Position numbers and translations under genes: made by a program
Source of the DNA: Sulfurovum sp.
Lineage (GTDB): Bacteria > Campylobacterota > Campylobacteria > Campylobacterales > Sulfurovaceae
Assembly (NCBI GenBank): GCA_027081115.1
Contig: JALWLD010000057.1
Span: 236,497-300,496 of the forward strand
Length of the DNA: 64,000 bases
Direction of reading: 5' to 3'
Shown here: positions 1-64,000 of the stretch, one piece after another
Numbering within the stretch: the first letter of the stretch is position 1
Layout: the number at the start of each line of letters is the position of its first letter
The notes under the pieces: model-generated
Databases searched by the model: none
The model's input: the letters and a program-made list of their open reading frames with translations, nothing else
Told to the model about the DNA's origin: nothing

Positions 1-939
1 AAGTTTATATTTTTTGATAGTTGTAACAGTGGAACAGCATTTAAAGGTGCAAGTGACACAATTAGCAAGTCTAAAGGGTTTTTCCCAAACTATGTAGCGA
101 AAGGGGAGCTTGAAATGCAACCCATTCCCAAAGGTCAAGATGAAGTGATGGCTTCTTTGATGTTTTTTGGTGCGGCTAAAGATGGTACTTCTGCACAGGC
201 AACAAGAAAAGGAAGTATGTTCACTCTTTCAATTGTTGATGCACTCAAACATAAAAAGGGTGACCTAAACCATGATGGGAAAACAACCTTTAAAGAGTTA
301 GAGAAATTTACAACGGAAAATATTAAAAGACTTTGCAGAAACAATCTGAATTTACTTTTTACGCCTGAAATACATACAGAATCTTTTAGTCTTGAATCGG
401 ATGTTGTTACAACATTGAAAGCTGAAACTGCATCTTCTCAAAGTGTAGCAGAAACATCATCTGAAGCAATACCCTCAGAGTTGGAAAAGGCCTTGGAAAA
501 ACTTTTAGAGAATGGTATAGCCAAACCGTTAAAAGTAAGTGCAAAAGCAAGTTATAACGATGGTGATAGCATTACGATGGAAATTGATGCTAGCAACTAT
601 AAAGGATACCTCTATGTGATCTATACAGATACAAAAGAATATACAGTGCTGTATCCCAATAAATATGCATCCGAATTAAAAAAGGTGGGAGGTGTCATAA
701 CCTTTCCTGGCAGACAATTTGGTAATTTCAATTTAAGTGCAGGTAAACCTTATGGCAGAACTGTTATCTTTACTATTCTTTCAGATGAACCATTAGACCT
801 TTATGATAAAGGTATGTTCGGTATTTTCAATGTTTTTAAGCAAAAGAGTCCAAAATCAAAATCACTGCTTCGTGGAGTCAGTGTTGTTAAATCGAATCGA
901 ATGTTTGTTGGGAAAACGGTATTTGATGTAAGACCATAG
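1..939 (+). CDS. Caspase-like (peptidase C14) protease with C-terminal DUF4384, 5' end missing
   Basis: The reading frame is already open at the first base, so the N-terminus and the catalytic His lie outside the window. Visible codons 3-11 read IFFDSCNSG, the metacaspase/orthocaspase nucleophile signature, with Cys at codon 8. The p20 end is followed by an EF-hand-like loop rich in Asp/Asn (DLNHDGKTTF, around codons 94-103). From about codon 165 the sequence matches DUF4384 (NYKGYLYVIYTD, then VLYPN), a beta-rich domain often joined to bacterial caspases and surface kinases. Such proteins are cysteine proteases cleaving after Arg/Lys; location cannot be judged without the N-terminus, though DUF4384 partners are often exported. 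A second caspase gene on the other strand and a decayed caspase lie within 9 kb, so this block is enriched in the family. Confident for the caspase fold, moderate for the DUF assignment. Confidence 0.85.
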   Translation, partial: KFIFFDSCNSGTAFKGASDTISKSKGFFPNYVAKGELEMQPIPKGQDEVMASLMFFGAAKDGTSAQATRKGSMFTLSIVDALKHKKGDLNHDGKTTFKELEKFTTENIKRLCRNNLNLLFTPEIHTESFSLESDVVTTLKAETASSQSVAETSSEAIPSELEKALEKLLENGIAKPLKVSAKASYNDGDSITMEIDASNYKGYLYVIYTDTKEYTVLYPNKYASELKKVGGVITFPGRQFGNFNLSAGKPYGRTVIFTILSDEPLDLYDKGMFGIFNVFKQKSPKSKSLLRGVSVVKSNRMFVGKTVFDVRP

Positions 940-1072
940 GGTAAATGTATAGAAAATATGAAGTGAAAAAAGAAGGAGTATTTGATTTTGGTATTTCAAA
1001 AAAATAGTATATAAAAGATTTGAGGTATAAAAACAATTTAAAAATAAAGGAATGATGGAGCTATAATGAATA

Positions 1073-1266
1073 GGGGGCATTGCAGGACTCTTTACCTATG
1101 TACTCACAGAAGGGCTTAATGGGAAAGCAGACAGTAATAATGTGATGGATATATTAAAACCATTGAACTTGCAGAGGAACTCTTTCACAGAGCACAATAC
1201 CCTGTGGTCTCCCCCTCTGGTCAGGCATTCCCTATTGCTAAGATTAGAGTAAAGAAGGAAGATTGA
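1073..1266 (+). pseudogene. Decayed remnant of a second caspase-like gene
   Basis: Two short stretches in different frames match the end of a bacterial caspase domain. Frame one (1073 to about 1158) reads GLFTYVLTEGLNGKAD, the usual segment after the catalytic Cys domain. A frame change near 1150-1160 leads into EELFHRAQYPVVSPSGQAF and PIAKI, ending at TGA 1264-1266, which resembles the usual PVMSPTGQ-type tail of these proteases. No start codon or active site remains. It fills most of the 330-base gap between the flanking genes. The tail differs from the DUF4384 protein just upstream, so it is probably a relic of a different family member rather than a simple duplication. The assignment rests on two motifs only. 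Confidence 0.6.
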
Positions 1267-1269
1267 TAT

Positions 1270-1974
1270 TTAATATAGGGTAACAGTATAGACATCTTTT
1301 ACTTGATGGTAGTCTCCAAATTTAAAATAGGAACAGGTAATGGGGTAACTTACTGTTTTGGATTTCCCTGTTTCTACAAACTCTAAATACTGTGCTGTGA
1401 AATCTATACTTCCTTCACATCCTATAAGTTCTGCAGTGTAGATACAGTCATATATTTTTTCTATGGTCAAGTTTGCTACTTTGTGCCGAGAATTTCTGAT
1501 ACTTACGCTGATATTGAGTGCATAGATATCTTTTTTCTCTTTTTTAGTTATGGATTTTTGGAGCTCCGGATTATGTGTAAGAGTAATATCTTTTGCTTCT
1601 AAAGTATCATTAAAAGAGCGTATTTTAAAAAAGAGAGAGATAAACCAAAGGATTAACTGTATGACGATCAAAGAGAAGAAGATATAATAGAGTATCTCAT
1701 AGCTATGGTCCAAACCTTCACTGTATCGTTCTCTAGACAATAGAATAATGGGTGTTGGTACAATCATAAATAATAATGCTTTGTATGATCTTGTATACAT
1801 ATAGATGAATAAAGTAGTGTAAAAAGCTAAAAAAAGTACTGTATAGACAAAGAGACTAGAGTAGACAATTTCTCTTGTGGGTACAGAGAGTATCCATTCT
1901 CTAAAGAGATAAAGAAGAGGGATAAAGAGTAAAATTCTTCCTTTGTAAAAATAGTGTTCTATAAAATGATCCAA
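1270..1974 (-). CDS. Membrane protein of unknown function
   Basis: Not recognised. The 234-residue product starts at TTG with a good ribosome site (AAGGAG eight bases upstream). The first half has about four hydrophobic helices (roughly residues 13-30, 38-60, 65-80 and 95-118). From about residue 120 there is a soluble, beta-rich domain with many Ser/Thr and a conserved-looking Cys-containing segment (IYTAELIGCEGS). It is the last gene of a minus-strand run with the lipoprotein gene 16 bases upstream and the YD-repeat gene beyond, so it probably belongs to the same transcription unit. A role in anchoring or exporting the upstream surface proteins is possible but not shown. Confidence 0.6.
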   Translation of the reverse strand: MDHFIEHYFYKGRILLFIPLLYLFREWILSVPTREIVYSSLFVYTVLFLAFYTTLFIYMYTRSYKALLFMIVPTPIILLSRERYSEGLDHSYEILYYIFFSLIVIQLILWFISLFFKIRSFNDTLEAKDITLTHNPELQKSITKKEKKDIYALNISVSIRNSRHKVANLTIEKIYDCIYTAELIGCEGSIDFTAQYLEFVETGKSKTVSYPITCSYFKFGDYHQVKDVYTVTLY

Positions 1975-1990
1975 GTTATATACTCCTTTT

Positions 1991-2428
1991 TTATAAGGTT
2001 TGCATTTTTGGTAGGAACGGTGTACATTGCAACATACTTGACTGTATGTTATGGTTTGGATTGCAAGAAGATCCCTCTTTACTCATAGAAATAACAACGT
2101 CAGTACAGTCTGCATTATTGTTGAGTACTTCACAAATACATCTTAGGGAATGATAGCCTTCTTTACGAATGATAAAGGAACGTGAAATATACCAAAGACC
2201 ACCCATTGGAGTTCCTATGCCTAGTTCTGTTTTGGCAGGAAGTATAAAATGTCCCTTTATATCGGTTTGTATATTTTTTGAAAGTACAATACCTTCAATG
2301 GGTGCTTTTGTATCTTTATCAATAATCTTTCCTTCAATAGCGGGTACTGTGGTATGCACCTTTGGTACACAGCCAGATAAGAAGAGTGCTGTTCCTATAT
2401 ATATGCTTGTACATAGTGATTGTTTCAT
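1991..2428 (-). CDS. Small lipoprotein with carboxypeptidase-regulatory-like fold
   Basis: The ATG at 2428 is chosen because it gives a clean lipoprotein signal: basic start MKQSL, hydrophobic core and lipobox LSGC with Cys at residue 19. Starting upstream would add a charged leader inside the neighbouring gene. The mature part begins with a segment typical of carboxypeptidase-regulatory-like or beta-sandwich domains (EGKIIDKDTKAPIEGI, then TDIKGHFILP). Several Cys residues follow (RCICEVL, DCTDV). The gene starts ten bases after the stop of the YD-repeat gene, so the two are almost certainly co-transcribed. Probably outer-membrane anchored; function unknown. Moderate confidence in the fold, high in the lipoprotein signal. 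Confidence 0.65.
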   Translation of the reverse strand: MKQSLCTSIYIGTALFLSGCVPKVHTTVPAIEGKIIDKDTKAPIEGIVLSKNIQTDIKGHFILPAKTELGIGTPMGGLWYISRSFIIRKEGYHSLRCICEVLNNNADCTDVVISMSKEGSSCNPNHNIQSSMLQCTPFLPKMQTL

Positions 2429-2438
2429 TTTAGTTCTT

Positions 2439-4886
2439 TTACCAAAGCCATTTCGGAAATTTTTTGATACTTCCTGCAGAGGCATTCTCCAGTAAATTTG
2501 TCATAGCGTGGGTAATACTTTCAGAAAGAGCAGTTTCAGATAATGATTTATCGAATAAGTTTACTTTTGTCTCATTGATATCCCCATTCTTTTTATAGGT
2601 CATGAGCATTTCTCCTTTGTCTTTAAAAATAATTTTTTTAGGTTTATTTTGTGTATTATATAGATAGCTTACTTCATATTTGTCTGATTTGACATGTGTT
2701 ATATCTCCATTGTCATCATAGTGAAGTAGAATTTTGTTTGTCGGTGTTATAATGGAATTGAGATGATGTTTCTTGTCTTGTGTATAGGCATAGTGATATT
2801 CTGAACGTTTTTTTCCTTTATAGACAATAGAATCTTTGAGTTTATTGTATGCATTGTAAGTCACGGAGATATTGTGATCTTTTTCACTATAGAAATTGAC
2901 ATTACCCTGTGTATCAAAACCATATTGTGTTATATCAGACTGGGTAGCAGCAAGATGCTCTTTACTCGTATCGTAGTATCTAAAAGTATAAAGGCTCATA
3001 TCTATCTCTTGGTTTGTTATACAGTTGTTTTCAGAGTACTCTGTAAGAGTATTGACAATAACTTTAGTCTCTTTAGGTGTGAGATATTGATAACTGGTGG
3101 CAGTCTTTAGGATATGATCATTATTTTGGCTATAGTCTGTTATACGTAGCACATTTTTCTTTTCTTCTGTCGTGTAAGATACAAAGTCATAGAGTGGTGT
3201 AGATGCATTATTTTCTGGGTAATAATGTACATGATCCAGTGTAGTATTTTTAGAAGACTCTTCTTCCTCTGAATACTCATAACTAAATATACGTTGGTCT
3301 TGATCTGTTATATGTCTTAAAATATCATTTGGTTTTATAAAGTGAATCTCTTTTTTCAATGTATGAAAAGTAATACTGATAACACTGTTCTGGTAGCTAA
3401 ATGTAAGATAAGGGCTTATTTTATTGTCGTGAGACTCTTTTATCTCTATGAGACGGTCATTGTTGTAGTGTAGGGAATAGGATTTGTCAGGGTAGTGAAT
3501 GTTTATAAGTTTGCCGGCCTTATTGAAATAATACGTAGTATTACTGCAGTCAATTTGGTAACCGCTATTGTTTTTTACAATCTTATTGTGTCCCGCACGT
3601 AAAAATATATAATTATTGTGAGGGTCTCTTTTATATAAAGTTTTTTTACCTTTTTTTGCATCAAAAAGCATAAGAGTTTCTTCGTCAATCTGTTGAATAG
3701 AGTCTTCTACCCCCAGTGACCAGAAGTACCCAAGAATACCCTTTCTATAGCTACGTTGATTATAGACCAGTGGAAGAGAAAATGTATTACAGAGGCACTT
3801 TGAAAGATTATGTTTGACTATGAGACTATTGTGTTCATAGTCTATTTTATAGTTTGGTAGTTGTAAAATGGCCAAAGTATCTATTTTTTTGCTTTCTTCC
3901 TTATATCCTTCTTCTGTATAAGAAAAAATACTTTGCCAGGTACTTCCCTTGTCTGGGCTTACAAGTATGAGATTGTCTTTATCCATGACAGTAATAAGAT
4001 CTCCATATTGGTAAAAAGAGATATGCTCACCTAACATTTCTTCCGTATATTGCCATTTGTCTCCACCATCTGTAGAAAAATTCAGTGTTTTATGGGCATC
4101 AAGGTCATTGGTTGGAATGATAATAATATTTTTTTTATTGGTTACAAGCAGTGTGTCTCCGGGGGCATAACTAAATGCGGCATCATCGGATAATTTTTCC
4201 CAGGAAAGACCTCCATTGGTAGTACGAAGTACAATAGACTCAAATAATGTTTCTCCATGTTGGCATTTGACATTTCGGGCATGTCGTTTGTCTTCTTCTC
4301 CTACTGCTATGGCAAAATCTTTGTAGTAGGCTAGATCATAAAGTATAATATTCTCATGTTTAATAGATTTTAGCAACTTCTCCTTTTTACTGCCTTTGGC
4401 AAGATTGGGTACTTTAATGAGAGGTTTTCTATGAAGATCACAGGGTACTTTTTCTCCTATTGCATATGCATCACTTTTGGATTGTACTGTTTTTATGAGA
4501 GATGAATCTTTAGCAACAAACTGCATATAGTCTAGATGCAAATACATCTTATTGTTTTCAGTATAAATTTGGGCAGGAATTTCTGGATAACTAAAACACA
4601 AGTCTGCACATTGTAGACAGGTTAGCGGAATCTCTTTGTTATCAGGAAATTGAAAATGTAAAAAGAGAGATGCTGGTTCTGGGTCAACTTCATCTACATC
4701 ATAACTTACAATCATATCTTCTGGTGCCCCTACAGAAAATATAAAATCATCTTTACTAAAACGATAACAGCTATATTCAATTTTTGTAAGGTTATCCTCC
4801 AAGGTAGTATTGTTTTCTTCATTACATGAAAAAAGAGATGTGGTAAATAAAATGTATAGTATGAAGAGTTGTGCAATATGTCTCAT
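2439..4886 (-). CDS. Large lipoprotein with BNR-type and YD (Rhs-like) repeats
   Basis: The 815-residue product has a signal with lipobox-like LFSC near residue 21. The first third carries sialidase/BNR-like Asp-box segments (TTNGGLSWEKL, STDGGDKWQYT, SPDKGSTWQSI), typical of beta-propellers of the sortilin/photosystem-stability kind. From about residue 430 the text changes to YD-repeat style: FNKAGKLINIHYPDKSYSL, LHYDDNGDITHV and similar, the wrapping repeat of Rhs proteins. The usual Rhs core box and a polymorphic toxin tail are not visible; the protein ends shortly after the last repeat. It may be a shell or surface protein without an effector, or a truncated Rhs. Downstream genes form a tight minus-strand run. 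No adjacent immunity gene was recognised. Confidence 0.7.
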   Translation of the reverse strand: MRHIAQLFILYILFTTSLFSCNEENNTTLEDNLTKIEYSCYRFSKDDFIFSVGAPEDMIVSYDVDEVDPEPASLFLHFQFPDNKEIPLTCLQCADLCFSYPEIPAQIYTENNKMYLHLDYMQFVAKDSSLIKTVQSKSDAYAIGEKVPCDLHRKPLIKVPNLAKGSKKEKLLKSIKHENIILYDLAYYKDFAIAVGEEDKRHARNVKCQHGETLFESIVLRTTNGGLSWEKLSDDAAFSYAPGDTLLVTNKKNIIIIPTNDLDAHKTLNFSTDGGDKWQYTEEMLGEHISFYQYGDLITVMDKDNLILVSPDKGSTWQSIFSYTEEGYKEESKKIDTLAILQLPNYKIDYEHNSLIVKHNLSKCLCNTFSLPLVYNQRSYRKGILGYFWSLGVEDSIQQIDEETLMLFDAKKGKKTLYKRDPHNNYIFLRAGHNKIVKNNSGYQIDCSNTTYYFNKAGKLINIHYPDKSYSLHYNNDRLIEIKESHDNKISPYLTFSYQNSVISITFHTLKKEIHFIKPNDILRHITDQDQRIFSYEYSEEEESSKNTTLDHVHYYPENNASTPLYDFVSYTTEEKKNVLRITDYSQNNDHILKTATSYQYLTPKETKVIVNTLTEYSENNCITNQEIDMSLYTFRYYDTSKEHLAATQSDITQYGFDTQGNVNFYSEKDHNISVTYNAYNKLKDSIVYKGKKRSEYHYAYTQDKKHHLNSIITPTNKILLHYDDNGDITHVKSDKYEVSYLYNTQNKPKKIIFKDKGEMLMTYKKNGDINETKVNLFDKSLSETALSESITHAMTNLLENASAGSIKKFPKWLW

Positions 4887-4917
4887 AGCTTTATCCTTTT
4901 TATATAGTACTGTTTTT

Positions 4918-5187
4918 TCACTGATAATCAGACGTATTAAATATGTAGATAAGATAGATTACTCTTCTGACTAAGATCAGTTTATGTAGTATATAGTCAT
5001 CTTTTTCAATAAACTTTTGATAATCATTATTTCTATATTTTTCTAATGCAAGTATCATTTTTTTATAGGTCATAGGATAGCCGTAAGTTTCGATATGTTT
5101 ACTATTTATATTTACCAGATAGGGTTTCCAATATATTATAGTTTTATGATGACTTCTAAAAAAGAGTAAGGCTATATCTTGATACAT
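4918..5187 (-). CDS. Small hypothetical protein
   Basis: Not recognised. A 89-residue reading frame from ATG 5187 (a TTG two codons earlier is also possible). It is rich in Tyr, Ile and Lys, with a hydrophobic C-terminal stretch (RRVIYLIYIF) but no clear signal peptide. It sits in the same orientation between the secreted hydrolase gene (60 bases upstream) and the YD-repeat lipoprotein gene (about 30 bases downstream). No strong ribosome site is visible. It may be a real small gene of the operon or a fragment of a larger one. Confidence 0.4.
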   Translation of the reverse strand: MYQDIALLFFRSHHKTIIYWKPYLVNINSKHIETYGYPMTYKKMILALEKYRNNDYQKFIEKDDYILHKLILVRRVIYLIYIFNTSDYQ

Positions 5188-5246
5188 ACCCAACCAATGG
5201 GTTTAATAGGTAGATGTGATGACGAGAAGTATGCATATGACACTTC

Positions 5247-6890
5247 TCATTTTATTTTTATCTTCCAATATACCAATGTATCTTTTAGCTTTTGAATAAG
5301 TGTTTTTTCTCTTTTCTGAGGAGGTAGAGATTTGAGTATCAAATCTTTTAAGTCAGTAACAATGATCTCTTTTTCTGCAAAATAAGAGTGTCCTAGAAGA
5401 CTGGTATCTACACCGGTTGCATCAACAGTGGTCAAACCTTTAAAGACCAATATCCCATCGTCACCCTGACCCACTCGTGTTCCCCCATGGAGGGTATTGG
5501 ATACTTTAAGAGCACTGTCATCAGAACTGGCATAAAGGGTAATCTGATCGGTTGTTTTCTTAATATATGGGAAGAGGTTAACTTCAAATACATCTCTGTC
5601 TATATCTGGAGCTGCCAAAATGATATTTTTGAAAACATGTTTTCCAGGGTAGACAAAAGAGATCTCTTTAATGGCATTTGTCAGAGCTCTTGTACCCATA
5701 CTATGTCCTATAATATGTATATTGGCACCATTTCTATGCTCTATGATCTCTTTAAGAAATGTAACTAAATGAGGTGTTGTATATTGGACAGAAGATTCAT
5801 CTTTCATATATTCAGATGTTTTTCCCGCACTTGGCCAGGAGTAGGTAATTGGAACCCCTTTAAATTTAAGATCATAAGAGAGTTGAGCCGTTCTTCTGAT
5901 GGCAGAAGCAAAGGTGACATTAAAGCCATGAATGAAGATCAGAATATCTTTTTCTGATACATTTTGCAGTTTACTTCCAAGAAATTGTGAAAAATCATTT
6001 TTAGTGATATTTTCTAGTTTTACCACTACAACATGTTCTCCAATTTTTTCTTTTTCCCAAAACAAGTATGGATTTGGACGTTCCATCTCTCCAAATTCAT
6101 GCTTTTTAGGGATACTGACTTGTGCAATACCAAATTGAAGGTTCCCTCTATTTCCACTATAATAGTCTTCAAAATCTTCTTTAGGATTCATCTTTCTGTC
6201 TGTTCCATAGAGTATATCAACAATAGTATGATTGCCTTTTTCATAAAAAACTTTACTATGTTTTCCTTCTATATTCTTTTGTTGAGGAGGAATGATAATA
6301 CCTTTATGTAGAACTGTGTCTTTTTTGCTTTGCTTGAGAATCTCTGTATCGAGTAGTATCTCTCCAAATGCATTGCTGATCTCTATACGAGAGAGATCTT
6401 TTATATAAAGGGTAGGTATTCTAAAAAATGTTTGAGGATTTTTCTGATTGACAAACTCTTTTATTGTTTTTCCATTTGCTTGTGTCACTGTTATTCTAAT
6501 GGGTAAAGGTGCATAGGTTTTACTGTAAACAATGAGCTCTTTAGCCTCTTTAGATAAAACAAAACCTTCAGTTTTTTTAGAGTGGGTAGGAAGTACAGCT
6601 ATACTGCTTTTATTGGAACTAATAAATTTTTCAAGATTAAAGTTATCTTTGAGTGGAAGTTGGAAGCAGTTGTTGGTTTTGTTCTCAAAATAGTTACGTT
6701 TGTTGATGCTCACTATCCCGTTTCCATCTATCAAACATACCATACTCCCCTCTGCTAGAGTAATACTCTGGTCTTGTTTTATATCCTTCACCTCTCCGTT
6801 GATCAGTAGTGTAACATTGCCTTCTTTTACCATTAAGACATCAGCCAAAAGAGTGTGTGCAAATAAAAGTATTAACCATAGTATTTTCAT
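5247..6890 (-). CDS. Secreted alpha/beta hydrolase of DUF900 type
   Basis: The third in-frame ATG (6890) is preferred because it sits five bases after a GGAG site, and it opens a typical signal peptide (MKILWLILLFAHTLLAD). Residues 25-75 form a small beta domain (LLINGEV, then EGSMVCLIDGNG) that recalls FecR-like folds. The hydrolase domain begins near residue 225 with DILYGTDRKM, the entry motif of DUF900 esterases. It contains the oxyanion-loop segment IFIHGFNV, nucleophile elbow GHSMG (Ser about 397), a likely Asp in APDIDRD and a likely His in LLGHSYF. DUF900 proteins are esterase/lipase-like with unknown natural substrates. The gene is divergent from the M14-like carboxypeptidase gene, and both products are exported, suggesting a shared extracytoplasmic role. 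Fold is confident, substrate unknown. Confidence 0.8.
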   Translation of the reverse strand: MKILWLILLFAHTLLADVLMVKEGNVTLLINGEVKDIKQDQSITLAEGSMVCLIDGNGIVSINKRNYFENKTNNCFQLPLKDNFNLEKFISSNKSSIAVLPTHSKKTEGFVLSKEAKELIVYSKTYAPLPIRITVTQANGKTIKEFVNQKNPQTFFRIPTLYIKDLSRIEISNAFGEILLDTEILKQSKKDTVLHKGIIIPPQQKNIEGKHSKVFYEKGNHTIVDILYGTDRKMNPKEDFEDYYSGNRGNLQFGIAQVSIPKKHEFGEMERPNPYLFWEKEKIGEHVVVVKLENITKNDFSQFLGSKLQNVSEKDILIFIHGFNVTFASAIRRTAQLSYDLKFKGVPITYSWPSAGKTSEYMKDESSVQYTTPHLVTFLKEIIEHRNGANIHIIGHSMGTRALTNAIKEISFVYPGKHVFKNIILAAPDIDRDVFEVNLFPYIKKTTDQITLYASSDDSALKVSNTLHGGTRVGQGDDGILVFKGLTTVDATGVDTSLLGHSYFAEKEIIVTDLKDLILKSLPPQKREKTLIQKLKDTLVYWKIKIK

Positions 6891-7067
6891 CATATCCTCC
6901 ATGCATATTTATATACTTAATATACTCTAGAATTCATTTTATCTAGATAAAATCATAGGAATGAACTTAGAAGACAAACATATTTCCCTGTTCTGTTTTT
7001 TCATATATTTAGGGTAATATAGTGGCAAGGTATAGAGAAGTTATTGATAGCTTTTTAAAGGATATAA

Positions 7068-7976
7068 ATGATTGTACGTATATGGGTTATTGTATATATT
7101 GTAATGGTGACATCTTCTTTAGCGGAGGCTGAAGATCATTGTGTTTTACCTAAAGAACTCTTTCCCTTTACACAGACAAATTCTCAGAAATCTCTTTTAA
7201 AATACAGTGATATAAAGAGAAATACAAAATATTTAAGATCTTTATGTACCCATAAAATAGTTTTTACTGAAGGTAGATTCAAATGGGAGATGTTATTGGT
7301 ATATAACCCTAACCATAAAAAAGGACCCTTCTGGTTTTTACCACACGACAATGAAAACAGTGCCTTTGATGCAGCCATATATGCTGTAGATAAATATGGT
7401 GGTGGACTATTGTCTGTATTGTCTTCGGGAGATAGGTATTTTCATGGGCAAGATCCAAACCGAAACTTTGGAACTGATATCCAGACAGCTCAGATTTGTA
7501 GTAAACAGAAATATCCGGCACCACTCTACAGTAAAGTAGTATTTAATATCATTGATACCTATAGAGGATCAGGATTTCCTTACCTGGCACTTCATAATAA
7601 CAGTGATGGCTGGATAGGCAATGGGGGGAGTGGTACGATCTCAATTTTAAAGTCAAGTGCTTCGGTTCAATCTTATCCCTCAGGAACTGTCTATCAAGGT
7701 AAAGCAAAAGGTATAAGTGATGAAGATAGCCTTATCTATATTGCTGGAACAGAAAAAATACCGCCACAGAAAAAACTTAAAGTACTTAACCATTCTGGTA
7801 TTCATATAAAGTATGAAGTTGTCAGTAAAAAAAATAATGATTGTTCTATGTCAAACTATGTAGTACTGAAGAAGGGTGGTAATTATTATAATATTGAAAC
7901 AGAACATGGAGATGTACGTTCTCAAAAAAAGATGATAGACAAACTCATGAATATATTGAATATACATAGTAGATAG
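7068..7976 (+). CDS. Exported zinc carboxypeptidase-like protein (M14-like)
   Basis: The product begins with a signal peptide ending near SSLAEA. The pattern of metal and substrate residues fits M14 metallocarboxypeptidases: zinc ligands H93 and E96 in LPHDNE, substrate-binding Asn/Arg in QDPNRNF (131-133), the third ligand H176 in LALHNNSDGW, and a candidate catalytic Glu in NIETEHG (277 or 279). Overall similarity to well-known members is low, so it may be a murein peptide amidase-like or another specialised clade. M14 enzymes remove C-terminal residues or cleave peptidoglycan stem peptides. It converges with the caspase gene 32 bases downstream and diverges from the DUF900 hydrolase. The fold is likely; the substrate is inference. 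Confidence 0.7.
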   Translation: MIVRIWVIVYIVMVTSSLAEAEDHCVLPKELFPFTQTNSQKSLLKYSDIKRNTKYLRSLCTHKIVFTEGRFKWEMLLVYNPNHKKGPFWFLPHDNENSAFDAAIYAVDKYGGGLLSVLSSGDRYFHGQDPNRNFGTDIQTAQICSKQKYPAPLYSKVVFNIIDTYRGSGFPYLALHNNSDGWIGNGGSGTISILKSSASVQSYPSGTVYQGKAKGISDEDSLIYIAGTEKIPPQKKLKVLNHSGIHIKYEVVSKKNNDCSMSNYVVLKKGGNYYNIETEHGDVRSQKKMIDKLMNILNIHSR

Positions 7977-8008
7977 AAAATGCCTGTCTGAATTGGAAGA
8001 GAAAAGTC

Positions 8009-9409
8009 TTAGAGACCTTGAGAATCAACAAACTTTGGGTTACTTCTCTGGCATCGCAGTAAGGCATTTTTGGCCTCTCTTTTACTACTGTATTTACCAA
8101 AGTGAAGTTTACCAAGTGTATTACATGGTGTTTCTGATCTTTTACATCCTTTGTAAATCGAGGTTTCCTGTGTCAGAATTTTGTTGTTATAGCATACATA
8201 CAGACCTTCTGTAGTGGTAGACTTTGGATTATTTTTAATACATCGTAAAAATGCGCTGTGGGCTTTTTCATCATTGGGGTATTTACCAAAGTGCTCTTTT
8301 TTGAGATTGTTACATGCCTTGTTTGATCTGATGCATCCTGTATAGAAAGATTTTCCATTGTTTGTTGAAAACTTTTTACTATAGCAAACATAAGGATAAT
8401 AATGTTTTGAACTATTTTTATAACCATAACTGTCTAGAGTGGAACCATTTCCTGTAGGAGGAGTAGAGTTAGTTGTGATACTCTGCCTTTGTGCCGTACG
8501 CTTCTTCTCATCTTCTTTTTTTTCTTGCATAAACTCCTTGAGAAGTTGTTTAAGCTCTGCATAATCAGCATTTTTATTATTCTCTTTATCGCTGTTATTG
8601 CTTGATTGTATTGGATCAGAGGTATTGGCTGTATCATCCAACTGAAAATAAAAGTTACCTATAACAGAAGAGCTTGTCCATGGGAGTTGTTTTTCATGAC
8701 TCTCGTTATAAACAGATATTCTTGTTTGTTTAAAGACTTCATTCAGGGTTAGTCCATTTTTTTTAATATTGTCAATAAGATGTTTGGTAAAGAGGCCATT
8801 TCTGCCATTAACACCATCACTTGCGGTTTCTCCTGGTGCTGTAGCAAAGGCTATGTACATTCCTTTTGCATTGTTTATCTGTGCAAGTCCTCCGCCTCCC
8901 AGTGCTCTAGAGCTGCTAAAAGGATCATTTCTACAGGCATCCAATACAATGATATTCAGTCTGTTATGACTGTCTTCCATCTTTTTTATCACCAAGTTTA
9001 CAGGGAGTGTTTCAAACTCTACTTCTGTTTTATCTGGAATATCTGCATTGACAGGTATAAGATAGTTCTGACCATTTACCTCTACCCCATGACCTGCATA
9101 GTAGAAAAATCCTACACCTCCATTTTTAAGTTTATGTGCAAATTTTCTTACAATTTTCTTCATACTTCTAAGATCACCATCTTTTAGGTAGAGTACATCA
9201 AAACCTTTCTCTTTAAGAATATTTTGTATATCTTCCGCATCATTGAGTGTATTCTTGAGTGGGCTGAAGTTGTTGTAATTGGCATTACCTATGACAAGTG
9301 CTACTTTATTTTCGTTGGCATGCTGTTTTCTATAGATAGCACGGTCATTTGATGCTTCAGTAAAGAGTGTAAAAAGGATGAAAAAGAAGAGGATTTTACT
9401 ATATTTCAT
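8009..9409 (-). CDS. Exported caspase-like protease (C14) with two C-terminal Cys-rich modules
   Basis: The 466-residue product has a signal peptide (MKYSKILFFFILFTLFTEAS), so the protease acts outside the cytoplasm. The caspase p20 domain covers about residues 34-250, opening with VALVIGNANY. It has catalytic His107 in YYAGHG and Cys159 in VLDACRNDP, and closes with the usual WTSSSVIGNFYF segment. A low-complexity linker rich in Asn, Glu, Lys and Gln (about 260-330) leads to two tandem modules of about 60 residues. Each holds four Cys and the shared core HFGKY, then a Leu-Arg-Cys pair (FLRC, LLRC), with one module beginning YVCYSKK and the other YVCYNNK. The modules probably form disulfides and may bind a ligand. 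Both catalytic residues are intact. Monocistronic, convergent with the M14-like gene. Confidence 0.85.
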   Translation of the reverse strand: MKYSKILFFFILFTLFTEASNDRAIYRKQHANENKVALVIGNANYNNFSPLKNTLNDAEDIQNILKEKGFDVLYLKDGDLRSMKKIVRKFAHKLKNGGVGFFYYAGHGVEVNGQNYLIPVNADIPDKTEVEFETLPVNLVIKKMEDSHNRLNIIVLDACRNDPFSSSRALGGGGLAQINNAKGMYIAFATAPGETASDGVNGRNGLFTKHLIDNIKKNGLTLNEVFKQTRISVYNESHEKQLPWTSSSVIGNFYFQLDDTANTSDPIQSSNNSDKENNKNADYAELKQLLKEFMQEKKEDEKKRTAQRQSITTNSTPPTGNGSTLDSYGYKNSSKHYYPYVCYSKKFSTNNGKSFYTGCIRSNKACNNLKKEHFGKYPNDEKAHSAFLRCIKNNPKSTTTEGLYVCYNNKILTQETSIYKGCKRSETPCNTLGKLHFGKYSSKREAKNALLRCQRSNPKFVDSQGL

Positions 9410-9450
9410 TGAGTATCTTTTTATTTTTATATTAGTATGATAATTATAAC

Positions 9451-9591
9451 CTATTTATCATAAAGTGGAACATTCCAGTATTTTTTCTTTTCAGTATCAT
9501 AGTAATATGGAATATTTTTTATGGTTTTTTCTAGCCCCTCTAGTAGTGTGATTTTAGGTTTAAAGTGCATTAGGTTTTCTACTTTAGTGAC
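9451..9591 (-). pseudogene. 3' fragment of an NAD-dependent sugar epimerase/dehydratase gene
   Basis: On the minus strand 46 codons end at TAG (9451-9453). They read like the C-terminus of nucleotide-sugar epimerases: FKPKITLLEGLEKTI corresponds to the usual (G)-x-x-P-x-x-x-L-x-x-G-L-x-x-T tail. A stop lies directly upstream (9592-9594) and no other part of the gene is present, so this is a relic, probably of a gene removed when the hydrolase block arrived or was rearranged. The assignment rests on a single short motif. Confidence 0.4.
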
Positions 9592-9614
9592 CTAATGAAG
9601 AGAGTATATAGTAC

Positions 9615-9637
9615 TCCCAAGTAAAAGTTACTTGGGA
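9615..9637. terminator. Stem-loop downstream of adk
   Basis: A perfect 10-bp inverted repeat (TCCCAAGTAA and TTACTTGGGA) with a 3-base loop lies 11 bases after the adk stop codon. There is no U-run on its 3' side, so it may be a weak terminator or an mRNA-stabilising hairpin for the aspS-adk transcript. Confidence 0.5.
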
Positions 9638-9647
9638 TGAGAAAAAA

Positions 9648-10241
9648 TTAGATTTTACTTAGTACAAATGCTTCCATTTCAGCAACTACCTCTTCAAGTG
9701 TTCTTTCACCATTGATGATAGTAAGAAGTCCTTTGTCTGTATAGAATCTTTGGATAGCTCCTAGAGGTTCTGTATAGATATTCATTCTGTCGTTAAATAC
9801 CTCTTCTGAGTCATCTGAACGCTCTTCACCTGGTGCAGCTTCTGCTCTACGTCCGAGGATTCTCTCTCTTGCACAGGCTTCAGTCACTCTTACTTCAATC
9901 ACTGATGCGAGTTCAATATTGTCTTCTTTGGAAACCAATTCATCAAAAGCAGTCATCTGCTCTTCACTTCTTGGGTAACCGTCAATGAGTACATTGTCAA
10001 CAGGTGCATTGTTAATGGCTGATACAATGGTGTTTACGATGATCTCCAATGGTACAAGTGCACCTCTTTTAATATAAGAGTCGATCTCTTTTCCTAATTC
10101 AGAGCCAGAAGCAACTTCTTCTCTTAACATATCTCCTGTAGAATAATGTACAATTTTGTCAGCATTATTTTCGGCAATGATACTTGCATCTGTTGTTTTT
10201 CCTGAGCCAGGTGCTCCGATGATTAAAAATAGTTTTTTCAT
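9648..10241 (-). CDS. adk: Adenylate kinase
   Basis: Catalyses ATP + AMP to 2 ADP in the cytoplasm and balances adenine nucleotides. The P-loop GAPGSGKTT lies at residues 9-17, followed by the AMP-binding STGDMLR and the conserved DGYPRS segment. The LID region is short (LGRRAEAAPGEERSDD), with no zinc-finger Cys, so this is a short-form enzyme of 197 residues. ATG follows a good AAAGGA site. It lies 19 bases downstream of aspS on the same strand and is likely co-transcribed with it, then closed by the stem-loop at 9615-9637. Nothing unusual. Confidence 0.97.
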   Translation of the reverse strand: MKKLFLIIGAPGSGKTTDASIIAENNADKIVHYSTGDMLREEVASGSELGKEIDSYIKRGALVPLEIIVNTIVSAINNAPVDNVLIDGYPRSEEQMTAFDELVSKEDNIELASVIEVRVTEACARERILGRRAEAAPGEERSDDSEEVFNDRMNIYTEPLGAIQRFYTDKGLLTIINGERTLEEVVAEMEAFVLSKI

Positions 10242-10260
10242 AGTGTTTTCCTTTATAGTA

Positions 10261-12018
10261 TTATGCTGTTGGTGCTTGTTGTCTGATTCTAAGACTCAAC
10301 TCTTTAAGTTGTTCGGCATCTACTTCGCTTGGTGCCTGTGTAAGAAGACATTGTGCTTTTTGTGTTTTAGGGAAAGCAATTACCTCACGAATGGAGCTTG
10401 CACCTGTCATCAACATGATCATCCTGTCAAGACCAAGGGCAAAGCCACCATGTGGTGGAGCACCATATTTGAGTGCTTCAAGTAAGAATCCAAATTTATC
10501 ATTGGCTTCTTCTTCATCTATACCAAGCAGTTTAAATATCTCTGCTTGCATATCTTCTTTGTGGATACGGATAGACCCTCCACCAAGCTCAGTACCGTTA
10601 AGAACGATGTCATATGCAATAGACTCGATCTCTTCAATGTCATCAAAGTCTAGTGATTTTGGTTGTGTGAATGGATGGTGCAATGCTTTGACTTTTCCCT
10701 CTTCCACTTCGAACATAGGGAAGTCCATAACCCATAAGAATTCAAATGTATCTTCAGGTATGATCTCCATGATCTCTGCAAGGTAGATACGGAAACGACC
10801 CATATAATCCCATACCAATTTTTTATCTCCGGCACCAAAGAATACGGCATCTCCGACTTCAAGTTCACATCTGTCGATGATTGCCTGAAGATCATCTTCA
10901 GTAAAGAACTTTGCCAATGGACCTTTAAGACCTTCCTCTTTCATCTGGAAGTAGCCAAGCCCTGATGCTCCAAATTTACGTACATACTCTTCAAAACCTT
11001 TCATCTGGCGTTTAGAGAAGATCTCATCACCTTTTGGTACTTTCAGTGCTTTAATACGGTTCTTTTTAGGTGTAGCTGCGATTTTAGAGAATATCTCATT
11101 ATCACATCTCTCAAAAATATCGATAACGTCTACCATCTTAAGATCATAACGCATATCTGGTTTGTCTGAACCGTAATTTTCCATGGCATCTGCGTAGGTC
11201 ATACGTTTGAATTTTGTTGGTACTGAGTCAAATCCACACTTGTGGAATACATCTGAGATAAGTTTTTCTGCAACAGTAATGACATCTTCCTGATCACAGA
11301 AAGACATTTCAACATCAATCTGTGTAAACTCCGGCTGTCTGTCTGCTCTAAGGTCTTCATCTCTAAAACATTTTGCAATTTGGAAGTAACGGTCAAAACC
11401 ACCTACCATAAGCAACTGTTTAAAAAGCTGTGGTGACTGTGGCAGTGCATAGAACTCTCCACCATGTACACGACTTGGTACAAGGTAGTCTCTGGCACCT
11501 TCTGGTGTAGACTTGGTGATGATTGGTGTCTCTACTTCAAGAAAGTCAAGTTCATCAAGAGCATTTCTTGTAGCAATGGTTGCTTTTGAACGTAATTTGA
11601 AGATATCATAAGACTTTTGTGTTCTTAGCTCAAGGTAACGGTGCTTGAGTTTGATCTCTTCATTTACTTTCTCATCATTGAGTTCAAAAGGCATAGGCTT
11701 TGAACGGTTTTCAATAACAAGCTCATCTACAACGATCTCAATTTTACCAGTTTTGAGTTTTGGATTTTCAAGTCCTTCTCCTCTGGCACGTACTTTACCA
11801 GTGGCAATGAGTACAAATTGGTCTCTTACCTCTTCAGCCCTTTTGTGTGCGGCGGCATTGTCTGCAGGATCACAAACAAGTTGTACTACCTGGTCTTTGT
11901 CTCTAAGGTCGATAAATATCAATCCACCATGGTCTCTACGGCTTGATACCCAACCGGCTACGGTCACTTCCTGCCCAATATGTTCTTCATTTACGTTTGC
12001 ACAATAGTGTGTTCTCAC
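10261..12018 (-). CDS. aspS: Aspartyl-tRNA synthetase, probably non-discriminating (Asp/Asn)
   Basis: A class II synthetase that charges tRNA-Asp with aspartate. The 585 residues match the bacterial AspRS layout: N-terminal OB anticodon-binding domain ([19 protein letters not shown]), catalytic domain with motif 2 ([14 protein letters not shown]), an inserted GAD domain and motif 3 ([15 protein letters not shown]). In Campylobacterota this enzyme typically also mischarges tRNA-Asn, with GatCAB completing Asn-tRNA; that is family knowledge, not visible here. ATG at 12018. It heads the aspS-adk pair, diverging from nadK across 185 bases that should carry promoters for both. Confidence 0.97.
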
Positions 12019-12203
12019 GAGCGATCCTCATAATTAATTAGTTCGCGATTATAGCTAAAAGTTGTTTATATATTCGTTTCTATAGAAAAGACTGTGCATA
12101 AAGTATGCATTGGTATTTTAAAAAGATGACAATGTGACATATTTTTGGCGCATACAAACTTATTTATGATAATCTAATACTAATATTTAAGTGTAGGACA
12201 ATT

Positions 12204-13076
12204 ATGAGTAATCAAAAATTAGCACAGATCAAAACGGCCGGCTTTATACTCAAGCCTAATGACCCTGAGATTAAAACACTTTATGAGCGTATCAAAGCTG
12301 AGTTTGAAGCCAGAGGAATTACGGTACTTCTAGCAGAACGTTCAGCCAGTATGATAGAGACAGAGGGGATACCTTTCGAATCTATGTGTGAACAGTCTGA
12401 TTTCCTGGTCTCCTTGGGAGGAGACGGAACCTTACTCTCCTTGGTACGAAGATCATATGGTTATCACAAGCCTGTGATGGGGATAAATGCAGGAAACCTT
12501 GGGTTTTTGGCTGATATTACCATTGATGATGTCGATAACTTTTTAGAACAGCTTTTTGCAGGTGTATACCGTATAGATGATCGTATGATGATCGAAGGAT
12601 GCATTAGAACAAAAGAGGGAGACGAAAAACAGTTTTTTGCTTTTAATGATGTTGTCATTACCAGACCGGCCATCTCTAAAATGGCGAAGATCAATGCTTC
12701 AATTGACGGAGAACAGTTCAATACCTATAGGGGGGATGGTCTTATTATCTCGACACCGACAGGCTCAACAGCATATAATCTGGCAGTAGGAGGACCGATG
12801 GTCTTTCCTTTGACTCAGGCATTTATTTTGACACCTATCTCAGCACACTCCTTGACGCAACGACCTCTAGTATTACCTGCTGACTTCACAATTGAGCTAA
12901 ATTCTCCTGATGAAAAAGTAATTGCAGTCATTGACGGACAAGACAATTATAAGATGCATGAAGGGGATATACTTATTGTAAAAGGAGCCTTGGAAGGTGC
13001 AAAGCTTTTACATAGAAAAGAGCGTAACTACTTCTCTGTGTTGAGAGAAAAACTCAAATGGGGTGATGAGAGTTGA
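12204..13076 (+). CDS. nadK: NAD kinase
   Basis: Phosphorylates NAD to NADP using ATP. The family signatures are all present: GGDGTLL (residues 72-78), the NAGNLGFLAD segment (95-104) and the TPTGSTAYNLAVGGP nucleotide-binding loop. Length 290 is normal. A ribosome site (AGGA) precedes the ATG. A possible -10 (TATGATAAT) lies at 12165-12173. The stop overlaps the TTG start of recN by four bases, so the two are translationally coupled, a nadK-recN arrangement common in bacteria. Confidence 0.95.
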   Translation: MSNQKLAQIKTAGFILKPNDPEIKTLYERIKAEFEARGITVLLAERSASMIETEGIPFESMCEQSDFLVSLGGDGTLLSLVRRSYGYHKPVMGINAGNLGFLADITIDDVDNFLEQLFAGVYRIDDRMMIEGCIRTKEGDEKQFFAFNDVVITRPAISKMAKINASIDGEQFNTYRGDGLIISTPTGSTAYNLAVGGPMVFPLTQAFILTPISAHSLTQRPLVLPADFTIELNSPDEKVIAVIDGQDNYKMHEGDILIVKGALEGAKLLHRKERNYFSVLREKLKWGDES

Positions 13077-14602
13077 TCGAGAGACTTTATTTTCGTGACC
13101 TGGTTACCTTTACAGAGGTTGAACTTGAATTTGACCAGGGTCTGGTTGTCTTTTCTGGACCAAGTGGAGCAGGTAAATCGGTACTAATGTCGGCCATACT
13201 TTCAGCTTTCGGATACACTACAAAAGGTGCAGCTACCTTATGTGAAGTAAATTTGCATAAACCTTCAAATCTACAGAGTGATGCTTTTGAACTTGAGGAT
13301 GATTTAACCATTAAAACGTTAAAAAAAGAGAAACTGCGTTATTTGATAGATGGACAGAATATCTCAAAAAAAGTTTTGAGTGAGATGTTCTCCTCCTATG
13401 TTAAATATCTTTCTGTACGTGATAGAAGTGGTTTTGAATCGGAAATACTTATCTCGTTAATAGACAATGCATTAAAAGAGAAAGACAAAGTTTATAAAAA
13501 ATCACTCAAAGAGTATAAAAAACGTTACATGAACTACAAATCTAAAGTAGAACAACTCAATAAGATAAAAGAAGATGAAGCCAAGCTTGCAGAACTTATT
13601 GAATTTACTACTTATGAGATAGAAAAGATTAACACTATTAACCCTCAAACAGGAGAAGAAGCATCATTGATCCAGGTAAAGCAGCAACTCTCCCGTATTG
13701 ATAAAATTAAAGATGCTCTCAATACAGCAAACAGTATATTTACAGTAGAAAGTGCTGTAGAAGAGGTATATAGATTATTAGATAAAGATGCTTCCCTGTT
13801 TTCTGAAATGATGAATCAGCTACGTGCTGATTTTGAAGAGACCGAAACACTGGCAGAAGAACTCGAAGAGACAGATGTAGAAGAGGTGCTTGACAGACTC
13901 TCTGAACTGACTGCTTTAAAAAACCGTTATGGTTCTATCGAAGAGGCATTGTCCTACAGAGATGCCAAAGTCAAAGAGTTGGCCGGATACCAAAATATTG
14001 AGCAGGACAAAAGTATGCTGGAAGCTTTTCTACAGATAGAATATACCGAACTCAGCATTATTGCATCAAGACTTTCAGGATCACGTAAAAAAGAGGCAAA
14101 GGTTTTAGAAACAGTATTAGAAACTTATCTGGAAACATTGAAGTTACCACCTCTACGATTTTTGTTTAACCCCACCGGTTTGGGAGAATTAGGTATGGAT
14201 AGTCTGGATGTGATGTTGGGTGAGTCAAAGACTGATACACTCAGTGGAGGGGAGTTTAACCGCGTGCGTTTGGCATTGATGGCAGCTACGATTCCAAAAG
14301 AGTCCGATTCTAAAGGTATATTGATTTTAGATGAAATTGATGCAAATGTATCGGGAGATGAATCTATAGCTATTGCAGAGATGATCTCTAAACTCTCCAA
14401 TGCTTATCAGATATTTGCTATTTCACATCAGCCTCATTTGTCTGCAAAAGCACAACAGCATATTGTAGTGACGAAAGAGGGTTCTTTTAGTCAGGCAACA
14501 GTACTTAGCGATGAAGGAAGGGTACTGGAGTTGGCACGAATTATCGCAGGGGAAAATCCAACTCAACAGGCATTGGAATTTGCTAAGAAGTTGAGGGCCT
14601 AA
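13073..14602 (+). CDS. recN: DNA repair ATPase RecN (short form)
   Basis: SMC-like ATPase that acts at double-strand breaks in recombination repair. Walker A GPSGAGKS lies near residue 30, two coiled-coil arms occupy about 125-340, the ABC signature TLSGGEFNRVRLAL is near 387 and Walker B ILILDEIDANVSG follows, with the H-loop in FAISHQPHL. At 509 residues it is shorter than the usual 550, the difference being in the coiled coil, as seen in Campylobacterota. The start is TTG in a 4-base overlap with nadK. Convergent with the Hpt gene, with seven bases between stops. Confidence 0.93.
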   Translation: MIERLYFRDLVTFTEVELEFDQGLVVFSGPSGAGKSVLMSAILSAFGYTTKGAATLCEVNLHKPSNLQSDAFELEDDLTIKTLKKEKLRYLIDGQNISKKVLSEMFSSYVKYLSVRDRSGFESEILISLIDNALKEKDKVYKKSLKEYKKRYMNYKSKVEQLNKIKEDEAKLAELIEFTTYEIEKINTINPQTGEEASLIQVKQQLSRIDKIKDALNTANSIFTVESAVEEVYRLLDKDASLFSEMMNQLRADFEETETLAEELEETDVEEVLDRLSELTALKNRYGSIEEALSYRDAKVKELAGYQNIEQDKSMLEAFLQIEYTELSIIASRLSGSRKKEAKVLETVLETYLETLKLPPLRFLFNPTGLGELGMDSLDVMLGESKTDTLSGGEFNRVRLALMAATIPKESDSKGILILDEIDANVSGDESIAIAEMISKLSNAYQIFAISHQPHLSAKAQQHIVVTKEGSFSQATVLSDEGRVLELARIIAGENPTQQALEFAKKLRA

Positions 14603-14609
14603 ATGGAAC

Positions 14610-15290
14610 TTAGTGAGTAAATTGTATTTTTAGTGCTTCATAGTAGTGTTCTAAGTGATCAAGGTATGTCTGAGCTATCTCTACATTGTCACCACTCTTT
14701 AAGTAGGTGTTAAAGTCAACCAAAAGGTCTGAGATTCCTCCTGTTCCTATGGTGGTAGATGAGCCTTTAATACTATGTGTCAAACGCTCCATCGCATGAA
14801 AATCTTTTTTCTCCAAAGCCTCTTTTATGAGAGGTGTCTGTGTTTCTATCTGTGGAATAAGCTCTTGAACAAAAGCATCTGCCTCTTCAATGGAGAGACC
14901 CATTTTAACTAGTCTGTCATAGTTGAACTTTGGGTATTTACATTCAGGAAGTACTACGTTTGGTACCTCCTTTTGAATAACTTTTTCTTTAGGAGCCTCT
15001 TCTGGTTCAAGAAGAGAGATCTTCTCTTCTTGAACACTCTCCTTTTTCTTCTGGGCACTAATTTTCTCTTTTGCACCCGGTGTTTTCTCTTTTAGTTTGG
15101 CAGCTTTCTCTTTTTTTTCTATATGAGGTTTTTGAATTTTTTCTTTGGGGTTGTAGGGAGGTTTCGTTTTTTGACGTTCTGACTGTCGTTTCTTTCGCTC
15201 TTTCTGATATAATTTTTCGTTTCTGTATTCTACATAGATAATAACAGCGATGATAAGCACAAAGACTGTAACAACAATTAATGCAAACAT
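14610..15290 (-). CDS. Membrane-anchored Hpt (histidine phosphotransfer) protein
   Basis: The ATG at 15290 is chosen because GGGGAG lies five bases upstream; a longer frame starts five codons earlier inside that site. One N-terminal transmembrane helix (FALIVVTVFVLIIAVIIYV) is followed by a very Lys/Glu-rich linker to about residue 110. A C-terminal Hpt four-helix domain carries the phospho-acceptor His near residue 172 in LTHSIKGSS. Hpt proteins relay phosphate between hybrid histidine kinases and response regulators. No kinase or regulator gene is adjacent, so its partners are elsewhere. The highly charged linker and membrane anchor are unusual for an Hpt domain. Convergent with recN. Confidence 0.75.
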   Translation of the reverse strand: MFALIVVTVFVLIIAVIIYVEYRNEKLYQKERKKRQSERQKTKPPYNPKEKIQKPHIEKKEKAAKLKEKTPGAKEKISAQKKKESVQEEKISLLEPEEAPKEKVIQKEVPNVVLPECKYPKFNYDRLVKMGLSIEEADAFVQELIPQIETQTPLIKEALEKKDFHAMERLTHSIKGSSTTIGTGGISDLLVDFNTYLKSGDNVEIAQTYLDHLEHYYEALKIQFTH

Positions 15291-15376
15291 ATAAACTCCC
15301 CACATTGTATTTGTAGACTATATCTTATTTAATATTAGAATTACCTATGGAGGCCTATATAAACAATTAATTTTGA

Positions 15377-15382
15377 TATAAT
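15377..15382 (+). promoter_or_regulatory. Likely -10 element (TATAAT) for tatD-mltD
   Basis: A perfect TATAAT lies 30 bases before the tatD ATG in the divergent gap between the Hpt gene and tatD. No convincing -35 is seen, as is common for sigma-70 promoters of Campylobacterota. Confidence 0.5.
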
Positions 15383-15412
15383 TTCTGTATAAATATAGAG
15401 TTAGGTACACGA

Positions 15413-16183
15413 ATGATTATAGATACACATTGCCATTTGGATGATGATCGTTATAAAGAAGATCTTGATATTGTGATAGAAAATGCAAAAATGAAGGGTG
15501 TTGAGAAGTTTATTATTCCTGGTGCAGATCCCAAGAGTTTAGAACGGGCTGTTGAAATTTCTGAGCAGTATGATGATGTCTTTTTTGCAGTAGGTGTACA
15601 CCCGTATGATGTACAACATTATGACCGGAGTTATTTGGAAAAGTTTGTGACACATTCTAAATGTGTTGCTATTGGAGAGTGTGGTTTGGATTATTTCAGG
15701 CTTCCCGAGTCAGAATCTGAAATAGAGGCTGAAAAAAAGTTACAACGAGAGGTCTTTATAGACCAAATATTATGGGCAAAGACTGTAAAGAAACCGCTTA
15801 TTGTTCATATACGGGAGTCAAGTGCAGACTGCTTGGCACTGTTGGATGAATATGCAGGAGAAGAGGGAGGTGTACTGCATTGTTACAATGCAGACGAGTC
15901 GCTTTTAAAACTGGCGAATAAAAATTTTTATTATGGGATAGGTGGAGTTTTAACTTTTAAAAATGCAAAAAAACTCATTCATGTATACCCGAAGATACCC
16001 AAAGAGAAACTGCTTATTGAAACAGATGCTCCCTACCTTACTCCACACCCACATAGAGGTGAGAGAAATGAACCCTCTTTTAGCACATTTGTAGCAGACA
16101 AAATGTGCGAACTCAGTGCTGTTTCAAGAGTAGAGATAGAAACACTTACTACAATGAATGCTGCAAAGCTTTTTAGAATCTAA
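15413..16183 (+). CDS. tatD: TatD-family metal-dependent deoxyribonuclease
   Basis: TatD proteins are TIM-barrel metallo-hydrolases with 3'-5' exonuclease activity, linked to DNA repair and fragmentation. Metal ligands and signatures are present in order: DTHCHLDD at the start, GVHPYD, GECGLDYFR, VHIRES, LHCYN and ETDAPYL near the end. The length of 256 residues is normal. The next gene starts about ten bases after its stop and is likely co-transcribed. Confidence 0.93.
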   Translation: MIIDTHCHLDDDRYKEDLDIVIENAKMKGVEKFIIPGADPKSLERAVEISEQYDDVFFAVGVHPYDVQHYDRSYLEKFVTHSKCVAIGECGLDYFRLPESESEIEAEKKLQREVFIDQILWAKTVKKPLIVHIRESSADCLALLDEYAGEEGGVLHCYNADESLLKLANKNFYYGIGGVLTFKNAKKLIHVYPKIPKEKLLIETDAPYLTPHPHRGERNEPSFSTFVADKMCELSAVSRVEIETLTTMNAAKLFRI

Positions 16184-16193
16184 AGAGTATGGT

Positions 16194-17264
16194 ATGAGAT
16201 TACGTCACTTACTTGTGCCGTTTATTTTTATTCCGGTATTGCTTTTCTCCATCTCACTCAATGAAAAATATCCCTTTTATTCGTATGTGTTTTCAGAATT
16301 TGGTATAGATGAGTCATATATCTATGATGAAAATTTTGAAAAATTTGTCTATGAAAATGAAAAGAAAATAGAAAAGTTCTATAAGGGTGCAACACAAAGA
16401 GGAGAGATAGTCCTTCCTTTGGTTAAAAAACATCTGATCGATAATGATCTTTCAGATCTCTTGGCGTACATTTCTATGATAGAGTCTGGTTTTACCTCAG
16501 ACATAGTTTCACCTAAAAAAGCAGTAGGACTCTGGCAGTTCATGCCTGCCACCGCAAAACACTATAAACTAGAAGTGTGTAACGGTTTTGATGAACGTTG
16601 TGACCCTGATTCATCTACCAAAGCAGCTATGGTGTATTTGCGTAAACTGCACAAACAGTTTGGTAAGTGGTACCTAGCAGTTATGGCATATAACTGTGGG
16701 GAAGGACGATTGTCAAAAGCCATAAAAAAAGCAGGCAGTAAAGAGTTAAATATACTGATAAACCCTTATGATAAATATCTCCCTCGTGAGACCAGAGAGT
16801 ATATACAAAAAATACTGCTTATAGCGATGATAGGAGAGGGTGAGATACTTGATTTTCAAAGCAGTACAGAGTGGGTAGAGGTAGAAGGTGGGACAAAACT
16901 CTCCACCATTGCTAAAATGCTAGATATGAAAATATCGGCCCTGCAGAGACTAAACAGGCAGTTTAAAAAAGGTGTAGTCCCTAAAAATAAAAAACAGTAC
17001 AAATTAGTTATTCCTGAAGAGAAGATGGTACTTTTCTATATGAAGTATGCGTTTCCAGAGGAAAAAAAAACAATAGTGAAGCCTTACTTTATTTCACACT
17101 ATGTGATCTTAGGTGATACCTTAGAACATTTAGCCGATGAATACAATAGTAGTGTTGATGAACTCATCATGGTAAATCAACTTGAAGATGATACTTTGAC
17201 TCTTGATAAGTTTTTACTCATACCTGTGACAAAGAAGGCATTTGAGACCTACTTAAATGAATAA
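16194..17264 (+). CDS. mltD: Membrane-bound lytic murein transglycosylase with LysM (MltD-like)
   Basis: Cleaves peptidoglycan glycan strands in the periplasm. The ATG at 16194 gives a good signal peptide (MRLRHLLVPFIFIPVLLFS); an upstream in-frame ATG inside tatD would add an unlikely leader. The SLT domain shows catalytic Glu in MIESGF, then KAVGLWQFMPATA and MAYNCGEGRL. The C-terminal part contains weak LysM repeats (GTKLSTIAKMLDMKISALQRLN and, clearer, ILGDTLEHLADEYNS then LIMVNQL) that bind peptidoglycan. Length 356. Likely co-transcribed with tatD. The rlpA gene 1.5 kb downstream adds a second glycan-strand enzyme. Confidence 0.88.
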   Translation: MRLRHLLVPFIFIPVLLFSISLNEKYPFYSYVFSEFGIDESYIYDENFEKFVYENEKKIEKFYKGATQRGEIVLPLVKKHLIDNDLSDLLAYISMIESGFTSDIVSPKKAVGLWQFMPATAKHYKLEVCNGFDERCDPDSSTKAAMVYLRKLHKQFGKWYLAVMAYNCGEGRLSKAIKKAGSKELNILINPYDKYLPRETREYIQKILLIAMIGEGEILDFQSSTEWVEVEGGTKLSTIAKMLDMKISALQRLNRQFKKGVVPKNKKQYKLVIPEEKMVLFYMKYAFPEEKKTIVKPYFISHYVILGDTLEHLADEYNSSVDELIMVNQLEDDTLTLDKFLLIPVTKKAFETYLNE

Positions 17265-17382
17265 GAAGAGAGAATATATTTGACTTAATAGCACTACACT
17301 GGAATAATCTAAACATTCATACTTACTTCACATTTCTATTTTATACTACATAGTAATTAAAAGATATTTAAAAGGATTACTT

Positions 17383-17940
17383 ATGAAAAATAAAATTAAG
17401 AATCAAAGAAACTTTTTATCTAAAATGCTAACTATAGGTGCAAGTGGAGTGGCTATACTTTCATCATCTGCAAATGCAACAGCTAAAGTATCACTGACCG
17501 AACCTCAAAAAGATGAACTTTTTTTCATTTATGAAGAGGAGAAGTTGGCTCGTGATGTATATATTACTTTAGGAAAAATCTACTCTGATGAAAATACTTT
17601 TGGAACGATCCAATTTTCAGAGCAAAGATATATCGATTCAGTACAGGAGCTGTGTGAAAAATATGATATAGATATCTCTGAGGTGCAGAAAGATAAAGTA
17701 GGCTACTTTGTCTCTCCATTACTTCAAACACTTTATAGTGACTTAGTGACACAAGGAACAGAGAGTTATTATGATGCTTTGGAAGTGGGTGTTTATATTG
17801 AAGAGCTTGATATTGAAGACTTGACTGAATTGATAGAAGCCAAAGGAATGCCAGAAGATGTGCTAAATGTATATGAGAACCTTCGAGAAGGTTCCTACAA
17901 TCATCTTGCATCATTTCAAGGTGCATTGCATAGTGTGTAA
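17383..17940 (+). CDS. Exported DUF2202 (ferritin-like) protein
   Basis: The 185-residue product has a long basic N-terminus and a signal peptide ending about SANATA. The mature part matches DUF2202, a predicted four-helix ferritin-like domain: FFIYEEEKLARDVYITL opens the first helix pair, FSEQRYIDSV follows, and NHLASFQGAL closes the last helix, giving Glu and His residues that could bind metal. Biochemical function is unknown. The ATG follows an AAAGGA site. The next gene starts 12 bases downstream. Confident in the family. Confidence 0.75.
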   Translation: MKNKIKNQRNFLSKMLTIGASGVAILSSSANATAKVSLTEPQKDELFFIYEEEKLARDVYITLGKIYSDENTFGTIQFSEQRYIDSVQELCEKYDIDISEVQKDKVGYFVSPLLQTLYSDLVTQGTESYYDALEVGVYIEELDIEDLTELIEAKGMPEDVLNVYENLREGSYNHLASFQGALHSV

Positions 17941-17952
17941 CGGTCTAATATC

Positions 17953-18384
17953 ATGTCACTATTAGCCTATAAGGAGATGTCTCCAGAAGATATTGTAATG
18001 TATTATTATCATGCACTTTCTACAGGTAATCTACAAAGTTTAAAGTTTATAATGACACAAAAATCGTACCTCATGATACTTGAAGTCTGTGGTTGGCGAC
18101 TTTCATTTAAAGATCGTTATTTCAAACGTATGTTATCCCAGGCAGAAGAGGATGAAGAGATCCTGTATACTGTAGAGCAAACATTGACTAAAACGGGTTG
18201 TTTTTCCAAGTCGTTTCCTTCGCTTGCTATTGATGAAGTGAAAGATGATGGCTTCGATCGTAAAATTGTACAGTACACCGAAGAAGGTATTTCCAAAAAA
18301 CTCTATTTTTCACATGAAGCCACAGGTTGGAAAATCAACTATTATGCCGGCCAAAACAAAGATTCGTCTCCTAAGCGGTTTTAG
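17953..18384 (+). CDS. Hypothetical cytoplasmic protein
   Basis: Not recognised by function. The 143-residue product has no signal peptide or membrane segment. It begins with a helical part (MSPEDIVMYYYHALSTGNLQ) that resembles NTF2-like or DUF4878-type small folds, in which a short helix pair is followed by a curved beta-sheet, and later has beta-rich text (KLYFSHEATGWKINYY). An NTF2-like fold is a guess. It lies 12 bases after the DUF2202 gene and is probably co-transcribed. Confidence 0.6.
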   Translation: MSLLAYKEMSPEDIVMYYYHALSTGNLQSLKFIMTQKSYLMILEVCGWRLSFKDRYFKRMLSQAEEDEEILYTVEQTLTKTGCFSKSFPSLAIDEVKDDGFDRKIVQYTEEGISKKLYFSHEATGWKINYYAGQNKDSSPKRF

Positions 18385-18463
18385 TTAAAATATACTCTTT
18401 GACTTCATATATACTTCATACTTTTTCTCTATACTTTAGATATAAATATTTAAAGGATAGACA

Positions 18464-18736
18464 ATGAAAAAGACAATATTAATCTTTAGTGTTTTAACAC
18501 TGTTTGGTATGACTTCAGCAGTTGCAGATAATTTACAAGACCATTTGGATATGGAGAAAAAGCTTCAGTCTCAGCAAAGATCACAGTACCAAAATGGAAA
18601 TGGTTCAGGTGAACAGCATCGTTACAGAAAACAAAATCAGGATCAAAACAGTCATAGCTATAGTGGTTCACAAGGTAGCAGGTCTGATGGTAGCATGGGG
18701 TCCGGTGGTGGAGGCAGAGGCGGAAAAGGGCGTTAA
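18464..18736 (+). CDS. Small exported Gln/Ser/Gly-rich protein
   Basis: A 90-residue product with a clear signal peptide (MKKTILIFSVLTLFGMTSAVA). The mature part is highly hydrophilic and low in complexity: Gln/Asn/Ser-rich with His and Arg, ending in a Gly-rich tail (GSGGGGRGGKGR). Such tails can bind metals, nucleic acid or polysaccharide, but no family is recognised. AAAGGA precedes the ATG. It stands alone between the hypothetical gene and rlpA. Confidence 0.65.
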   Translation: MKKTILIFSVLTLFGMTSAVADNLQDHLDMEKKLQSQQRSQYQNGNGSGEQHRYRKQNQDQNSHSYSGSQGSRSDGSMGSGGGGRGGKGR

Positions 18737-18814
18737 GCCCACACTCTGCAAGCAAATATAAAGTCAAATAAAGAGATAATATATACCTAAATTAAAGTTT
18801 ACAATTGGGGTATA

Positions 18815-19606
18815 ATGAAGCACATTTTTTCCTTCACACTTATTATTGCTTTACTTGCATTTTCTTCGTTCTTTTCGGGATGCTCCTCTAAAAAAGTACA
18901 TAAACCCTACAAAACAAAATATACTTCCAAAGCAAGACACAAATCTACTATGAAATGTTATACCGTACGTGGTAAAAAATACAGCCCAACCTATGTAAAA
19001 GTAGGACAGGTGATGAAAGGCATTTCAAGCTGGTATGGACCAAATTTCCATGGGAAACATACCTCTAACGGAGAAGTATATAACATGCATGCCAGAACAG
19101 CAGCACATAAAACATGGCCGATGGATACCATGGTCAAAGTAACTAACTTGCAAAATGGTAAAACAACAATTGTACGTATCAATGACAGAGGGCCTTTTGT
19201 AAGAGGGCGTATTATAGACTGCTCATACAAGGCAGGCAAGGAGATCGGGCTTGACAGAATGGGAATTGCGAAAGTCTCCATTAAAGTGGTCGGTTTTGCA
19301 GGAAAAGTACAGTCTGAAGCAAAAATTGCACAAGCTAAGAAGAGTAAAACTGAGACATGTGTGATGTTGAGTAACTTTGGTGTACAGGTAGGTGCATTCA
19401 AACGTCGTGAAGGTGCCGAAGTTACAAGAGACATGTTTGCTAAACGCTATGCAAAGTATCAGCCTGTGGTCAAAAAATTTAATAATATAGATGGAAGTGG
19501 TGAACCGCTTTACCGTGTATGGCTCATGGGCTTCAACTCAGAACAGGAAGCAAGAGACTTTAAAGAGTGTAATGCACTTAAGGGTGCGTTCATTGTGAGA
19601 AATTAA
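18815..19606 (+). CDS. rlpA: Rare lipoprotein A: septal lytic transglycosylase with DPBB and SPOR domains
   Basis: RlpA cleaves stem-peptide-free glycan strands and associates with the septum. The signal peptide ends in lipobox-like FSGC (Cys23). The double-psi beta-barrel domain spans about residues 68-160: ISSWYGPNFHGKHTSNGE contains the catalytic-region Glu, and RINDRGPF the conserved Asp. A C-terminal SPOR domain (about 187-263; FGVQVGAFKRREGAEV) binds denuded glycans. Length 263. The gene ends 15 bases before hisB and may start that cluster's transcript. Confidence 0.92.
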   Translation: MKHIFSFTLIIALLAFSSFFSGCSSKKVHKPYKTKYTSKARHKSTMKCYTVRGKKYSPTYVKVGQVMKGISSWYGPNFHGKHTSNGEVYNMHARTAAHKTWPMDTMVKVTNLQNGKTTIVRINDRGPFVRGRIIDCSYKAGKEIGLDRMGIAKVSIKVVGFAGKVQSEAKIAQAKKSKTETCVMLSNFGVQVGAFKRREGAEVTRDMFAKRYAKYQPVVKKFNNIDGSGEPLYRVWLMGFNSEQEARDFKECNALKGAFIVRN

Positions 19607-19621
19607 GAAGAAGAGGGACAG

Positions 19622-20194
19622 ATGATTAAAGTAAATAGAGAGACAAAAGAGACACAGATAGCTGTTAAGCTGAACCTGTATGGTAAGGGAGAAGCAAAGA
19701 TCAATACCGGTGTAGGTTTTTTTGACCATATGCTTGAAGCATTTACCAAACATGCACATATAGACCTTGAAGTAAGCTGTACAGGAGATGTACATATTGA
19801 TGACCATCATTCAGTTGAAGATGTAGGGATAGTCATTGGTCAGGCACTCAAGCAAGCCATTTACCCAGTACAGAGTATAGAACGTTTCGGAAATGCAACA
19901 GTAGTCATGGATGAAGCAAGCATTACGTGTGATATTGACCTTTCCAACCGTGGTTTTCTTGTCTATGAACTGCCTATAGGTGGAAAAGTAGGTAATTTTG
20001 ATGTAGAATTGGTAGAGGAGTTCTTTAGAGCTCTGGTCTTTAACCTTCCAATGACCTGTCATCTCATTTACAACCGTGGTAAAAATAAACATCACATTAT
20101 TGAAGGTGCGTTTAAAGCTTTGGCAGTGGCATTGAGACGTGCAGTCGTTATCAATGAAAATGCAGGTATCCCAAGTACCAAGGGTGTACTGTGA
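19622..20194 (+). CDS. hisB: Imidazoleglycerol-phosphate dehydratase
   Basis: Catalyses the sixth step of histidine synthesis, a manganese-dependent dehydration. Stand-alone form of 190 residues, without the phosphatase domain fused in enteric bacteria. Metal-binding His clusters are present: FFDHMLEAF, then DIDDHHSVED-type text (HIDDHHSVEDVG), and CHLIYNRGKNKHHIIEG near the end. Ribosome site GAAGAGGG precedes the ATG. Its stop overlaps the GTG start of kdsC by four bases, linking amino-acid and envelope genes in one operon. Confidence 0.95.
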   Translation: MIKVNRETKETQIAVKLNLYGKGEAKINTGVGFFDHMLEAFTKHAHIDLEVSCTGDVHIDDHHSVEDVGIVIGQALKQAIYPVQSIERFGNATVVMDEASITCDIDLSNRGFLVYELPIGGKVGNFDVELVEEFFRALVFNLPMTCHLIYNRGKNKHHIIEGAFKALAVALRRAVVINENAGIPSTKGVL

Positions 20195-20688
20195 GTATAG
20201 AGCTGATTGTTCTGGATGTAGATGGAACGATGACAGACTCTCGTATTACTTACACCGAGAATGGTGATGAGGTCAAAGCTTTCAATGTAAAAGATGGGTT
20301 GGGCATTGCATCCTGGCGAAAGCTTGGAAAGCAGGTGGCTATTATTACGGGGAGAAGTTCGAATATTGTAGCAAGGCGTGCCAAAGAATTGCATATTGAA
20401 CACTTTTACCAGGGTGTACATAATAAAAAAGAAGTACTTGAAGATTTACTTGAAAAACTGGATCTAAGTATGGAAAATGTTGCAGCAATTGGAGATGATC
20501 TCAATGATTTGACTATGCTTAAAGCTGCAAAGATCTCTTTTGTTCCTAGAGATGCTTCTGCATATGTAGATAAAATAGCTACGGTCATTCTTTCCAAAAA
20601 AGGGGGGAATGGTGCAGTACGTGAAATGATTGAGTACCTGATAAAAAAAGAGGGTCTGGAAGAGAAGTATTTGAAGTTATGGGTCTAA
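20191..20688 (+). CDS. kdsC: 3-deoxy-D-manno-octulosonate 8-phosphate phosphatase
   Basis: A HAD-superfamily phosphatase that releases Kdo from Kdo-8-phosphate for lipid A-core synthesis. HAD motif I is LDVDGTMTDS (Asp9, Asp11), motif II lies in AIITGRSS, and motif IV in AIGDDLNDL. At 165 residues it is the usual short C0-type HAD that forms a tetramer. GTG start in a 4-base overlap with hisB. It is followed by lptC, which overlaps its end by ten bases, the classical kdsC-lptC-lptA order. Confidence 0.95.
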   Translation: MSIELIVLDVDGTMTDSRITYTENGDEVKAFNVKDGLGIASWRKLGKQVAIITGRSSNIVARRAKELHIEHFYQGVHNKKEVLEDLLEKLDLSMENVAAIGDDLNDLTMLKAAKISFVPRDASAYVDKIATVILSKKGGNGAVREMIEYLIKKEGLEEKYLKLWV

Positions 20689-21191
20689 AACTAGAGTTTT
20701 TGCTTATTGTATTTGTAATGGCTATCTTAGCTATGGCAATGACTGTAAAGATCAGTAACTCCAATGCTGTTGCAAAAAAACAGACAGTAGAACTTGAATT
20801 TACCGATACTACCACCATAGAGGTAGATACCAACAAAACACTTTCTGTAACGTATGGTACCTACGGTATTCGTGATGCCGGTGTATTAAAGATCGACAAT
20901 TTACAGTATTACACCGATGGTATCAAACTTCTTAGAGCTAAAAAAGGTACACTCAAAGGGAATAAGCTTTACCTTGATTACAATGTGATACTCAATAAAG
21001 AAAAAGGGTCAGACTACTATACAGAGCATGCCATCTACAATAAAAAAACAGGCATTTTGCTGGTTACTTCTCCTTTTAAAGCTATCATGGACAAGAATAT
21101 CATGCACGGTGCTACACTTCGTTACGATACGAAGCAGAAAAAAGTGTTTGCCACAAAGGTAAATGCAGTCGTATATACGGCTGAAAAATGA
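20679..21191 (+). CDS. lptC: LPS export protein LptC
   Basis: LptC is a single-pass inner-membrane protein that passes LPS from the LptBFG transporter to LptA. One N-terminal transmembrane helix (LEFLLIVFVMAILAMAMTV) is followed by a periplasmic beta-jelly-roll (KKGTLKGNKLYLDYN, then HGATLRYDTKQKKVFATK). Length 170, close to the family. The start overlaps kdsC by ten bases and the end meets the lptA leader. Sequence conservation is low in this family, so position between kdsC and lptA supports the call. Confidence 0.85.
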   Translation: MGLKLEFLLIVFVMAILAMAMTVKISNSNAVAKKQTVELEFTDTTTIEVDTNKTLSVTYGTYGIRDAGVLKIDNLQYYTDGIKLLRAKKGTLKGNKLYLDYNVILNKEKGSDYYTEHAIYNKKTGILLVTSPFKAIMDKNIMHGATLRYDTKQKKVFATKVNAVVYTAEK

Positions 21192-21216
21192 TATAATTAC
21201 GAAAAAAGGTTTAGCA

Positions 21217-21732
21217 TTGAAAATATTTACATCGCTATTGGTATTGCTGTTATCAGTGGCACTGCATGCACAGAAGATCAATGTAACGTCTAGTTCAATG
21301 ACTGCAGAAGATATGAAAAAAGAGGTGCATTTCATTGACAATGCAAAGGCTGTACAGGGAGAGAGTTGGATTCATGGAGATGAGATCATTGTCTACTTTG
21401 ATGAGAACAATCAGACCAAAAAGTATCAAGCCATCGGTACAGTAACATTTGAATTTAAAGAACAAGAGAATCACTATACCGGTTCAGCTGATAAAGTGAC
21501 CTACTATCCGGTAAAATCAACGTATGTCTTGGTAGGTAAAGCGATCATTGATGACGTAATCAATAAACGTCATGTCAATGGCGATGAAATTACGCTTGAT
21601 ATGACAACGGGTAATGCCAATGTCAAAGGGAGTAAGAAAAAACCTGTGAAGTTTATTTTTGATATGCAAGAGAAGAAAGACAAGAAAAAGAAAGATACAA
21701 AGAAAACAACAAACAAGAAGGACAAGAAGTGA
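21217..21732 (+). CDS. lptA: Periplasmic LPS transport protein LptA
   Basis: LptA forms the periplasmic bridge carrying LPS to LptDE. The TTG at 21217 is preferred: AAAAAAGG lies upstream and it opens directly into the signal peptide (KIFTSLLVLLLSVALHAQ). A longer frame from 21163 would overlap lptC by 29 bases and put charged residues first. The mature OstA-type beta repeats are visible (GESWIHGDEIIVYFDENNQ, HYTGSADKVTYYP, HVNGDEITLDMTTG). The C-terminal tail is very Lys-rich (KKDKKKKDTKKTT), likely disordered. Its stop overlaps the GTG of engB by four bases. Confidence 0.88.
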   Translation: MKIFTSLLVLLLSVALHAQKINVTSSSMTAEDMKKEVHFIDNAKAVQGESWIHGDEIIVYFDENNQTKKYQAIGTVTFEFKEQENHYTGSADKVTYYPVKSTYVLVGKAIIDDVINKRHVNGDEITLDMTTGNANVKGSKKKPVKFIFDMQEKKDKKKKDTKKTTNKKDKK

Positions 21733-22367
21733 GTACACCCCGTGTAGTGGAGGCTGAATTTATAAAGTCAGCACAAAGTATAGCAGATTCTTTACCTGAA
21801 GATATGAGTGAAGTGGTATTCCTTGGTCGCTCTAATGTAGGAAAGAGTTCAACCCTGAATGGCTTGACGCAAAGAAAAAATTTGGCAAAAAGTTCAGCAA
21901 CTCCCGGGAAAACGCAATTGATCAATTTTTTTCAAACACGTTATTTGTACAACGATAACTCTTATCCTGTTCGTTTTGTAGACCTTCCTGGTTTTGGATA
22001 TGCCAAAGTTTCAAAATCCCTCAAAGAGGTATGGCAGAAAAACCTTGTGGAGTTCATTCATCATCGTGTCTCCATCCGACTCTTTATTCATCTGCGTGAT
22101 GCACGTCATCCTCATGCCAAGATAGATGATGATGTAGAGAACTATATTTCAGAGTTCATCCGTCCCGATCAGAGATATCTGACTGTTTTTACCAAAATAG
22201 ATAAACTCAACCAAAAAGAGCGTGCCAAGTTAAAACGAGAATTTCCTGGTTCCATTACACTCTCTAACTTGAAGAAGAATGGTTATGACAGAGTACACCA
22301 TATTATTTTACAAACTATTTTTGATGTAGACAACGAAACAGCAAAGAAAAATGGGGCTGTAGAGTGA
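21729..22367 (+). CDS. engB: Ribosome-assembly GTPase EngB/YsxC
   Basis: A TrmE-Era-EngA-EngB-Septin family GTPase needed for large-subunit assembly. G1 is GRSNVGKSS, G3 is DLPGFGYA and G4 is FTKIDKL. Length 212 is normal. GTG start in a 4-base overlap with lptA, and its stop overlaps the next GTG by four bases. Placement inside the lpt-mrdA cluster is a known Campylobacterota arrangement. Confidence 0.94.
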   Translation: MSTPRVVEAEFIKSAQSIADSLPEDMSEVVFLGRSNVGKSSTLNGLTQRKNLAKSSATPGKTQLINFFQTRYLYNDNSYPVRFVDLPGFGYAKVSKSLKEVWQKNLVEFIHHRVSIRLFIHLRDARHPHAKIDDDVENYISEFIRPDQRYLTVFTKIDKLNQKERAKLKREFPGSITLSNLKKNGYDRVHHIILQTIFDVDNETAKKNGAVE

Positions 22368-22840
22368 TAGAGTTAGTTAAAGCAACCCTAAGTGACATCC
22401 CTCAGATGCTTGCTATGGTTGTCACTGAAGTAAAAGATGGGGTCATTTTAAATAGAACTGAAGATGAAGTGGCTACCAATATACGCTCTTATGTTTTGGC
22501 AAAAGAGGGTAATACAATAGTAGGATATACAGCGTTACATATACATTCGACAAGGGTAGCGGAAATACGCTCTTTGATCGTAGATGCCAAATATAGAGGG
22601 CAGCATATTGGACAGCGTATGGTAGAGTTCACCCTTAAAGAGGCAAAATCTTTGCAAGTGAGTGAAGAGGTACTGGTCTTAACCTACCTACCGCTTTTTT
22701 TTGAAAAACTTGGGTTCAGTGAGATCCATAAAGAGAGCATACCTGAACATAAGATCTGGGCAGATTGTATCAAGTGTATCCATTTTCCTGTCTGTAATGA
22801 GGTGGCATTGGTCTATAAGTTGAATGAGGACAAGAAGTAG
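22364..22840 (+). CDS. GNAT N-acetyltransferase, short N-acetylglutamate synthase type
   Basis: The 158-residue product is one GNAT domain with the acetyl-CoA loop AKYRGQHIGQRMV and a C-terminal segment with two Cys residues (IWADCIKCIHFPVCNEVAL). This tail is typical of short N-acetylglutamate synthases that make the first intermediate of arginine synthesis without an amino-acid-kinase domain. Substrate is inferred from family resemblance. GTG start, 4-base overlap with engB, and the next ATG follows its stop directly. Confidence 0.75.
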   Translation: MIELVKATLSDIPQMLAMVVTEVKDGVILNRTEDEVATNIRSYVLAKEGNTIVGYTALHIHSTRVAEIRSLIVDAKYRGQHIGQRMVEFTLKEAKSLQVSEEVLVLTYLPLFFEKLGFSEIHKESIPEHKIWADCIKCIHFPVCNEVALVYKLNEDKK

Positions 22841-23293
22841 ATGTCACTCTATGAAATCATCAAGGTACCGTTGATCTGGGCTGTTGTTCTGGGCTTTATT
22901 GTCTTTTACCCTATGCTTATATCGATTTATGTCTTTTTGCCCCTCTTGATCGGTGTGATGGGGTACCTCTTTATGCGAGGGGTGGAGGACAACAAATTAA
23001 CATACATCTTGGTTTCACTTGTCTATTTTATAAACCTTGAAGTAAATCTCTCTTTGCCTTTCTTTTTGATGATTATTGCTTCTATGTTGGTCTATATTCT
23101 TTTTTATAGACATTTGAATTATTTTAGAAGGTGTGCAGTATGTAGACCGATACTCTCTGTGATACTTGTAGATTCTGTTTACCTTGGTTTACTGCTTTCA
23201 TACGATTTTGTTTTCCAGACCCACAGTATTATTCTGGATAATATTTTGTTGTATTCTCTGGTCATTGATCTTTTAGTGGTGGTGTTATTTTGA
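22841..23293 (+). CDS. Small polytopic membrane protein beside mrdA
   Basis: A 150-residue protein with about five hydrophobic helices, starting immediately after the GNAT stop and overlapping the TTG start of mrdA by four bases (TTGA). No family is recognised. Its size, topology and place directly before the elongasome transpeptidase recall MreD, so a role in elongation is a position-based guess. Translational coupling makes co-expression with mrdA likely. Confidence 0.65.
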   Translation: MSLYEIIKVPLIWAVVLGFIVFYPMLISIYVFLPLLIGVMGYLFMRGVEDNKLTYILVSLVYFINLEVNLSLPFFLMIIASMLVYILFYRHLNYFRRCAVCRPILSVILVDSVYLGLLLSYDFVFQTHSIILDNILLYSLVIDLLVVVLF

Positions 23294-25263
23294 GATATAA
23301 AATTACACTATTTATATTCATCGCAGTGTGGGCCTTAATGGTTGCACGGCTCTATCATGTAAGTATTAAATCCAACTTCTATTATGAAGGGCTGGCAAAA
23401 GACAATGTGGAGAGAAAAGAGTATATCAAACCTGTAAGAGGAGAGATCACAGACTCCAAGGGGAACCTTCTAGCCATGAATCAGATTGGATTTTCTATCT
23501 CTATTATGCCGCATTTACGTTATAGTCATAGCAAGGACGGTAACCAAACCAAACTTGAGAAGATCATCGAAGTGCTTGTTGAAACATTCCCTGATCTCAA
23601 TGCCACAGTAATGCATAAAGTCTATAAAAAAACCTCTTCAGCCTATAATCACAAATATATCAAAGTGGTTGATTTTATTCCGTATGCCGCTATGATGGCA
23701 AAGTATCCAAAATTGAGTATTCATGATGAGATCAAAATAGAAGCTGAGACGAAACGCTATTATCCGTATGGAAAATACGCGGCACATATTATCGGATATA
23801 CCGGACGTTCAAATAAAAAAGAAAATGCAAAAGATGAGATTGTCGACAAGGTAGGTAAAGTAGGGAAAAGTGGTTTAGAAAGATACTATAATTCTACTTT
23901 GCAGGGTCAACTGGGATATATTGTGAACAAGGTGACTGCTACGAATAAAGCAGTTGCCTTGATTGAACATGTCAAACCAAAAGACAACCAAAACCTTAAA
24001 CTCAATATTAATATTGAACTTCAGCAGATGATTCATGAGTATTTCAAAAAAGCGACAGGTGTTGCGATAGTTATGCGAACCAATGGAGAGGTCCTGGCAG
24101 CAGTCTCTTACCCTTCTTACGATCCGAATCTTTTTGTTGGAGGGATCAGTTCTAAAGACTGGAGAGCATTGCAGGAAGATCTAAATCATCCTTTTACCAA
24201 TAAGATTATACATGGAACCTATCCTCCGGGTTCAGGGATCAAAATGGGTATGGCTTTGGCTTTTGAGAAATCAAAACCGGGTATTTTGGGGAAAGCAGAG
24301 TATTGTAATGGCTATATGACTATAGGAAACTCTTCACACCATTTTAGATGTTGGAAACACAGTGGCCACGGAAAGGTGGCTGTACGTAAAGCAATTATGC
24401 AGTCCTGTGATGTTTTCTTCTATAAAAAAGCACTTCAGGTTGGGATTGACGATATGTCCAAATACCTGCATGAGTTTGGTCTTGGTGTGAAAACAGGGGT
24501 AGATATGCCTCGTGAGTATTCTGGTGTCATTCCTAACAAAGCATGGAAGATGAAACGATTCAAACAGCCTTGGTACTTAGGGGAGACAGTTATTGCAGCT
24601 ATTGGACAAGGATATGACCTTGTTACACCACTGCAAGTGACACGCTATACAGCACTTATGGCAACAGGAAATCTGGTCACCCCAAGGATTGCCAAGATTG
24701 TCGATGGCAATGTAACAAAGCCTGAGATCAAACCTATTAAGTTTGACAACTACATCTATGAAATACGAAAAGGTATGTATGACGTTTGTAATAAACTGGG
24801 TGGTACCGGGTATCGTGTTATGCATGATCTCCCTATTGTTGTTGCAGGGAAAACCGGTACTTCTCAGGTTACTTCTATTCCTCAGGGTGTTTCAAAAAGA
24901 CTCAAAGAGTCACAGCTTGCCTATTTCCATCGTTCACACGCATGGTTTACCTCTTATGCACCCTATGACAACCCTGAGTTTGTTGTAACTGTTCTGGTTG
25001 AACATGGTGGACACGGAGGAAGTACTTCTGCGCCTTTGGCAGCAGAAATATATAAGTGGCTCTTTAAAAGAGGCTATTTCAATAAAAAGCCGGACAAGGG
25101 AACAGTCAACACCGATGTGGGTGATTATAACAAGGTTGCAAATAGTGACAACAATGGCTCAACTGCAAAGCCAGAAGAGTCCAATATTATTATCGATAGT
25201 GAAACGATCAGAAGGAATAAAGCGATACGTCAGAAGGTACAGGAATCAGTAGACCTGTTCTAA
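23290..25263 (+). CDS. mrdA: Penicillin-binding protein 2 (elongasome transpeptidase)
   Basis: Class B PBP that cross-links peptidoglycan during lateral growth. One N-terminal transmembrane helix (ITLFIFIAVWALMVARLY) is followed by the pedestal domain with the conserved RGEITDSKGNLLA. The transpeptidase domain carries Ser315 in PPGSGIKMG (SxxK), Ser372 in SCDVFFYK (the SxN-like motif, here SCD) and Lys521 in GKTGTSQ. Length 657, slightly long because of a hydrophilic tail. TTG start, coupled to the membrane-protein gene. Ends before a 34-base palindrome shared with the convergent antiporter gene. Confidence 0.95.
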   Translation: MRYKITLFIFIAVWALMVARLYHVSIKSNFYYEGLAKDNVERKEYIKPVRGEITDSKGNLLAMNQIGFSISIMPHLRYSHSKDGNQTKLEKIIEVLVETFPDLNATVMHKVYKKTSSAYNHKYIKVVDFIPYAAMMAKYPKLSIHDEIKIEAETKRYYPYGKYAAHIIGYTGRSNKKENAKDEIVDKVGKVGKSGLERYYNSTLQGQLGYIVNKVTATNKAVALIEHVKPKDNQNLKLNINIELQQMIHEYFKKATGVAIVMRTNGEVLAAVSYPSYDPNLFVGGISSKDWRALQEDLNHPFTNKIIHGTYPPGSGIKMGMALAFEKSKPGILGKAEYCNGYMTIGNSSHHFRCWKHSGHGKVAVRKAIMQSCDVFFYKKALQVGIDDMSKYLHEFGLGVKTGVDMPREYSGVIPNKAWKMKRFKQPWYLGETVIAAIGQGYDLVTPLQVTRYTALMATGNLVTPRIAKIVDGNVTKPEIKPIKFDNYIYEIRKGMYDVCNKLGGTGYRVMHDLPIVVAGKTGTSQVTSIPQGVSKRLKESQLAYFHRSHAWFTSYAPYDNPEFVVTVLVEHGGHGGSTSAPLAAEIYKWLFKRGYFNKKPDKGTVNTDVGDYNKVANSDNNGSTAKPEESNIIIDSETIRRNKAIRQKVQESVDLF

Positions 25264-25277
25264 GCAACAGGGTTTGT

Positions 25278-25311
25278 TTACAAAGTATATAAATATTTAT
25301 ATACTTTGTAA
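25278..25311. terminator. Perfect 34-bp palindrome between convergent mrdA and antiporter genes
   Basis: Bases 25278-25311 form an uninterrupted AT-rich palindrome (half-site TTACAAAGTATATAAAT). It covers the last codons and stop of the antiporter gene and lies 15 bases after the mrdA stop. In RNA it would form a long hairpin in both directions, so it probably serves as a bidirectional terminator, although no U-run follows. Alternatively it could be a cruciform or protein-binding site. Confidence 0.5.
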
Positions 25312-26241
25312 TGTATGGTTTAAAAAGAGTCCTAAAATGATGATGAGTGAAATACCTGCTGACTTGGTATAGAGTTTGTTGGCTGTAAGAAATACAAGAA
25401 GAAGTGTTGCAACGATCATTGTTGTAATGTCAAACATATAGGCAGATGCTTTGATAGGCATAGGGTTTACCAGTGCTGCAGCACCTAAAACCACTGTGGT
25501 ATTGGCCATGTTTGAACCGATGATATTACCGATGGCCATGTCTACTTTTCCCTTAACTGCAGCAGAGATACTGACTACCAGTTCTGGTAAAGATGTTCCC
25601 AGTGAGATCATGACAATACCAATAACCCACTCAGAGATACCAAATGTTCTGGCAATCTCAGAAGCACTTTCAACCGTAAAATGTGCTCCGACAATGACCA
25701 ATACAAAACCCAGTCCCAAAAGTGGAACTACTTTGACCCATGAAAAATGTTTTTCCACCTCTTTTGCATGTTCTTCAATCTCTTCGAGTTCAGGAATATT
25801 TTTTGCATCCTGCAGTAAAAAGAGTAGATAGGAGCCCATAAGAAGTAACAGCAAGGCGGCATCAAATCTTGAGATGATACCATCGAAGATCATCAAGAGG
25901 AATACCAGTACGGGTACCAATGCCCAGGTACTGTCTTTTGCAAAGAAGTCTCTTGCCGGGTTAATTTTTTTGGATATGAGGAAAACTGTTGCAAGCACCA
26001 GTGTAATATTCAATATATTGCTTCCGATGACATTGGCAATAGCAATGTCCGGCTTACCATTGAAACTTGCAGCAATAGAAGCAGCCATTTCCGGGAGAGA
26101 AGTTCCCAAAGCAATGAGCGTAGCACCAATGATAAACTCAGGTATTTTGAACTTAAGTGCAATATGCTCACTCTGATCAATAATGACATCTGCACCCCAA
26201 ATAAGTACACCCATGGCAATGACAAAAATAACAAAATCCAT
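25297..26241 (-). CDS. Calcium/sodium antiporter of the CaCA family (YrbG-like)
   Basis: An inner-membrane exchanger with about ten helices in two inverted repeats. Each repeat carries the family alpha signature: GATLIALGTSLPEMAAS followed by ANVIGSNILNI, and GIVMISLGTSLPELVVS followed by IGNIIGSNMANT. Length 314 is typical. A charged loop (EELEEIEEHAKEVEKHF) separates the halves. The start overlaps the stop of ybeY by one base, so both are on one transcript. Ion specificity is inferred from the family. Confidence 0.92.
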   Translation of the reverse strand: MDFVIFVIAMGVLIWGADVIIDQSEHIALKFKIPEFIIGATLIALGTSLPEMAASIAASFNGKPDIAIANVIGSNILNITLVLATVFLISKKINPARDFFAKDSTWALVPVLVFLLMIFDGIISRFDAALLLLLMGSYLLFLLQDAKNIPELEEIEEHAKEVEKHFSWVKVVPLLGLGFVLVIVGAHFTVESASEIARTFGISEWVIGIVMISLGTSLPELVVSISAAVKGKVDMAIGNIIGSNMANTTVVLGAAALVNPMPIKASAYMFDITTMIVATLLLVFLTANKLYTKSAGISLIIILGLFLNHTLQSI

Positions 26242-26687
26242 TATAACTCCTCAGTTCGTATGATAAGACTAGATGGTAACGCAAATGCTTCAATGATTTC
26301 TTTCTCTTTGGCTCTCATCTCGCCATTGTCCACTTCATGGTCAAAGCCGAGAAGATGAAGTAGACCATGGATAAAGAGTAAAGTAAGTTCTGCCTCTTCA
26401 CTGTGTCCAAGAAGATTTGCTTTCTCTTTGACAAATGCCTCTGAAATGACAATAGAGCCTAAAGGCATTGCCTCCAGGGGCACTCCTGAAAAAGCAGTTT
26501 CCATAGGAAAACTCAATACATCTGTAGGCATCTCTTTGTTACGGTGTTCCGCATTGAGTGATGCAATACTCTCATTGTCTGTAATGATCACTTCAATACT
26601 CTGAGTACTCAGAGATTGTGCAATCTTTTCAAGTGTATCGATATTGACATTGAGTGTTGTTTGGTTGTCCAAGTCTATAATATACAT
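26241..26687 (-). CDS. ybeY: Endoribonuclease YbeY
   Basis: A zinc-dependent ribonuclease for 16S rRNA 3' maturation and ribosome quality control. The zinc site HGLLHLLGFDHE is intact. The ATG at 26687 gives MYIIDLDNQ and a normal length of 148; a longer frame would run into the divergent queC leader. TDVLSFPME is the second family signature. One-base overlap with the antiporter gene downstream. Confidence 0.92.
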   Translation of the reverse strand: MYIIDLDNQTTLNVNIDTLEKIAQSLSTQSIEVIITDNESIASLNAEHRNKEMPTDVLSFPMETAFSGVPLEAMPLGSIVISEAFVKEKANLLGHSEEAELTLLFIHGLLHLLGFDHEVDNGEMRAKEKEIIEAFALPSSLIIRTEEL

Positions 26688-26747
26688 GTCGAAGTTTACC
26701 CAAAACTTGGTAAAATAGCAGTAAATCACGGTACGTAGGATAGATCA

Positions 26748-27413
26748 ATGAAAAAAAAAGCTGTATGTATCATATCGGGGGGCATGGACTCTGCCTTGTC
26801 TGCAAAAATAGCACAAAAAGAGGGCTATGAGATCATTGCCTTGCATTTTAACTATGGACAGAGAACGGAAGCCAAAGAGTTGGTATGTTTTCGCAAAGTA
26901 GCCAAAGATGTTGAAGCAGTTGAAGTGTATGAAGTAGATCTGCCATTTTTTGAGCAGATCGGTGCATCTGCTTTGACAGATAAAAGTATAGAGGTACCCA
27001 CGGGTGGTATTGAAGAGGGCGTACCTGTTACCTATGTTCCTTTTAGAAATGGGATCTTCCTCTCTATAGCTGCTTCTGTAGCTGAGAAACATGCTGCAGA
27101 TGCACTTTTTATTGGTGTAGTGGAAGAGGACAGCTCCGGATACCCTGATTGTAGAGAGAGTTACATAGAACAGATGCAAAAATCTATCAATCTAGGTACG
27201 AAAGATGAAACAGATTTAAGTATAAAAATGCCACTTGTGGCGATGAATAAAAGTGAAATAGTGCAAAAGTCCATAGAGATGGATGTGCCGCTTGCTTCTA
27301 CATGGAGTTGTTATAAGTCTGAAGAGAAGGCCTGTGGTGTTTGTGATTCGTGTAGATTGAGGCTGCGTGGTTTTGAACGTGCAGGTATGAAAGACCCTAT
27401 TGCATATCAATAG
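26748..27413 (+). CDS. queC: 7-cyano-7-deazaguanine synthase
   Basis: Makes preQ0 for queuosine tRNA modification by ATP-dependent amidation of carboxy-deazaguanine. The PP-loop SGGMDSA lies at residues 10-16. The zinc-binding Cys cluster near the C-terminus is CYKSEEKACGVCDSCRLRL with the last three Cys in CGVCDSC. Length 221 is normal. Divergent from ybeY, convergent with the small lipoprotein gene, separated by the stem-loop at 27395-27415. No other queuosine gene is nearby. Confidence 0.95.
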   Translation: MKKKAVCIISGGMDSALSAKIAQKEGYEIIALHFNYGQRTEAKELVCFRKVAKDVEAVEVYEVDLPFFEQIGASALTDKSIEVPTGGIEEGVPVTYVPFRNGIFLSIAASVAEKHAADALFIGVVEEDSSGYPDCRESYIEQMQKSINLGTKDETDLSIKMPLVAMNKSEIVQKSIEMDVPLASTWSCYKSEEKACGVCDSCRLRLRGFERAGMKDPIAYQ

Positions 27414-27415
27414 GG
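27395..27415. terminator. Bidirectional stem-loop between queC and the lipoprotein gene
   Basis: A perfect 8-bp stem (CCCTATTG and CAATAGGG) with loop CATAT spans the queC stop codon, nine bases before the convergent lipoprotein stop. It probably ends or protects both transcripts; there is no strong U-run. Confidence 0.5.
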
Positions 27416-27423
27416 CTTATAAC

Positions 27424-27774
27424 TTATGAATATTGTTGAAACCCGTTTGCAATAAAGCCGAACTCATACTCATGACCTGGGTATCTTGATATACCTTCAG
27501 AAATAAACTGAGATCTTGTGATCTGTCTGTCCCAGTAGCGATACATAAGCATTTTAAACCACTCTTTGTCTTCTGCTCTAATGGCCATTTTCTTATAGTT
27601 TGGATTACTTCTTGTACTCAATGCAACTTGAGTCATAACAGGTTGAAATTTAGCCATTTTAGCTTCCGTAGGTGCCTGATAGACATTTCTAGGTGTAGTC
27701 GATGACATAGGATCTGTACAGCCTGTAAAGGTGAGTGCAGCGAGTACAGTTGTAATCAATAGTGTCTTTTTCAT
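27424..27774 (-). CDS. Small lipoprotein of unknown function
   Basis: The ATG at 27774 follows AAGGA and opens a textbook lipoprotein signal (MKKTLLITTVLAALTFTGC, lipobox FTGC). The mature part of about 100 residues is helical and basic, with no recognised domain. Longer in-frame starts would run into the asparaginase-like gene and are rejected. It may share a transcript with the asparaginase-like gene 53 bases upstream. Confidence 0.65.
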   Translation of the reverse strand: MKKTLLITTVLAALTFTGCTDPMSSTTPRNVYQAPTEAKMAKFQPVMTQVALSTRSNPNYKKMAIRAEDKEWFKMLMYRYWDRQITRSQFISEGISRYPGHEYEFGFIANGFQQYS

Positions 27775-27826
27775 GGGTATATCCTTCATAGGTAATAATT
27801 GCATAAGTATATCGAATTTAACTAAA

Positions 27827-28327
27827 TTAGACGTAAATAAAGCGACCCTTGCTTCTCTCTTTTTTGATTTTATCATATTTCTCGAAGAGACCATTCATGC
27901 TGACATATATGCCATCTTCTTCTAATATCTGCATAGTCCCATAAGCCGAAGAGAAGTTTGCCGTGGCTTCTACCGGATCTATGGCATAAGGTACCATGGC
28001 ACCGGTTATAATGACACGTTTTTCCAGGTCAGAATCGGCAAGATACTCTGCTGTTATTCCCATAGTGTCGGTACCATGAATGATGATAATGTCATCAAAA
28101 GAGGATTGTGAGATGATGGCTAGAAGTTCAAGACGGTCATGTGAACTCATGTCAATACTGTCTTTGCCTATGATATGCATGATTTCAAAGTTACAGAGCC
28201 ATTTTAAAGCAAGCTCTTCTAGTGCGAGACCCTGTTCGTCCACATAAAGTGTACCTTTTATCGGATCATAACGCTTATTGAATGTCCCACCAGTATTGAT
28301 GATTAGTATTTTGTTTTTCTTAGCCAA
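27827..28327 (-). CDS. Single-domain asparaginase-like protein
   Basis: 166 residues matching only the N-terminal domain of bacterial L-asparaginases: TGGTFNKRYDP near the start carries the first catalytic Thr, and IIHGTDTMGITAEYL the second Thr-Asp pair. The C-terminal domain of full-length enzymes is absent. Such short forms are common in Campylobacterota; whether they hydrolyse asparagine is unclear. Start TTG at 28327 with GGAGAG six bases upstream. Divergent from fabI. Confidence 0.8.
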   Translation of the reverse strand: MAKKNKILIINTGGTFNKRYDPIKGTLYVDEQGLALEELALKWLCNFEIMHIIGKDSIDMSSHDRLELLAIISQSSFDDIIIIHGTDTMGITAEYLADSDLEKRVIITGAMVPYAIDPVEATANFSSAYGTMQILEEDGIYVSMNGLFEKYDKIKKERSKGRFIYV

Positions 28328-28405
28328 ACTTGTCTCTCCAAAATTCTGTGCTATATTTTACCTCAATGATGATAAAATAAGGGAATTTATTTTAGGAGAG
28401 TACAG

Positions 28406-29233
28406 ATGGTCATGAAGGGTAAAAAAGGTGTTATTTTAGGTATCGCCAACAAAAAATCAATTGCATACGGTATTGCAAAAGCATGTCAAGAGCAGGGTGC
28501 TGAGATGGCTATCACTTTCTTGAATGAGAGATTTGAACAGAAACTGGCACCCATTGCCGAAGATCTGGACTGTGGTACAAGACTCTACCCTTGTGATGTC
28601 TCTAAGCCAGAAGAGATCAAAGCACTCAAAGAGTCTCTTGAAAAAGATATGGGGCAGATAGACTTTATTGTACACTCTATTGCTTTTGCACCTAAAGAGG
28701 GCTTGAGTGGTCGTTTTATAGATATTTCAAAAGAGGCTTTTGATGTGGCTATGGATATCTCGGTCTATTCTCTTATTGAGATCGTAAGAGAACTTAAACC
28801 TATACTCTCTTCAAATTCATCTGTGTTAACTCTCTCTTATTACGGTGGAGAAAAATGGATCCCGAACTATAACCTTATGGGTGTAGCAAAAGCAGCACTT
28901 GAGATGACAGTCAAATATCTTGCAGAAGATCTTGGAAAAGATGGCATTCGCGTTAATGCCATCTCAGCAGGACCAATTAAAACACTTGCAGCAGCAGGGA
29001 TCGGTGATTTCTCTTTCATGTTGAAGTGGAACAAAGCACACGCTCCAATGAAAGAGAATGTAACCATTGCACAGGTAGGAAACTCAGGAATGTATCTGCT
29101 TTCAGATCTCTCTTCGGGTGTCACAGGAGAGATTCACTATGTAGATGGCGGGTATAACATCATGGGGATGCCGGCAGTAAAGTTTGACGAAGAAGGTAAA
29201 CCTCATATTGCATGGAACGGGGAGTCTAAATAG
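28406..29233 (+). CDS. fabI: Enoyl-[acyl-carrier-protein] reductase FabI
   Basis: Last reductive step of each fatty-acid elongation cycle; target of triclosan-type inhibitors. Short-chain dehydrogenase fold with the FabI-type nucleotide loop GIANKKSIAYGIAKA. The catalytic Tyr/Lys region reads YNLMGVAKAALE, preceded by LSYYGGEKW. Length 275. AGGAG lies seven bases before the first ATG, so that ATG is used rather than the one two codons on. Followed after seven bases by an rRNA methyltransferase gene. Confidence 0.96.
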   Translation: MVMKGKKGVILGIANKKSIAYGIAKACQEQGAEMAITFLNERFEQKLAPIAEDLDCGTRLYPCDVSKPEEIKALKESLEKDMGQIDFIVHSIAFAPKEGLSGRFIDISKEAFDVAMDISVYSLIEIVRELKPILSSNSSVLTLSYYGGEKWIPNYNLMGVAKAALEMTVKYLAEDLGKDGIRVNAISAGPIKTLAAAGIGDFSFMLKWNKAHAPMKENVTIAQVGNSGMYLLSDLSSGVTGEIHYVDGGYNIMGMPAVKFDEEGKPHIAWNGESK

Positions 29234-29240
29234 ACTGCCT

Positions 29241-29999
29241 ATGAAAGCTGATTCTCCTGAATACCTGGCCAAAAAGGCATTTTTTGACAAAGTCTTAACG
29301 ATTTACGGACGTAATGCTGTTATGGAAGCACTGGAAGATAAAGCAGTGTCTGTTCATAAACTGCACCTCTCCAAGTCCAATAAAGATGCCACTGTTCTTG
29401 AACAGATGAAGTCTCTGGCCAAAAAGCGTAAGATTGAAGTAAAGTATCATGATAAACAGTCTCTCTCCCGTATCTCCAAAAATGCAAAGCAGGATCAAGG
29501 CGTGGCTCTAGACCTTGTTTTAGAACATTTTGGTGATGAAGAGAGTTTTAAACAAGTGCATAAAAGTTACCGTATTGTTGCACTTGATGGTGTGACCAAT
29601 CCTCAAAATCTGGGTATGATCATACGTTCCTGTGCCGCAGGCAATATAGATGCCATTTTACTGCCTACCAAAGGTGCAGCGCAGATAAGTCCTTTGGTTA
29701 TCAAGGCGAGTGCAGGCACACTTTTTAAAATGCCTATTATCAAAACAACCAATCTTAAAAAGACACTGGCATCTTTTAAAAAAGAGGGTGCAGAGGTTTA
29801 TACCCTTTCTTCTCATGCTAAGTCTAACTATAAAGAACAACACTATAACTCTAAAACTATTTTTGTATTGGGAAATGAAAGTGAGGGGGTAAGTAGAGAG
29901 ATAGAAGCATTGTCCACTCAGAGTATCGCTATCCCTATGCAAAGGGGTGTTGAGTCACTCAATGTGGCTGTGACCGCTTCTTTGCTTGCATTTCTATAA
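29241..29999 (+). CDS. rlmB: SpoU/TrmH-family 23S rRNA 2'-O-methyltransferase (RlmB-like)
   Basis: Methylates a ribose in 23S rRNA or a tRNA using SAM. The knotted SPOUT domain is clear: VTNPQNLGMIIRSCAAGN (motif 1), FVLGNESEGVS (motif 2) and ESLNVAVTASLLAF (motif 3). An N-terminal substrate-binding domain starts YGRNAVMEAL. The ATG at 29241 lies just after fabI; a longer frame would overlap fabI. The last 49 bases of the gene (29941-29989) occur again at 32304-32352, and the downstream cargo begins right after its stop. RlmB versus TrmH specificity is not settled from sequence alone. Confidence 0.88.
   Translation: MKADSPEYLAKKAFFDKVLTIYGRNAVMEALEDKAVSVHKLHLSKSNKDATVLEQMKSLAKKRKIEVKYHDKQSLSRISKNAKQDQGVALDLVLEHFGDEESFKQVHKSYRIVALDGVTNPQNLGMIIRSCAAGNIDAILLPTKGAAQISPLVIKASAGTLFKMPIIKTTNLKKTLASFKKEGAEVYTLSSHAKSNYKEQHYNSKTIFVLGNESEGVSREIEALSTQSIAIPMQRGVESLNVAVTASLLAFL
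29941..29989 (+). repeat. Direct repeat copy 1: 3' end of rlmB
   Basis: A 49-base stretch at the rlmB 3' end, identical to 32304-32352. It encodes the C-terminal motif of the methyltransferase. The next codons of both copies still spell Ala-Phe-Leu-stop but with different bases, so the two copies have diverged at synonymous sites. Confidence 0.95.
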
Positions 30000-30016
30000 A
30001 CTTCAAAGTCACATGT

Positions 30017-30022
30017 TATAAT
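30017..30022 (+). promoter_or_regulatory. -10 element (TATAAT) cut off from its gene by an IS
   Basis: Perfect TATAAT just after rlmB. Without the IS insertion it would lie about 35 bases before the start of the repeat lipoprotein. The same ATGTTATAAT string follows the second rlmB repeat (32377-32382). Confidence 0.55.
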
Positions 30023-30028
30023 AACAAC

Positions 30029-30765
30029 GGGTCTAGTAAACTTTAAGAAGCAAAAAGGTATCTTAAAGCATGGCTACACCGAACAAAGACAAGTATTCAA
30101 AAGGTACGCACATTTCAGAGCGTAAATTTAGGCAGTTAATTAAGTGTTTTTCGCTTGATTTAAATGCCTATGAAACATCCAAAATAACAAACATATCCCA
30201 TACAACATGCAAGAAGATATTTCAAAAGCTTCGCATCTATATCTATAAAAACCTACTTAATAAATAATGCTGACGATGGAGAATTTGAATTAGATGAATC
30301 TTACTTTGGTGCAAAACGTATTAGAGGTAAACGTGGACGAGGTGCAGCAGGAAAAACACCTGTCTTTGGATTACTTAAACGTGATGGTAATGTTTATGTA
30401 CAAATAGTAAAGAACTGCTCCAAAGACGAACTGATGCCTATAATAGAGGGTAAAATACTAGAGAGAAGCACAATTCACACAGATGGATGGAAAGCTTATG
30501 ATGGTTTAGTTCTTAATGGGTATGACCACTATAGGGTCTTTCATTCTAAAGATGAATTTGTCAGAGGAAAGTCTCATGTAAACGGTACTGAATCTTTTTG
30601 GAGTTTTACCAAAAGAAGATTAGCACAGTTCAACGGACTTAGAGATGAGATGTTTTATTTGTATTTTAAGGAGAGTTAATTTAGATTTAATAATAGATAT
30701 AACAATGCTTATGTTATACTATTGAAGAATTTTAGAAAAAATAACCTCTAAAGTTTACTAGACCC
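30029..30765 (+). mobile_element. IS1595-family insertion sequence with 17-bp inverted repeats and TAACAAC target duplication
   Basis: The 737-bp element is bounded by 17-bp perfect inverted repeats beginning GGGTCTAGTAAACTTTA (30029-30045 and the complement at 30749-30765). The flanks carry the 7-base direct repeat TAACAAC (30022-30028 and 30766-30772), as expected for target-site duplication; IS1595 elements usually give 8 bases. It contains one transposase gene split by a frameshift. It sits between a -10 box and the ribosome site of the repeat lipoprotein gene. Confidence 0.85.
30070..30679 (+). pseudogene. IS1595-family (ISXO2-like) transposase, frameshifted
   Basis: The first frame (30070-30267) encodes a 65-residue N-terminal part with a helix-turn-helix-like segment. 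A +1 frame change in the A-rich stretch around 30245-30267 leads into the DDE domain with ELDESYFGAKRIRGKRGRG, then HTDGWKAYDG and GTESFWSFTKRR, ending at 30679. These are the catalytic-site motifs of the ISXO2-like transposase family. The N-terminal zinc ribbon usual in longer members is absent. Programmed shifting in IS elements is normally -1, so this +1 change more probably means an inactive copy or a read error in a run of five A. Confidence 0.8.
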
Positions 30766-30794
30766 TAACAACAATATAAATTTAAGGATTATCT

Positions 30795-32288
30795 ATGCAG
30801 CGACACAAATGGAGACAATGGCTACTTATGGCTACCCTAACACTTATGATGAGTGCTTGTGGTGGTGGTGACTCTGATGGTGCTGAGATAGCAGCAGGTT
30901 CAAACCCTTTAGATGCAAGTTCAACTTTGAAAGATACCTACTTCATCATCACTGTTGAGACTAACAATACAGGTACATCATCAGACACAGAGTTTATTAT
31001 CCCTACTTACCCAGATGAGAGTTATAACTACAATGTAGACTGTGACAATGATGGTATAGATGAAGCTATAGCTGTGACGGGAGACTATACTTGTAGATAT
31101 GATAGTATAGGAGTATACACCATAGCCATCAAAGACAACACAGGTAAAAGAGAAGGTTTCCCAAGAATCTATTTTAACTATGAAAAAGACAGAGAGAAAC
31201 TCATTGGCATCAACCAATGGGGAGCAGGAAAATGGACTTCGATGGAGAGAGCTTTTAGGGGATGCTCTAAGCTCAATGATGCAGGAGGAGCAGCTACAGA
31301 TAAGCCTGATCTTTCTGCTGTGACAGATATGTATGCTATGTTCTCTGGAGCCACCGCCTTCAACCAAGACATAGGCGTATGGGACACCAGTGCTGTGACA
31401 AGTATGGCTTTTATGTTTTATAATGCCTCCACCTTCAACCAAGACATAGGCGCATGGGAGACCAGTGCTGTGACAGATATGGGTTTTATGTTCTATCAAG
31501 CCACCGCCTTCAACCAAGACATAGGCGCATGGGACACCAGTGCTGTGACAAGTATGGGTTATATGTTCTATGAAGCCTCCACCTTCAACCAAGACATAGG
31601 CGCATGGGACACCAGTGCTGTGACAAGTATGTATAGTATGTTCCGTGAAGCCACCGCCTTCAACCAAGACATAGGCGCATGGGAGACCAGTGCTGTGACA
31701 AGTATGGGTTATATGTTCTATGGAGCTACTGCCTTTAACCAAAACATAGGCGCATGGAACACCAGTGCCGTGACAAATATGCGTTCTATGTTCTCTAATG
31801 CTACCGCCTTCAACCAAAACATAGGCGCATGGAACACCAGTGCTGTGACAGGTATGTATGGTATGTTCTATGGAGCCACCGCCTTCAACCAAAACATAGG
31901 CGCATGGGACACCAGTGCTGTGACATATATGGGCTTTATGTTCTCTGGAGCCACCACCTTCAACCAAGACATAGGCGCATGGGAGACCAGTGCTGTGACA
32001 GATATGCGTTATATGTTCTATGAAGCCACCACCTTCAACCAAGACATAGGCGCATGGGACACCAGTGCTGTGACAAATATGGGTTGGATGTTCAATGGAG
32101 CCACCGCCTTCAACCAAAACATAGGCGCATGGGACACCAGTGCTGTGACAGATATGAGTTATATGTTTTATTATGCTACTGGATTTACAAATCAAGACTT
32201 AAGTGGCTGGTCTGTTGATAATGTGGCTAATCATGATAACTTTATGACAGGTGCAGGTACTGGTAATACTGAGCCTGTTTGGCCGTAA
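30795..32288 (+). CDS. Surface lipoprotein with DUF285/BspA-like repeats
   Basis: The 497-residue product has a lipoprotein signal ([10 protein letters not shown]; Cys about 22) and a Thr/Asp-rich stalk to residue 186. Then come eleven copies of a 25-residue repeat (residues 187-461) with consensus [15 protein letters not shown]-x-M-x-x-MF, the pattern of DUF285/BspA-family leucine-rich-like surface repeats. A non-repeat cap ([13 protein letters not shown]) closes it. BspA-type proteins of other bacteria bind host or matrix proteins. The gene has a good AAGGA site, but the IS upstream separates it from its apparent promoter. It is bracketed with the IS by two copies of the rlmB end, suggesting it came as cargo. 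Confidence 0.85.
31353..32177 (+). repeat. Eleven tandem 75-bp coding repeats
   Basis: Exactly 11 x 75 bases inside the surface lipoprotein gene. Many units are nearly identical at the DNA level (shared ACCAGTGCTGTGACA, CAAGACATAGGCGCATGG), differing mainly in the codons after SAVT. This predicts slippage or recombination that changes repeat number. Confidence 0.95.
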
Positions 32289-32303
32289 GGGGAGGAAGCA
32301 TAA

Positions 32304-32352
32304 AAAGGGGTGTTGAGTCACTCAATGTGGCTGTGACCGCTTCTTTGCTTGC
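32304..32352 (+). repeat. Direct repeat copy 2: orphan 3' end of an rlmB gene
   Basis: Identical to 29941-29989, continuing GCT TTT TTG TAA, which spells the same C-terminal residues (Ala-Phe-Leu-stop) as rlmB with different codons. There is no upstream rlmB sequence here. It forms the right edge of the 2.3-kb IS plus lipoprotein segment. Confidence 0.95.
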
Positions 32353-32376
32353 TTTTTTGTAATATTTACTTTATGT

Positions 32377-32382
32377 TATAAT
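32377..32382 (+). promoter_or_regulatory. Likely -10 element (TATAAT) for the small protein gene
   Basis: Perfect TATAAT 30 bases before the next ATG, directly after the orphan rlmB end and inside a string shared with the first copy (ATGTTATAAT). Confidence 0.5.
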
Positions 32383-32411
32383 GGATTTGGCAATATCATA
32401 AAGGAGTTCTT

Positions 32412-32726
32412 ATGCCTCAAGAAAAAGAAGAAATATTTAAAAAGATCGGTGTTGATATTAGTGAAAATAACATCAACATTGACCTCACTAAAACAAAAGA
32501 TTTTTTCAATACCTTACAAAATACACTTCAAAAAAAAGCAGAAACGATCGAAAAAGATATTTCAGAAGGGAAGATAGACCTGGAAGAGAATGTGGGGATC
32601 AAGGTAGATAATGAGCATATCAATATTGATTTAGAAAAAACCAAAAGCTTTATAGAAAGTTTTGGACAAAAGATAGAAGGTTTTTTGGCAGAACTTGAAC
32701 ATACTATTGGAAAGTTAGATAAATAA
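32412..32726 (+). CDS. Small charged helical protein
   Basis: Not recognised. A 104-residue cytoplasmic product, strongly charged and helical, with an internal duplication: NINIDLTKTKDFF in the first half and HINIDLEKTKSFI in the second, about 55 residues apart. AAAGGAG precedes the ATG. It may be the original neighbour of rlmB before the cargo arrived, as it follows the orphan rlmB end with its own promoter. Confidence 0.6.
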   Translation: MPQEKEEIFKKIGVDISENNINIDLTKTKDFFNTLQNTLQKKAETIEKDISEGKIDLEENVGIKVDNEHINIDLEKTKSFIESFGQKIEGFLAELEHTIGKLDK

Positions 32727-32788
32727 ATTATAGTTCTATGTCAATTTGATATATTTTAAAAGTACCTATACAAAAAAAGGATGTAGAC

Positions 32789-35236
32789 ATGTATAAAATA
32801 ATTAAATTACTTTTTAGCACATTAGCATTACTTATTTTAGTATCTTGTGGCAGTGGTGAAATTGTAAACAGTGCTTCAGATGCAACACAAAAAGAAGCCA
32901 TCGAAACTATAGCTACATATGCTCAAGAAGATAGTACTGTAAAACCTACAGTAAAAGACTATATAGATGCAGGTATATTGGGTGTTACAAATACCAACTT
33001 AATAGATATCAATAATGCAATAAGAGCACTAAACTACGATGATGTCAATGAAAGAGCTGAAATACAAGCGGTAGTAGATGGCATAATACAAGGTTGTGCA
33101 CAAGTCATTACGCATGCCTATAACCCTGCAACTTTAGAAGAGAGAGATTTCCCTACGCCTTGTGCTGTTCCTGAGGGATGGATACTTGGAAGTTTTATAA
33201 TAAAAACGCCTCATAGTTATGGTGAAGACGGAGGACATCCTGTGTCTCATCATGATGAGGTAGATGCCAATATGACTACAGTCTATTACCCTGCCGACAT
33301 ACCAGATGGTGTAAAAGTACCCGTCGTTTTCTTTGCCTCTGGGTATGGTTCGGCTGATTCGAAAGACTATGAGTCTCTTTTAACATTTATCGCCAGTCAT
33401 GGATACTATGTCATCTATGCCAAACATGCATGGAGCAATGTCTTTGCCAATATGGATAAGATGCTTGATAATACAAATGGGATACTTCCCAAGCTAGACA
33501 CAACACGTATAGGGGTACTGGGGCACTCTTTGGGTGGAGGGTATACTTTTAATATACTCAAACATTTTTCAGATATGGGGTATGGTACAAATGGTAGATT
33601 TATCATGGTGCTAGAGGGCTATTATGCTTATGATCTCACTAAGCAGGAGATGCAGAATCTCCCTTCCAATACCAATGTAGTGATGCAGCAGTATGGTGCA
33701 GGAGGAAACAACGGGGTAAACGATACTGACCCTCGCATCACACTCACAGAGTTTTATATGCTCGACTCCATACCGAACAATCAAAAAGATTGGCAGATAG
33801 TAGAAAATGCAGACCATCGCTATCCGTATGGCAGTGGGGCATACAGTTCTATGCAGGGTATTTTAAAACCATTGGATGCACTGATGGAGTATACATTTAA
33901 AGGTACAGCCTCAGCACATAACATTGCACTGGAAGTAGGGAGTGATGATCCTTATGCACATGGTAATGGTATACAGGTTGTGAACCCTATATCCGACTAT
34001 GGCTACAAATGCGACCATGATATTAATGTAGCGATAGATTATTGTGATATGGCACAGTGGTACAGTAACAAACAGCTGATTCTTCACCAAAAAGGGCACT
34101 GGCTCCCTAGTATGGCAGGCAACTTTTCTTCAAGGGCTGCATACATTAACACCTTACCTTTTTCTGGGTTTACCATGGTGGGTAACTCTTATACTGACAG
34201 GGTAATGGAATCCAATACTACACTGCTGACTTACTCATATATTTGGGATGAAGTCAAAAATGTAAAAGACTTATACCCTACAAAATCAAACTTTTTAACG
34301 GTACATATGCATTACCCGGGTGACTTTTGGGATGATGCTGTATGGAATAATGTTATAGAAAACTTTAAAACTCTGGCTAAAGTAGCCAAAGATTTAGGCT
34401 ACAGAGGCATCCTCTATGATGATGAGGCCTATGATGTAGAGAGCCATAAGATGATTAACTACAAGCATGGTGATGCGTGGTACGATGATGATGCCTATAA
34501 AAATCCTAACTATACGTTTGTAGAACACTCAGCCAAGATTACAGCACGTTTCCAGCAGATTATGGAAGCAATGGTAAGTGAGTACCCTGCTATAGATGTA
34601 CTCTATTATCACTCTCCAGTAGAAGGACATATAGAAGCCAATGATGGTATCAACGGACACCCTGTGGTAGTAAATGTAGGACTTGAACGTCAACACGAAT
34701 GGATGGGTGCTATGTTTACAGGGTTTAAAAAAGGACTCTCTCATCAGGCTACACTGCATGACATGGGAGAGGACTATAGACTGCGTACACAGGCTCATTT
34801 TGATGATGCTTACGCATGGCGTAAATACACAATAGCGTCTGATGCTACCAATGATGTCGTAGATGCCACTCAGCACTGGATACTCCCACAAGAAGAACGT
34901 GTCTCATGGGCTACAGAAGTACATGTAAACTTTATGGTTTCAAATGAACCATTGGCAAGCGACTCCTACCCTGAGTTTGACACTACAAACACTGTAGGAC
35001 TCAATGATATGAAGACGACACTCGAACGTGCATTAGACAAGAGTGATACATATGTTACTTTCTACTCTGCCTCTTCATCTGATAATAAAGGAGGGCTTAT
35101 TCCGCTAGATTGGCTCAATGACCCTGCTACACATGCAGATGATGGTTCGGCTTATAGTCTAGATCCAGATTGGAAAGCTATGGTGGAAGATGTCTATACT
35201 AACAAGGTGCTAAAGGGCACCTCTAACAATAGGTGA
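32789..35236 (+). CDS. Large lipoprotein: alpha/beta hydrolase plus unknown C-terminal domain
   Basis: The signal ends in the lipobox LVSC (Cys20). Residues about 130-400 form an alpha/beta hydrolase of the dienelactone/cutinase-like kind: oxyanion region FASGYGS, nucleophile GHSLGGG (Ser247) and a likely His in NADHRYPYGSG. The C-terminal half (about 470-760) is unrelated: it contains HMHYPGDFWDD, GYRGILYDDEAYDVE and VLYYHSPVEGH, a pattern recalling TIM-barrel glycoside hydrolases, but no family is recognised. An ester- or glycan-cleaving surface enzyme is possible. The last seven codons and the stop lie inside the left terminal repeat of the palindromic element at 35215, so the native C-terminus has been replaced. 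Confidence 0.7.
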   Translation: MYKIIKLLFSTLALLILVSCGSGEIVNSASDATQKEAIETIATYAQEDSTVKPTVKDYIDAGILGVTNTNLIDINNAIRALNYDDVNERAEIQAVVDGIIQGCAQVITHAYNPATLEERDFPTPCAVPEGWILGSFIIKTPHSYGEDGGHPVSHHDEVDANMTTVYYPADIPDGVKVPVVFFASGYGSADSKDYESLLTFIASHGYYVIYAKHAWSNVFANMDKMLDNTNGILPKLDTTRIGVLGHSLGGGYTFNILKHFSDMGYGTNGRFIMVLEGYYAYDLTKQEMQNLPSNTNVVMQQYGAGGNNGVNDTDPRITLTEFYMLDSIPNNQKDWQIVENADHRYPYGSGAYSSMQGILKPLDALMEYTFKGTASAHNIALEVGSDDPYAHGNGIQVVNPISDYGYKCDHDINVAIDYCDMAQWYSNKQLILHQKGHWLPSMAGNFSSRAAYINTLPFSGFTMVGNSYTDRVMESNTTLLTYSYIWDEVKNVKDLYPTKSNFLTVHMHYPGDFWDDAVWNNVIENFKTLAKVAKDLGYRGILYDDEAYDVESHKMINYKHGDAWYDDDAYKNPNYTFVEHSAKITARFQQIMEAMVSEYPAIDVLYYHSPVEGHIEANDGINGHPVVVNVGLERQHEWMGAMFTGFKKGLSHQATLHDMGEDYRLRTQAHFDDAYAWRKYTIASDATNDVVDATQHWILPQEERVSWATEVHVNFMVSNEPLASDSYPEFDTTNTVGLNDMKTTLERALDKSDTYVTFYSASSSDNKGGLIPLDWLNDPATHADDGSAYSLDPDWKAMVEDVYTNKVLKGTSNNR

Positions 35237-35480
35237 TACCCATAACATCACTAGCTTTTCTCTAGGCTAGGCACACTTTTGCAGTCCTAGCCGTAGCTAA
35301 GTCAAGAAAGAGTAACAACGCATAGGGGAAAGCTAGTGTTGCCCAAGGGGTGGGCTTTTCAAACGCAATTTTGCACAAAATATTTACTTCGTCTTAGCTA
35401 AGGCTAGGACTCATAAATCTTTTGCACAATCTTACGTTTGTAAAGCCCATTGTGGGTATTACCTATTATTAGAGTTGCCC
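35215..35480. mobile_element. MITE-like 266-bp nested palindromic element with TAAA flanks
   Basis: 29-bp terminal inverted repeats (35215-35243 and 35452-35480) match at 25 positions and begin GGGCA. TAAA flanks both ends (35211-35214, 35481-35484), consistent with a target duplication. Inside lie more inverted pairs: 35284-35301 with 35393-35410 (17 of 18), 35249-35258 with 35329-35338 (10 of 10), and an imperfect pair around 35352-35380 and 35420-35448. No transposase is encoded. The termini differ from those of the IS1595 element. The region could also be transcribed as a highly folded RNA. Confidence 0.65.
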
Positions 35481-35494
35481 TAAAGTAACTTTGC

Positions 35495-35500
35495 TATAAT
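35495..35500 (+). promoter_or_regulatory. Likely -10 element (TATAAT) for tex
   Basis: Perfect TATAAT 27 bases before the tex ATG and 15 bases outside the palindromic element. TTGCCC inside the element end is 14 bases upstream, short for a -35 spacing. Confidence 0.5.
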
Positions 35501-35526
35501 CGCTCCATATAAAAATGGAGTGATTC

Positions 35527-37623
35527 ATGCAAAACCTCACGGCACTTTTAGCCAAAAAAACCACCCTCAACCAAAACCAAATCAAAAACATTTTAACCTT
35601 GCTAGATAAAGGCGATACCATTCCTTTTATCGCACGTTACCGTAAAGAGCTTACAGGTGGTGCTGATGATGAGCAGTTGCGTTTGTTTCATGATGTCTAC
35701 CTGAGTGCCAAGCGTCTGTTAGAGCGTAAAGAGGAGATACTGCACATCTTAAAAGAGCGTGAACAGCTAGATGCCAAGTTACAGTCTCAAGTAGAAGAGG
35801 CTGAGACTATGACAGCCTTGGAGGATATCTACAGACCTTATAAAGAGAAGAAAAACACTAGAGCTCTGACCGCCATCAAGCAAGGGTTGGAACCTTTAGC
35901 CAACATACTTCACTCTGCCAAGCTGAGCAAAGAGGAGTTTACACGTAAAGCAGGGCAGTTTGTACGTGCTGAAGTAAAAGATGTAGCCCATGCCATCAAA
36001 GGGGCGCAAGACATCATAGCAGAGCGTTATGCAGAGCAGCCCAAAGAGCGTGAAGTGCTTCGTGACATGGTGCAACGCCATGGAACCATAGAGGTTAAGG
36101 GTACAAAATACTTTACGCAAAACGGAAGTTTTAAAAACTACAAATCTCACTCTGAAAAAGTAGCCTACATCCCTTCTCATCGATACCTAGCCATCAAACG
36201 TGGAGAGAAAGAGAAGGAGCTGAGTGTCAAACTTAGCATAGACACAGACAGATACCTCGAAACCCTCAAACGCTACAAACTTCGTGACTACATGGGAAGC
36301 TCAAAATCTTTGCTTTTAGAGGCGTATAAAGATGGCTTTAAACGTCTGCTTTACCCTTCTATAGAACGTGAGGTCTTTGCACTGCTCAAAGAAAAAGCAG
36401 ATGCCACTGCCATAGGTGTATTTGGTAAGAACATGACGCAACTCTTTATGACGCCGCCTGTGACAGGTAAGGTACTTTTAGGGGCTGACCCCGCGTACCG
36501 TACAGGGTGTAAACTTGCTGTCATAGATGAAAATGGAATGTACCTAGACCATGCAGTCATCTACCCTGTACCTCCACGAGACGAGTATGAGAAGTCTAGA
36601 GATGTGGTAGCAAAGCTTGTCAAAAAGTACAACATCCAAGGCGTAGCCATAGGTAATGGAACTGCGAGTAACGAAACCCAAGCCTTCTTTTCCAAGCTCA
36701 ATGACGATGGCTTGCACCTCCCTTATACGGTAGTTTCAGAAGCAGGGGCTTCGGTCTACTCTGCATCTAGCATCGCAGCATGTGAGTACCCAGACTTAGA
36801 CGTGACTATACGTGGAGCCATCTCCATCGCTGGTCGTTTGCGTGACCCTATGGCAACACTGGTTAAGATAGACCCCAAGTCTCTAGGCATAGGACAGTAC
36901 CAACACGATGTAGACCAAAAGCTCTTAGAGCGTAAACTTCATGAAGGTGTAGAGAGTCTGGTTAACGCAGTGGGTGTAGATGTCAACTCTGCTTCGGCTT
37001 CTCTGCTCTCTTATGTGGCAGGTGTGGGTACTAAGGTAGCAGAGAACATTGTCAAGCACCGTGAGAGTGCAGGGGTGTTTGATTCTAAAAAGGCATTGCT
37101 TAAAGTTAAAGGCTTAGGAGCCAAAGCTTATGAGCAAGCCGCTGGTTTTATGCGTATTCGCAATGGTAAAAGTGTCTTTGACAATACAGGTATACACCCT
37201 GAGAGTTACGTAGTTGCCAAGGCACTAGAGAAGTATAGTGACTTAAGTGACACGAAACGCATTGCTGAGGAATTAAAGGTGGGAGAACCCACCCTACGAG
37301 ACATTATCAAAGAGCTAGCCAAGCCAGGTTTTGACCCTCGTGAAGAGTTACCAAGCATCCCTTTTAAGCAAGGACTCACAGAGATAGAAAACCTCAAAGA
37401 GGGAAGCATTGTCTCAGGTGTGGTACGAAACATCGCTGACTTTGGTGCCTTTGTAGACATAGGACTCAAAAATGACGGGATGATACACATCTCACAGATG
37501 AGCCAAAAACGCATCGCCCATCCTTTGGAGGTACTGAGTGTCAATCAGTATCTGCCTCGCATAGAGGTGATAAGTATAGACTTAGAGAAGAATAAAGTGG
37601 GATTGAGTTTGAAAGAAGTATAA
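35527..37623 (+). CDS. tex: Tex-family RNA-binding transcription accessory protein
   Basis: Tex proteins bind nucleic acids and affect transcription and stress survival. The 698 residues show the family layout: N-terminal helical part with ARYRKELTGGADDEQL, a YqgF-like RNase H fold domain (LGADPAYRTGCKLAVID), helix-hairpin-helix region (VGTKVAENIVKHRES) and a C-terminal S1 domain (GSIVSGVVRNIADFGAFVDIG). GGAGTG lies five bases before the ATG. Slightly shorter than the usual 720-780. Stands alone between the palindromic element and hipBA. Confidence 0.95.
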   Translation: MQNLTALLAKKTTLNQNQIKNILTLLDKGDTIPFIARYRKELTGGADDEQLRLFHDVYLSAKRLLERKEEILHILKEREQLDAKLQSQVEEAETMTALEDIYRPYKEKKNTRALTAIKQGLEPLANILHSAKLSKEEFTRKAGQFVRAEVKDVAHAIKGAQDIIAERYAEQPKEREVLRDMVQRHGTIEVKGTKYFTQNGSFKNYKSHSEKVAYIPSHRYLAIKRGEKEKELSVKLSIDTDRYLETLKRYKLRDYMGSSKSLLLEAYKDGFKRLLYPSIEREVFALLKEKADATAIGVFGKNMTQLFMTPPVTGKVLLGADPAYRTGCKLAVIDENGMYLDHAVIYPVPPRDEYEKSRDVVAKLVKKYNIQGVAIGNGTASNETQAFFSKLNDDGLHLPYTVVSEAGASVYSASSIAACEYPDLDVTIRGAISIAGRLRDPMATLVKIDPKSLGIGQYQHDVDQKLLERKLHEGVESLVNAVGVDVNSASASLLSYVAGVGTKVAENIVKHRESAGVFDSKKALLKVKGLGAKAYEQAAGFMRIRNGKSVFDNTGIHPESYVVAKALEKYSDLSDTKRIAEELKVGEPTLRDIIKELAKPGFDPREELPSIPFKQGLTEIENLKEGSIVSGVVRNIADFGAFVDIGLKNDGMIHISQMSQKRIAHPLEVLSVNQYLPRIEVISIDLEKNKVGLSLKEV

Positions 37624-37627
37624 GTAA

Positions 37628-37680
37628 AGTATATTATACTATCTATTAAACTATATAAATAATATAAAGTATGCTATAAT
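37628..37680 (+). promoter_or_regulatory. hipBA promoter region with palindrome and -10
   Basis: TATAAT at 37675-37680 lies 19 bases before the hipB-like ATG. The inverted repeat AGTAT-ATT-ATACT (37628-37640) lies upstream and may be an operator for the HTH antitoxin. AT-rich background makes chance palindromes likely. Confidence 0.4.
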
Positions 37681-37698
37681 ATTTTTAAAGGATAATGT

Positions 37699-37992
37699 AT
37701 GCATACACTCAATACCCCTAAAGAGCTTATAACAAAGCTCTCTACCCTTATAGAAAAAGAGCGTCGTGCTCAGGCAATGAAACAAAACGAACTGGCTTCA
37801 TGTGCTGGCATACCTCTACCTACCTACAAGCAGTTTATCTACCAGCAAAAAATTTCGTTGGAGAATGTTTTTAAACTACTCTTTGCGCTCAAGCTACATG
37901 ACAACATAGCAGGTCTTCTACAAGAGAAAGAGTACAACTCACTAGATGCATTAAAGAACAAAGATACCCTACCCAAGAGGATACGTTCATGA
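37699..37992 (+). CDS. hipB: HipB-like HTH antitoxin/repressor
   Basis: 97-residue XRE-type helix-turn-helix protein (MKQNELASCAGIPLPTYKQF). Such proteins bind the operator of their own operon and sequester HipA. The stop overlaps the next ATG by four bases. The recognition helix is in the expected place; the rest is low in conservation. Function inferred from pairing with HipA. Confidence 0.8.
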   Translation: MHTLNTPKELITKLSTLIEKERRAQAMKQNELASCAGIPLPTYKQFIYQQKISLENVFKLLFALKLHDNIAGLLQEKEYNSLDALKNKDTLPKRIRS

Positions 37993-39245
37993 ACCTAGAG
38001 ATACATCCACATATCTATGGGCATAAGATAGGGACATTACTACTTGATGCAGGACGAGTCTACTTTGAGTATGATGAGGCTTTTAGAAGCTTGGGATTAG
38101 AGATTTCTCCTATGAAGTTACCTCTACAATCTACCAGGCTTTACAGTAACAGTGATGATGTAGCATACTATGGAGGGCTTGCAGGGGTATTTCATGATTC
38201 TTTACCCGATAGATTTGGTACAAAGGTCATAGAGCGATACTTTGAATCTAAGAACATCCCACCTCATGAACTTAATGTCATTGGGAAGCTTATGTTTGTA
38301 GGGCATAAAGGTATGGGAGCCATACACTATGAACCTAGTGAAAATTTGCTAGAACATCATGCACTACAAGAGTCCATAGAACTAGAGGCTTTTGTTCGTA
38401 ATGCACAAAAGGTTGTAACAGGTGAGTCACTAGAAGTGGTAGATGGGGTACTGGCTTTTATGGATAGTGCTGCTTCAGCAGGAGGGGCTAGAGCCAAAGC
38501 TGTTGTAGGTTACAACCCTCAGAGTAAAGAGATGATTTATGGACTTAGAGATACCCTACCAGAGCCGTATGAACATTGGTTACTCAAGTTTGATGTAGCC
38601 AATGAGCAAGGTGCCAGCTCTGATTATACGAAGTTAGAGTATATCTATATGCAGATGGCAGCAGAAGTAGGGATAGTCGTACCAAAATTAGAGTTACTAG
38701 CCCATGGTAACCTTGCACACTTTATGATAAAACGTTTTGACAGGGTAGACAATGAGCGTATACACCTACACTCACTTTCTGGAATGACCCACTCAAACAT
38801 ACATCTGCCTAAGCACTATAGCTACGATAACCTGCTACGTCTTACACGTCACATTACAGGGAGTCAAGCAGAGGTTGCAGAACAGTATAGACGTATGGTG
38901 TTCAATATCATTGCCAGAAATCAAGATGATCATGCAAAAAACTTCTCTTTTATGATGGACAAGCAAGGCTCTTGGAGTATCTCTCCAGCCTATGACATTA
39001 CCTATGCCAATGGTAAGGGCTATACCAAAGAGCATCAGCTTTCACTCAAAGGTCAAACATCATCGTTTGACCGTAAGATGTTAGTAGATTTTGCAGTAGA
39101 GCAGTCACTACGTAAACAAGATGCCTTGCATATCATAGATGAGGTACAAGAAGTCCTTTCGGGCTTTAGTAAAAGAGCTAGAGAATTAGAGGTAAACAAA
39201 GAGAGCATAGAGCGTATTGCTAAGGCTCATTTGTTGGAAATATGA
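37989..39245 (+). CDS. hipA: HipA-like serine/threonine kinase toxin
   Basis: HipA kinases phosphorylate targets such as glutamyl-tRNA synthetase, halting translation. The 418 residues contain the N-terminal segment GGLAGVFHDSLPDRFG, the glycine-rich SAGGARAKAVVG, ATP-site Lys in HWLLKFD, and the catalytic motif NIIARNQDDHAKNFSF with the active Asp. The YDITYA metal-binding segment follows. All key residues appear intact, so the toxin is probably active. Coupled to hipB by a 4-base overlap. Confidence 0.88.
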   Translation: MNLEIHPHIYGHKIGTLLLDAGRVYFEYDEAFRSLGLEISPMKLPLQSTRLYSNSDDVAYYGGLAGVFHDSLPDRFGTKVIERYFESKNIPPHELNVIGKLMFVGHKGMGAIHYEPSENLLEHHALQESIELEAFVRNAQKVVTGESLEVVDGVLAFMDSAASAGGARAKAVVGYNPQSKEMIYGLRDTLPEPYEHWLLKFDVANEQGASSDYTKLEYIYMQMAAEVGIVVPKLELLAHGNLAHFMIKRFDRVDNERIHLHSLSGMTHSNIHLPKHYSYDNLLRLTRHITGSQAEVAEQYRRMVFNIIARNQDDHAKNFSFMMDKQGSWSISPAYDITYANGKGYTKEHQLSLKGQTSSFDRKMLVDFAVEQSLRKQDALHIIDEVQEVLSGFSKRARELEVNKESIERIAKAHLLEI

Positions 39246-39304
39246 TATGTTTTATAAAGTATTGTTTTTTACGATAGAATATATAAAAAAACTGGACAAA
39301 ACAA

Positions 39305-40426
39305 GTGAAGATCATACATTTTTCAGACACTCATCTAGGATTTAGTGATTTAGATGTCACCAATGATAAGGGTGTCAACCAGCGTGAAGCAGACTTTTAC
39401 GAGGCATTTAAAGATGTAATTGAAGCGATTATTCTTGAAATGCCTGATTATGTCATCCATACTGGTGATCTCTTTCATAGGGCTTCACCTTCCAACCGTG
39501 CTATTACCTTTGCTCTGACACAACTCAAAAGACTTGAAAAGCTTAATATTCCTCTTATTATCATCGCAGGGAACCACTCTACACCTCGTACAAATACATC
39601 TTCGCCTATCTTAGAGGCATTAAGCACATTAGATAATGTAAGAGCATCATTTGAACAGCGTTATGAGATGATTACGTTTAAAGATATTGTTTTTCATGCT
39701 ATGCCTCACATTAATGATGAACGTATTGTTCCAGATGAGTTAGATAGGATGGAAGCAAATATTGACCCCAAGAAGAAAAACATTATGATGATGCATTGTT
39801 CTGTAGGTGCACATTATTTGATGCATGAGTTTGGGGAGTGGGTGTACCCTAAAGAACGTGAAGATATTTTTGAGAAGATGGATTATGTGGCTTTGGGGCA
39901 TTGGCATGGGTTTGGCTCTGTAGGAAAACACCCCAATGTATATTATGCAGGCTCGACTGAGCGAACCAGTAGTGCGGACAAACGAGATGACAAAGGGTAT
40001 GTGATTTTGGAGCTAGGTGATGCTGTTACTATAACGCATCATGGCATCCCATTGCGTAAGTCACTCAGTTTTAGTATCGACACAGACAAGTATGAAGAAG
40101 AAGCTGCATCTTTGGAACTCTCAGAAGTTAAAGATGCCTTGGTAGAGGTAAAACTCTATAACCTTACTGCCTCTAGTTCTATAGACATAACCAACAAAGA
40201 GATAAAAGAGATATTTAAAGATGCACTACATGTAAAAATCAAGCGTGAGTTTAAAGTAGTTGAGGGTGAGCAGATAGAAGGAAATATAGAATCTATCTCT
40301 TTAGAGGCTTATTTTATCTCTCATATACAAGAGAGTATAGTAGATGAAGAAGAACAAGAGAGATTGACCCATAAAGCTAAAGAACTTTTTGCACTCTATG
40401 AGGAGACTGACGATGATACTCATTAG
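39305..40426 (+). CDS. sbcD: SbcD/Mre11-like DNA repair nuclease
   Basis: Metallophosphoesterase that forms the nuclease half of the SbcCD/Mre11-Rad50 complex, which processes DNA ends and hairpins. Phosphoesterase motifs appear in order: FSDTHLGF, HTGDLFHRASPSN, IAGNHSTPR, MMMHCSVGAHY and ALGHWHGFG. A C-terminal part binds SbcC. Length 373, GTG start. It overlaps sbcC by 14 bases. The sequence looks closer to the archaeal-type Mre11 lineage than to enteric SbcD, a judgement from style only. Confidence 0.88.
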   Translation: MKIIHFSDTHLGFSDLDVTNDKGVNQREADFYEAFKDVIEAIILEMPDYVIHTGDLFHRASPSNRAITFALTQLKRLEKLNIPLIIIAGNHSTPRTNTSSPILEALSTLDNVRASFEQRYEMITFKDIVFHAMPHINDERIVPDELDRMEANIDPKKKNIMMMHCSVGAHYLMHEFGEWVYPKEREDIFEKMDYVALGHWHGFGSVGKHPNVYYAGSTERTSSADKRDDKGYVILELGDAVTITHHGIPLRKSLSFSIDTDKYEEEAASLELSEVKDALVEVKLYNLTASSSIDITNKEIKEIFKDALHVKIKREFKVVEGEQIEGNIESISLEAYFISHIQESIVDEEEQERLTHKAKELFALYEETDDDTH

Positions 40427-42779
40427 CCTACATATGCAAAACTACAAAAAGTACCAAGAGCACACCCTTGAATTTGCAGAGGGATTAACTGGAATTATTG
40501 GTCGTAACGGTTCGGGTAAGTCGACTATATTTGATGCCATAACTTTTGCTTTGTATGGTGATGTACGAGGAGAAAAACAGACTATACGTAATGCCAAGGC
40601 AGGAGTGAAAGATACTGTCTCTGTTACGCTTATATTTGAAATAGATGGAGTGAATTATAAGATAGTACGTGAGATGAGAGGTAAGACTTTAGTTGCTAAG
40701 GCAAATCTTTATGATGCCAATGATGATTTGCTTAGTGAAGGTTCACGAGAAGTGACGAAACATATAACTAAACTCGTTGGTATGAATCAAGAGGCTTTTA
40801 GACATACGGTATTTGCATCACAAAAGGAACTCACAGCTCTTAGTACTCTGAAAAATGAAGATAGAAAGAAGATCATCCGTAAGCTTCTTGGCTTGGAGAA
40901 GATAGACAAGATAGAACAGGAGATACGTTCAAAACTCACACAGCTAAATCGTGACATCAAGAGTTTTTCTGAGATACTGCTTTCAGAGATTGAGGTAAAA
41001 GCGTTAGAAGAGCAAAAGGCATATAAAACTAAAAAGGCTGAAACTCTACAAAAAGAAGTAGATAAAATAATAAAAGCGTTTGAAGTTAAAAGTAAAGAGG
41101 TAGAGAGTTTAGATAAAGCACTTAAAGCCTTGCAAGCACTTAAGGATGCATTTGTCAAACTTGGTTCTGACCTTGACTTACTTCAAAAAGGACTGGAAAA
41201 TCAAAAGGCTAACTTAGTCAAAGGAAAAGAAAAATTCCAAGCCTTACAACTTAAAGCCATGCAGTATGAAAAAGAGAAACCTCTCATAGCAGAGTACAAG
41301 AAGCTTGAAGTGACTATAGGCGATTTACAAAAGCAAAAAGAATTGTTTTTAAAGAAAGAAGGTTTGGAGAAAGAGCAAGTAGTGTTACGTGATCAGTACA
41401 AACAAGATGAAAAAGAGATACAAAACCTCAAAAAAAAGCTCGAAATAAAACCAGAACTACTTAAAGAGAAAATAGAGAAAAACAAACTACTTCAAACATC
41501 TATATCTACACTCAAAGAGTTAGAGAGTAGTGAGAGTAGACTCAAACAAGACATAGCCAAATATAATGGGCAGATAGAACACACCAACAAGCAAGTAGCT
41601 AACATAGAAGCCATAGGCAAATGTTCAGACTGTCCTACCTGTACGCGTCCACTACTCGATGAATATGATAATGTCATTGTATCACTCAAAGCGACTATTT
41701 TAAAATTGCATAATGATGAGATAGCTAAGAGAGAAACAGAGCTTACAAAGATAGTAGAGCTAAAGAATAAAGAACAAGAGAGTAAAAGTAAGCTCGAACA
41801 AATGTTACAAAAGCTTAGTGGAGATTTACGTGTACTAGAAGCAGATGAAAAAACACTTTCCCAAAAAGAGAATGAGTTTAAAGGTATTACTGAAAAAGGT
41901 TTGGCTAATAAACAAGCCCTAGAAACACTCAAAGATGTGACATATGATGAAAAGGCTCATACTATTGTGCTAGAGAAAAAGCAGAAGTTAGAGCCTAAGT
42001 ATAAAGAGTTATTAGGGCTTGAAACGCTTATAGCTCAAATACCTGATTTAGAGAGTGAACTTAAAAGCATAGAAGCTAGCATTATTCTGAGCCAAAAGAA
42101 CATCAAGAAACAAGAAAAAGCCATAGCCGAGCATAGTTATGATGCTAAAGCACATGAAAAACAAGAGAAGCTTTATGCTGAGGCATTGACTGCTAAGACC
42201 ACTATACAAACAAAACTGTCTGATGCTAAAGTGGCATTAACTACGGTAGAGGGTGAGATAAAGACGCTAAAAAGTAAACTCAGTAGAAATGAAGAGCAAA
42301 AGAAACAGCTCCAAGTAAAACTAAATGACAAAAATGACTACGACAAACTCAAAGCATTCATGGGTGAGTTCAAAAACAAGATAAACTCCCAAATCTCCCC
42401 ACGCATCAGCCAACTAGCCTCTGAAATGTACGCGACCATCACCAGAGGAAAGTACCAACATATAGAAGTGAGTAACGAGTTTGACTTCTTCATTTATGAT
42501 GATGGAGTTAAGTACCCCATAGAGCGTTTTAGTGGAGGGGAAGTAGACCTTGCCAACCTTGTGTTGCGTATAGCTATCTCTAAGACACTGAGTGAGCTTA
42601 GTGGTAGTGGTGGGGTAGGTTTCTTGGCGTTCGATGAGGTGTTTGGTTCGCAAGATGAAGAACGCCGTTACGAGATTATGGAAGCGTTCCACACCATCAA
42701 AGAGCAGTATCGGCAGATATTCCTTATTTCTCATGAGAGTGAGATTAAGGAGATGTTTGAGAGGGTTGTAGAGTTGTGA
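40413..42779 (+). CDS. sbcC: SbcC/Rad50-like ATPase with zinc hook
   Basis: ATPase partner of SbcD. The ATG at 40413 gives MILISLHMQNYKKYQ and overlaps sbcD by 14 bases; earlier in-frame ATGs add a non-homologous leader. Walker A GRNGSGKST is near residue 32, long coiled coils flank the zinc hook CPTC (residues 407-410), and the signature (RFSGGEVDLANLVLRIA) and Walker B (GFLAFDEVFGSQDEE) are near the C-terminus, with the H-loop in ISHESE. 788 residues, shorter than enteric SbcC because the coils are shorter. The helicase-nuclease gene starts 20 bases downstream. Confidence 0.9.
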   Translation: MILISLHMQNYKKYQEHTLEFAEGLTGIIGRNGSGKSTIFDAITFALYGDVRGEKQTIRNAKAGVKDTVSVTLIFEIDGVNYKIVREMRGKTLVAKANLYDANDDLLSEGSREVTKHITKLVGMNQEAFRHTVFASQKELTALSTLKNEDRKKIIRKLLGLEKIDKIEQEIRSKLTQLNRDIKSFSEILLSEIEVKALEEQKAYKTKKAETLQKEVDKIIKAFEVKSKEVESLDKALKALQALKDAFVKLGSDLDLLQKGLENQKANLVKGKEKFQALQLKAMQYEKEKPLIAEYKKLEVTIGDLQKQKELFLKKEGLEKEQVVLRDQYKQDEKEIQNLKKKLEIKPELLKEKIEKNKLLQTSISTLKELESSESRLKQDIAKYNGQIEHTNKQVANIEAIGKCSDCPTCTRPLLDEYDNVIVSLKATILKLHNDEIAKRETELTKIVELKNKEQESKSKLEQMLQKLSGDLRVLEADEKTLSQKENEFKGITEKGLANKQALETLKDVTYDEKAHTIVLEKKQKLEPKYKELLGLETLIAQIPDLESELKSIEASIILSQKNIKKQEKAIAEHSYDAKAHEKQEKLYAEALTAKTTIQTKLSDAKVALTTVEGEIKTLKSKLSRNEEQKKQLQVKLNDKNDYDKLKAFMGEFKNKINSQISPRISQLASEMYATITRGKYQHIEVSNEFDFFIYDDGVKYPIERFSGGEVDLANLVLRIAISKTLSELSGSGGVGFLAFDEVFGSQDEERRYEIMEAFHTIKEQYRQIFLISHESEIKEMFERVVEL

Positions 42780-42799
42780 ATGAAATTAAAAGGATATAA

Positions 42800-45667
42800 A
42801 TGAAAATAGAATTACCAGATAACCATGGGTTAACTCAAACTATGATTGATAATCTTGTTCATCGAGATAATGGAGAAATTGCATTAACTAATATTCAATA
42901 TAAAGCACTAGAAGAAGGTGTTGCACTAGGACAAAGTTCATTAATAGTTTCTCCTACCTCTACAGGGAAGACACAAATAGCTATTTGGACAATAGCTAAA
43001 AATATTGAAGAGGGAATTAATACGGTTTATTTGGTTACACATAGGTCACTTGCAAAACAAAAATTCAATGAATTTAAAGAAACTTTATTAAATATATATT
43101 TAGATGGAGATAAAACAGCATTAGCTATTTCGACAGGTGATTATTCTATGGATGCTAGTGGAGAAGCTCTTTCATCACCTTTAGAGGTGCCTCTTCTTAT
43201 TGCAACATATGAAAAATATTTAGCTTTATTATCATCGAGTGGTGTTCCTTCAAGTATGTCATCTACGACTATAGTTTGTGATGAAATACAATATGTTGGT
43301 GATAAAGGTCGTGGACAAAATATTGAAGTGTTACTAACACTTTTATTAAATGCAAAGTGGAAACAATTTATAGGTTTGTCAGCTGTACTGAAAGAGGAAG
43401 ATGCAAGGGAATTGGCAAATTGGTTAAATATTAAATTAATCTATAATAGAGAGAGGGAAAAACATCTTTCTTATGAACTATGGACAGAAGATAAAGTTTT
43501 ACATACAAATACCGAAACACCAGGTGATATAAACACGATAAATAGAGAAAACAATATATCAACATTGGACATTGTCGAAAATTTATTAAATGAAACCAAT
43601 CCACCAATACCAATTATTGTTTTTTGTATGAAAAAAGATGATATATATTCACTTTCAGAAGAGTTTCTTAGAAGAAATAAATTAAAACCTATTCAAAAGA
43701 CATTTGACTTTGATAATTTACCTAAAACATCTGTTAATGAGTTTTTAAATGAATCATTGATTAAAAAGATAGCGATTCATAGTGCGGATCTTCTCGATGA
43801 AGAGAGAGAAATTGTAGAACTTCAAGCAACAAATGGAGAAGTAAATGTTATTTTTGCAACTTCAACATTAGCAGCTGGTGTGAATTTTCCTTTTGGTGCA
43901 GCTATATTTCATACATGGACACGTTGGGATTTTGAACAAAGAAAGCATCTACCAATTGATACTGCTGAATTCCATAACATGGCGGGTCGTGTAGGTCGTA
44001 TGGGATTTGAACATGAGTATGGAAAGATAATATTTTGTGCTAACACTCCTCATCAATTACGAAGTAGTAAGAACTTTTTAATTGTTGATAATATGCCGAC
44101 TTTAAAATCACGTATATCCACAAATAGATTTGATCAATTAGGATTACAGTTGATATCCTCTAATTTATGTAAAACAAATGATAGTGTAGTAAAATTGATT
44201 AGTACCACATATAGTGCATTAAAAGAAGAAATACAAAATACAGAGGCCTTTCTAACTTGGCCAACTAAAATCCAAACTAATTTAGAAAAACTTTCAAATG
44301 AAAAATTAATTTTGATGAATGATGGTGGGGATGTAGAAGCTACTGCAATTGGAAAAGCTGTTTCATATAGTGCTTTATTACCAGAAACAGGAGTTTTTTT
44401 ATTAAATTATGTGGCTTCAAAATACAATGTTTTTTTAGATATATTTGAATCAGAAGATAAAAATAATGATAATGTTTTGTTTTCAATAATACATGCATGT
44501 TATTCATCTCCTGAGTTTTCAAAAACACGTTTTATTCCATATCAACTTGAAAAAGGGTTGTTGTTTAATGCTGATGACTTTTCATATTTATTATCTGATA
44601 CTAATTGGGAAATTAATATTAAGCCTGTTAATGCTGCATTTTTAACTATGGAATGGATTAATGGGAAGGAATTATCAGAACTTGAAAAATATTTTCCTGG
44701 GTTAAGAGCTGGAAATTTATATGAAATGTTTCGAAATCTATCTTGGATTCTCCAAGGGATGTCTTCTATACTTTTTGCTGCAACAGATATAAGGGTTCCA
44801 AATAGTTGTAAGCCCGAATACATTGTTTCACTAGGTGATGATGGATTATATGATTTACGAAAATTAGTAAGATTGATTCGTCAATTAACCTTTCGTGTAT
44901 CAGAAGGCTTACAAGAAGATGTTTTATGGATGAAGTCACTACATTCTGTTAATACTACATACAATTTGACAAGAAATGAAATATTATCATTAAGAAAAGA
45001 ATCCTTTTCTTCACCAGAACAACTTATGTTAGGTACTCAAGAAGCAGATGTCATTAGGAATAAAGTTTTTTCTAAGATAAAGCCGAGTCCTCAAGTAAAG
45101 TCTAATTGGTTACGTGATACATGTAAGGAATGGAAGACTCTTCAACGAATAAAGGCAAAAGAAAGACATACGAAAAGAGCAAAAAATAGTCCGTTATCAG
45201 GAGTTATTGAATCTTATTATGATGATAAAGGGACAGTATTTGAAGATACATTTGAAAAAGTATTGAATATTTTAGAGATAGAATTTGATAAACTTGACAA
45301 TCATAGTGTTGTTGGTGCTCCTGATTATCTTCTAAAATTAAAAAAATCTCCACCTTTAGTGTTTGAATTAAAATCTAAAACAGGAAAAGGACTAGTTGAT
45401 TATAATGGTGCCACAGAAGTCCTTGCTGCATCAGAAATACATGGATATAGAGATGCATTTTGTGTTACATTATGTCATCCTGGCGTAGATCCTAGTGTAC
45501 CATCTGTGATTGTAAGATGTGGACGACTCTCTGTGGTTGAAAGTCATGACTTGGGCGAAGCATTTATTAGAATAATGGAAGGTCGTTTAACTCAAGAACA
45601 ATTTTGGCATTGGCTTGCAACACCTGGACAAGCTTTGGCTTCGGATATTCCATTTAGAGAAAACTAA
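42800..45667 (+). CDS. Ski2-like helicase fused to a C-terminal PD-(D/E)XK nuclease
   Basis: A 955-residue SF2 helicase. Walker A SPTSTGKT lies at residues 51-58, motif II is DEIQ (161-164) rather than DExH, and ATSTLAAGVNFP and the motif VI segment HNMAGRVGRMGFEHEYG are of Ski2/Hel308 style. The C-terminus has GAPDYLLKL then VFELKSK, giving D842 and E856-x-K858, a PD-(D/E)XK nuclease core. Helicase plus nuclease points to DNA defence or repair. The gene is clearly more AT-rich than sbcC before and the DUF2779 gene after it, suggesting separate acquisition. It lies 20 bases after sbcC and directly before the DUF2779 gene. Hachiman pairs a helicase with a separate nuclease; homology is not claimed. 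Confidence 0.8.
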   Translation: MKIELPDNHGLTQTMIDNLVHRDNGEIALTNIQYKALEEGVALGQSSLIVSPTSTGKTQIAIWTIAKNIEEGINTVYLVTHRSLAKQKFNEFKETLLNIYLDGDKTALAISTGDYSMDASGEALSSPLEVPLLIATYEKYLALLSSSGVPSSMSSTTIVCDEIQYVGDKGRGQNIEVLLTLLLNAKWKQFIGLSAVLKEEDARELANWLNIKLIYNREREKHLSYELWTEDKVLHTNTETPGDINTINRENNISTLDIVENLLNETNPPIPIIVFCMKKDDIYSLSEEFLRRNKLKPIQKTFDFDNLPKTSVNEFLNESLIKKIAIHSADLLDEEREIVELQATNGEVNVIFATSTLAAGVNFPFGAAIFHTWTRWDFEQRKHLPIDTAEFHNMAGRVGRMGFEHEYGKIIFCANTPHQLRSSKNFLIVDNMPTLKSRISTNRFDQLGLQLISSNLCKTNDSVVKLISTTYSALKEEIQNTEAFLTWPTKIQTNLEKLSNEKLILMNDGGDVEATAIGKAVSYSALLPETGVFLLNYVASKYNVFLDIFESEDKNNDNVLFSIIHACYSSPEFSKTRFIPYQLEKGLLFNADDFSYLLSDTNWEINIKPVNAAFLTMEWINGKELSELEKYFPGLRAGNLYEMFRNLSWILQGMSSILFAATDIRVPNSCKPEYIVSLGDDGLYDLRKLVRLIRQLTFRVSEGLQEDVLWMKSLHSVNTTYNLTRNEILSLRKESFSSPEQLMLGTQEADVIRNKVFSKIKPSPQVKSNWLRDTCKEWKTLQRIKAKERHTKRAKNSPLSGVIESYYDDKGTVFEDTFEKVLNILEIEFDKLDNHSVVGAPDYLLKLKKSPPLVFELKSKTGKGLVDYNGATEVLAASEIHGYRDAFCVTLCHPGVDPSVPSVIVRCGRLSVVESHDLGEAFIRIMEGRLTQEQFWHWLATPGQALASDIPFREN

Positions 45668-45668
45668 T

Positions 45669-47150
45669 TTGCTCCTCTCAAAATCCCTCTATACCCGAGC
45701 CATCCAATGCCCAAAATCCCTCTGGCTCAAAAAATACAAACCTGAGGTACTCACACCTCCTGATGCCTCCGCTCAGGCAGTATTTGACACAGGAAATGCT
45801 GTAGGAGAGTTGGCGTGTGAGCTGTTTCCTGATGGGGTAGAGGTAGAATTTACCAGAGAGTATGCTCAGATGGTGGAGACTACGGCTAGGTTACTGGAGG
45901 AGGGTGTGCAGAATATTATCTATGAGGCTACATTTTCGTATGACGGTATTTTGGTAATGGTAGATGTGTTGCATGTGGAGGAGGATGGCTCTGTTTCTCT
46001 TTATGAGGTCAAGAGTTCTACCTCTGTCAAAGAGATATACCTGCATGATGTCTCTGTGCAGTACTATGTGCTGCATGGTTTAGGGATGAGAGTTAAGGGT
46101 GCTTATGTGGTACATATAGACAGTAGCTATGTCAGAGGGGAAGAGCTGGAGGTAGAGAAGCTTTTTAGTGTTGTGGATGTTACTGCCGAAGTGGAGCAAC
46201 TCCAAGAGCAGATACCATCCAGACTCTCAGAGTGGGAAGCGTACCTCTCAGACACACAGAACGAACCCGACATAGACATAGGCTCACACTGTAAAAAGCC
46301 CTATGAATGTGATGCCAAGCACTACTGCTGGAAAGTACAGCGAAACATCCCCGACTACTCTATCTTCAACATATTCAATCTTGGAAGTAAAAAATAAAAA
46401 GCCCTCTACGAACAGGGCATCATCCACATTACTAACATCCCCGATGATTTCGAGATGACACCCAAACAACGCCAAGCTGTAGAGAACCACAAAGCCCAAA
46501 CCACCCACATCGACAAAGAAGCCATCAAAGCCTTTTTGGACACACTCAAATACCCCATCTACCACCTAGACTTTGAAACCTTTCAGCAAGCCATCCCACA
46601 GTGGAAAGGTATCAAGCCATTTATGCAGATACCCTTTCAGTATTCGCTGCACATCGAACATGCAGACGGCAGACTTGAACACTGTGAGTTTTTGGCAGAG
46701 GAAGGCAGTGACCCACGAGAAGTACTGGCAAGACAACTCTGTGTAGACATCCCCACCGATGTCACCGTACTGGCGTACAACATGAGCTTTGAAAAAGGGG
46801 TGCTTAGAGGACTGGCAGAAGAGTATGAAATGCTCCGAGACCACCTGCTGGCGATAGCCGATAATATCAAAGACATCATGACCCCGTTCCAACAAAAACA
46901 CTATGTTACCCCAAGCATGAACGGAAGTTACTCCATCAAGTATGTTTTGCCTGCACTCGTACCTGAAATGGCAGATGCATACACAGAGCTAAATGGTGTA
47001 CAAAATGGTAGTGAGGCGATGAGTGCATTTGCAAGTATGTCAAAACTAGAAGAAAATGAAAAAGAGAGATTGAGAAACTCACTTTTAGAGTATTGTAAGC
47101 TTGATACATTGGCGATGGTGAGGTTACTGGAGAAGTTGAGAGAAGTTTAA
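45669..47150 (+). pseudogene. DUF2779 nuclease-like gene broken by one in-frame stop
   Basis: DUF2779 proteins combine a Cas4/RecB-like PD-(D/E)XK part with a second RNase H-like part. The first part (TTG 45669, or an earlier TTG at 45615) starts SKSLYTRAIQCPKSLWLKK and has VSLYEVKSST (nuclease core) and Cys residues (HCKKPYECDAKHYC) that may bind an Fe-S cluster. TAA at 46395-46397 follows LGSKK. The same frame then continues with KALYEQGIIHITNIP to 47150, including YHLDFETFQQAIPQW and KLDTLAMVRLLEKL. A single base change (Gln or Glu codon to TAA) explains it. It could be a real nonsense mutation, a read error, or two separately translated halves. Confidence 0.8.
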
Positions 47151-47165
47151 TATATATATATGGAT

Positions 47166-47194
47166 TTGACAAATTAAACTATATGGTATATAAT
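47166..47194 (+). promoter_or_regulatory. Consensus sigma-70 promoter of the BrnTA-like pair
   Basis: TTGACA (47166-47171), a 17-base spacer and TATAAT (47189-47194) form a perfect consensus, 30 bases before the toxin ATG. Toxin-antitoxin operons often have strong autorepressed promoters; the AT-rich flanking ATATAT strings may be operators. Confidence 0.8.
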
Positions 47195-47223
47195 GACTAT
47201 ATATATACTAGATAAGGTTATTT

Positions 47224-47496
47224 ATGTATAAATGGAACGAAGATAAAAATAGCATCTTGAAATCTCAAAGGGGTTTTAGCTTTGATGATGTGTTGCAAAA
47301 GATGAAAGAAGATGGTGTGTTAGACAACTATAAACACCCAAATGTTGAGAAATATCCAAATCAATACATCTATGTTGTTGAGCTTGGAGGATATATACAC
47401 TATATACCGTATGTGTATGACGGTGATGATATATTTTTGAAAAATATCATACCGAGTAGAAAACTACACAAAAAATATGGAAAGGATAAGTCATGA
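47224..47496 (+). CDS. BrnT-like toxin of a toxin-antitoxin pair
   Basis: 90 residues. The start (YKWNEDKNSILKSQRGFSFDDV) and end (LKNIIPSRKLHKKYG) follow the BrnT/DUF497 layout, a RelE-fold ribonuclease whose C-terminal Arg/Lys-rich segment is catalytic. The middle is divergent. Toxin-first order and 4-base overlap with the next gene match BrnTA. The assignment is by pattern and context. Confidence 0.65.
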   Translation: MYKWNEDKNSILKSQRGFSFDDVLQKMKEDGVLDNYKHPNVEKYPNQYIYVVELGGYIHYIPYVYDGDDIFLKNIIPSRKLHKKYGKDKS

Positions 47497-47762
47497 AATA
47501 TACAGATGAAGAACTAGAGTTGTTAAATGCCCTAGAAGAAAAAGAACCAACAACAGTTAGTTTCGATAATGAAGCTATTAAAACCATGGCAGGTGATACG
47601 CTAGAGTATCTTAATGAAAAAAAACAAATTAGCATCAACCTAAAACGTTCAGACCTTGACTTCATAAAGCAAAGAGCAAAAGATATTGGTATTTCCTATC
47701 AGAGTATTATCCAGTCATTGGTACATAATTATAGTACGAATAAGTTGGAATTGAAGTTATAG
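47493..47762 (+). CDS. BrnA/CopG-like antitoxin
   Basis: 89 residues. The acidic N-terminus is followed by a ribbon-helix-helix segment (QISINLKRSDLDFIKQRAKDIGISYQSI), the DNA-binding fold of BrnA/CopG antitoxins that repress their own promoter. Coupled to the toxin by ATGA. Together with the consensus promoter this supports an intact module. Confidence 0.7.
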   Translation: MKYTDEELELLNALEEKEPTTVSFDNEAIKTMAGDTLEYLNEKKQISINLKRSDLDFIKQRAKDIGISYQSIIQSLVHNYSTNKLELKL

Positions 47763-47909
47763 CTTGTTATTTGAAGAGGATGTGTAAATGTGTACGATTA
47801 CGTTCACCTGACAGCTATACTTGCCTATACTCCTATACTTTGGATTTAAATTCGGGGTATTAAATAAATAGGAAGATTACATTCCCTTATTCTCGAAAAG
47901 GAAAACTCT

Positions 47910-48899
47910 ATGAAAATTATCAAATTATTTTTCTTGCTTTGTTTGTGGGCATGGGCAGATTTTAAGTTAGATGTTCCAAAGACTATTAATGTCACACAGC
48001 TTGAAGCAATAGTGAAAAATGGTTGGAATGAAGATAATAAGACTTTTAATGATTTGATTGTTTCAAATGCAGAGAGAGTTATGCCTGAGATTTTGGAGAA
48101 GATTAAGAAACCTTTTGAAAAAAAGAAAAATACCAAAGAGAATTATCTCCTTGCCCCTAAAATAAATTTAAGAAGAGAAGATTATTGGTTTATTGTTGCA
48201 TATACTAAATATTTGGAAGTTGATGGCAACATAGACAAATCATTAAAGTTAAATATTGAAATACTTAAGGGATTAAAAAATATAGAAGATACATCTATGC
48301 TTAGTGTGATTTATTCTTTGGTTGTTGAAGAGATAGTTAGAGATGGTTTATCTCAATTATTGACTACACGTAAAGAATTAAAAAATACCATACTCTTTAA
48401 AGAGATACCACATCTTTTGACTTTAGAAACAAGTGCTTTTTTCACTGCAATGAAAAGAGAAAGAGATGTGTTGTTAAATATAGATTTATATAGGAATACT
48501 AAAGAAAAATATTTAGCACAAGAAGTTGGAAAAAATTATAAATTTTTTATAGAAGACATACAGAAATACATTAAGATATACCAGAATAGTTTTTACCAGA
48601 AAATGTTTGATGCAATGAAAAAAGAGACACCAGAGGCAATAGATATTTATGAGAAAGAAATGATTAAAATGAGAAAATCACATACCAGTAATATAAACAG
48701 TATTCATTTTCTTGCAAGTACATTATGGATAAAAATTAAAAGTTTACTAGGCGTGGAAATCAAAGACTTTGGCTATGCTTCACAATATATAGCACATAGT
48801 TTGGTTTTTGTCGCAATGCCTAAATTGACATTGACATATAAAGATTATCTTAATCATATAAAAAAGAATAAATTATTTTTGGAAAAGTTAAAATATTAG
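47910..48899 (+). CDS. Exported protein of unknown function
   Basis: Not recognised. 329 residues with a short signal peptide (MKIIKLFFLLCLWAWA) and a mostly helical, Lys/Glu/Ile-rich mature part without clear motifs or membrane helices. The gene is very AT-rich, unlike the core genes, suggesting recent acquisition. It stands alone between the BrnTA-like pair and the 131-residue gene. AAAGGAAA precedes the ATG. Confidence 0.55.
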   Translation: MKIIKLFFLLCLWAWADFKLDVPKTINVTQLEAIVKNGWNEDNKTFNDLIVSNAERVMPEILEKIKKPFEKKKNTKENYLLAPKINLRREDYWFIVAYTKYLEVDGNIDKSLKLNIEILKGLKNIEDTSMLSVIYSLVVEEIVRDGLSQLLTTRKELKNTILFKEIPHLLTLETSAFFTAMKRERDVLLNIDLYRNTKEKYLAQEVGKNYKFFIEDIQKYIKIYQNSFYQKMFDAMKKETPEAIDIYEKEMIKMRKSHTSNINSIHFLASTLWIKIKSLLGVEIKDFGYASQYIAHSLVFVAMPKLTLTYKDYLNHIKKNKLFLEKLKY

Positions 48900-48969
48900 G
48901 AGAATACTAGAAAACAAATATAGAGAGAATTATGCTACTATTCTGCTTTTAAAATAGAGGATAATACAA

Positions 48970-49365
48970 ATGCCAATTTTTGCTTTACAATCATTTGTCG
49001 GAGGTTTTTTAGATGAAGATCTGAAAAATTTCAATAAAATTTTTGACGATTGGTGTGTACAGTTTGAGAGTATAGAAGACGCACAGCTTATACTAGATAC
49101 CCTTGAAAAAAATGAGCAGATAAAGATAGTTGAAATTACACCGTTAAGTTACCCGAAATACTTTTTCCCAAAACTACAGGGCATCATCCATGCTACACGA
49201 GAATATGAAGGAAAAATCATCTGCATTGTCGAGCCACAAATGGGTATGAGCTTTCGCATAGCTATATGTGATTTGCAGACTAAAAATGTAAGAGTACTTG
49301 GAACACGTTATAAGAGTACGGTAAATGTCGAAGGGGCATTTGCCAACCTCTCTTTTGACTTATAA
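48970..49365 (+). CDS. Hypothetical protein, intact parent of a decayed copy
   Basis: 131 residues, not recognised. It is probably a small alpha-beta domain: EQIKIVEITPLSYPKYFFP, then GKIICIVEPQMG and VRVLGTRYKS. A truncated, frame-damaged second copy lies at 51066-51420 in the same orientation, including the leader string ending AGGATAATACAAATG. The two copies bracket two minus-strand genes (CDF and a four-helix protein). Confidence 0.55.
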   Translation: MPIFALQSFVGGFLDEDLKNFNKIFDDWCVQFESIEDAQLILDTLEKNEQIKIVEITPLSYPKYFFPKLQGIIHATREYEGKIICIVEPQMGMSFRIAICDLQTKNVRVLGTRYKSTVNVEGAFANLSFDL

Positions 49366-49666
49366 AATTAGGGGTCAGTAACTAAATTTTAAATCTATGA
49401 GTAAAATTACTGAAAAAAAGTTATCATTATCACCTGAGACCTCAATTATAAAGTGGGTGTTACGATGTTGGCTAAGATAGTGGGTATCTCTAAGGGCAAG
49501 GTAAAGGTGTGATGATGAAATATTGTTAGAATTGGTGTGTTAAAAAAGTAGCCTGTTTTCATTATTGTCATTATGTACAGACTAAAGAGTTAAGGACCAT
49601 ACAGGTCACATGTCCCGGAGCGATGAAGCCGGGAGATGAGGGTACCTCAAGTACTTTTAAAGTTTT
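49366..49666. other. Non-coding gap
   Basis: About 300 bases without a credible gene. One GC-rich stem (TCCCGG and CCGGGA around a 10-base loop, about 49613-49634) lies downstream of the CDF gene and might act as its terminator, though no U-run follows. Nothing else was recognised. Confidence 0.4.
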
Positions 49667-50539
49667 CTATTGATAGTGTATAATCACTTTTTCAACAAAA
49701 GGCATCTGCTTTTTAATTTCATCTTCTATAGTATGAGCAACTTCATGTGCTTCTTTTAGTGAATCCGTGTTTAATACAAGGTCAAGTTGTACAAACTGGA
49801 AACTTCCTGCATTTCTTCCTGTTATAGTAATAATATCTTTTATTTTTGGTTCATTTTTAAGAATATCTTTAATATCCTCTATAGTCTCATGATCTAAGGA
49901 TGCATCTAACAGTACTTTAATTGCCTCTTTTAGAATTTCAAAACCACTGTGGAAGATAAAATAAACTACTACTACAACAGCTATTTTTTCAACAATTGGA
50001 TATCCGAAATATTGACCCAATACGCCTACAAGTACCACTAATGCCGTATAAAAATCTGTTTTTATATGCTCTGCATCTGCTAAAAGACTAGGAGAGTTTA
50101 ACTCTATAGCTTTTTGTTTCTCCCAGCGAGAGTAGAGAAAGGTAATCAAAACTGTTATAGCGATGACGCCCATAGCAACTGTAAGGTTTTTGATAGGTTC
50201 GGTCTCTCCAAAAAGTACGTCTTTTGCTATCTCATATCCAGCAAAGAAGATAGCAAAAGCACTTACGAGTGCTACAAGATTTTCTACTTTATAAAGTCCA
50301 TGAGGGAAAAGGTCTGATTTTTTATTTGAAATAATTATTCCCACATAAACACTGAGCGATGCAGCCAGGTCAGAAAGGGAGTGTACACCATCTGCTGTCA
50401 GTGCCGCACTTCCTGATACAATCCCCCCAAATATTTTGATTAAAGAGAGTACGAAGTTTATTCCAATTGAGTAGAGTGAAATTTGTTTTTTTTCACTGTG
50501 ATTTAATGATTTTACATTTTCTTTATTAGTTTCCATCAT
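49667..50539 (-). CDS. Cation diffusion facilitator (zinc/iron efflux)
   Basis: Six-helix inner-membrane CDF transporter that exchanges divalent metal for protons. The metal site residues are in SAALTADGVHSLSDLAAS (helix 2) and LLADAEHIKTDFYTAL (helix 5), each giving a D/H-x-x-x-D pair; here the helix-2 pair is H and D. A cytoplasmic C-terminal ferredoxin-like domain ends the protein (EAHEVAHTIEDEIKKQMP, VIIHYQ). Length 290. AAGGA precedes the ATG. Likely co-transcribed with the small membrane-protein gene upstream. Confidence 0.9.
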   Translation of the reverse strand: MMETNKENVKSLNHSEKKQISLYSIGINFVLSLIKIFGGIVSGSAALTADGVHSLSDLAASLSVYVGIIISNKKSDLFPHGLYKVENLVALVSAFAIFFAGYEIAKDVLFGETEPIKNLTVAMGVIAITVLITFLYSRWEKQKAIELNSPSLLADAEHIKTDFYTALVVLVGVLGQYFGYPIVEKIAVVVVVYFIFHSGFEILKEAIKVLLDASLDHETIEDIKDILKNEPKIKDIITITGRNAGSFQFVQLDLVLNTDSLKEAHEVAHTIEDEIKKQMPFVEKVIIHYQ

Positions 50540-50570
50540 TTTGTTTCCTTATAGTATTATTAGCTTGGGA

Positions 50571-50984
50571 TTATATCTTTTTTATCGTTAAAACACCTAT
50601 AGCCAACAGTACTGTAGCTGAAACCATAGAGATGGCACCTACAAGTACTAGATAGTAAGGTAGACCCAAATAAACCTCTGCCATAATCCCTAAAGGCATT
50701 AAAAGCCCAGAAAGAGCAAGTCTAGAGACCCATTTTGCATAATTTGGTGCAATAGGTAAGGTTAAAAGTAAATAACCAAAGATGATATTTAGTACACTAA
50801 ATAGATTTCCATGAACATGTGCCAAGCGTGACTCAAAGTGAGCACCTATATGACTTGCTGCAATCCATGCCTCTTTGTTTGGATGAAAATCCCTCATATA
50901 AATAAGGAAAAATCCATATACCATAAAACCTGCCATTACAGATAATCCAATACCTACATTCCATTTTCCGATACTATTTTTCAT
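50571..50984 (-). CDS. Four-helix membrane protein of unknown function
   Basis: The ATG at 50984 follows GGAGGA with ideal spacing; a longer frame is rejected. 137 residues with four predicted transmembrane helices. The motif GAHFESRLAHVHGNLFSVLN between helices 1 and 2 carries several His residues and could bind a metal or cofactor. No family is assigned with confidence. It precedes the CDF gene on the same strand by about 30 bases. Confidence 0.6.
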   Translation of the reverse strand: MKNSIGKWNVGIGLSVMAGFMVYGFFLIYMRDFHPNKEAWIAASHIGAHFESRLAHVHGNLFSVLNIIFGYLLLTLPIAPNYAKWVSRLALSGLLMPLGIMAEVYLGLPYYLVLVGAISMVSATVLLAIGVLTIKKI

Positions 50985-51065
50985 TTGTTCTCCTCCATCA
51001 CTTATAAAATATGTTGTTAACAATAATATAGTTAAATGGGATGAACCAAGTGTGAATTAATCTGT

Positions 51066-51420
51066 TTTTAAATTGAAGGATAATACAAATGAATATTTTT
51101 GATGATTGGTGTGAGTGGTACTAAATACCCTTGAAAAAAATGGGCAGATCAAGATCGTTGAGATTACACCGCTAAGTTACCCGAAATACTTTTTTCCAAA
51201 ACTACAGGGTCTCATCCATGCCACACGAGAATATGAAGGAAAAATTATCTGCATTATCGAGCCACAAATGGGTATGAACTTTTGCATAGCTATATGTGTT
51301 TTTCAGACTAAAAATGTAAGGGTACTTGGAACACGTTATAAGAGTAGGGTAAATGTCGAAGGGGCATTTGCCAATTTGTCTTGTAATCAGAAATTTGACA
51401 AAATTAGAAAAAGTAGTTAA
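51066..51420 (+). pseudogene. Decayed second copy of the 131-residue gene
   Basis: The leader and ATG (AGGATAATACAAATG), then a gap, IFDDWC, another gap, then TLEKNGQIKIVEITPLSYPKY and the rest match the intact copy at 48970-49365. Two internal deletions break the frame: the ATG frame stops after about ten codons. The end has diverged, and a promoter for the next toxin-antitoxin pair lies in it. Confidence 0.75.
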
Positions 51421-51423
51421 TAT
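51395..51423 (+). promoter_or_regulatory. Sigma-70 promoter of the RelBE-like pair
   Basis: TTGACA (51395-51400), a 17-base spacer and TAATAT (51418-51423), 34 bases before the antitoxin ATG. It overlaps the end of the decayed gene copy. Confidence 0.7.
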
Positions 51424-51456
51424 AGTATTAAATTAAGTACCTAAAAGGATATTATT

Positions 51457-51711
51457 ATGACACAGATTTTATCGAACTATAGTGCTAGTATCTCAGAACT
51501 GAAAAAAAGCCCTTCTTCTCTCATTGAAGAAGCAGGAGGAGAAGCAGTGGCTATACTTAACCACAATAAGCCTAGTGCATATCTGGTGCCTAGTGCATTG
51601 TATGAGAAAATGATGGATATTATTGATGATTATGATTTAGCTAGAGAGGTTAGAGAGCGACTTGACTACGACGAAGAAGATTTGATAAAAGTTTCTATAG
51701 AAGATTTATAA
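51457..51711 (+). CDS. RelB/StbD-like antitoxin (Phd/YefM type)
   Basis: 84 residues. The N-terminal domain has the Phd/YefM pattern (SASISELKKSPSSLIEEA, then VAILNHNKPSAYLVP), which binds DNA, and an acidic C-terminus that would cover the toxin. It is followed one base after its stop by the toxin gene. Antitoxin-first order is usual. Confidence 0.82.
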   Translation: MTQILSNYSASISELKKSPSSLIEEAGGEAVAILNHNKPSAYLVPSALYEKMMDIIDDYDLAREVRERLDYDEEDLIKVSIEDL

Positions 51712-51712
51712 T

Positions 51713-52003
51713 ATGACTTATAAACTTATCTTCATCAAGCAGTCTCAAAAGGAGTGGAAGAGGCTTAATGCTCCTATTAGAGAACAGTTTAAAAAGAAGC
51801 TTAAAAAAAGACTCGAAAATCCACATGTACCACATGATAAATTGAGTGGTTTTTCTAATGTTTACAAGATAAAGTTAAGAAGTTCTGGTTTTAGGTTGGC
51901 TTATGATGTAGTCGACGAGAAAGTTATAGTAGTGGTACTATCTGTAGGCAAAAGAGAAGATAATGCTGTTTATAGTGAGATTAAAAATAGAATGGGTGAA
52001 TAA
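51713..52003 (+). CDS. RelE/StbE-like mRNA interferase toxin
   Basis: 96 residues of RelE fold: YKLIFIKQSQKEWKRLN at the start, KLSGFSNVYKIKLRSSGFRLAYDV in the middle and VLSVGKREDNAVYSE at the end, including the conserved Arg/Lys and Tyr of this family that cleave ribosome-bound mRNA. Intact. The stop is directly followed by the TTG of rsmE. Confidence 0.85.
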   Translation: MTYKLIFIKQSQKEWKRLNAPIREQFKKKLKKRLENPHVPHDKLSGFSNVYKIKLRSSGFRLAYDVVDEKVIVVVLSVGKREDNAVYSEIKNRMGE

Positions 52004-52744
52004 TTGAACTGTATATTACTACCCAAAAACAGCAAAACCATTAGCGATGAACAGCAACTAACTCACATAAAAGAGGTACTAAAATCTAAGGTAGGTGATA
52101 CTCTAACCATTGGGGAGATGGGTGGTAACTTAGGTAAGGCTACCATAGCCGAGATAAATGACAATGAAGTACTTCTTTGTGATGTTACACTAGATCAAAA
52201 ACCACCAGCTAAACTTGACTTGACTGTTGTTCTTGCTTTGCCACGTCCAAAAGTGCTGCGTAGATTGATTATGGATATGACATCTCTTGGTGTCAATAAA
52301 CTTATCATCGTAAACTCTTACCGTACGCAAAAAAGTTACTGGCAAAGCCCACTGCTAGAGCGCATAGATGAGTTTGTGTTTGAAGGGCTACAACAAGCCA
52401 TAGATACCGTGCCACTAGAGGTTGAGTTTAAAAAACGTTTTAAACCATTTGTTGAAGATGATTTTTCTGCTTTAGTTGCAGGTAAAGAGCAAAGTGATGC
52501 AGTGATTGCTCATCCTTATGCTTCACAGTCTTGGAAAACCTATCTTGATGGTCTAAAGAGTAAGGACAGCGATAAAGAGACTATGCCAAATGTACTATGT
52601 GTCGGAGCAGAAGGCGGTTGGATAGACTACGAAGTAGACCTGCTTTGCAAATACGGTTGTACAGCTGTGAGTTTAGGAGAGAGGATCTTGCGAACCGAGA
52701 CTGTGGTCAGCGTGTTGCTTGGTCATTGGTTAGAGGAGAAGTAA
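52004..52744 (+). CDS. rsmE: 16S rRNA m3U1498 methyltransferase
   Basis: SPOUT-class enzyme that methylates U1498 in 16S rRNA. SAM-site motifs are GAEGGW and the knot segment SLGERILRTETVVSVLLGHW near the end; RPKVLRRLIMDMTSLGVNKL is the preceding helix-strand. Length 246. The TTG start follows the toxin stop without a gap, so it may be read through from the TA operon. Confidence 0.92.
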   Translation: MNCILLPKNSKTISDEQQLTHIKEVLKSKVGDTLTIGEMGGNLGKATIAEINDNEVLLCDVTLDQKPPAKLDLTVVLALPRPKVLRRLIMDMTSLGVNKLIIVNSYRTQKSYWQSPLLERIDEFVFEGLQQAIDTVPLEVEFKKRFKPFVEDDFSALVAGKEQSDAVIAHPYASQSWKTYLDGLKSKDSDKETMPNVLCVGAEGGWIDYEVDLLCKYGCTAVSLGERILRTETVVSVLLGHWLEEK

Positions 52745-52746
52745 TC

Positions 52747-53163
52747 ATGCTAAAAATATCAAACACCGTCACCCTAGATGAAAATGAAGTAGAGATAAGT
52801 GCTATACGGGCAAGTGGTTCTGGTGGGCAGAAGGTCAATAAGGTCTCAGCAGCGATACACCTGCGGTTTGATATAGAGGCTTCATCTTTGCCTGACTACT
52901 ACAAAGAGAAGTTACTCGAATGCAAAGATAAACGCATCACCAAAGAGGGCATCATAGTCATCAAGTCCCAACAACACAGAAGCCAAGAACAAAACAGAGA
53001 CGAAGCGCTTGAGCGTTTGGTAGAACTCATAAAAAGTGTGAATGTCGTGCAAAAAAAGCGTGTGCCTACCAAGCCTACCAAAGGCTCAGTTGGCAGACGA
53101 CTTGACTCGAAGAAGAAACAGGCCAGTAAGAAGAAACTACGTGGGAAGGTGGAGAGGGAATAG
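52747..53163 (+). CDS. arfB: Alternative ribosome-rescue factor ArfB
   Basis: Peptidyl-tRNA hydrolase that rescues stalled ribosomes. The GGQ motif is in RASGSGGQKVNKV, and a basic C-terminal tail (KKKQASKKKLRGK) should enter the empty mRNA channel. The ATG at 52747 is used; a longer frame overlaps rsmE. 138 residues, close to the family length. Two bases after rsmE, so co-transcribed. Confidence 0.92.
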   Translation: MLKISNTVTLDENEVEISAIRASGSGGQKVNKVSAAIHLRFDIEASSLPDYYKEKLLECKDKRITKEGIIVIKSQQHRSQEQNRDEALERLVELIKSVNVVQKKRVPTKPTKGSVGRRLDSKKKQASKKKLRGKVERE

Positions 53164-53244
53164 TCATATACCTGACTATTTAAAACCATTAAACAGTATC
53201 TTCTGTGCTTCACTTGAGAGAAAATATCACCCATGCCTAGTTTT

Positions 53245-54273
53245 TTAATGACAAAGGTTTTGAGTACTCCGTTTGTTAAAAGTCAGTTCACATACCACCT
53301 GTGCATGGTCAGAGGTGAGTAACGAGCCATCTGGTTTTCCTTGCAGGTGCTCATCCAGGACGATATAGTCTGTAACTTCTGCAATATGTTCTTCATGCGT
53401 TTTACTCAAATGCTTTGAGATGAAGATGTAGTCTAAGACATTGCCTTTTCCTAGAAAATAACTTGTAGCTTTACGTTCGGGTTCTTTGGCTTCTGGGTGA
53501 GGGTTGTATACCTCTGGTGTATAGTGATAGCTGGCATCTTCTAAGAGGTAGCTCTCTTTTCTATGGTTATCATGGTATTTGATGTTGCTAAGTGCCTCGA
53601 TGGTGAGGGAGAACTCTTTATCGTTCAAGTCACACAGGAGTACAGAGGGTTTGTTTTTGGACTTATGTATATCAAAGAAGAGCGATGATGCCTCACAGAG
53701 TCTCTGCTGTAAGGCCACAGAGTGTTTGTCTGTGAGGGTTTGAAATACAAGATCTTTTTTATGTGCTAGGTTATGCTCTTGCCTAAATACATACTCAAAA
53801 GCATTGTCTCTGTTAGATTTGAAGTGGCAGACATAGACTAAAAGCTCTTGCCTATCAGGTAGGGTGATGGTCGCCTTTATAGGGAGTCTTGAAAACGTAA
53901 AATGCCCTTTAAATGTGTGACTTTTAAGACTTGGGGTGTGAGGTCTTACTTTTTGTAAGTTGACTATGGGGTACTTGGAGGCAATGGCTACGGTGGTAGT
54001 GATATATTTCATAGGGTTGTTGGTACTGAGTTTTGCCTCATCAGCTGTTGCAAAATACGCATAGCCTAACTCTTTGACTAGCTCTTCTAAAGCATCTTTG
54101 GAAAATACCTCTTGAAAGCCTATGATATCACAATCCATTTTGTGTATCTGCTCTTTTATCCATGTAGTTTTTTCTTCCCACTGTCTGTCGTTGAACTTCT
54201 CTTTTTTAGTGTACCACGAGTAGGGAGGCCTGGCAAACTGAAAAAGGTTAAATGTACCTAGTCGTATCTTCAT
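53245..54273 (-). CDS. Endonuclease/exonuclease/phosphatase-family hydrolase
   Basis: The ATG at 54273 gives MKIRLGTFNLFQFA, the usual first strand with the metal-binding Asn; a 15-codon longer frame has no homology. Other EEP motifs are IIGFQEVFS (Glu), VYVCHFKSN (His), LLCDLNDKEF (Asp, Asn) and LTSDHAQVVCEL (Asp-His). Family members cut DNA, sphingomyelin or inositol phosphates; the substrate here is unknown. No signal peptide, so cytoplasmic. 342 residues. Confidence 0.8.
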   Translation of the reverse strand: MKIRLGTFNLFQFARPPYSWYTKKEKFNDRQWEEKTTWIKEQIHKMDCDIIGFQEVFSKDALEELVKELGYAYFATADEAKLSTNNPMKYITTTVAIASKYPIVNLQKVRPHTPSLKSHTFKGHFTFSRLPIKATITLPDRQELLVYVCHFKSNRDNAFEYVFRQEHNLAHKKDLVFQTLTDKHSVALQQRLCEASSLFFDIHKSKNKPSVLLCDLNDKEFSLTIEALSNIKYHDNHRKESYLLEDASYHYTPEVYNPHPEAKEPERKATSYFLGKGNVLDYIFISKHLSKTHEEHIAEVTDYIVLDEHLQGKPDGSLLTSDHAQVVCELTFNKRSTQNLCH

Positions 54274-54446
54274 AAGAGGGAGTATAACAAAATAGTCATA
54301 ACGGTAAGAGTAGAACAAATGCGTTAATATGCTTACAAAGAGAAAGCATAAAAAGAGAGACCATGCCTGGAAGTAAGGTTCAGCTTATAATGACAACTTT
54401 TCTCTTGATTGTATTTTGGTTGTCATGAGGCATAATAAAAATTAGC

Positions 54447-54452
54447 TATAAT
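54447..54452 (+). promoter_or_regulatory. -10 element (TATAAT) very close to a start codon
   Basis: Perfect TATAAT seven bases before the ATG at 54460. If active, the transcript would start at or near the ATG and be leaderless. Confidence 0.35.
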
Positions 54453-54459
54453 CGATAGT

Positions 54460-55365
54460 ATGAAATATATTTTTACATTTATCACAAGTATACTGCTACT
54501 ATTGGTATTGAATGCCTGCAATATATCTTCTAGTACGCAAACAGAATCAAAATTGCTTTTTAAATCTGGGTTTGGAGAGGGTGTCTACATTGACCCCATT
54601 GTTGTCAAATATTCAGAAGACTATGACTTTATTCGTGGGACAGATACGCAGACAGGATACAGCTGGCCTATAGAGATATTGGGAGCCAGTGAAAGTGCAC
54701 TGCACCGTGTGTCAGATGATAACCAGACAGCATTGTGGTCTGAGATACAGACAGTAACGGGCTTTGACGGTAAACCGACCAGAGCCCTTTACAATGAAGA
54801 GACACACAGGGAGAGCGGAGATACACAATTGACCTATGAAATCCTCAATATCACGCAGGGACGCTCTGATCTGTATGTGCGTTATCGAATGAAAATAGAT
54901 AGCAATATGTTAGGTACGCTTAACAAATGGCGAGCACTTTTTGAATATAAGACCAAAGACTATAAAGATCCTGGTGAAGGTGGTACGGGTTTTAGGTTGA
55001 TCGCATTTGTCTATACCAATAACGAAGGTAGAGCCTCATGGCATATGCAGGGAGACAAAGATTCTGCTACCCCCATATGGGAGTGTGATACTCTGGAATT
55101 GAATGCAACATGTCATAATGAGTATGTACCTGTCATTACGGATGAGTGGTTTCTTACTGAATACTACTGGCACTGGAGTAACGGGGATGATGGTCGGGTC
55201 ATCTGGAAGATCAATGGGAAAGTGGTTGCCGATCATAGTGGCCCTACCACGCGAAATGACAATCCAATAGATTTTATTCTCTTTACACAGCTTTATGGAG
55301 ATGTGACACCTAAACATCAATGGATAGATGATATTGAAATATGGGATGGGTTACCACCTCAGTAA
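54460..55365 (+). CDS. Lipoprotein with polysaccharide-lyase-like jelly-roll
   Basis: 301 residues with a lipoprotein signal (MKYIFTFITSILLLLVLNAC). The mature part reads like a concanavalin-type jelly roll of bacterial polysaccharide lyases or lectins: DLYVRYRMKIDSNMLGTLNKW, then GWR-like aromatic strands (EWFLTEYYWHWSNGDDGRV) and the terminal WIDDIEIWDGLPP. A catalytic or binding role on polysaccharide is inferred from the fold only. Its own promoter is possible at 54447. Confidence 0.6.
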   Translation: MKYIFTFITSILLLLVLNACNISSSTQTESKLLFKSGFGEGVYIDPIVVKYSEDYDFIRGTDTQTGYSWPIEILGASESALHRVSDDNQTALWSEIQTVTGFDGKPTRALYNEETHRESGDTQLTYEILNITQGRSDLYVRYRMKIDSNMLGTLNKWRALFEYKTKDYKDPGEGGTGFRLIAFVYTNNEGRASWHMQGDKDSATPIWECDTLELNATCHNEYVPVITDEWFLTEYYWHWSNGDDGRVIWKINGKVVADHSGPTTRNDNPIDFILFTQLYGDVTPKHQWIDDIEIWDGLPPQ

Positions 55366-55466
55366 TTCAGATTTAACAAACAGTATCTATTATATAGACA
55401 GCATATATTTTTACCTATGTGCACTTTTCTGGTTATTATCTTGGGTGCAAATGCTTATAGTTTTGT

Positions 55467-55472
55467 TATAAT
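55467..55472 (+). promoter_or_regulatory. Likely -10 element (TATAAT) for the DUF234 gene
   Basis: Perfect TATAAT 31 bases before the ATG at 55498, with AAGAAGG as ribosome site between. Confidence 0.5.
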
Positions 55473-55497
55473 CACCTATCTAAAAGAAGGCTATACC

Positions 55498-56424
55498 ATG
55501 GCAAAACGTCCAACACTTTTACAACATTTCCGTTCTTTTGCGTATCAAAACAACATTCGAGACTTCGATACTGCATTAGAGTATTTTACAGTATTTGGTG
55601 GTACCGGGTGGGACATTGATACTTCTAAAAGTCTGGACAGACTCATAGAAGAGAAGATACTGCGTAACTATGAGCCTCTGCATAACGGTATTGTCCGTTA
55701 TACACACGGAAATGGCTTGTACCATATGTTGTTGTCTATCATCGCTTTGGAACAGAGTCATGAAGATGCTGTGTTTAAAAAAGCCAGAGTCGGTAGAGAC
55801 AAGGGTGAAGAGGCAATGGATTATTTAGAGATGAAGAGTTTGTTGAAGTTTGAGGTTTCCGTAGAGAAAGCTCTGAAAAGTTCGGATGCCCTGTCCGATA
55901 GAGTTTATTTCGAACTGCCTTTTATGCGTTTTTGGTTTGCGGTGGTCTCTCCTTATTATAAGAGTATCTCTGAGGGTGATTTTTCTGAGTTTGAGCAGAA
56001 ATGGAGTACTTTAAAAGGCAATTTTTCTATCTTGCTGAGCAATCTGTTGCTGCGTGAACTGGTGAAACAAAATGCTACTGCAAAATTTACAGATGATCCC
56101 ATAGACTCTATAGGTTCATACTATGACAAACATGTACAAATTGAGATACTTGCAAAGCGTAAATCCGGAAAGATATTAGCAGGTGAGTGTAAATACTCCC
56201 AAAAACCAGCCAAAACAAATATGCTTACAATGCTTAAAGAGAAGTGCAAAAAAGTAGAACTGGACGTGAGCGAGTATGTACTCTTTTCTAAAAATGGTTT
56301 TGATGCTGAAGTTGAAGCACTGGAAGATAGAGACCTGACACGTTTAACGCAACAAGATTTAGGTACGTTATTCAATGATTTGAGTGAAGATGATCTATTG
56401 AAATATAGCAACAAAAAGTACTAA
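55498..56424 (+). CDS. DUF234-domain protein lacking the usual ATPase
   Basis: The ATG at 55498 has a ribosome site (AAGAAGG) and a -10 upstream; a longer frame is rejected. 308 residues. It has a winged-helix-like segment (LDRLIEEKILRNYEPL), RVYFELPFMRFWFAVVSPYY and a C-terminal PD-(D/E)XK-like strand pair (ILAGECKYSQKPAK). Proteins with this arrangement normally carry an N-terminal AAA/archaeal-type ATPase of about 200 residues, which is absent here, and none is adjacent. It may act with an ATPase elsewhere or be a stand-alone nuclease-like protein. Confidence 0.65.
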   Translation: MAKRPTLLQHFRSFAYQNNIRDFDTALEYFTVFGGTGWDIDTSKSLDRLIEEKILRNYEPLHNGIVRYTHGNGLYHMLLSIIALEQSHEDAVFKKARVGRDKGEEAMDYLEMKSLLKFEVSVEKALKSSDALSDRVYFELPFMRFWFAVVSPYYKSISEGDFSEFEQKWSTLKGNFSILLSNLLLRELVKQNATAKFTDDPIDSIGSYYDKHVQIEILAKRKSGKILAGECKYSQKPAKTNMLTMLKEKCKKVELDVSEYVLFSKNGFDAEVEALEDRDLTRLTQQDLGTLFNDLSEDDLLKYSNKKY

Positions 56425-56433
56425 GGGAAAAAG

Positions 56434-56736
56434 ATGCTCATACGAAGCGGGAAAGTACAGTTTTTGTTCTGGACAGCATTTTTTGCAGTGATGCTTTATC
56501 TTTGGCTTATCACAATAGGAGTGCAGACCTTTGTATTGCCCGATGAGATGCCTTTGGAAATGCCTCAGAATGTAGTTACACTGATGTTCATACTGTATGG
56601 ACTTTTTATTGTTATTGTACTTGCAGGAACAGTAATCTCAGCTATGATCGATAATAAATTCTATAGGAACTTTTTTGGAACCATGATCATCATCGGGCTT
56701 GTTTCTGTATTGGCAGCAAAAGGAATGTTTGGCTGA
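56434..56736 (+). CDS. Small membrane protein
   Basis: 100 residues with three hydrophobic helices (about 10-30, 47-68 and 78-98). No recognised family. It lies nine bases after the DUF234 gene and one base before the methyltransferase ATG, so it is in the same transcription unit. Confidence 0.55.
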   Translation: MLIRSGKVQFLFWTAFFAVMLYLWLITIGVQTFVLPDEMPLEMPQNVVTLMFILYGLFIVIVLAGTVISAMIDNKFYRNFFGTMIIIGLVSVLAAKGMFG

Positions 56737-56737
56737 T

Positions 56738-57313
56738 ATGGCACGTATTGATCAAAAAGACTTTTATCAAAATAATTACAACAGATATGGTGTATCTGCT
56801 AAAGGTGTGGCGTGGGCTTCTTTACAGACACAAAAACGCCGTTTTTCTGCCATCGTCTCTTGTCTTGGAGATATAAAGAACGATACACTTGTCGATGCGG
56901 GATGTGGGTTTGGTGATTTTTATGTGTATCTCAAAGAAAAAAATAATCTGCCAAAAACGTATATAGGACTTGATCTTTGTGAGCCGATGGTCAAAGAAGC
57001 TAAAGTGCGTACATGCTGCAAGATAGTGCAGTGTGACATCTTGCATCAGAGTATCCCGCCGGCAGACTGGTATATTGCCAGTGGGTCGATGAATCTTTTA
57101 ACAGATCTTGAAACGCGTATTTTTATACAGCGCTGTTTTGAAAAAAGCCGTAAAGGGTTTGTTTTTAATTTGCTTGATGGTAAAAAATGCGAAGGAGATT
57201 TCAGCTATTGGCATCCACATGATATACTGAAATTTTGCTCTACTTTTAGTAAAAATGTAGAGCTGAAAGAGGGCTACATGGAAGGGGATTTTACTGTAAT
57301 CTTACTGCCTTAA
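56738..57313 (+). CDS. Class I SAM-dependent methyltransferase
   Basis: 191 residues. The ATG at 56738 immediately follows the preceding stop; a longer frame overlaps the membrane protein. Motif I is LVDAGCGFGDFYVYL, motif II-like YIGLDLCEPMVKEA and the loop VQCDILHQSIPP. Substrate unknown. Its 3' end overlaps the convergent HAD gene by 12 bases. Confidence 0.75.
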   Translation: MARIDQKDFYQNNYNRYGVSAKGVAWASLQTQKRRFSAIVSCLGDIKNDTLVDAGCGFGDFYVYLKEKNNLPKTYIGLDLCEPMVKEAKVRTCCKIVQCDILHQSIPPADWYIASGSMNLLTDLETRIFIQRCFEKSRKGFVFNLLDGKKCEGDFSYWHPHDILKFCSTFSKNVELKEGYMEGDFTVILLP

Positions 57314-57769
57314 TGTAGCGATCATACGTTTTGGGTTGAGTGTGAGTTCAAGTGCATCTTTAATACTTGTACAGATAATATCAGAGCTTGTCACTGTGCG
57401 GGTGCTGCATCCTTCATTGCCGATCAGAGCGATCCCCAGCGCTGCATTTTGTAGCATCAGTCTATCGTTGCTTCCGTTTCCAATGGCAATGCAGTGTGTG
57501 GCTCCAAGTGAGTGTATGAAGTCTGATTTTTCTTTAGTGTGGTCATCACTGTGAAGCACCTTGAGTGTGATATCAAGTGCTTCTAGCTGTGCTTTGACTG
57601 TACCAAAAGTATCGGAAGTGATGACATGGATGGTATAATGTTCTCCTAAAGCATACAAAAGGGGACTTGCCTCTTTGATCAGGATACCGTCTTTGGCGAG
57701 CGTGCCGTTATAGTCAAGGACAAGATGCTTCAGTTCCAATGTTTTGTAATAGGGAATTTTGATCGTCAT
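57302..57769 (-). CDS. HAD-superfamily protein (soluble P-type ATPase-like)
   Basis: 155 residues from ATG 57769 (AAGAGA five bases upstream). Motif I reads LDYNGTLA, so the usual second Asp (DxD) is Asn, as seen in the COG4087 soluble P-type ATPase-like group. Motif IV reads GNGSNDRLML. It is probably a small phosphatase or regulatory relic of a metal P-ATPase. It lies 40 bases after the NifX-like gene on the same strand. Its 3' end overlaps the convergent methyltransferase gene. Confidence 0.7.
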   Translation of the reverse strand: MTIKIPYYKTLELKHLVLDYNGTLAKDGILIKEASPLLYALGEHYTIHVITSDTFGTVKAQLEALDITLKVLHSDDHTKEKSDFIHSLGATHCIAIGNGSNDRLMLQNAALGIALIGNEGCSTRTVTSSDIICTSIKDALELTLNPKRMIATLRQ

Positions 57770-57808
57770 TGTATTCTCTTTTTGAAATGATAGCATTTTC
57801 CCTAAAAC

Positions 57809-58156
57809 TTAATGGAACTGTTGAAAATTCTCAGCGCTAATCTCTGGGTATTTACCTTCTTGAAACTCTTTTACTGCTTCTAAGAGCAGTTTTCTTTCAT
57901 CACCACAGTAGTAGAGTTTCATACCAAACTGGACAGCAGCCTTCACTGCTCCCGGACCTGCATGAGGGGTGAGAAGTACATCTACATTATGTCTTTTCAG
58001 CTCTGAAAAGATGGCGGGACCTCCTGTTTCATGATTCTCTATGACTTCCAACTGATTACTGGCATCATCGTAGATACCAAAATATTTTGCTTTTCCTAAC
58101 ACTTTGGTTATCGCACTGTCTTCTTTATTCATCTTAAAAGGTGAAGCGTATTTCAT
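57809..58156 (-). CDS. NifX/NifB-like dinitrogenase iron-molybdenum cofactor family protein
   Basis: 115 residues matching the NifX/NafY/NifB C-terminal domain: KYFGIYDDASNQLEVIENHE, then VDVLLTPHAGPGAVKAA. These domains carry metal-sulfur clusters. No nif genes are near, and short stand-alone members are common in non-fixing bacteria, with unclear roles in iron-sulfur or metal handling. Pairing with a P-ATPase-like HAD suggests metal metabolism. Confidence 0.75.
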   Translation of the reverse strand: MKYASPFKMNKEDSAITKVLGKAKYFGIYDDASNQLEVIENHETGGPAIFSELKRHNVDVLLTPHAGPGAVKAAVQFGMKLYYCGDERKLLLEAVKEFQEGKYPEISAENFQQFH

Positions 58157-58308
58157 GATAATATATCCTTATGATTTGTATAAAGTAGTATTATATTATG
58201 ATTTTGTTAATGAATGTTTAGTTTTAACATATTTTAGTGTATCAATGAGGTTTTTTGGGATAAAACAGATTTACATAGATTTTCCAATGATGTGAGTGTG
58301 AGATAAGA

Positions 58309-58314
58309 TATAAT
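58309..58314 (+). promoter_or_regulatory. Likely -10 element (TATAAT) for the GDPD operon
   Basis: Perfect TATAAT 18 bases before the ATG, followed by AGGAGA as ribosome site. The leader would be only about ten bases. Confidence 0.45.
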
Positions 58315-58331
58315 AGTATACAGGAGAATAG

Positions 58332-59018
58332 ATGAAGATTATTGCACACAGAGGTTTCAGTGACGGGTACCCGGAAAATACACTGTTGGCATTTAAAAAA
58401 GCTATTGAAACAGGTGCAGACGGCATAGAAACAGACTTGAGATTGAGCCTAGATGCTCAGATCGTACTTTTTCATGATAAGGATCTCAGGAGTATTCATA
58501 ACAGTAAAGGAAAAGTTGAAGCATACTCTCTGAAAGAATTAAAACAACACGTGATCATTGAAAATGAACCTATAGCCACTCTTGATGAACTCATCGCTTT
58601 AGCTGAGGGAAAACTTACGCTTATTTTAGAAATAAAATATAACCCCGAAACTTATGAAAAACTCTGCGATATTCTTGTGGAGAAAATAGCAGATAAATAT
58701 GACTGGATAGAGGTCTCCTGTTTTGATGACAGAGTTTTAGCCTATATGTATCGTTTAGACTCCAATGTAAGACTGCATAAGCTTATTGCAGATGAATGGG
58801 TCCTGAAAGAGAATGAACTTACGGAAAAATATACCTATGTCAGTTATCTGGATATTAATATTTCACTTTCAAAAATGGCATTTGAACTGGGTTTGATGAG
58901 CAAATATAAAGTGATTTTATGGACTGTAGACAAGGAGAATATCTCTATTGAAAAAAATGCAGGTTTGTATGGTATTATGGTAAATAATATTTTAGAGTAT
59001 AAAGGGAAATATGAATGA
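58332..59018 (+). CDS. Glycerophosphodiester phosphodiesterase
   Basis: 228-residue cytoplasmic-type TIM-barrel enzyme releasing glycerol-3-phosphate and an alcohol from phospholipid head-group diesters. Catalytic and metal residues: IAHRGFSDGYPENT (His-Arg, Glu), ADGIETDLRLS (Glu, Asp) and FHDKDL (His). The terminal segment VILWTVDKEN is typical. Overlaps the next gene by four bases (ATGA). UgpQ-like. Confidence 0.9.
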   Translation: MKIIAHRGFSDGYPENTLLAFKKAIETGADGIETDLRLSLDAQIVLFHDKDLRSIHNSKGKVEAYSLKELKQHVIIENEPIATLDELIALAEGKLTLILEIKYNPETYEKLCDILVEKIADKYDWIEVSCFDDRVLAYMYRLDSNVRLHKLIADEWVLKENELTEKYTYVSYLDINISLSKMAFELGLMSKYKVILWTVDKENISIEKNAGLYGIMVNNILEYKGKYE

Positions 59019-60037
59019 ATAAGAGCCAGATACAATACTATTTTTTCTATTTGTCGGCGATTGTGATTATCATTGGTGGGTTAAAGATGGCAAGCAAAGC
59101 GGCTGTGATCATTTTTTTATCTATTTTCATTGCTTCTATTCTCTCTCCTATAATGAACATGTTACAGAAAATGAAGTTTCCAAAGTCGATCTCTTTGATA
59201 TTGGTGCTGATGCTTGTTTTTATCCTTCTGTTTGGAATCTTTTATATTGTCAATACCTCTCTTGAAGCCTTCATCGGAAATATGCCTTTTTATGAAGAAC
59301 GTTTACGGGGTATGGTGCTTCACGGTTTACAATGGCTCGATACGATGGGTGTGCATCTAAAGCCAAAAACCATCCTTGAAGGGTTGAATTTTGGCGCACT
59401 CTTCAACATGACTGCATCGACTGTTGGGAATATTGGTCTTTTTGCTTCTAAAATTGTACTGGTGATTATTGGTGTAGCTTTTTTACTGGTGGAGTCTCGC
59501 AACTTTGAAAATAAAGTAGACGTTATTTTTAAAGACGATGAAGTCTCAAAAAAGAATTTTGAACTTTTTACACATACCATTCAAAAATATTTTACCATTA
59601 AGACAACGACGAGTCTATTGACAGGGGCTTTGATAACGGGTACCTTGCTGGCTTTTGATATTCCTTATCCTTTTTTATGGGGATTTTTGGGATTTATGTT
59701 AAATTTTATTCCTGTGGTTGGTTCGATCATTGCCTCTGTTCCTGCTTTGCTTTTGGCACTGATCCACTGTGATATAGCAACATTTGCCTGGTTGGCTTTG
59801 ATCTATGTGATCATTAACAACCTTATATCCAATATTATTGAACCAAAGATCATGGGAGATGGCTTAGGACTCTCTCCTGCAATGATCTTCTTCTCTTTGA
59901 TCTTTTGGGGGTGGGTACTTGGACCTGTAGGTATGTTCCTGGCAGTACCGCTGACCATGACACTAAAGATCGCGTTTGATTCCAATCCTCAAACCAAATG
60001 GATAGGAGTACTGCTCTCCAATTTAAAAAAGACGTGA
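59015..60037 (+). CDS. AI-2E/PerM-family transporter
   Basis: 340 residues with about eight hydrophobic helices and the conserved LGFMLNFIPVVGSIIASVPALLLAL region and the later NLISNIIEPKIMGDGLGLSP, both typical of the family. Substrates vary (AI-2 export, ion/proton antiport, or permease); none can be assigned. Coupled to the GDPD gene upstream; four bases before the CAP gene. Confidence 0.85.
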   Translation: MNKSQIQYYFFYLSAIVIIIGGLKMASKAAVIIFLSIFIASILSPIMNMLQKMKFPKSISLILVLMLVFILLFGIFYIVNTSLEAFIGNMPFYEERLRGMVLHGLQWLDTMGVHLKPKTILEGLNFGALFNMTASTVGNIGLFASKIVLVIIGVAFLLVESRNFENKVDVIFKDDEVSKKNFELFTHTIQKYFTIKTTTSLLTGALITGTLLAFDIPYPFLWGFLGFMLNFIPVVGSIIASVPALLLALIHCDIATFAWLALIYVIINNLISNIIEPKIMGDGLGLSPAMIFFSLIFWGWVLGPVGMFLAVPLTMTLKIAFDSNPQTKWIGVLLSNLKKT

Positions 60038-60041
60038 ACCT

Positions 60042-61316
60042 ATGCGTATAGGGTTTGCATTGATTGTCATTGTGGGAGCATTTTTCACCTATGGTCTCTT
60101 AGATAATGTGGCAATCGCTTCTTCTAAAGTGCTTACCGAGAGGAAGAGGCTACCTATGGATGTTTCTTTTGAAAAGGTACAGTCGGCTACACTGCTCAAC
60201 ACCATACGTGAAGCGATGCAGATGCAACGACTCTCTTTTAACAGTCATCTGGAAGTCGCAGCGCAGCTTCATGCTGATTATTTGGTAGCCAATCATGCAT
60301 CCAGTCATGATGAAATAGCAGGGTACAAATACTTTAGAGGTGTCAAACCACTTGATCGTGCACTTAAAGCAGGCTATAGCAGCTCATATATCAGTGAAAA
60401 TCTTTCAACTAAAAATTGGGATGCAGAAGATTCGATCAATGGTCTTTTCTCTGCGATCTATCATCGTTTTGGTTTTTTAAGTCCTTCTATTGACGAACTT
60501 GGAGTGGGTGTGACACAGCAGAGCAATGAGACACAGAACAGTGCTTTTGTTTATGTCATGGGAAACAGTGAACTAAACAGACTCTGTACTATGAAAAGTT
60601 TTAGTGGGTTTGGCAAATATGTTTTTGGTGTCTGTAGAGAAAAAGAACATCGTATTGCAGAAAAAAAGTTTAAAGAAGCGTTGAATTTTAATAAAAAGAA
60701 TAACCCTCAAATCATTCTCTACCCATATAATGGACAGAGTGAAGTACCTCCTGCATTTTATGCTGAAGTACCTGATCCTTTGCCTGAGTATGATGTGAGT
60801 GGTTTTCCTGTCAGTATTGAGTTTAATGATTATTTCTTCCATGATGTTACGCTATATTCATTTGAACTTTTTAAAGGGAAAGAACGGGTCAATAATGTAC
60901 AATTGATGGATAAAAACAGTGATCCGCATATGCGTTTTACAGATAAACAGTTTGCGCTTTTCCCTTTAGATAGACTGGCATACGATCATACCTATACCGC
61001 TGTAGTGGCCTACAGCAGTAAAGGTGTCAATAAAGAGATACGTTGGACATTCAATACTAAAAAACCTAGAGAAGAACTTCACATTATTACACAAAAAGAA
61101 GAGACCATTACGATAACAGCAGGTAAAAGTCACATGATATATTTCAAACCACTTCATGCACATGATATTGTGCAAAATATTAGATTTCCAAACAGTATGG
61201 ATATAGAGTTTCTGGACAATAATACTTTTAAATTGACTTTGAATAGTAACAGTGATGAAAGCTTTGATATCGAGAGTGACTCTCGCATACTACATATCAA
61301 TATAAATTCACAGTAA
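60042..61316 (+). CDS. Exported CAP/SCP-domain protein (YkwD-like)
   Basis: 424 residues with a signal anchor (IGFALIVIVGAFFTYGLL). The CAP domain covers about residues 45-180: LNTIREAMQMQRLSFN, LHADYLVANHASSHDE (His) and SENLSTKNWDAEDSI. The second half is beta-rich without a known domain (PYNGQSEVPPAFYAEVPDP recalls Ig-like bacterial CAP companions). CAP proteins may have nuclease or carbohydrate-binding roles. Tight operon with GDPD and PerM. Confidence 0.75.
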   Translation: MRIGFALIVIVGAFFTYGLLDNVAIASSKVLTERKRLPMDVSFEKVQSATLLNTIREAMQMQRLSFNSHLEVAAQLHADYLVANHASSHDEIAGYKYFRGVKPLDRALKAGYSSSYISENLSTKNWDAEDSINGLFSAIYHRFGFLSPSIDELGVGVTQQSNETQNSAFVYVMGNSELNRLCTMKSFSGFGKYVFGVCREKEHRIAEKKFKEALNFNKKNNPQIILYPYNGQSEVPPAFYAEVPDPLPEYDVSGFPVSIEFNDYFFHDVTLYSFELFKGKERVNNVQLMDKNSDPHMRFTDKQFALFPLDRLAYDHTYTAVVAYSSKGVNKEIRWTFNTKKPREELHIITQKEETITITAGKSHMIYFKPLHAHDIVQNIRFPNSMDIEFLDNNTFKLTLNSNSDESFDIESDSRILHININSQ

Positions 61317-61373
61317 ATTAATATTGGAAATCTATAATAGTTTTAGTTTAAAAATAAGAAGAAGGATAGTTCT

Positions 61374-62150
61374 ATGAAAAAAATAGTATTGCTTGCAACT
61401 CTTGTAGGTACGTTAGGGTTTGCTAACAGTGGGGAAGCATTGATCAAAGAGAAGTGTGCCACCTGTCACACACTCGAAATTCCACAGATGGAGATGATGC
61501 CGGATTTTGTTGCACCACCAATGGATGCGGTGATGTTTCATATGAAAGATGTAATCTCAGGAAACGATAATCTTAAAGCATTTATCGATGACTATGTGTT
61601 TGACCCGGATGTTTCAAAGTCTGTCTGTGAATCAAACAAGGTACAGAAATTTGGTGTGATGCCTTCTCAAAAAGGTAAAGTAACTAAAGAGGAGTTGGCA
61701 ACAATCTCTGAGTATATGATCGCAACGTATCCTAGAGAACAATTTGTCCGTCATCTTAAAGAGATGTTGAAAAATGATGAGATGACAGCATTGAAGTCTT
61801 CTCCCTTTCTCATCAATGCAGAGTATCTTCCACACTTTACCAAATTGCTCATAGAACACTGGGACAAAGCAAAACTTGGTTTGACTGACGATCAGAAGAA
61901 AAAGCTGCTTGTTGTACGTAAAGAGACAATTTCCGGTGTAAAGAAGATAAAAAAACAGACCAGCTTTCTTGAGTTTGAAATCTCTGAAGCAATGATAGAC
62001 AGAGACTCTGTAGATAGTGTAGAAAAGCAGCTTGATGAGTTGGCGCATCTTAAAAAAGAAGCTACAAAGATTCATTTGAAATGTATCTCAGATACGACAT
62101 CTATCCTCAATGATGATCAGGTTGCTTACCTTCTGCCAATGTGGCAGTAG
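61374..62150 (+). CDS. Periplasmic cytochrome c-like protein with Spy/CpxP-like C-terminus
   Basis: 258 residues with a signal peptide (MKKIVLLATLVGTLGFANS). One haem c site, CATCH, at residues 28-32; a possible Met ligand lies in FGVMPSQ (about 100). The C-terminal half is helical with an LTxxQ-type motif near residue 180 (GLTDDQKKKLLVVRKET) and another near the end (ILNDDQVAYL), as in Spy/CpxP periplasmic chaperones. A haem domain joined to a Spy-like domain is unusual. It may sense redox or metal stress or protect a haem protein. Monocistronic, with a small stem-loop before the convergent dctP-like gene. Confidence 0.7.
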   Translation: MKKIVLLATLVGTLGFANSGEALIKEKCATCHTLEIPQMEMMPDFVAPPMDAVMFHMKDVISGNDNLKAFIDDYVFDPDVSKSVCESNKVQKFGVMPSQKGKVTKEELATISEYMIATYPREQFVRHLKEMLKNDEMTALKSSPFLINAEYLPHFTKLLIEHWDKAKLGLTDDQKKKLLVVRKETISGVKKIKKQTSFLEFEISEAMIDRDSVDSVEKQLDELAHLKKEATKIHLKCISDTTSILNDDQVAYLLPMWQ

Positions 62151-62153
62151 CGA

Positions 62154-63251
62154 TCAGCTTCTGATCTCTAAGAAATTCTTTGTGCTGATGTCATCCCAGG
62201 GTTTATTGAGCTTTTCAAAGGCTTGATAACTTGCCAATACTTTTTTAAAGTCAGCACTCTTTTCACTCTCATCACGAAGTACATCATGCAGTGCGGATTT
62301 GGCTGCTTTCATCATCTCTTCAGGGAAAGTTTTTATCTGGACATTTTTAGGCAGGCTTGCCATAGCTTTTGCATTTTCATAGCGAAACTCTTGGAGCATA
62401 TTGCCTGTCATCTCTGCTGCTGCTGCTGTGATGATGGCTCTATGTTCTTTAGAGAGCTTTTCCCAACGTGCTTTGTTGAAAGTGATTTCCAAAATTGAAC
62501 CGGGCTCATGCCATCCTGTATAGTAGTAATCTGCTGCTTTTGCAAAACCCATCATAGAGTCAAGTGCCGGTCCAACCCATTCGGTAGCATCGATGGTACC
62601 TCTTTCCAGGGCAGTATATATCTCTCCGGCAGGGAGTAGTACAGGGTTGACTCCCAAACGTTTCATAACCTCTCCACCAAGACCCGGAATACGCATTTTA
62701 AGACCTTTCAGGTCTGCCAGAGAGTTGATCTCTTTTTTAAACCAACCACCCATTTGTGGGCCTGTAGTACCACCAATGAGAGGGTAGAGGTTAAATTTTC
62801 CGTAGAGTTCACGCCAGAGTTCATATCCACCGCCAAATTTGAGCCAGGTTATCATCTCCTCAGAGGTTAGTCCCAGTGGCATACCACCAAAAATAGAAAA
62901 AGAGGGGTTTTTACCTTTCCAGTAGTAGACACCGGAGTGAAATGCGTCAATTTGTGCAGCAGAGGTCGCATCAAAGACTTGCATTGCGGGTACGAGTATA
63001 TTCTTCGCAAAGACTTTGATCTCGAGTGTGCCATCACTAAGTTCACCACAGCGTTTTGCAAAAGTATCTACCCCTGTACCCATGATGGGGAAGTGTGCAG
63101 GCCAGGAAGTTGCGAGTTTCAGGGTTACTTTTTTAGCTTTAATGACATGAAGATCACCCTTTGATTTTTCTTCGGCTCTATGACAGGCATTGAGTGCCAA
63201 AGCAGATGCACCCAATGCAGCGCCGGTTATAAATTTCCTTCTTTTCATCAT
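62154..63251 (-). CDS. dctP: TRAP transporter substrate-binding protein DctP type
   Basis: 365 residues. The N-terminus is a twin-arginine signal (KRRKFITGAALGASALALN) ending in a lipobox-like Cys (LNAC), so it may be an exported lipoprotein. DctP features are VTLKLATSWPAHFPIMG at the start, PLIGGTTGPQMGGWF and KGLKMRIPGLGGEV in the middle, and YTALERGTIDATEWVGP before the last part, the ligand-binding region for organic or amino acids. No DctQM membrane genes are adjacent, so its transporter is elsewhere or it acts as a sensor. Confidence 0.9.
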   Translation of the reverse strand: MMKRRKFITGAALGASALALNACHRAEEKSKGDLHVIKAKKVTLKLATSWPAHFPIMGTGVDTFAKRCGELSDGTLEIKVFAKNILVPAMQVFDATSAAQIDAFHSGVYYWKGKNPSFSIFGGMPLGLTSEEMITWLKFGGGYELWRELYGKFNLYPLIGGTTGPQMGGWFKKEINSLADLKGLKMRIPGLGGEVMKRLGVNPVLLPAGEIYTALERGTIDATEWVGPALDSMMGFAKAADYYYTGWHEPGSILEITFNKARWEKLSKEHRAIITAAAAEMTGNMLQEFRYENAKAMASLPKNVQIKTFPEEMMKAAKSALHDVLRDESEKSADFKKVLASYQAFEKLNKPWDDISTKNFLEIRS

Positions 63252-63326
63252 CAGATATCCTAATATTAATTAATAAAATAGTAACATAACTATGATGATA
63301 TTTAAGCCTAGAATGAAAGAGTTGTA

Positions 63327-63965
63327 ATGAGATGCCATATTTGTGATGAACCTACGTTAATGTTTATGGACCAGAAGCAGCAGATGCTCTATCATCATTG
63401 TCGTGACTGTGAGTACATTTTTAAACACCCTTCAGTCTATCAGGATTTGGCTGAACAGAAAGCACGTTATGATCTGCATGAGAATGAAGAAGAGAGTGAA
63501 GGGTATAGAGCGTACTTCCAGCGTTTTCTTGATTTTGTTCTGCCGTTGGTACAAAATCCGAAAAGTGCTTTGGATTTTGGTTGTGGTGAGAGTATTTTAC
63601 TTTCATGCATGTTGGAAGAGCAGGGTATAGCCTGTGATTACTATGATCCACTTTACCATCCGGAGGGCCTCAGTGATGATAAAAAGTATGATCTTATAGT
63701 AAGTACAGAAGTGTTTGAACACTTACATCAGCCAAGAGAGGTCTTTGAAAGCTTGATGAAGCGTTTGAATGTGGGTGGGTTTTTGGCCATACAGACTGAA
63801 TTCCATCCAAATGAGATGGGTGCTTTTATGCATTGGTATTATACGAAAGATCCCACACATATTGTATTTTTTACCGCAAAAACATTTGAAGTCCTGAGTG
63901 ATCTTTCCAAATGTCGCTTTGTAGATGACAATGGTAAAAATATGCTTGTTATAAAGAAAAAGTAG
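63327..63965 (+). CDS. SAM-dependent methyltransferase with N-terminal zinc ribbon
   Basis: 212 residues. The N-terminal MRCHICDEP and later YHHCRDCEY give four Cys of a zinc ribbon, followed by a methyltransferase domain: LDFGCGESIL (motif I), LIVSTEVFEHLHQPREVF, and LNVGGFLAIQTEF. Similar proteins act as methyltransferases on small molecules or sugars. The gap upstream is 75 bases and divergent from dctP-like. Confidence 0.8.
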   Translation: MRCHICDEPTLMFMDQKQQMLYHHCRDCEYIFKHPSVYQDLAEQKARYDLHENEEESEGYRAYFQRFLDFVLPLVQNPKSALDFGCGESILLSCMLEEQGIACDYYDPLYHPEGLSDDKKYDLIVSTEVFEHLHQPREVFESLMKRLNVGGFLAIQTEFHPNEMGAFMHWYYTKDPTHIVFFTAKTFEVLSDLSKCRFVDDNGKNMLVIKKK

Positions 63966-63976
63966 GATGAGAAGAG

Positions 63977-64000
63977 ATGTTTAAAGCAATTAGAAATATG
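63977..64000 (+). CDS. Start of a gene cut by the window edge
   Basis: ATG at 63977 preceded by GAAGAG, 11 bases after the methyltransferase stop, opens eight codons (MFKAIRNM) to the window end. Too short to identify. Confidence 0.4.

Follow-up and report, generated by a model that had tools for sequence, protein, structure and literature searches.

The end of the rRNA methyltransferase gene rlmB occurs twice in the window (the whole analysed stretch of 64,000 nucleotides), once as the end of the intact gene and once as an orphan piece behind an insertion sequence (IS) and a lipoprotein gene. We consider it probable, with appreciable room for doubt, that this arrangement is a sporadic scar of homology-anchored DNA import through the rlmB tail and not the product of a dedicated insertion site. 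The locus comprises the following features.

28406..29233, + strand: fabI-like gene upstream of rlmB, an ORF named by sequence reading alone
29241..29999, + strand: rlmB, intact, encoding a SpoU family rRNA methyltransferase (PF00588 and PF08032); start provisional
29941..29999, + strand: tail copy 1, the intact gene end, with 49 exact bases and 10 that include three synonymous differences
30013..30022, + strand: ATGTTATAAT, a promoter-like string that precedes the cargo, with the IS now in between
30029..30765, + strand: IS1595/ISXO2-type insertion sequence (ORFs, inverted repeats, PF12762, TAACAAC flanks)
30795..32288, + strand: cargo gene for a 497-residue DUF285 (BspA-like) repeat protein (PF03382; 75-nt repeats)
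32304..32362, + strand: tail copy 2, the orphan; taken to be the native end of rlmB, displaced
32373..32382, + strand: ATGTTATAAT, promoter-like string, apparently of the native rlmB-g104 junction
32412..32726, + strand: g104, a 104-residue gene without a Pfam match, apparently the ancestral neighbour of rlmB

The last 49 bases of rlmB that are common to both copies (29941-29989) recur exactly at 32304-32352, as the sequence-only reading of this stretch had noticed; such exact recurrence within 64 kb is not a matter of chance. Extended to the stop codon, the repeat measures 59 bases with 94.9% identity. The three differences are all synonymous and confined to the final 10 of the 59 positions (p = 0.0037 for all three landing there by chance); the copies differ only at GCA/GCT and CTA/TTG, and both encode Ala-Phe-Leu-stop, by different codons as had also been remarked. 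The string ATGTTATAAT, which had been taken for promoter-like, is indeed present 3′ of both copies, at 30013-30022 and 32373-32382. With up to three mismatches allowed, the 49-mer occurs twice in its own genome and in none of the 77 other genomes among the 78 of the genus that were searched. That genome carries a single rlmB, its three further matches being SpoU relatives with 29-44% identity.

We searched 59 other genomes for rlmB and took the best 30 matches as loci, one of them being the genome of the window itself. The end of rlmB is reached in 26 of the 29 other loci (25 of the genus and one of the order; all other species), for which 228 to 13,360 bases downstream were fetched. The empty site that the sequence-only reading had proposed to look for is extant in eight of these 26 relatives from the best 30 matches, g104 lying at most 72 bp from rlmB. 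Two more carry a CAP-like gene (by eye) between rlmB and g104, without a tail repeat, and 16 are without g104 in the fetched stretch, partly since some stretches are short. In none of the 26 is the relative's own rlmB tail repeated, and in none is the window's succession of rlmB, cargo, orphan and g104 found; the arrangement is not shared throughout the genus; had it been, this would, by the earlier reading, have spoken against cargo integration. Where the upstream sequence is long enough, most relatives have the fabI-like gene beside rlmB. In genome G021, the first 34 rlmB residues are matched a second time, at the extremity of a contig of 4,888 bases, a match that bears on whether rlmB was ever duplicated.

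The empty site in relatives, together with the absence of a tail repeat there, points to a lineage-specific insertion by which the native tail was displaced downstream; rlmB-g104 is an old junction, and the insertion is particular to this lineage among the genomes compared. It is the orphan tail, and not the intact end, that precedes the ancestral g104 junction: the orphan, its promoter and g104 would be the resident part, while the last codons of the intact rlmB would have arrived with the cargo. The promoter-like string after the orphan resembles those of several relatives and belongs to the ancestral rlmB-g104 junction, and the two strings need no connection with the insertion. A deletion that followed a tandem duplication of rlmB and spared only the tail could also leave an orphan end. 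This is scarcely credible, because no second rlmB tail occurs in the fetched stretches of the 26 relatives (best 30 matches), because the one rlmB of the genome is accompanied only by the distant SpoU relatives mentioned above, and because the lipoprotein gene abuts the orphan with its own 3′ flank.

Without the IS, the cargo (promoter and DUF285 lipoprotein gene) amounts to about 1.6 kb, and the lipoprotein gene and its 3′ flank extend right up to the orphan tail. Inspection by eye gave the encoded protein a lipoprotein-like signal (MSAC), and no other DUF285 gene was found in the genome. A search for homologues scored 7,677 proteins, and PF03382 is present in all of the 120 that were listed; in a scan of genome contigs, the relatives have at most 52% identity. 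The IS has perfect terminal inverted repeats of 17 bp and a 7-bp duplication, TAACAAC; its transposase is broken into two short ORFs (65 and 81 aa), the second of which matches PF12762 (ISXO2-like/IS1595). Since the IS separates the promoter-like string from the lipoprotein gene, we read this IS1595-type element as having arrived after the cargo. There is no integrase among the ORFs between the tail copies, nor in the Pfam matches of the six proteins scanned, which agrees with what had been seen from the sequence before.

Like architecture exists at other genes. We scanned 47 stretches (486,378 bases, window included) for direct repeats that link a gene end to an orphan piece; radA, acpS, tex, sbcD, hemL and holA were named by reading translations, and rlmB, rnr and ychJ by Pfam family matches. 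At tex in genome G024, a 67-bp repeat (89.6%) encloses a BrnT/CopG-like pair, both members under the Pfam cut-offs. At radA in G019, the repeat is 65 bp (100%), with a WCX-domain protein and three dynamin-like GTPases among the cargo; at hemL/ychJ in G015, the repeats are 130 and 60 bp (92-93%) and the cargo includes a DUF285 lipoprotein. Stretches scanned later add a nested order in G018: rnr is followed by a C5 methylase and a PD-(D/E)XK protein, next comes an orphan piece that combines the tail of rnr with the start of holA, and then an NgoPII-type restriction enzyme and a C5 methylase precede holA. They also add G012, where an antitoxin-like reading frame is followed by a fragment of tex, and a weaker case at an HTH gene in G024. 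Across the sites, the repeats range from 59 to 264 bp and the cargo is of toxin-antitoxin, dynamin-like, DUF285 and restriction-modification kinds; no integrase occurs among the scanned cargo proteins of the other loci, and none was noticed in the ORF lists.

Empty sites exist for some of these loci too: acpS lies at most 135 bp from radA in 27 of 30 loci, and rnr at most 78 bp from holA in 20 of 30 holA loci; of 20 further loci in which the end of tex is covered, only one has the sbcD-like gene behind it. A methylase 93-96% identical to the second methylase of G018 adjoins holA in four of the other 29 holA loci; in the two of these four with a longer stretch, G082 and G074 (stretches L224 and L227), rnr is on its far side and the scan listed no flanking repeat. 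These rnr-holA loci, in which a similar restriction system stands between the same two genes, represent a possible donor form; the holA start alleles singled out no donor.

The use of other genes in the same manner, including one gene start, argues against a dedicated rlmB site. The earlier proposal is upheld insofar as cargo appears to have entered at a conserved gene 3′ end and left an orphan behind (empty site in eight of the 26); the part that made the rlmB C-terminal coding motif a special insertion or recombination site finds no support, and a dedicated rlmB attachment site was rejected on finding no reuse in the stretches of the 26 relatives (best 30 matches) and no exact copy of the 49-mer in viral contigs. 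Integrase-borne islands at the 3′ ends of protein genes have an intact gene end on one side and an orphan end on the other. The locus shares this topology with them, and it differs in that no integrase is seen, the site is not reused and a gene start is used elsewhere. Site-specific integration of a non-autonomous element, with the rlmB 3′ end as the attachment site and a recombinase acting in trans, would give the identical topology and would suit the repeats of rlmB, tex and radA, which stop 0, 4 and 3 bases beyond the stop codon. We nevertheless regard it as improbable: the exact identity at rlmB stops 10 bases short of the stop codon, neither this cargo nor the other scanned cargo proteins include an integrase, the genes differ, the repeat length varies from 59 to 264 bp with a gene start in use at holA, and the rlmB tail is not reused in the fetched stretches of the 26 relatives.

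The recurrence of the architecture in other assemblies, including at tex in the single-contig genome G024, also bears on whether a strain variant or an extrachromosomal circle was joined to the chromosome in assembly, by way of the 49 bases common to both. The assembly consists of 133 contigs, its contamination is put at 6.18%, and on the same contig a 124-bp repeat flanks an N run inside one gene, resembling a scaffolding fault; the locus itself, however, is without N from 28500 to 33600 and each junction has its own flanking sequence, so that we hold such an artefact to be very unlikely.

In spaced samples, the scars are sporadic and infrequent, and we do not contend that they are enriched around cargo of any kind. 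In G024, sampled at even spacing to a total of 400 kb, there is one weak pair (L147). From 360 kb of the window's own contig no gene-end scar was retained, the sole row (L262) being the repeat within one gene across the N run. Six rows came from 400 kb of G039, a genome that is not of the family; among them, L284 is a doubtful case that resembles the end of a paralogue. Among 20 DUF285 stretches, repeats were listed in L115, L117, L119, L120, L125 and L129; only L117 counts as a gene-end scar, and a DUF285-specific habit was rejected for that reason. In L119, an ATP-grasp-like gene is repeated over its first half, and in L115 the repeat takes in a whole small gene. One of 20 C5-methylase stretches (L225) and none of 20 BrnT stretches were retained. 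We dropped L141 (paralogues), L144 (two similar genes), L249 (an AraC-like paralogue), L140 (a 38-bp repeat upstream of genes) and, after inspection, L250; L239, L242, L245, L251 and L253 resemble integron attC arrays (L239 and L242 by row pattern only) and were set aside. The scar count also leaves out rows L033, L034, L040, L041, L042, L120, L125, L129, L146 and L222, the 33-bp rows of L167/L207 and the remaining G039 rows.

The divergence between the copies was examined in ten pairs that we picked from the scan lists. Together, they have 45 synonymous and 22 non-synonymous differences at 189 and 702 sites, respectively (binomial p = 8e-16; two stop-for-stop changes are tallied among the 45). 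Free decay of a duplicate made in place, with the gene copy under selection for an equal time, would give about two-thirds non-synonymous differences (702 versus 2 x 189). As the differences are mainly synonymous, the copies resemble diverged alleles and not a decaying in-place duplicate. By pair, the synonymous to non-synonymous counts are 7:0 for holA, 3:1 for rnr, 6:1 for tex of G024 and 3:0 for rlmB, while the pairs that are not mainly synonymous are a 131-residue gene (12:9), the HTH gene (3:8) and tex of G012 (0:1); the radA copies have no differences. The 131-residue and HTH gene pairs look decayed or paralogous. The six best pairs, selected post hoc (rlmB, tex of G024, hemL, ychJ, rnr and holA), stand at 30:4 and look like alleles of two lineages that were joined, holA foremost. 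At tex, a sister genome differs at five of 66 positions from the orphan and at eight from the gene copy, which hints only weakly that the resident copy is the orphan; no identity break was found along the gene in comparison with that sister genome.

Alternatively, the target could have been duplicated in place, by a transposition-like or replicative process, and one copy then replaced by the allele of another strain. Such a course would fit the name given to a pattern in H. pylori, 'insertion with long target duplication', as well as the radA copies, which are 100% identical over 65 bp. It is unlikely, for the mostly synonymous differences at holA, rnr, tex of G024 and rlmB require the extra step of allele replacement, and no enzyme is known to us that would produce duplications so variable in length.

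Import by homology is the reading that we prefer. It builds on what was observed: the tail is repeated, relatives have the empty site, the orphan stands in its native context, like architecture exists elsewhere and the copies diverge mainly at synonymous sites. From these observations we infer a donor, an uptake route, a crossover and an order of events. A fragment from a close lineage would have borne the end of rlmB and the lipoprotein gene that followed it there. It may have circularised and integrated by one RecA crossover within the rlmB tail, or it may have been anchored by homology in rlmB while its other end was joined illegitimately just before the resident tail. Either route would result in an intact rlmB with incoming last codons, followed by the cargo, the resident orphan tail and g104, and the IS would have inserted after the import. 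A crossover within the identical 49 bases would yield the observed cluster of differences at the right edge of the repeat; because the copies are identical over these 49 bp, imported and resident sequence at rlmB look the same from the window alone. A circular single crossover or a homology-anchored illegitimate join would account for the variable lengths, the use of both tails and a start, the diverse cargo and the absence of an integrase. Natural uptake is plausible, the genome having ComEC and DprA family genes; these families are widespread, for of 14 control genomes 10 match ComEC and 11 match DprA, and are hence no proof of competence.

Several points count against the import model: the homology of 59 bp is short, synonymous changes do not predominate in three of the ten pairs and radA is without differences, and scars are infrequent in the G024 and own-contig samples. 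No genome with a clean rlmB-lipoprotein junction, the donor form, was found; a donor search of the fetched sequence with the cargo-flanking pieces gave best matches of 14-15 bases, and none for the 3′ piece.

The mechanism has a precedent in E. coli and is a proposal for this genus. In an experiment that was aimed at homology-facilitated illegitimate recombination, the available text of PMC3240628 reports that 56 of 60 clones were judged to be single crossovers of circular molecules from which some of the homologous gene end had been lost; in the 14 clones sequenced, the duplication measured 109-950 bp. The likeness to our locus is a homologous gene end, partly duplicated beside non-homologous cargo; the laboratory duplications are longer, at 109-950 bp, and the homology-facilitated events, as described in that text, bring deletion. 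For Vibrio cholerae, a homology-anchored insertion of a type VI effector gene is likewise proposed to push the 3′ end of the resident gene downstream, in the available text of PMC5361080; a resident effector gene is displaced there, whereas the housekeeping gene is whole here.

We assign the locus to an already described kind, the insertion with long target duplication of H. pylori, on which Nobusato, Uchiyama, Ohashi and Kobayashi reportedly wrote in 2000 (Gene 259:99). Two features of that kind are seen at rlmB: an empty site in eight of 26 relatives of other species (best 30 matches), and a 59-bp repeat with 94.9% identity that is single in relatives, each of the 26 having one rlmB tail in its fetched stretch. 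A third feature, a repeat made from the recipient's own sequence, may or may not apply, as 49 identical bases are followed by three synonymous differences and copies at several other sites look like diverged alleles. The H. pylori pattern was so named in 2000 and frequently involves restriction genes, according to the available parts of PMC1643837 and PMC4978471. As there, the cargo is absent from a relative, the direct repeat exceeds a transposon footprint and, at rnr-holA in G018, the cargo is a restriction-modification system; our locus differs from the H. pylori pattern, as far as those parts describe it, in its DUF285 lipoprotein cargo and in the repeat being a gene end, and the copies at several of our sites look like diverged alleles. 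This allele signature may be new, in that no earlier report of it was found in literature searches that were not squarely aimed at it.

The signature provides a sequence-level test of how long target duplications originate: copies that are alleles should differ synonymously, as the ten chosen pairs do overall (45:22). Gene-end scars surround cargo other than restriction genes too, and may offer a route to recognising recent acquisitions and their donors from single genomes. Tentatively, and with more doubt than assurance, we suggest that in these bacteria small modules for surface and defence functions may travel without a recombinase of their own, with the end of a neighbouring housekeeping gene as the address, and re-enter by a single crossover. 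If this were true, 'long target duplications' would be allele pairs from two lineages, and each scar would identify both of them, the recipient by its orphan end and the donor by its intact end.

A second repeat pair in the window, of 264 bp at 92% identity, links the end of a gene for a 131-residue protein with a shortened copy of 101 residues, and encloses a cation-efflux gene and a gene for a 150-residue protein for which no Pfam hit was found.

49091-49354, repeat copy, end of the 131-residue gene
51119-51382, repeat copy, shortened copy (101 residues)

Because the two copies differ by 12 synonymous and 9 non-synonymous changes, the pair would represent either an older scar, i.e., a direct repeat joining a gene end to an orphan piece with cargo in between, or a paralogue. 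Elsewhere on the window's own contig, a 124-bp repeat (99.2%) flanks a run of N, all within a single gene, and is probably a scaffolding fault.

L262 142-265 and 497-620, 124-bp repeat copies

In genome G014, a DUF285 gene sits between two genes that, judged by eye, are ATP-grasp-like; their first parts are nearly identical (584 bp, 99.7%) and their second parts differ from each other.

L119 (G014:C6) 3622-4596 and 9019-10014, ATP-grasp-like genes

In genome G021, which carries a full rlmB on a different contig, a second stretch matching the gene's first 34 residues lies at the extreme end of a 4,888-base contig.

L324 (G021:C18) 4787-4888, rlmB match, first 34 residues

Very similar CopG-like antitoxin genes occur in the window and in the cargo behind tex in G024.

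Window 47493-47762, CopG-like antitoxin gene
L032 6457-6726, CopG-like antitoxin gene, G024 cargo

Repeats of about 50-110 bp lie among BrnT toxin-antitoxin genes in five stretches (L245 (G000:C33), L239, L242, L251 and L253); by eye, they look like integron attC sites, and this includes repeats in the window's own genome. The rnr-holA junction, represented by L225 (G018:C56), L224, L227, L293, L295, L301 and L311, is a site that repeatedly houses restriction-modification systems in the genus.
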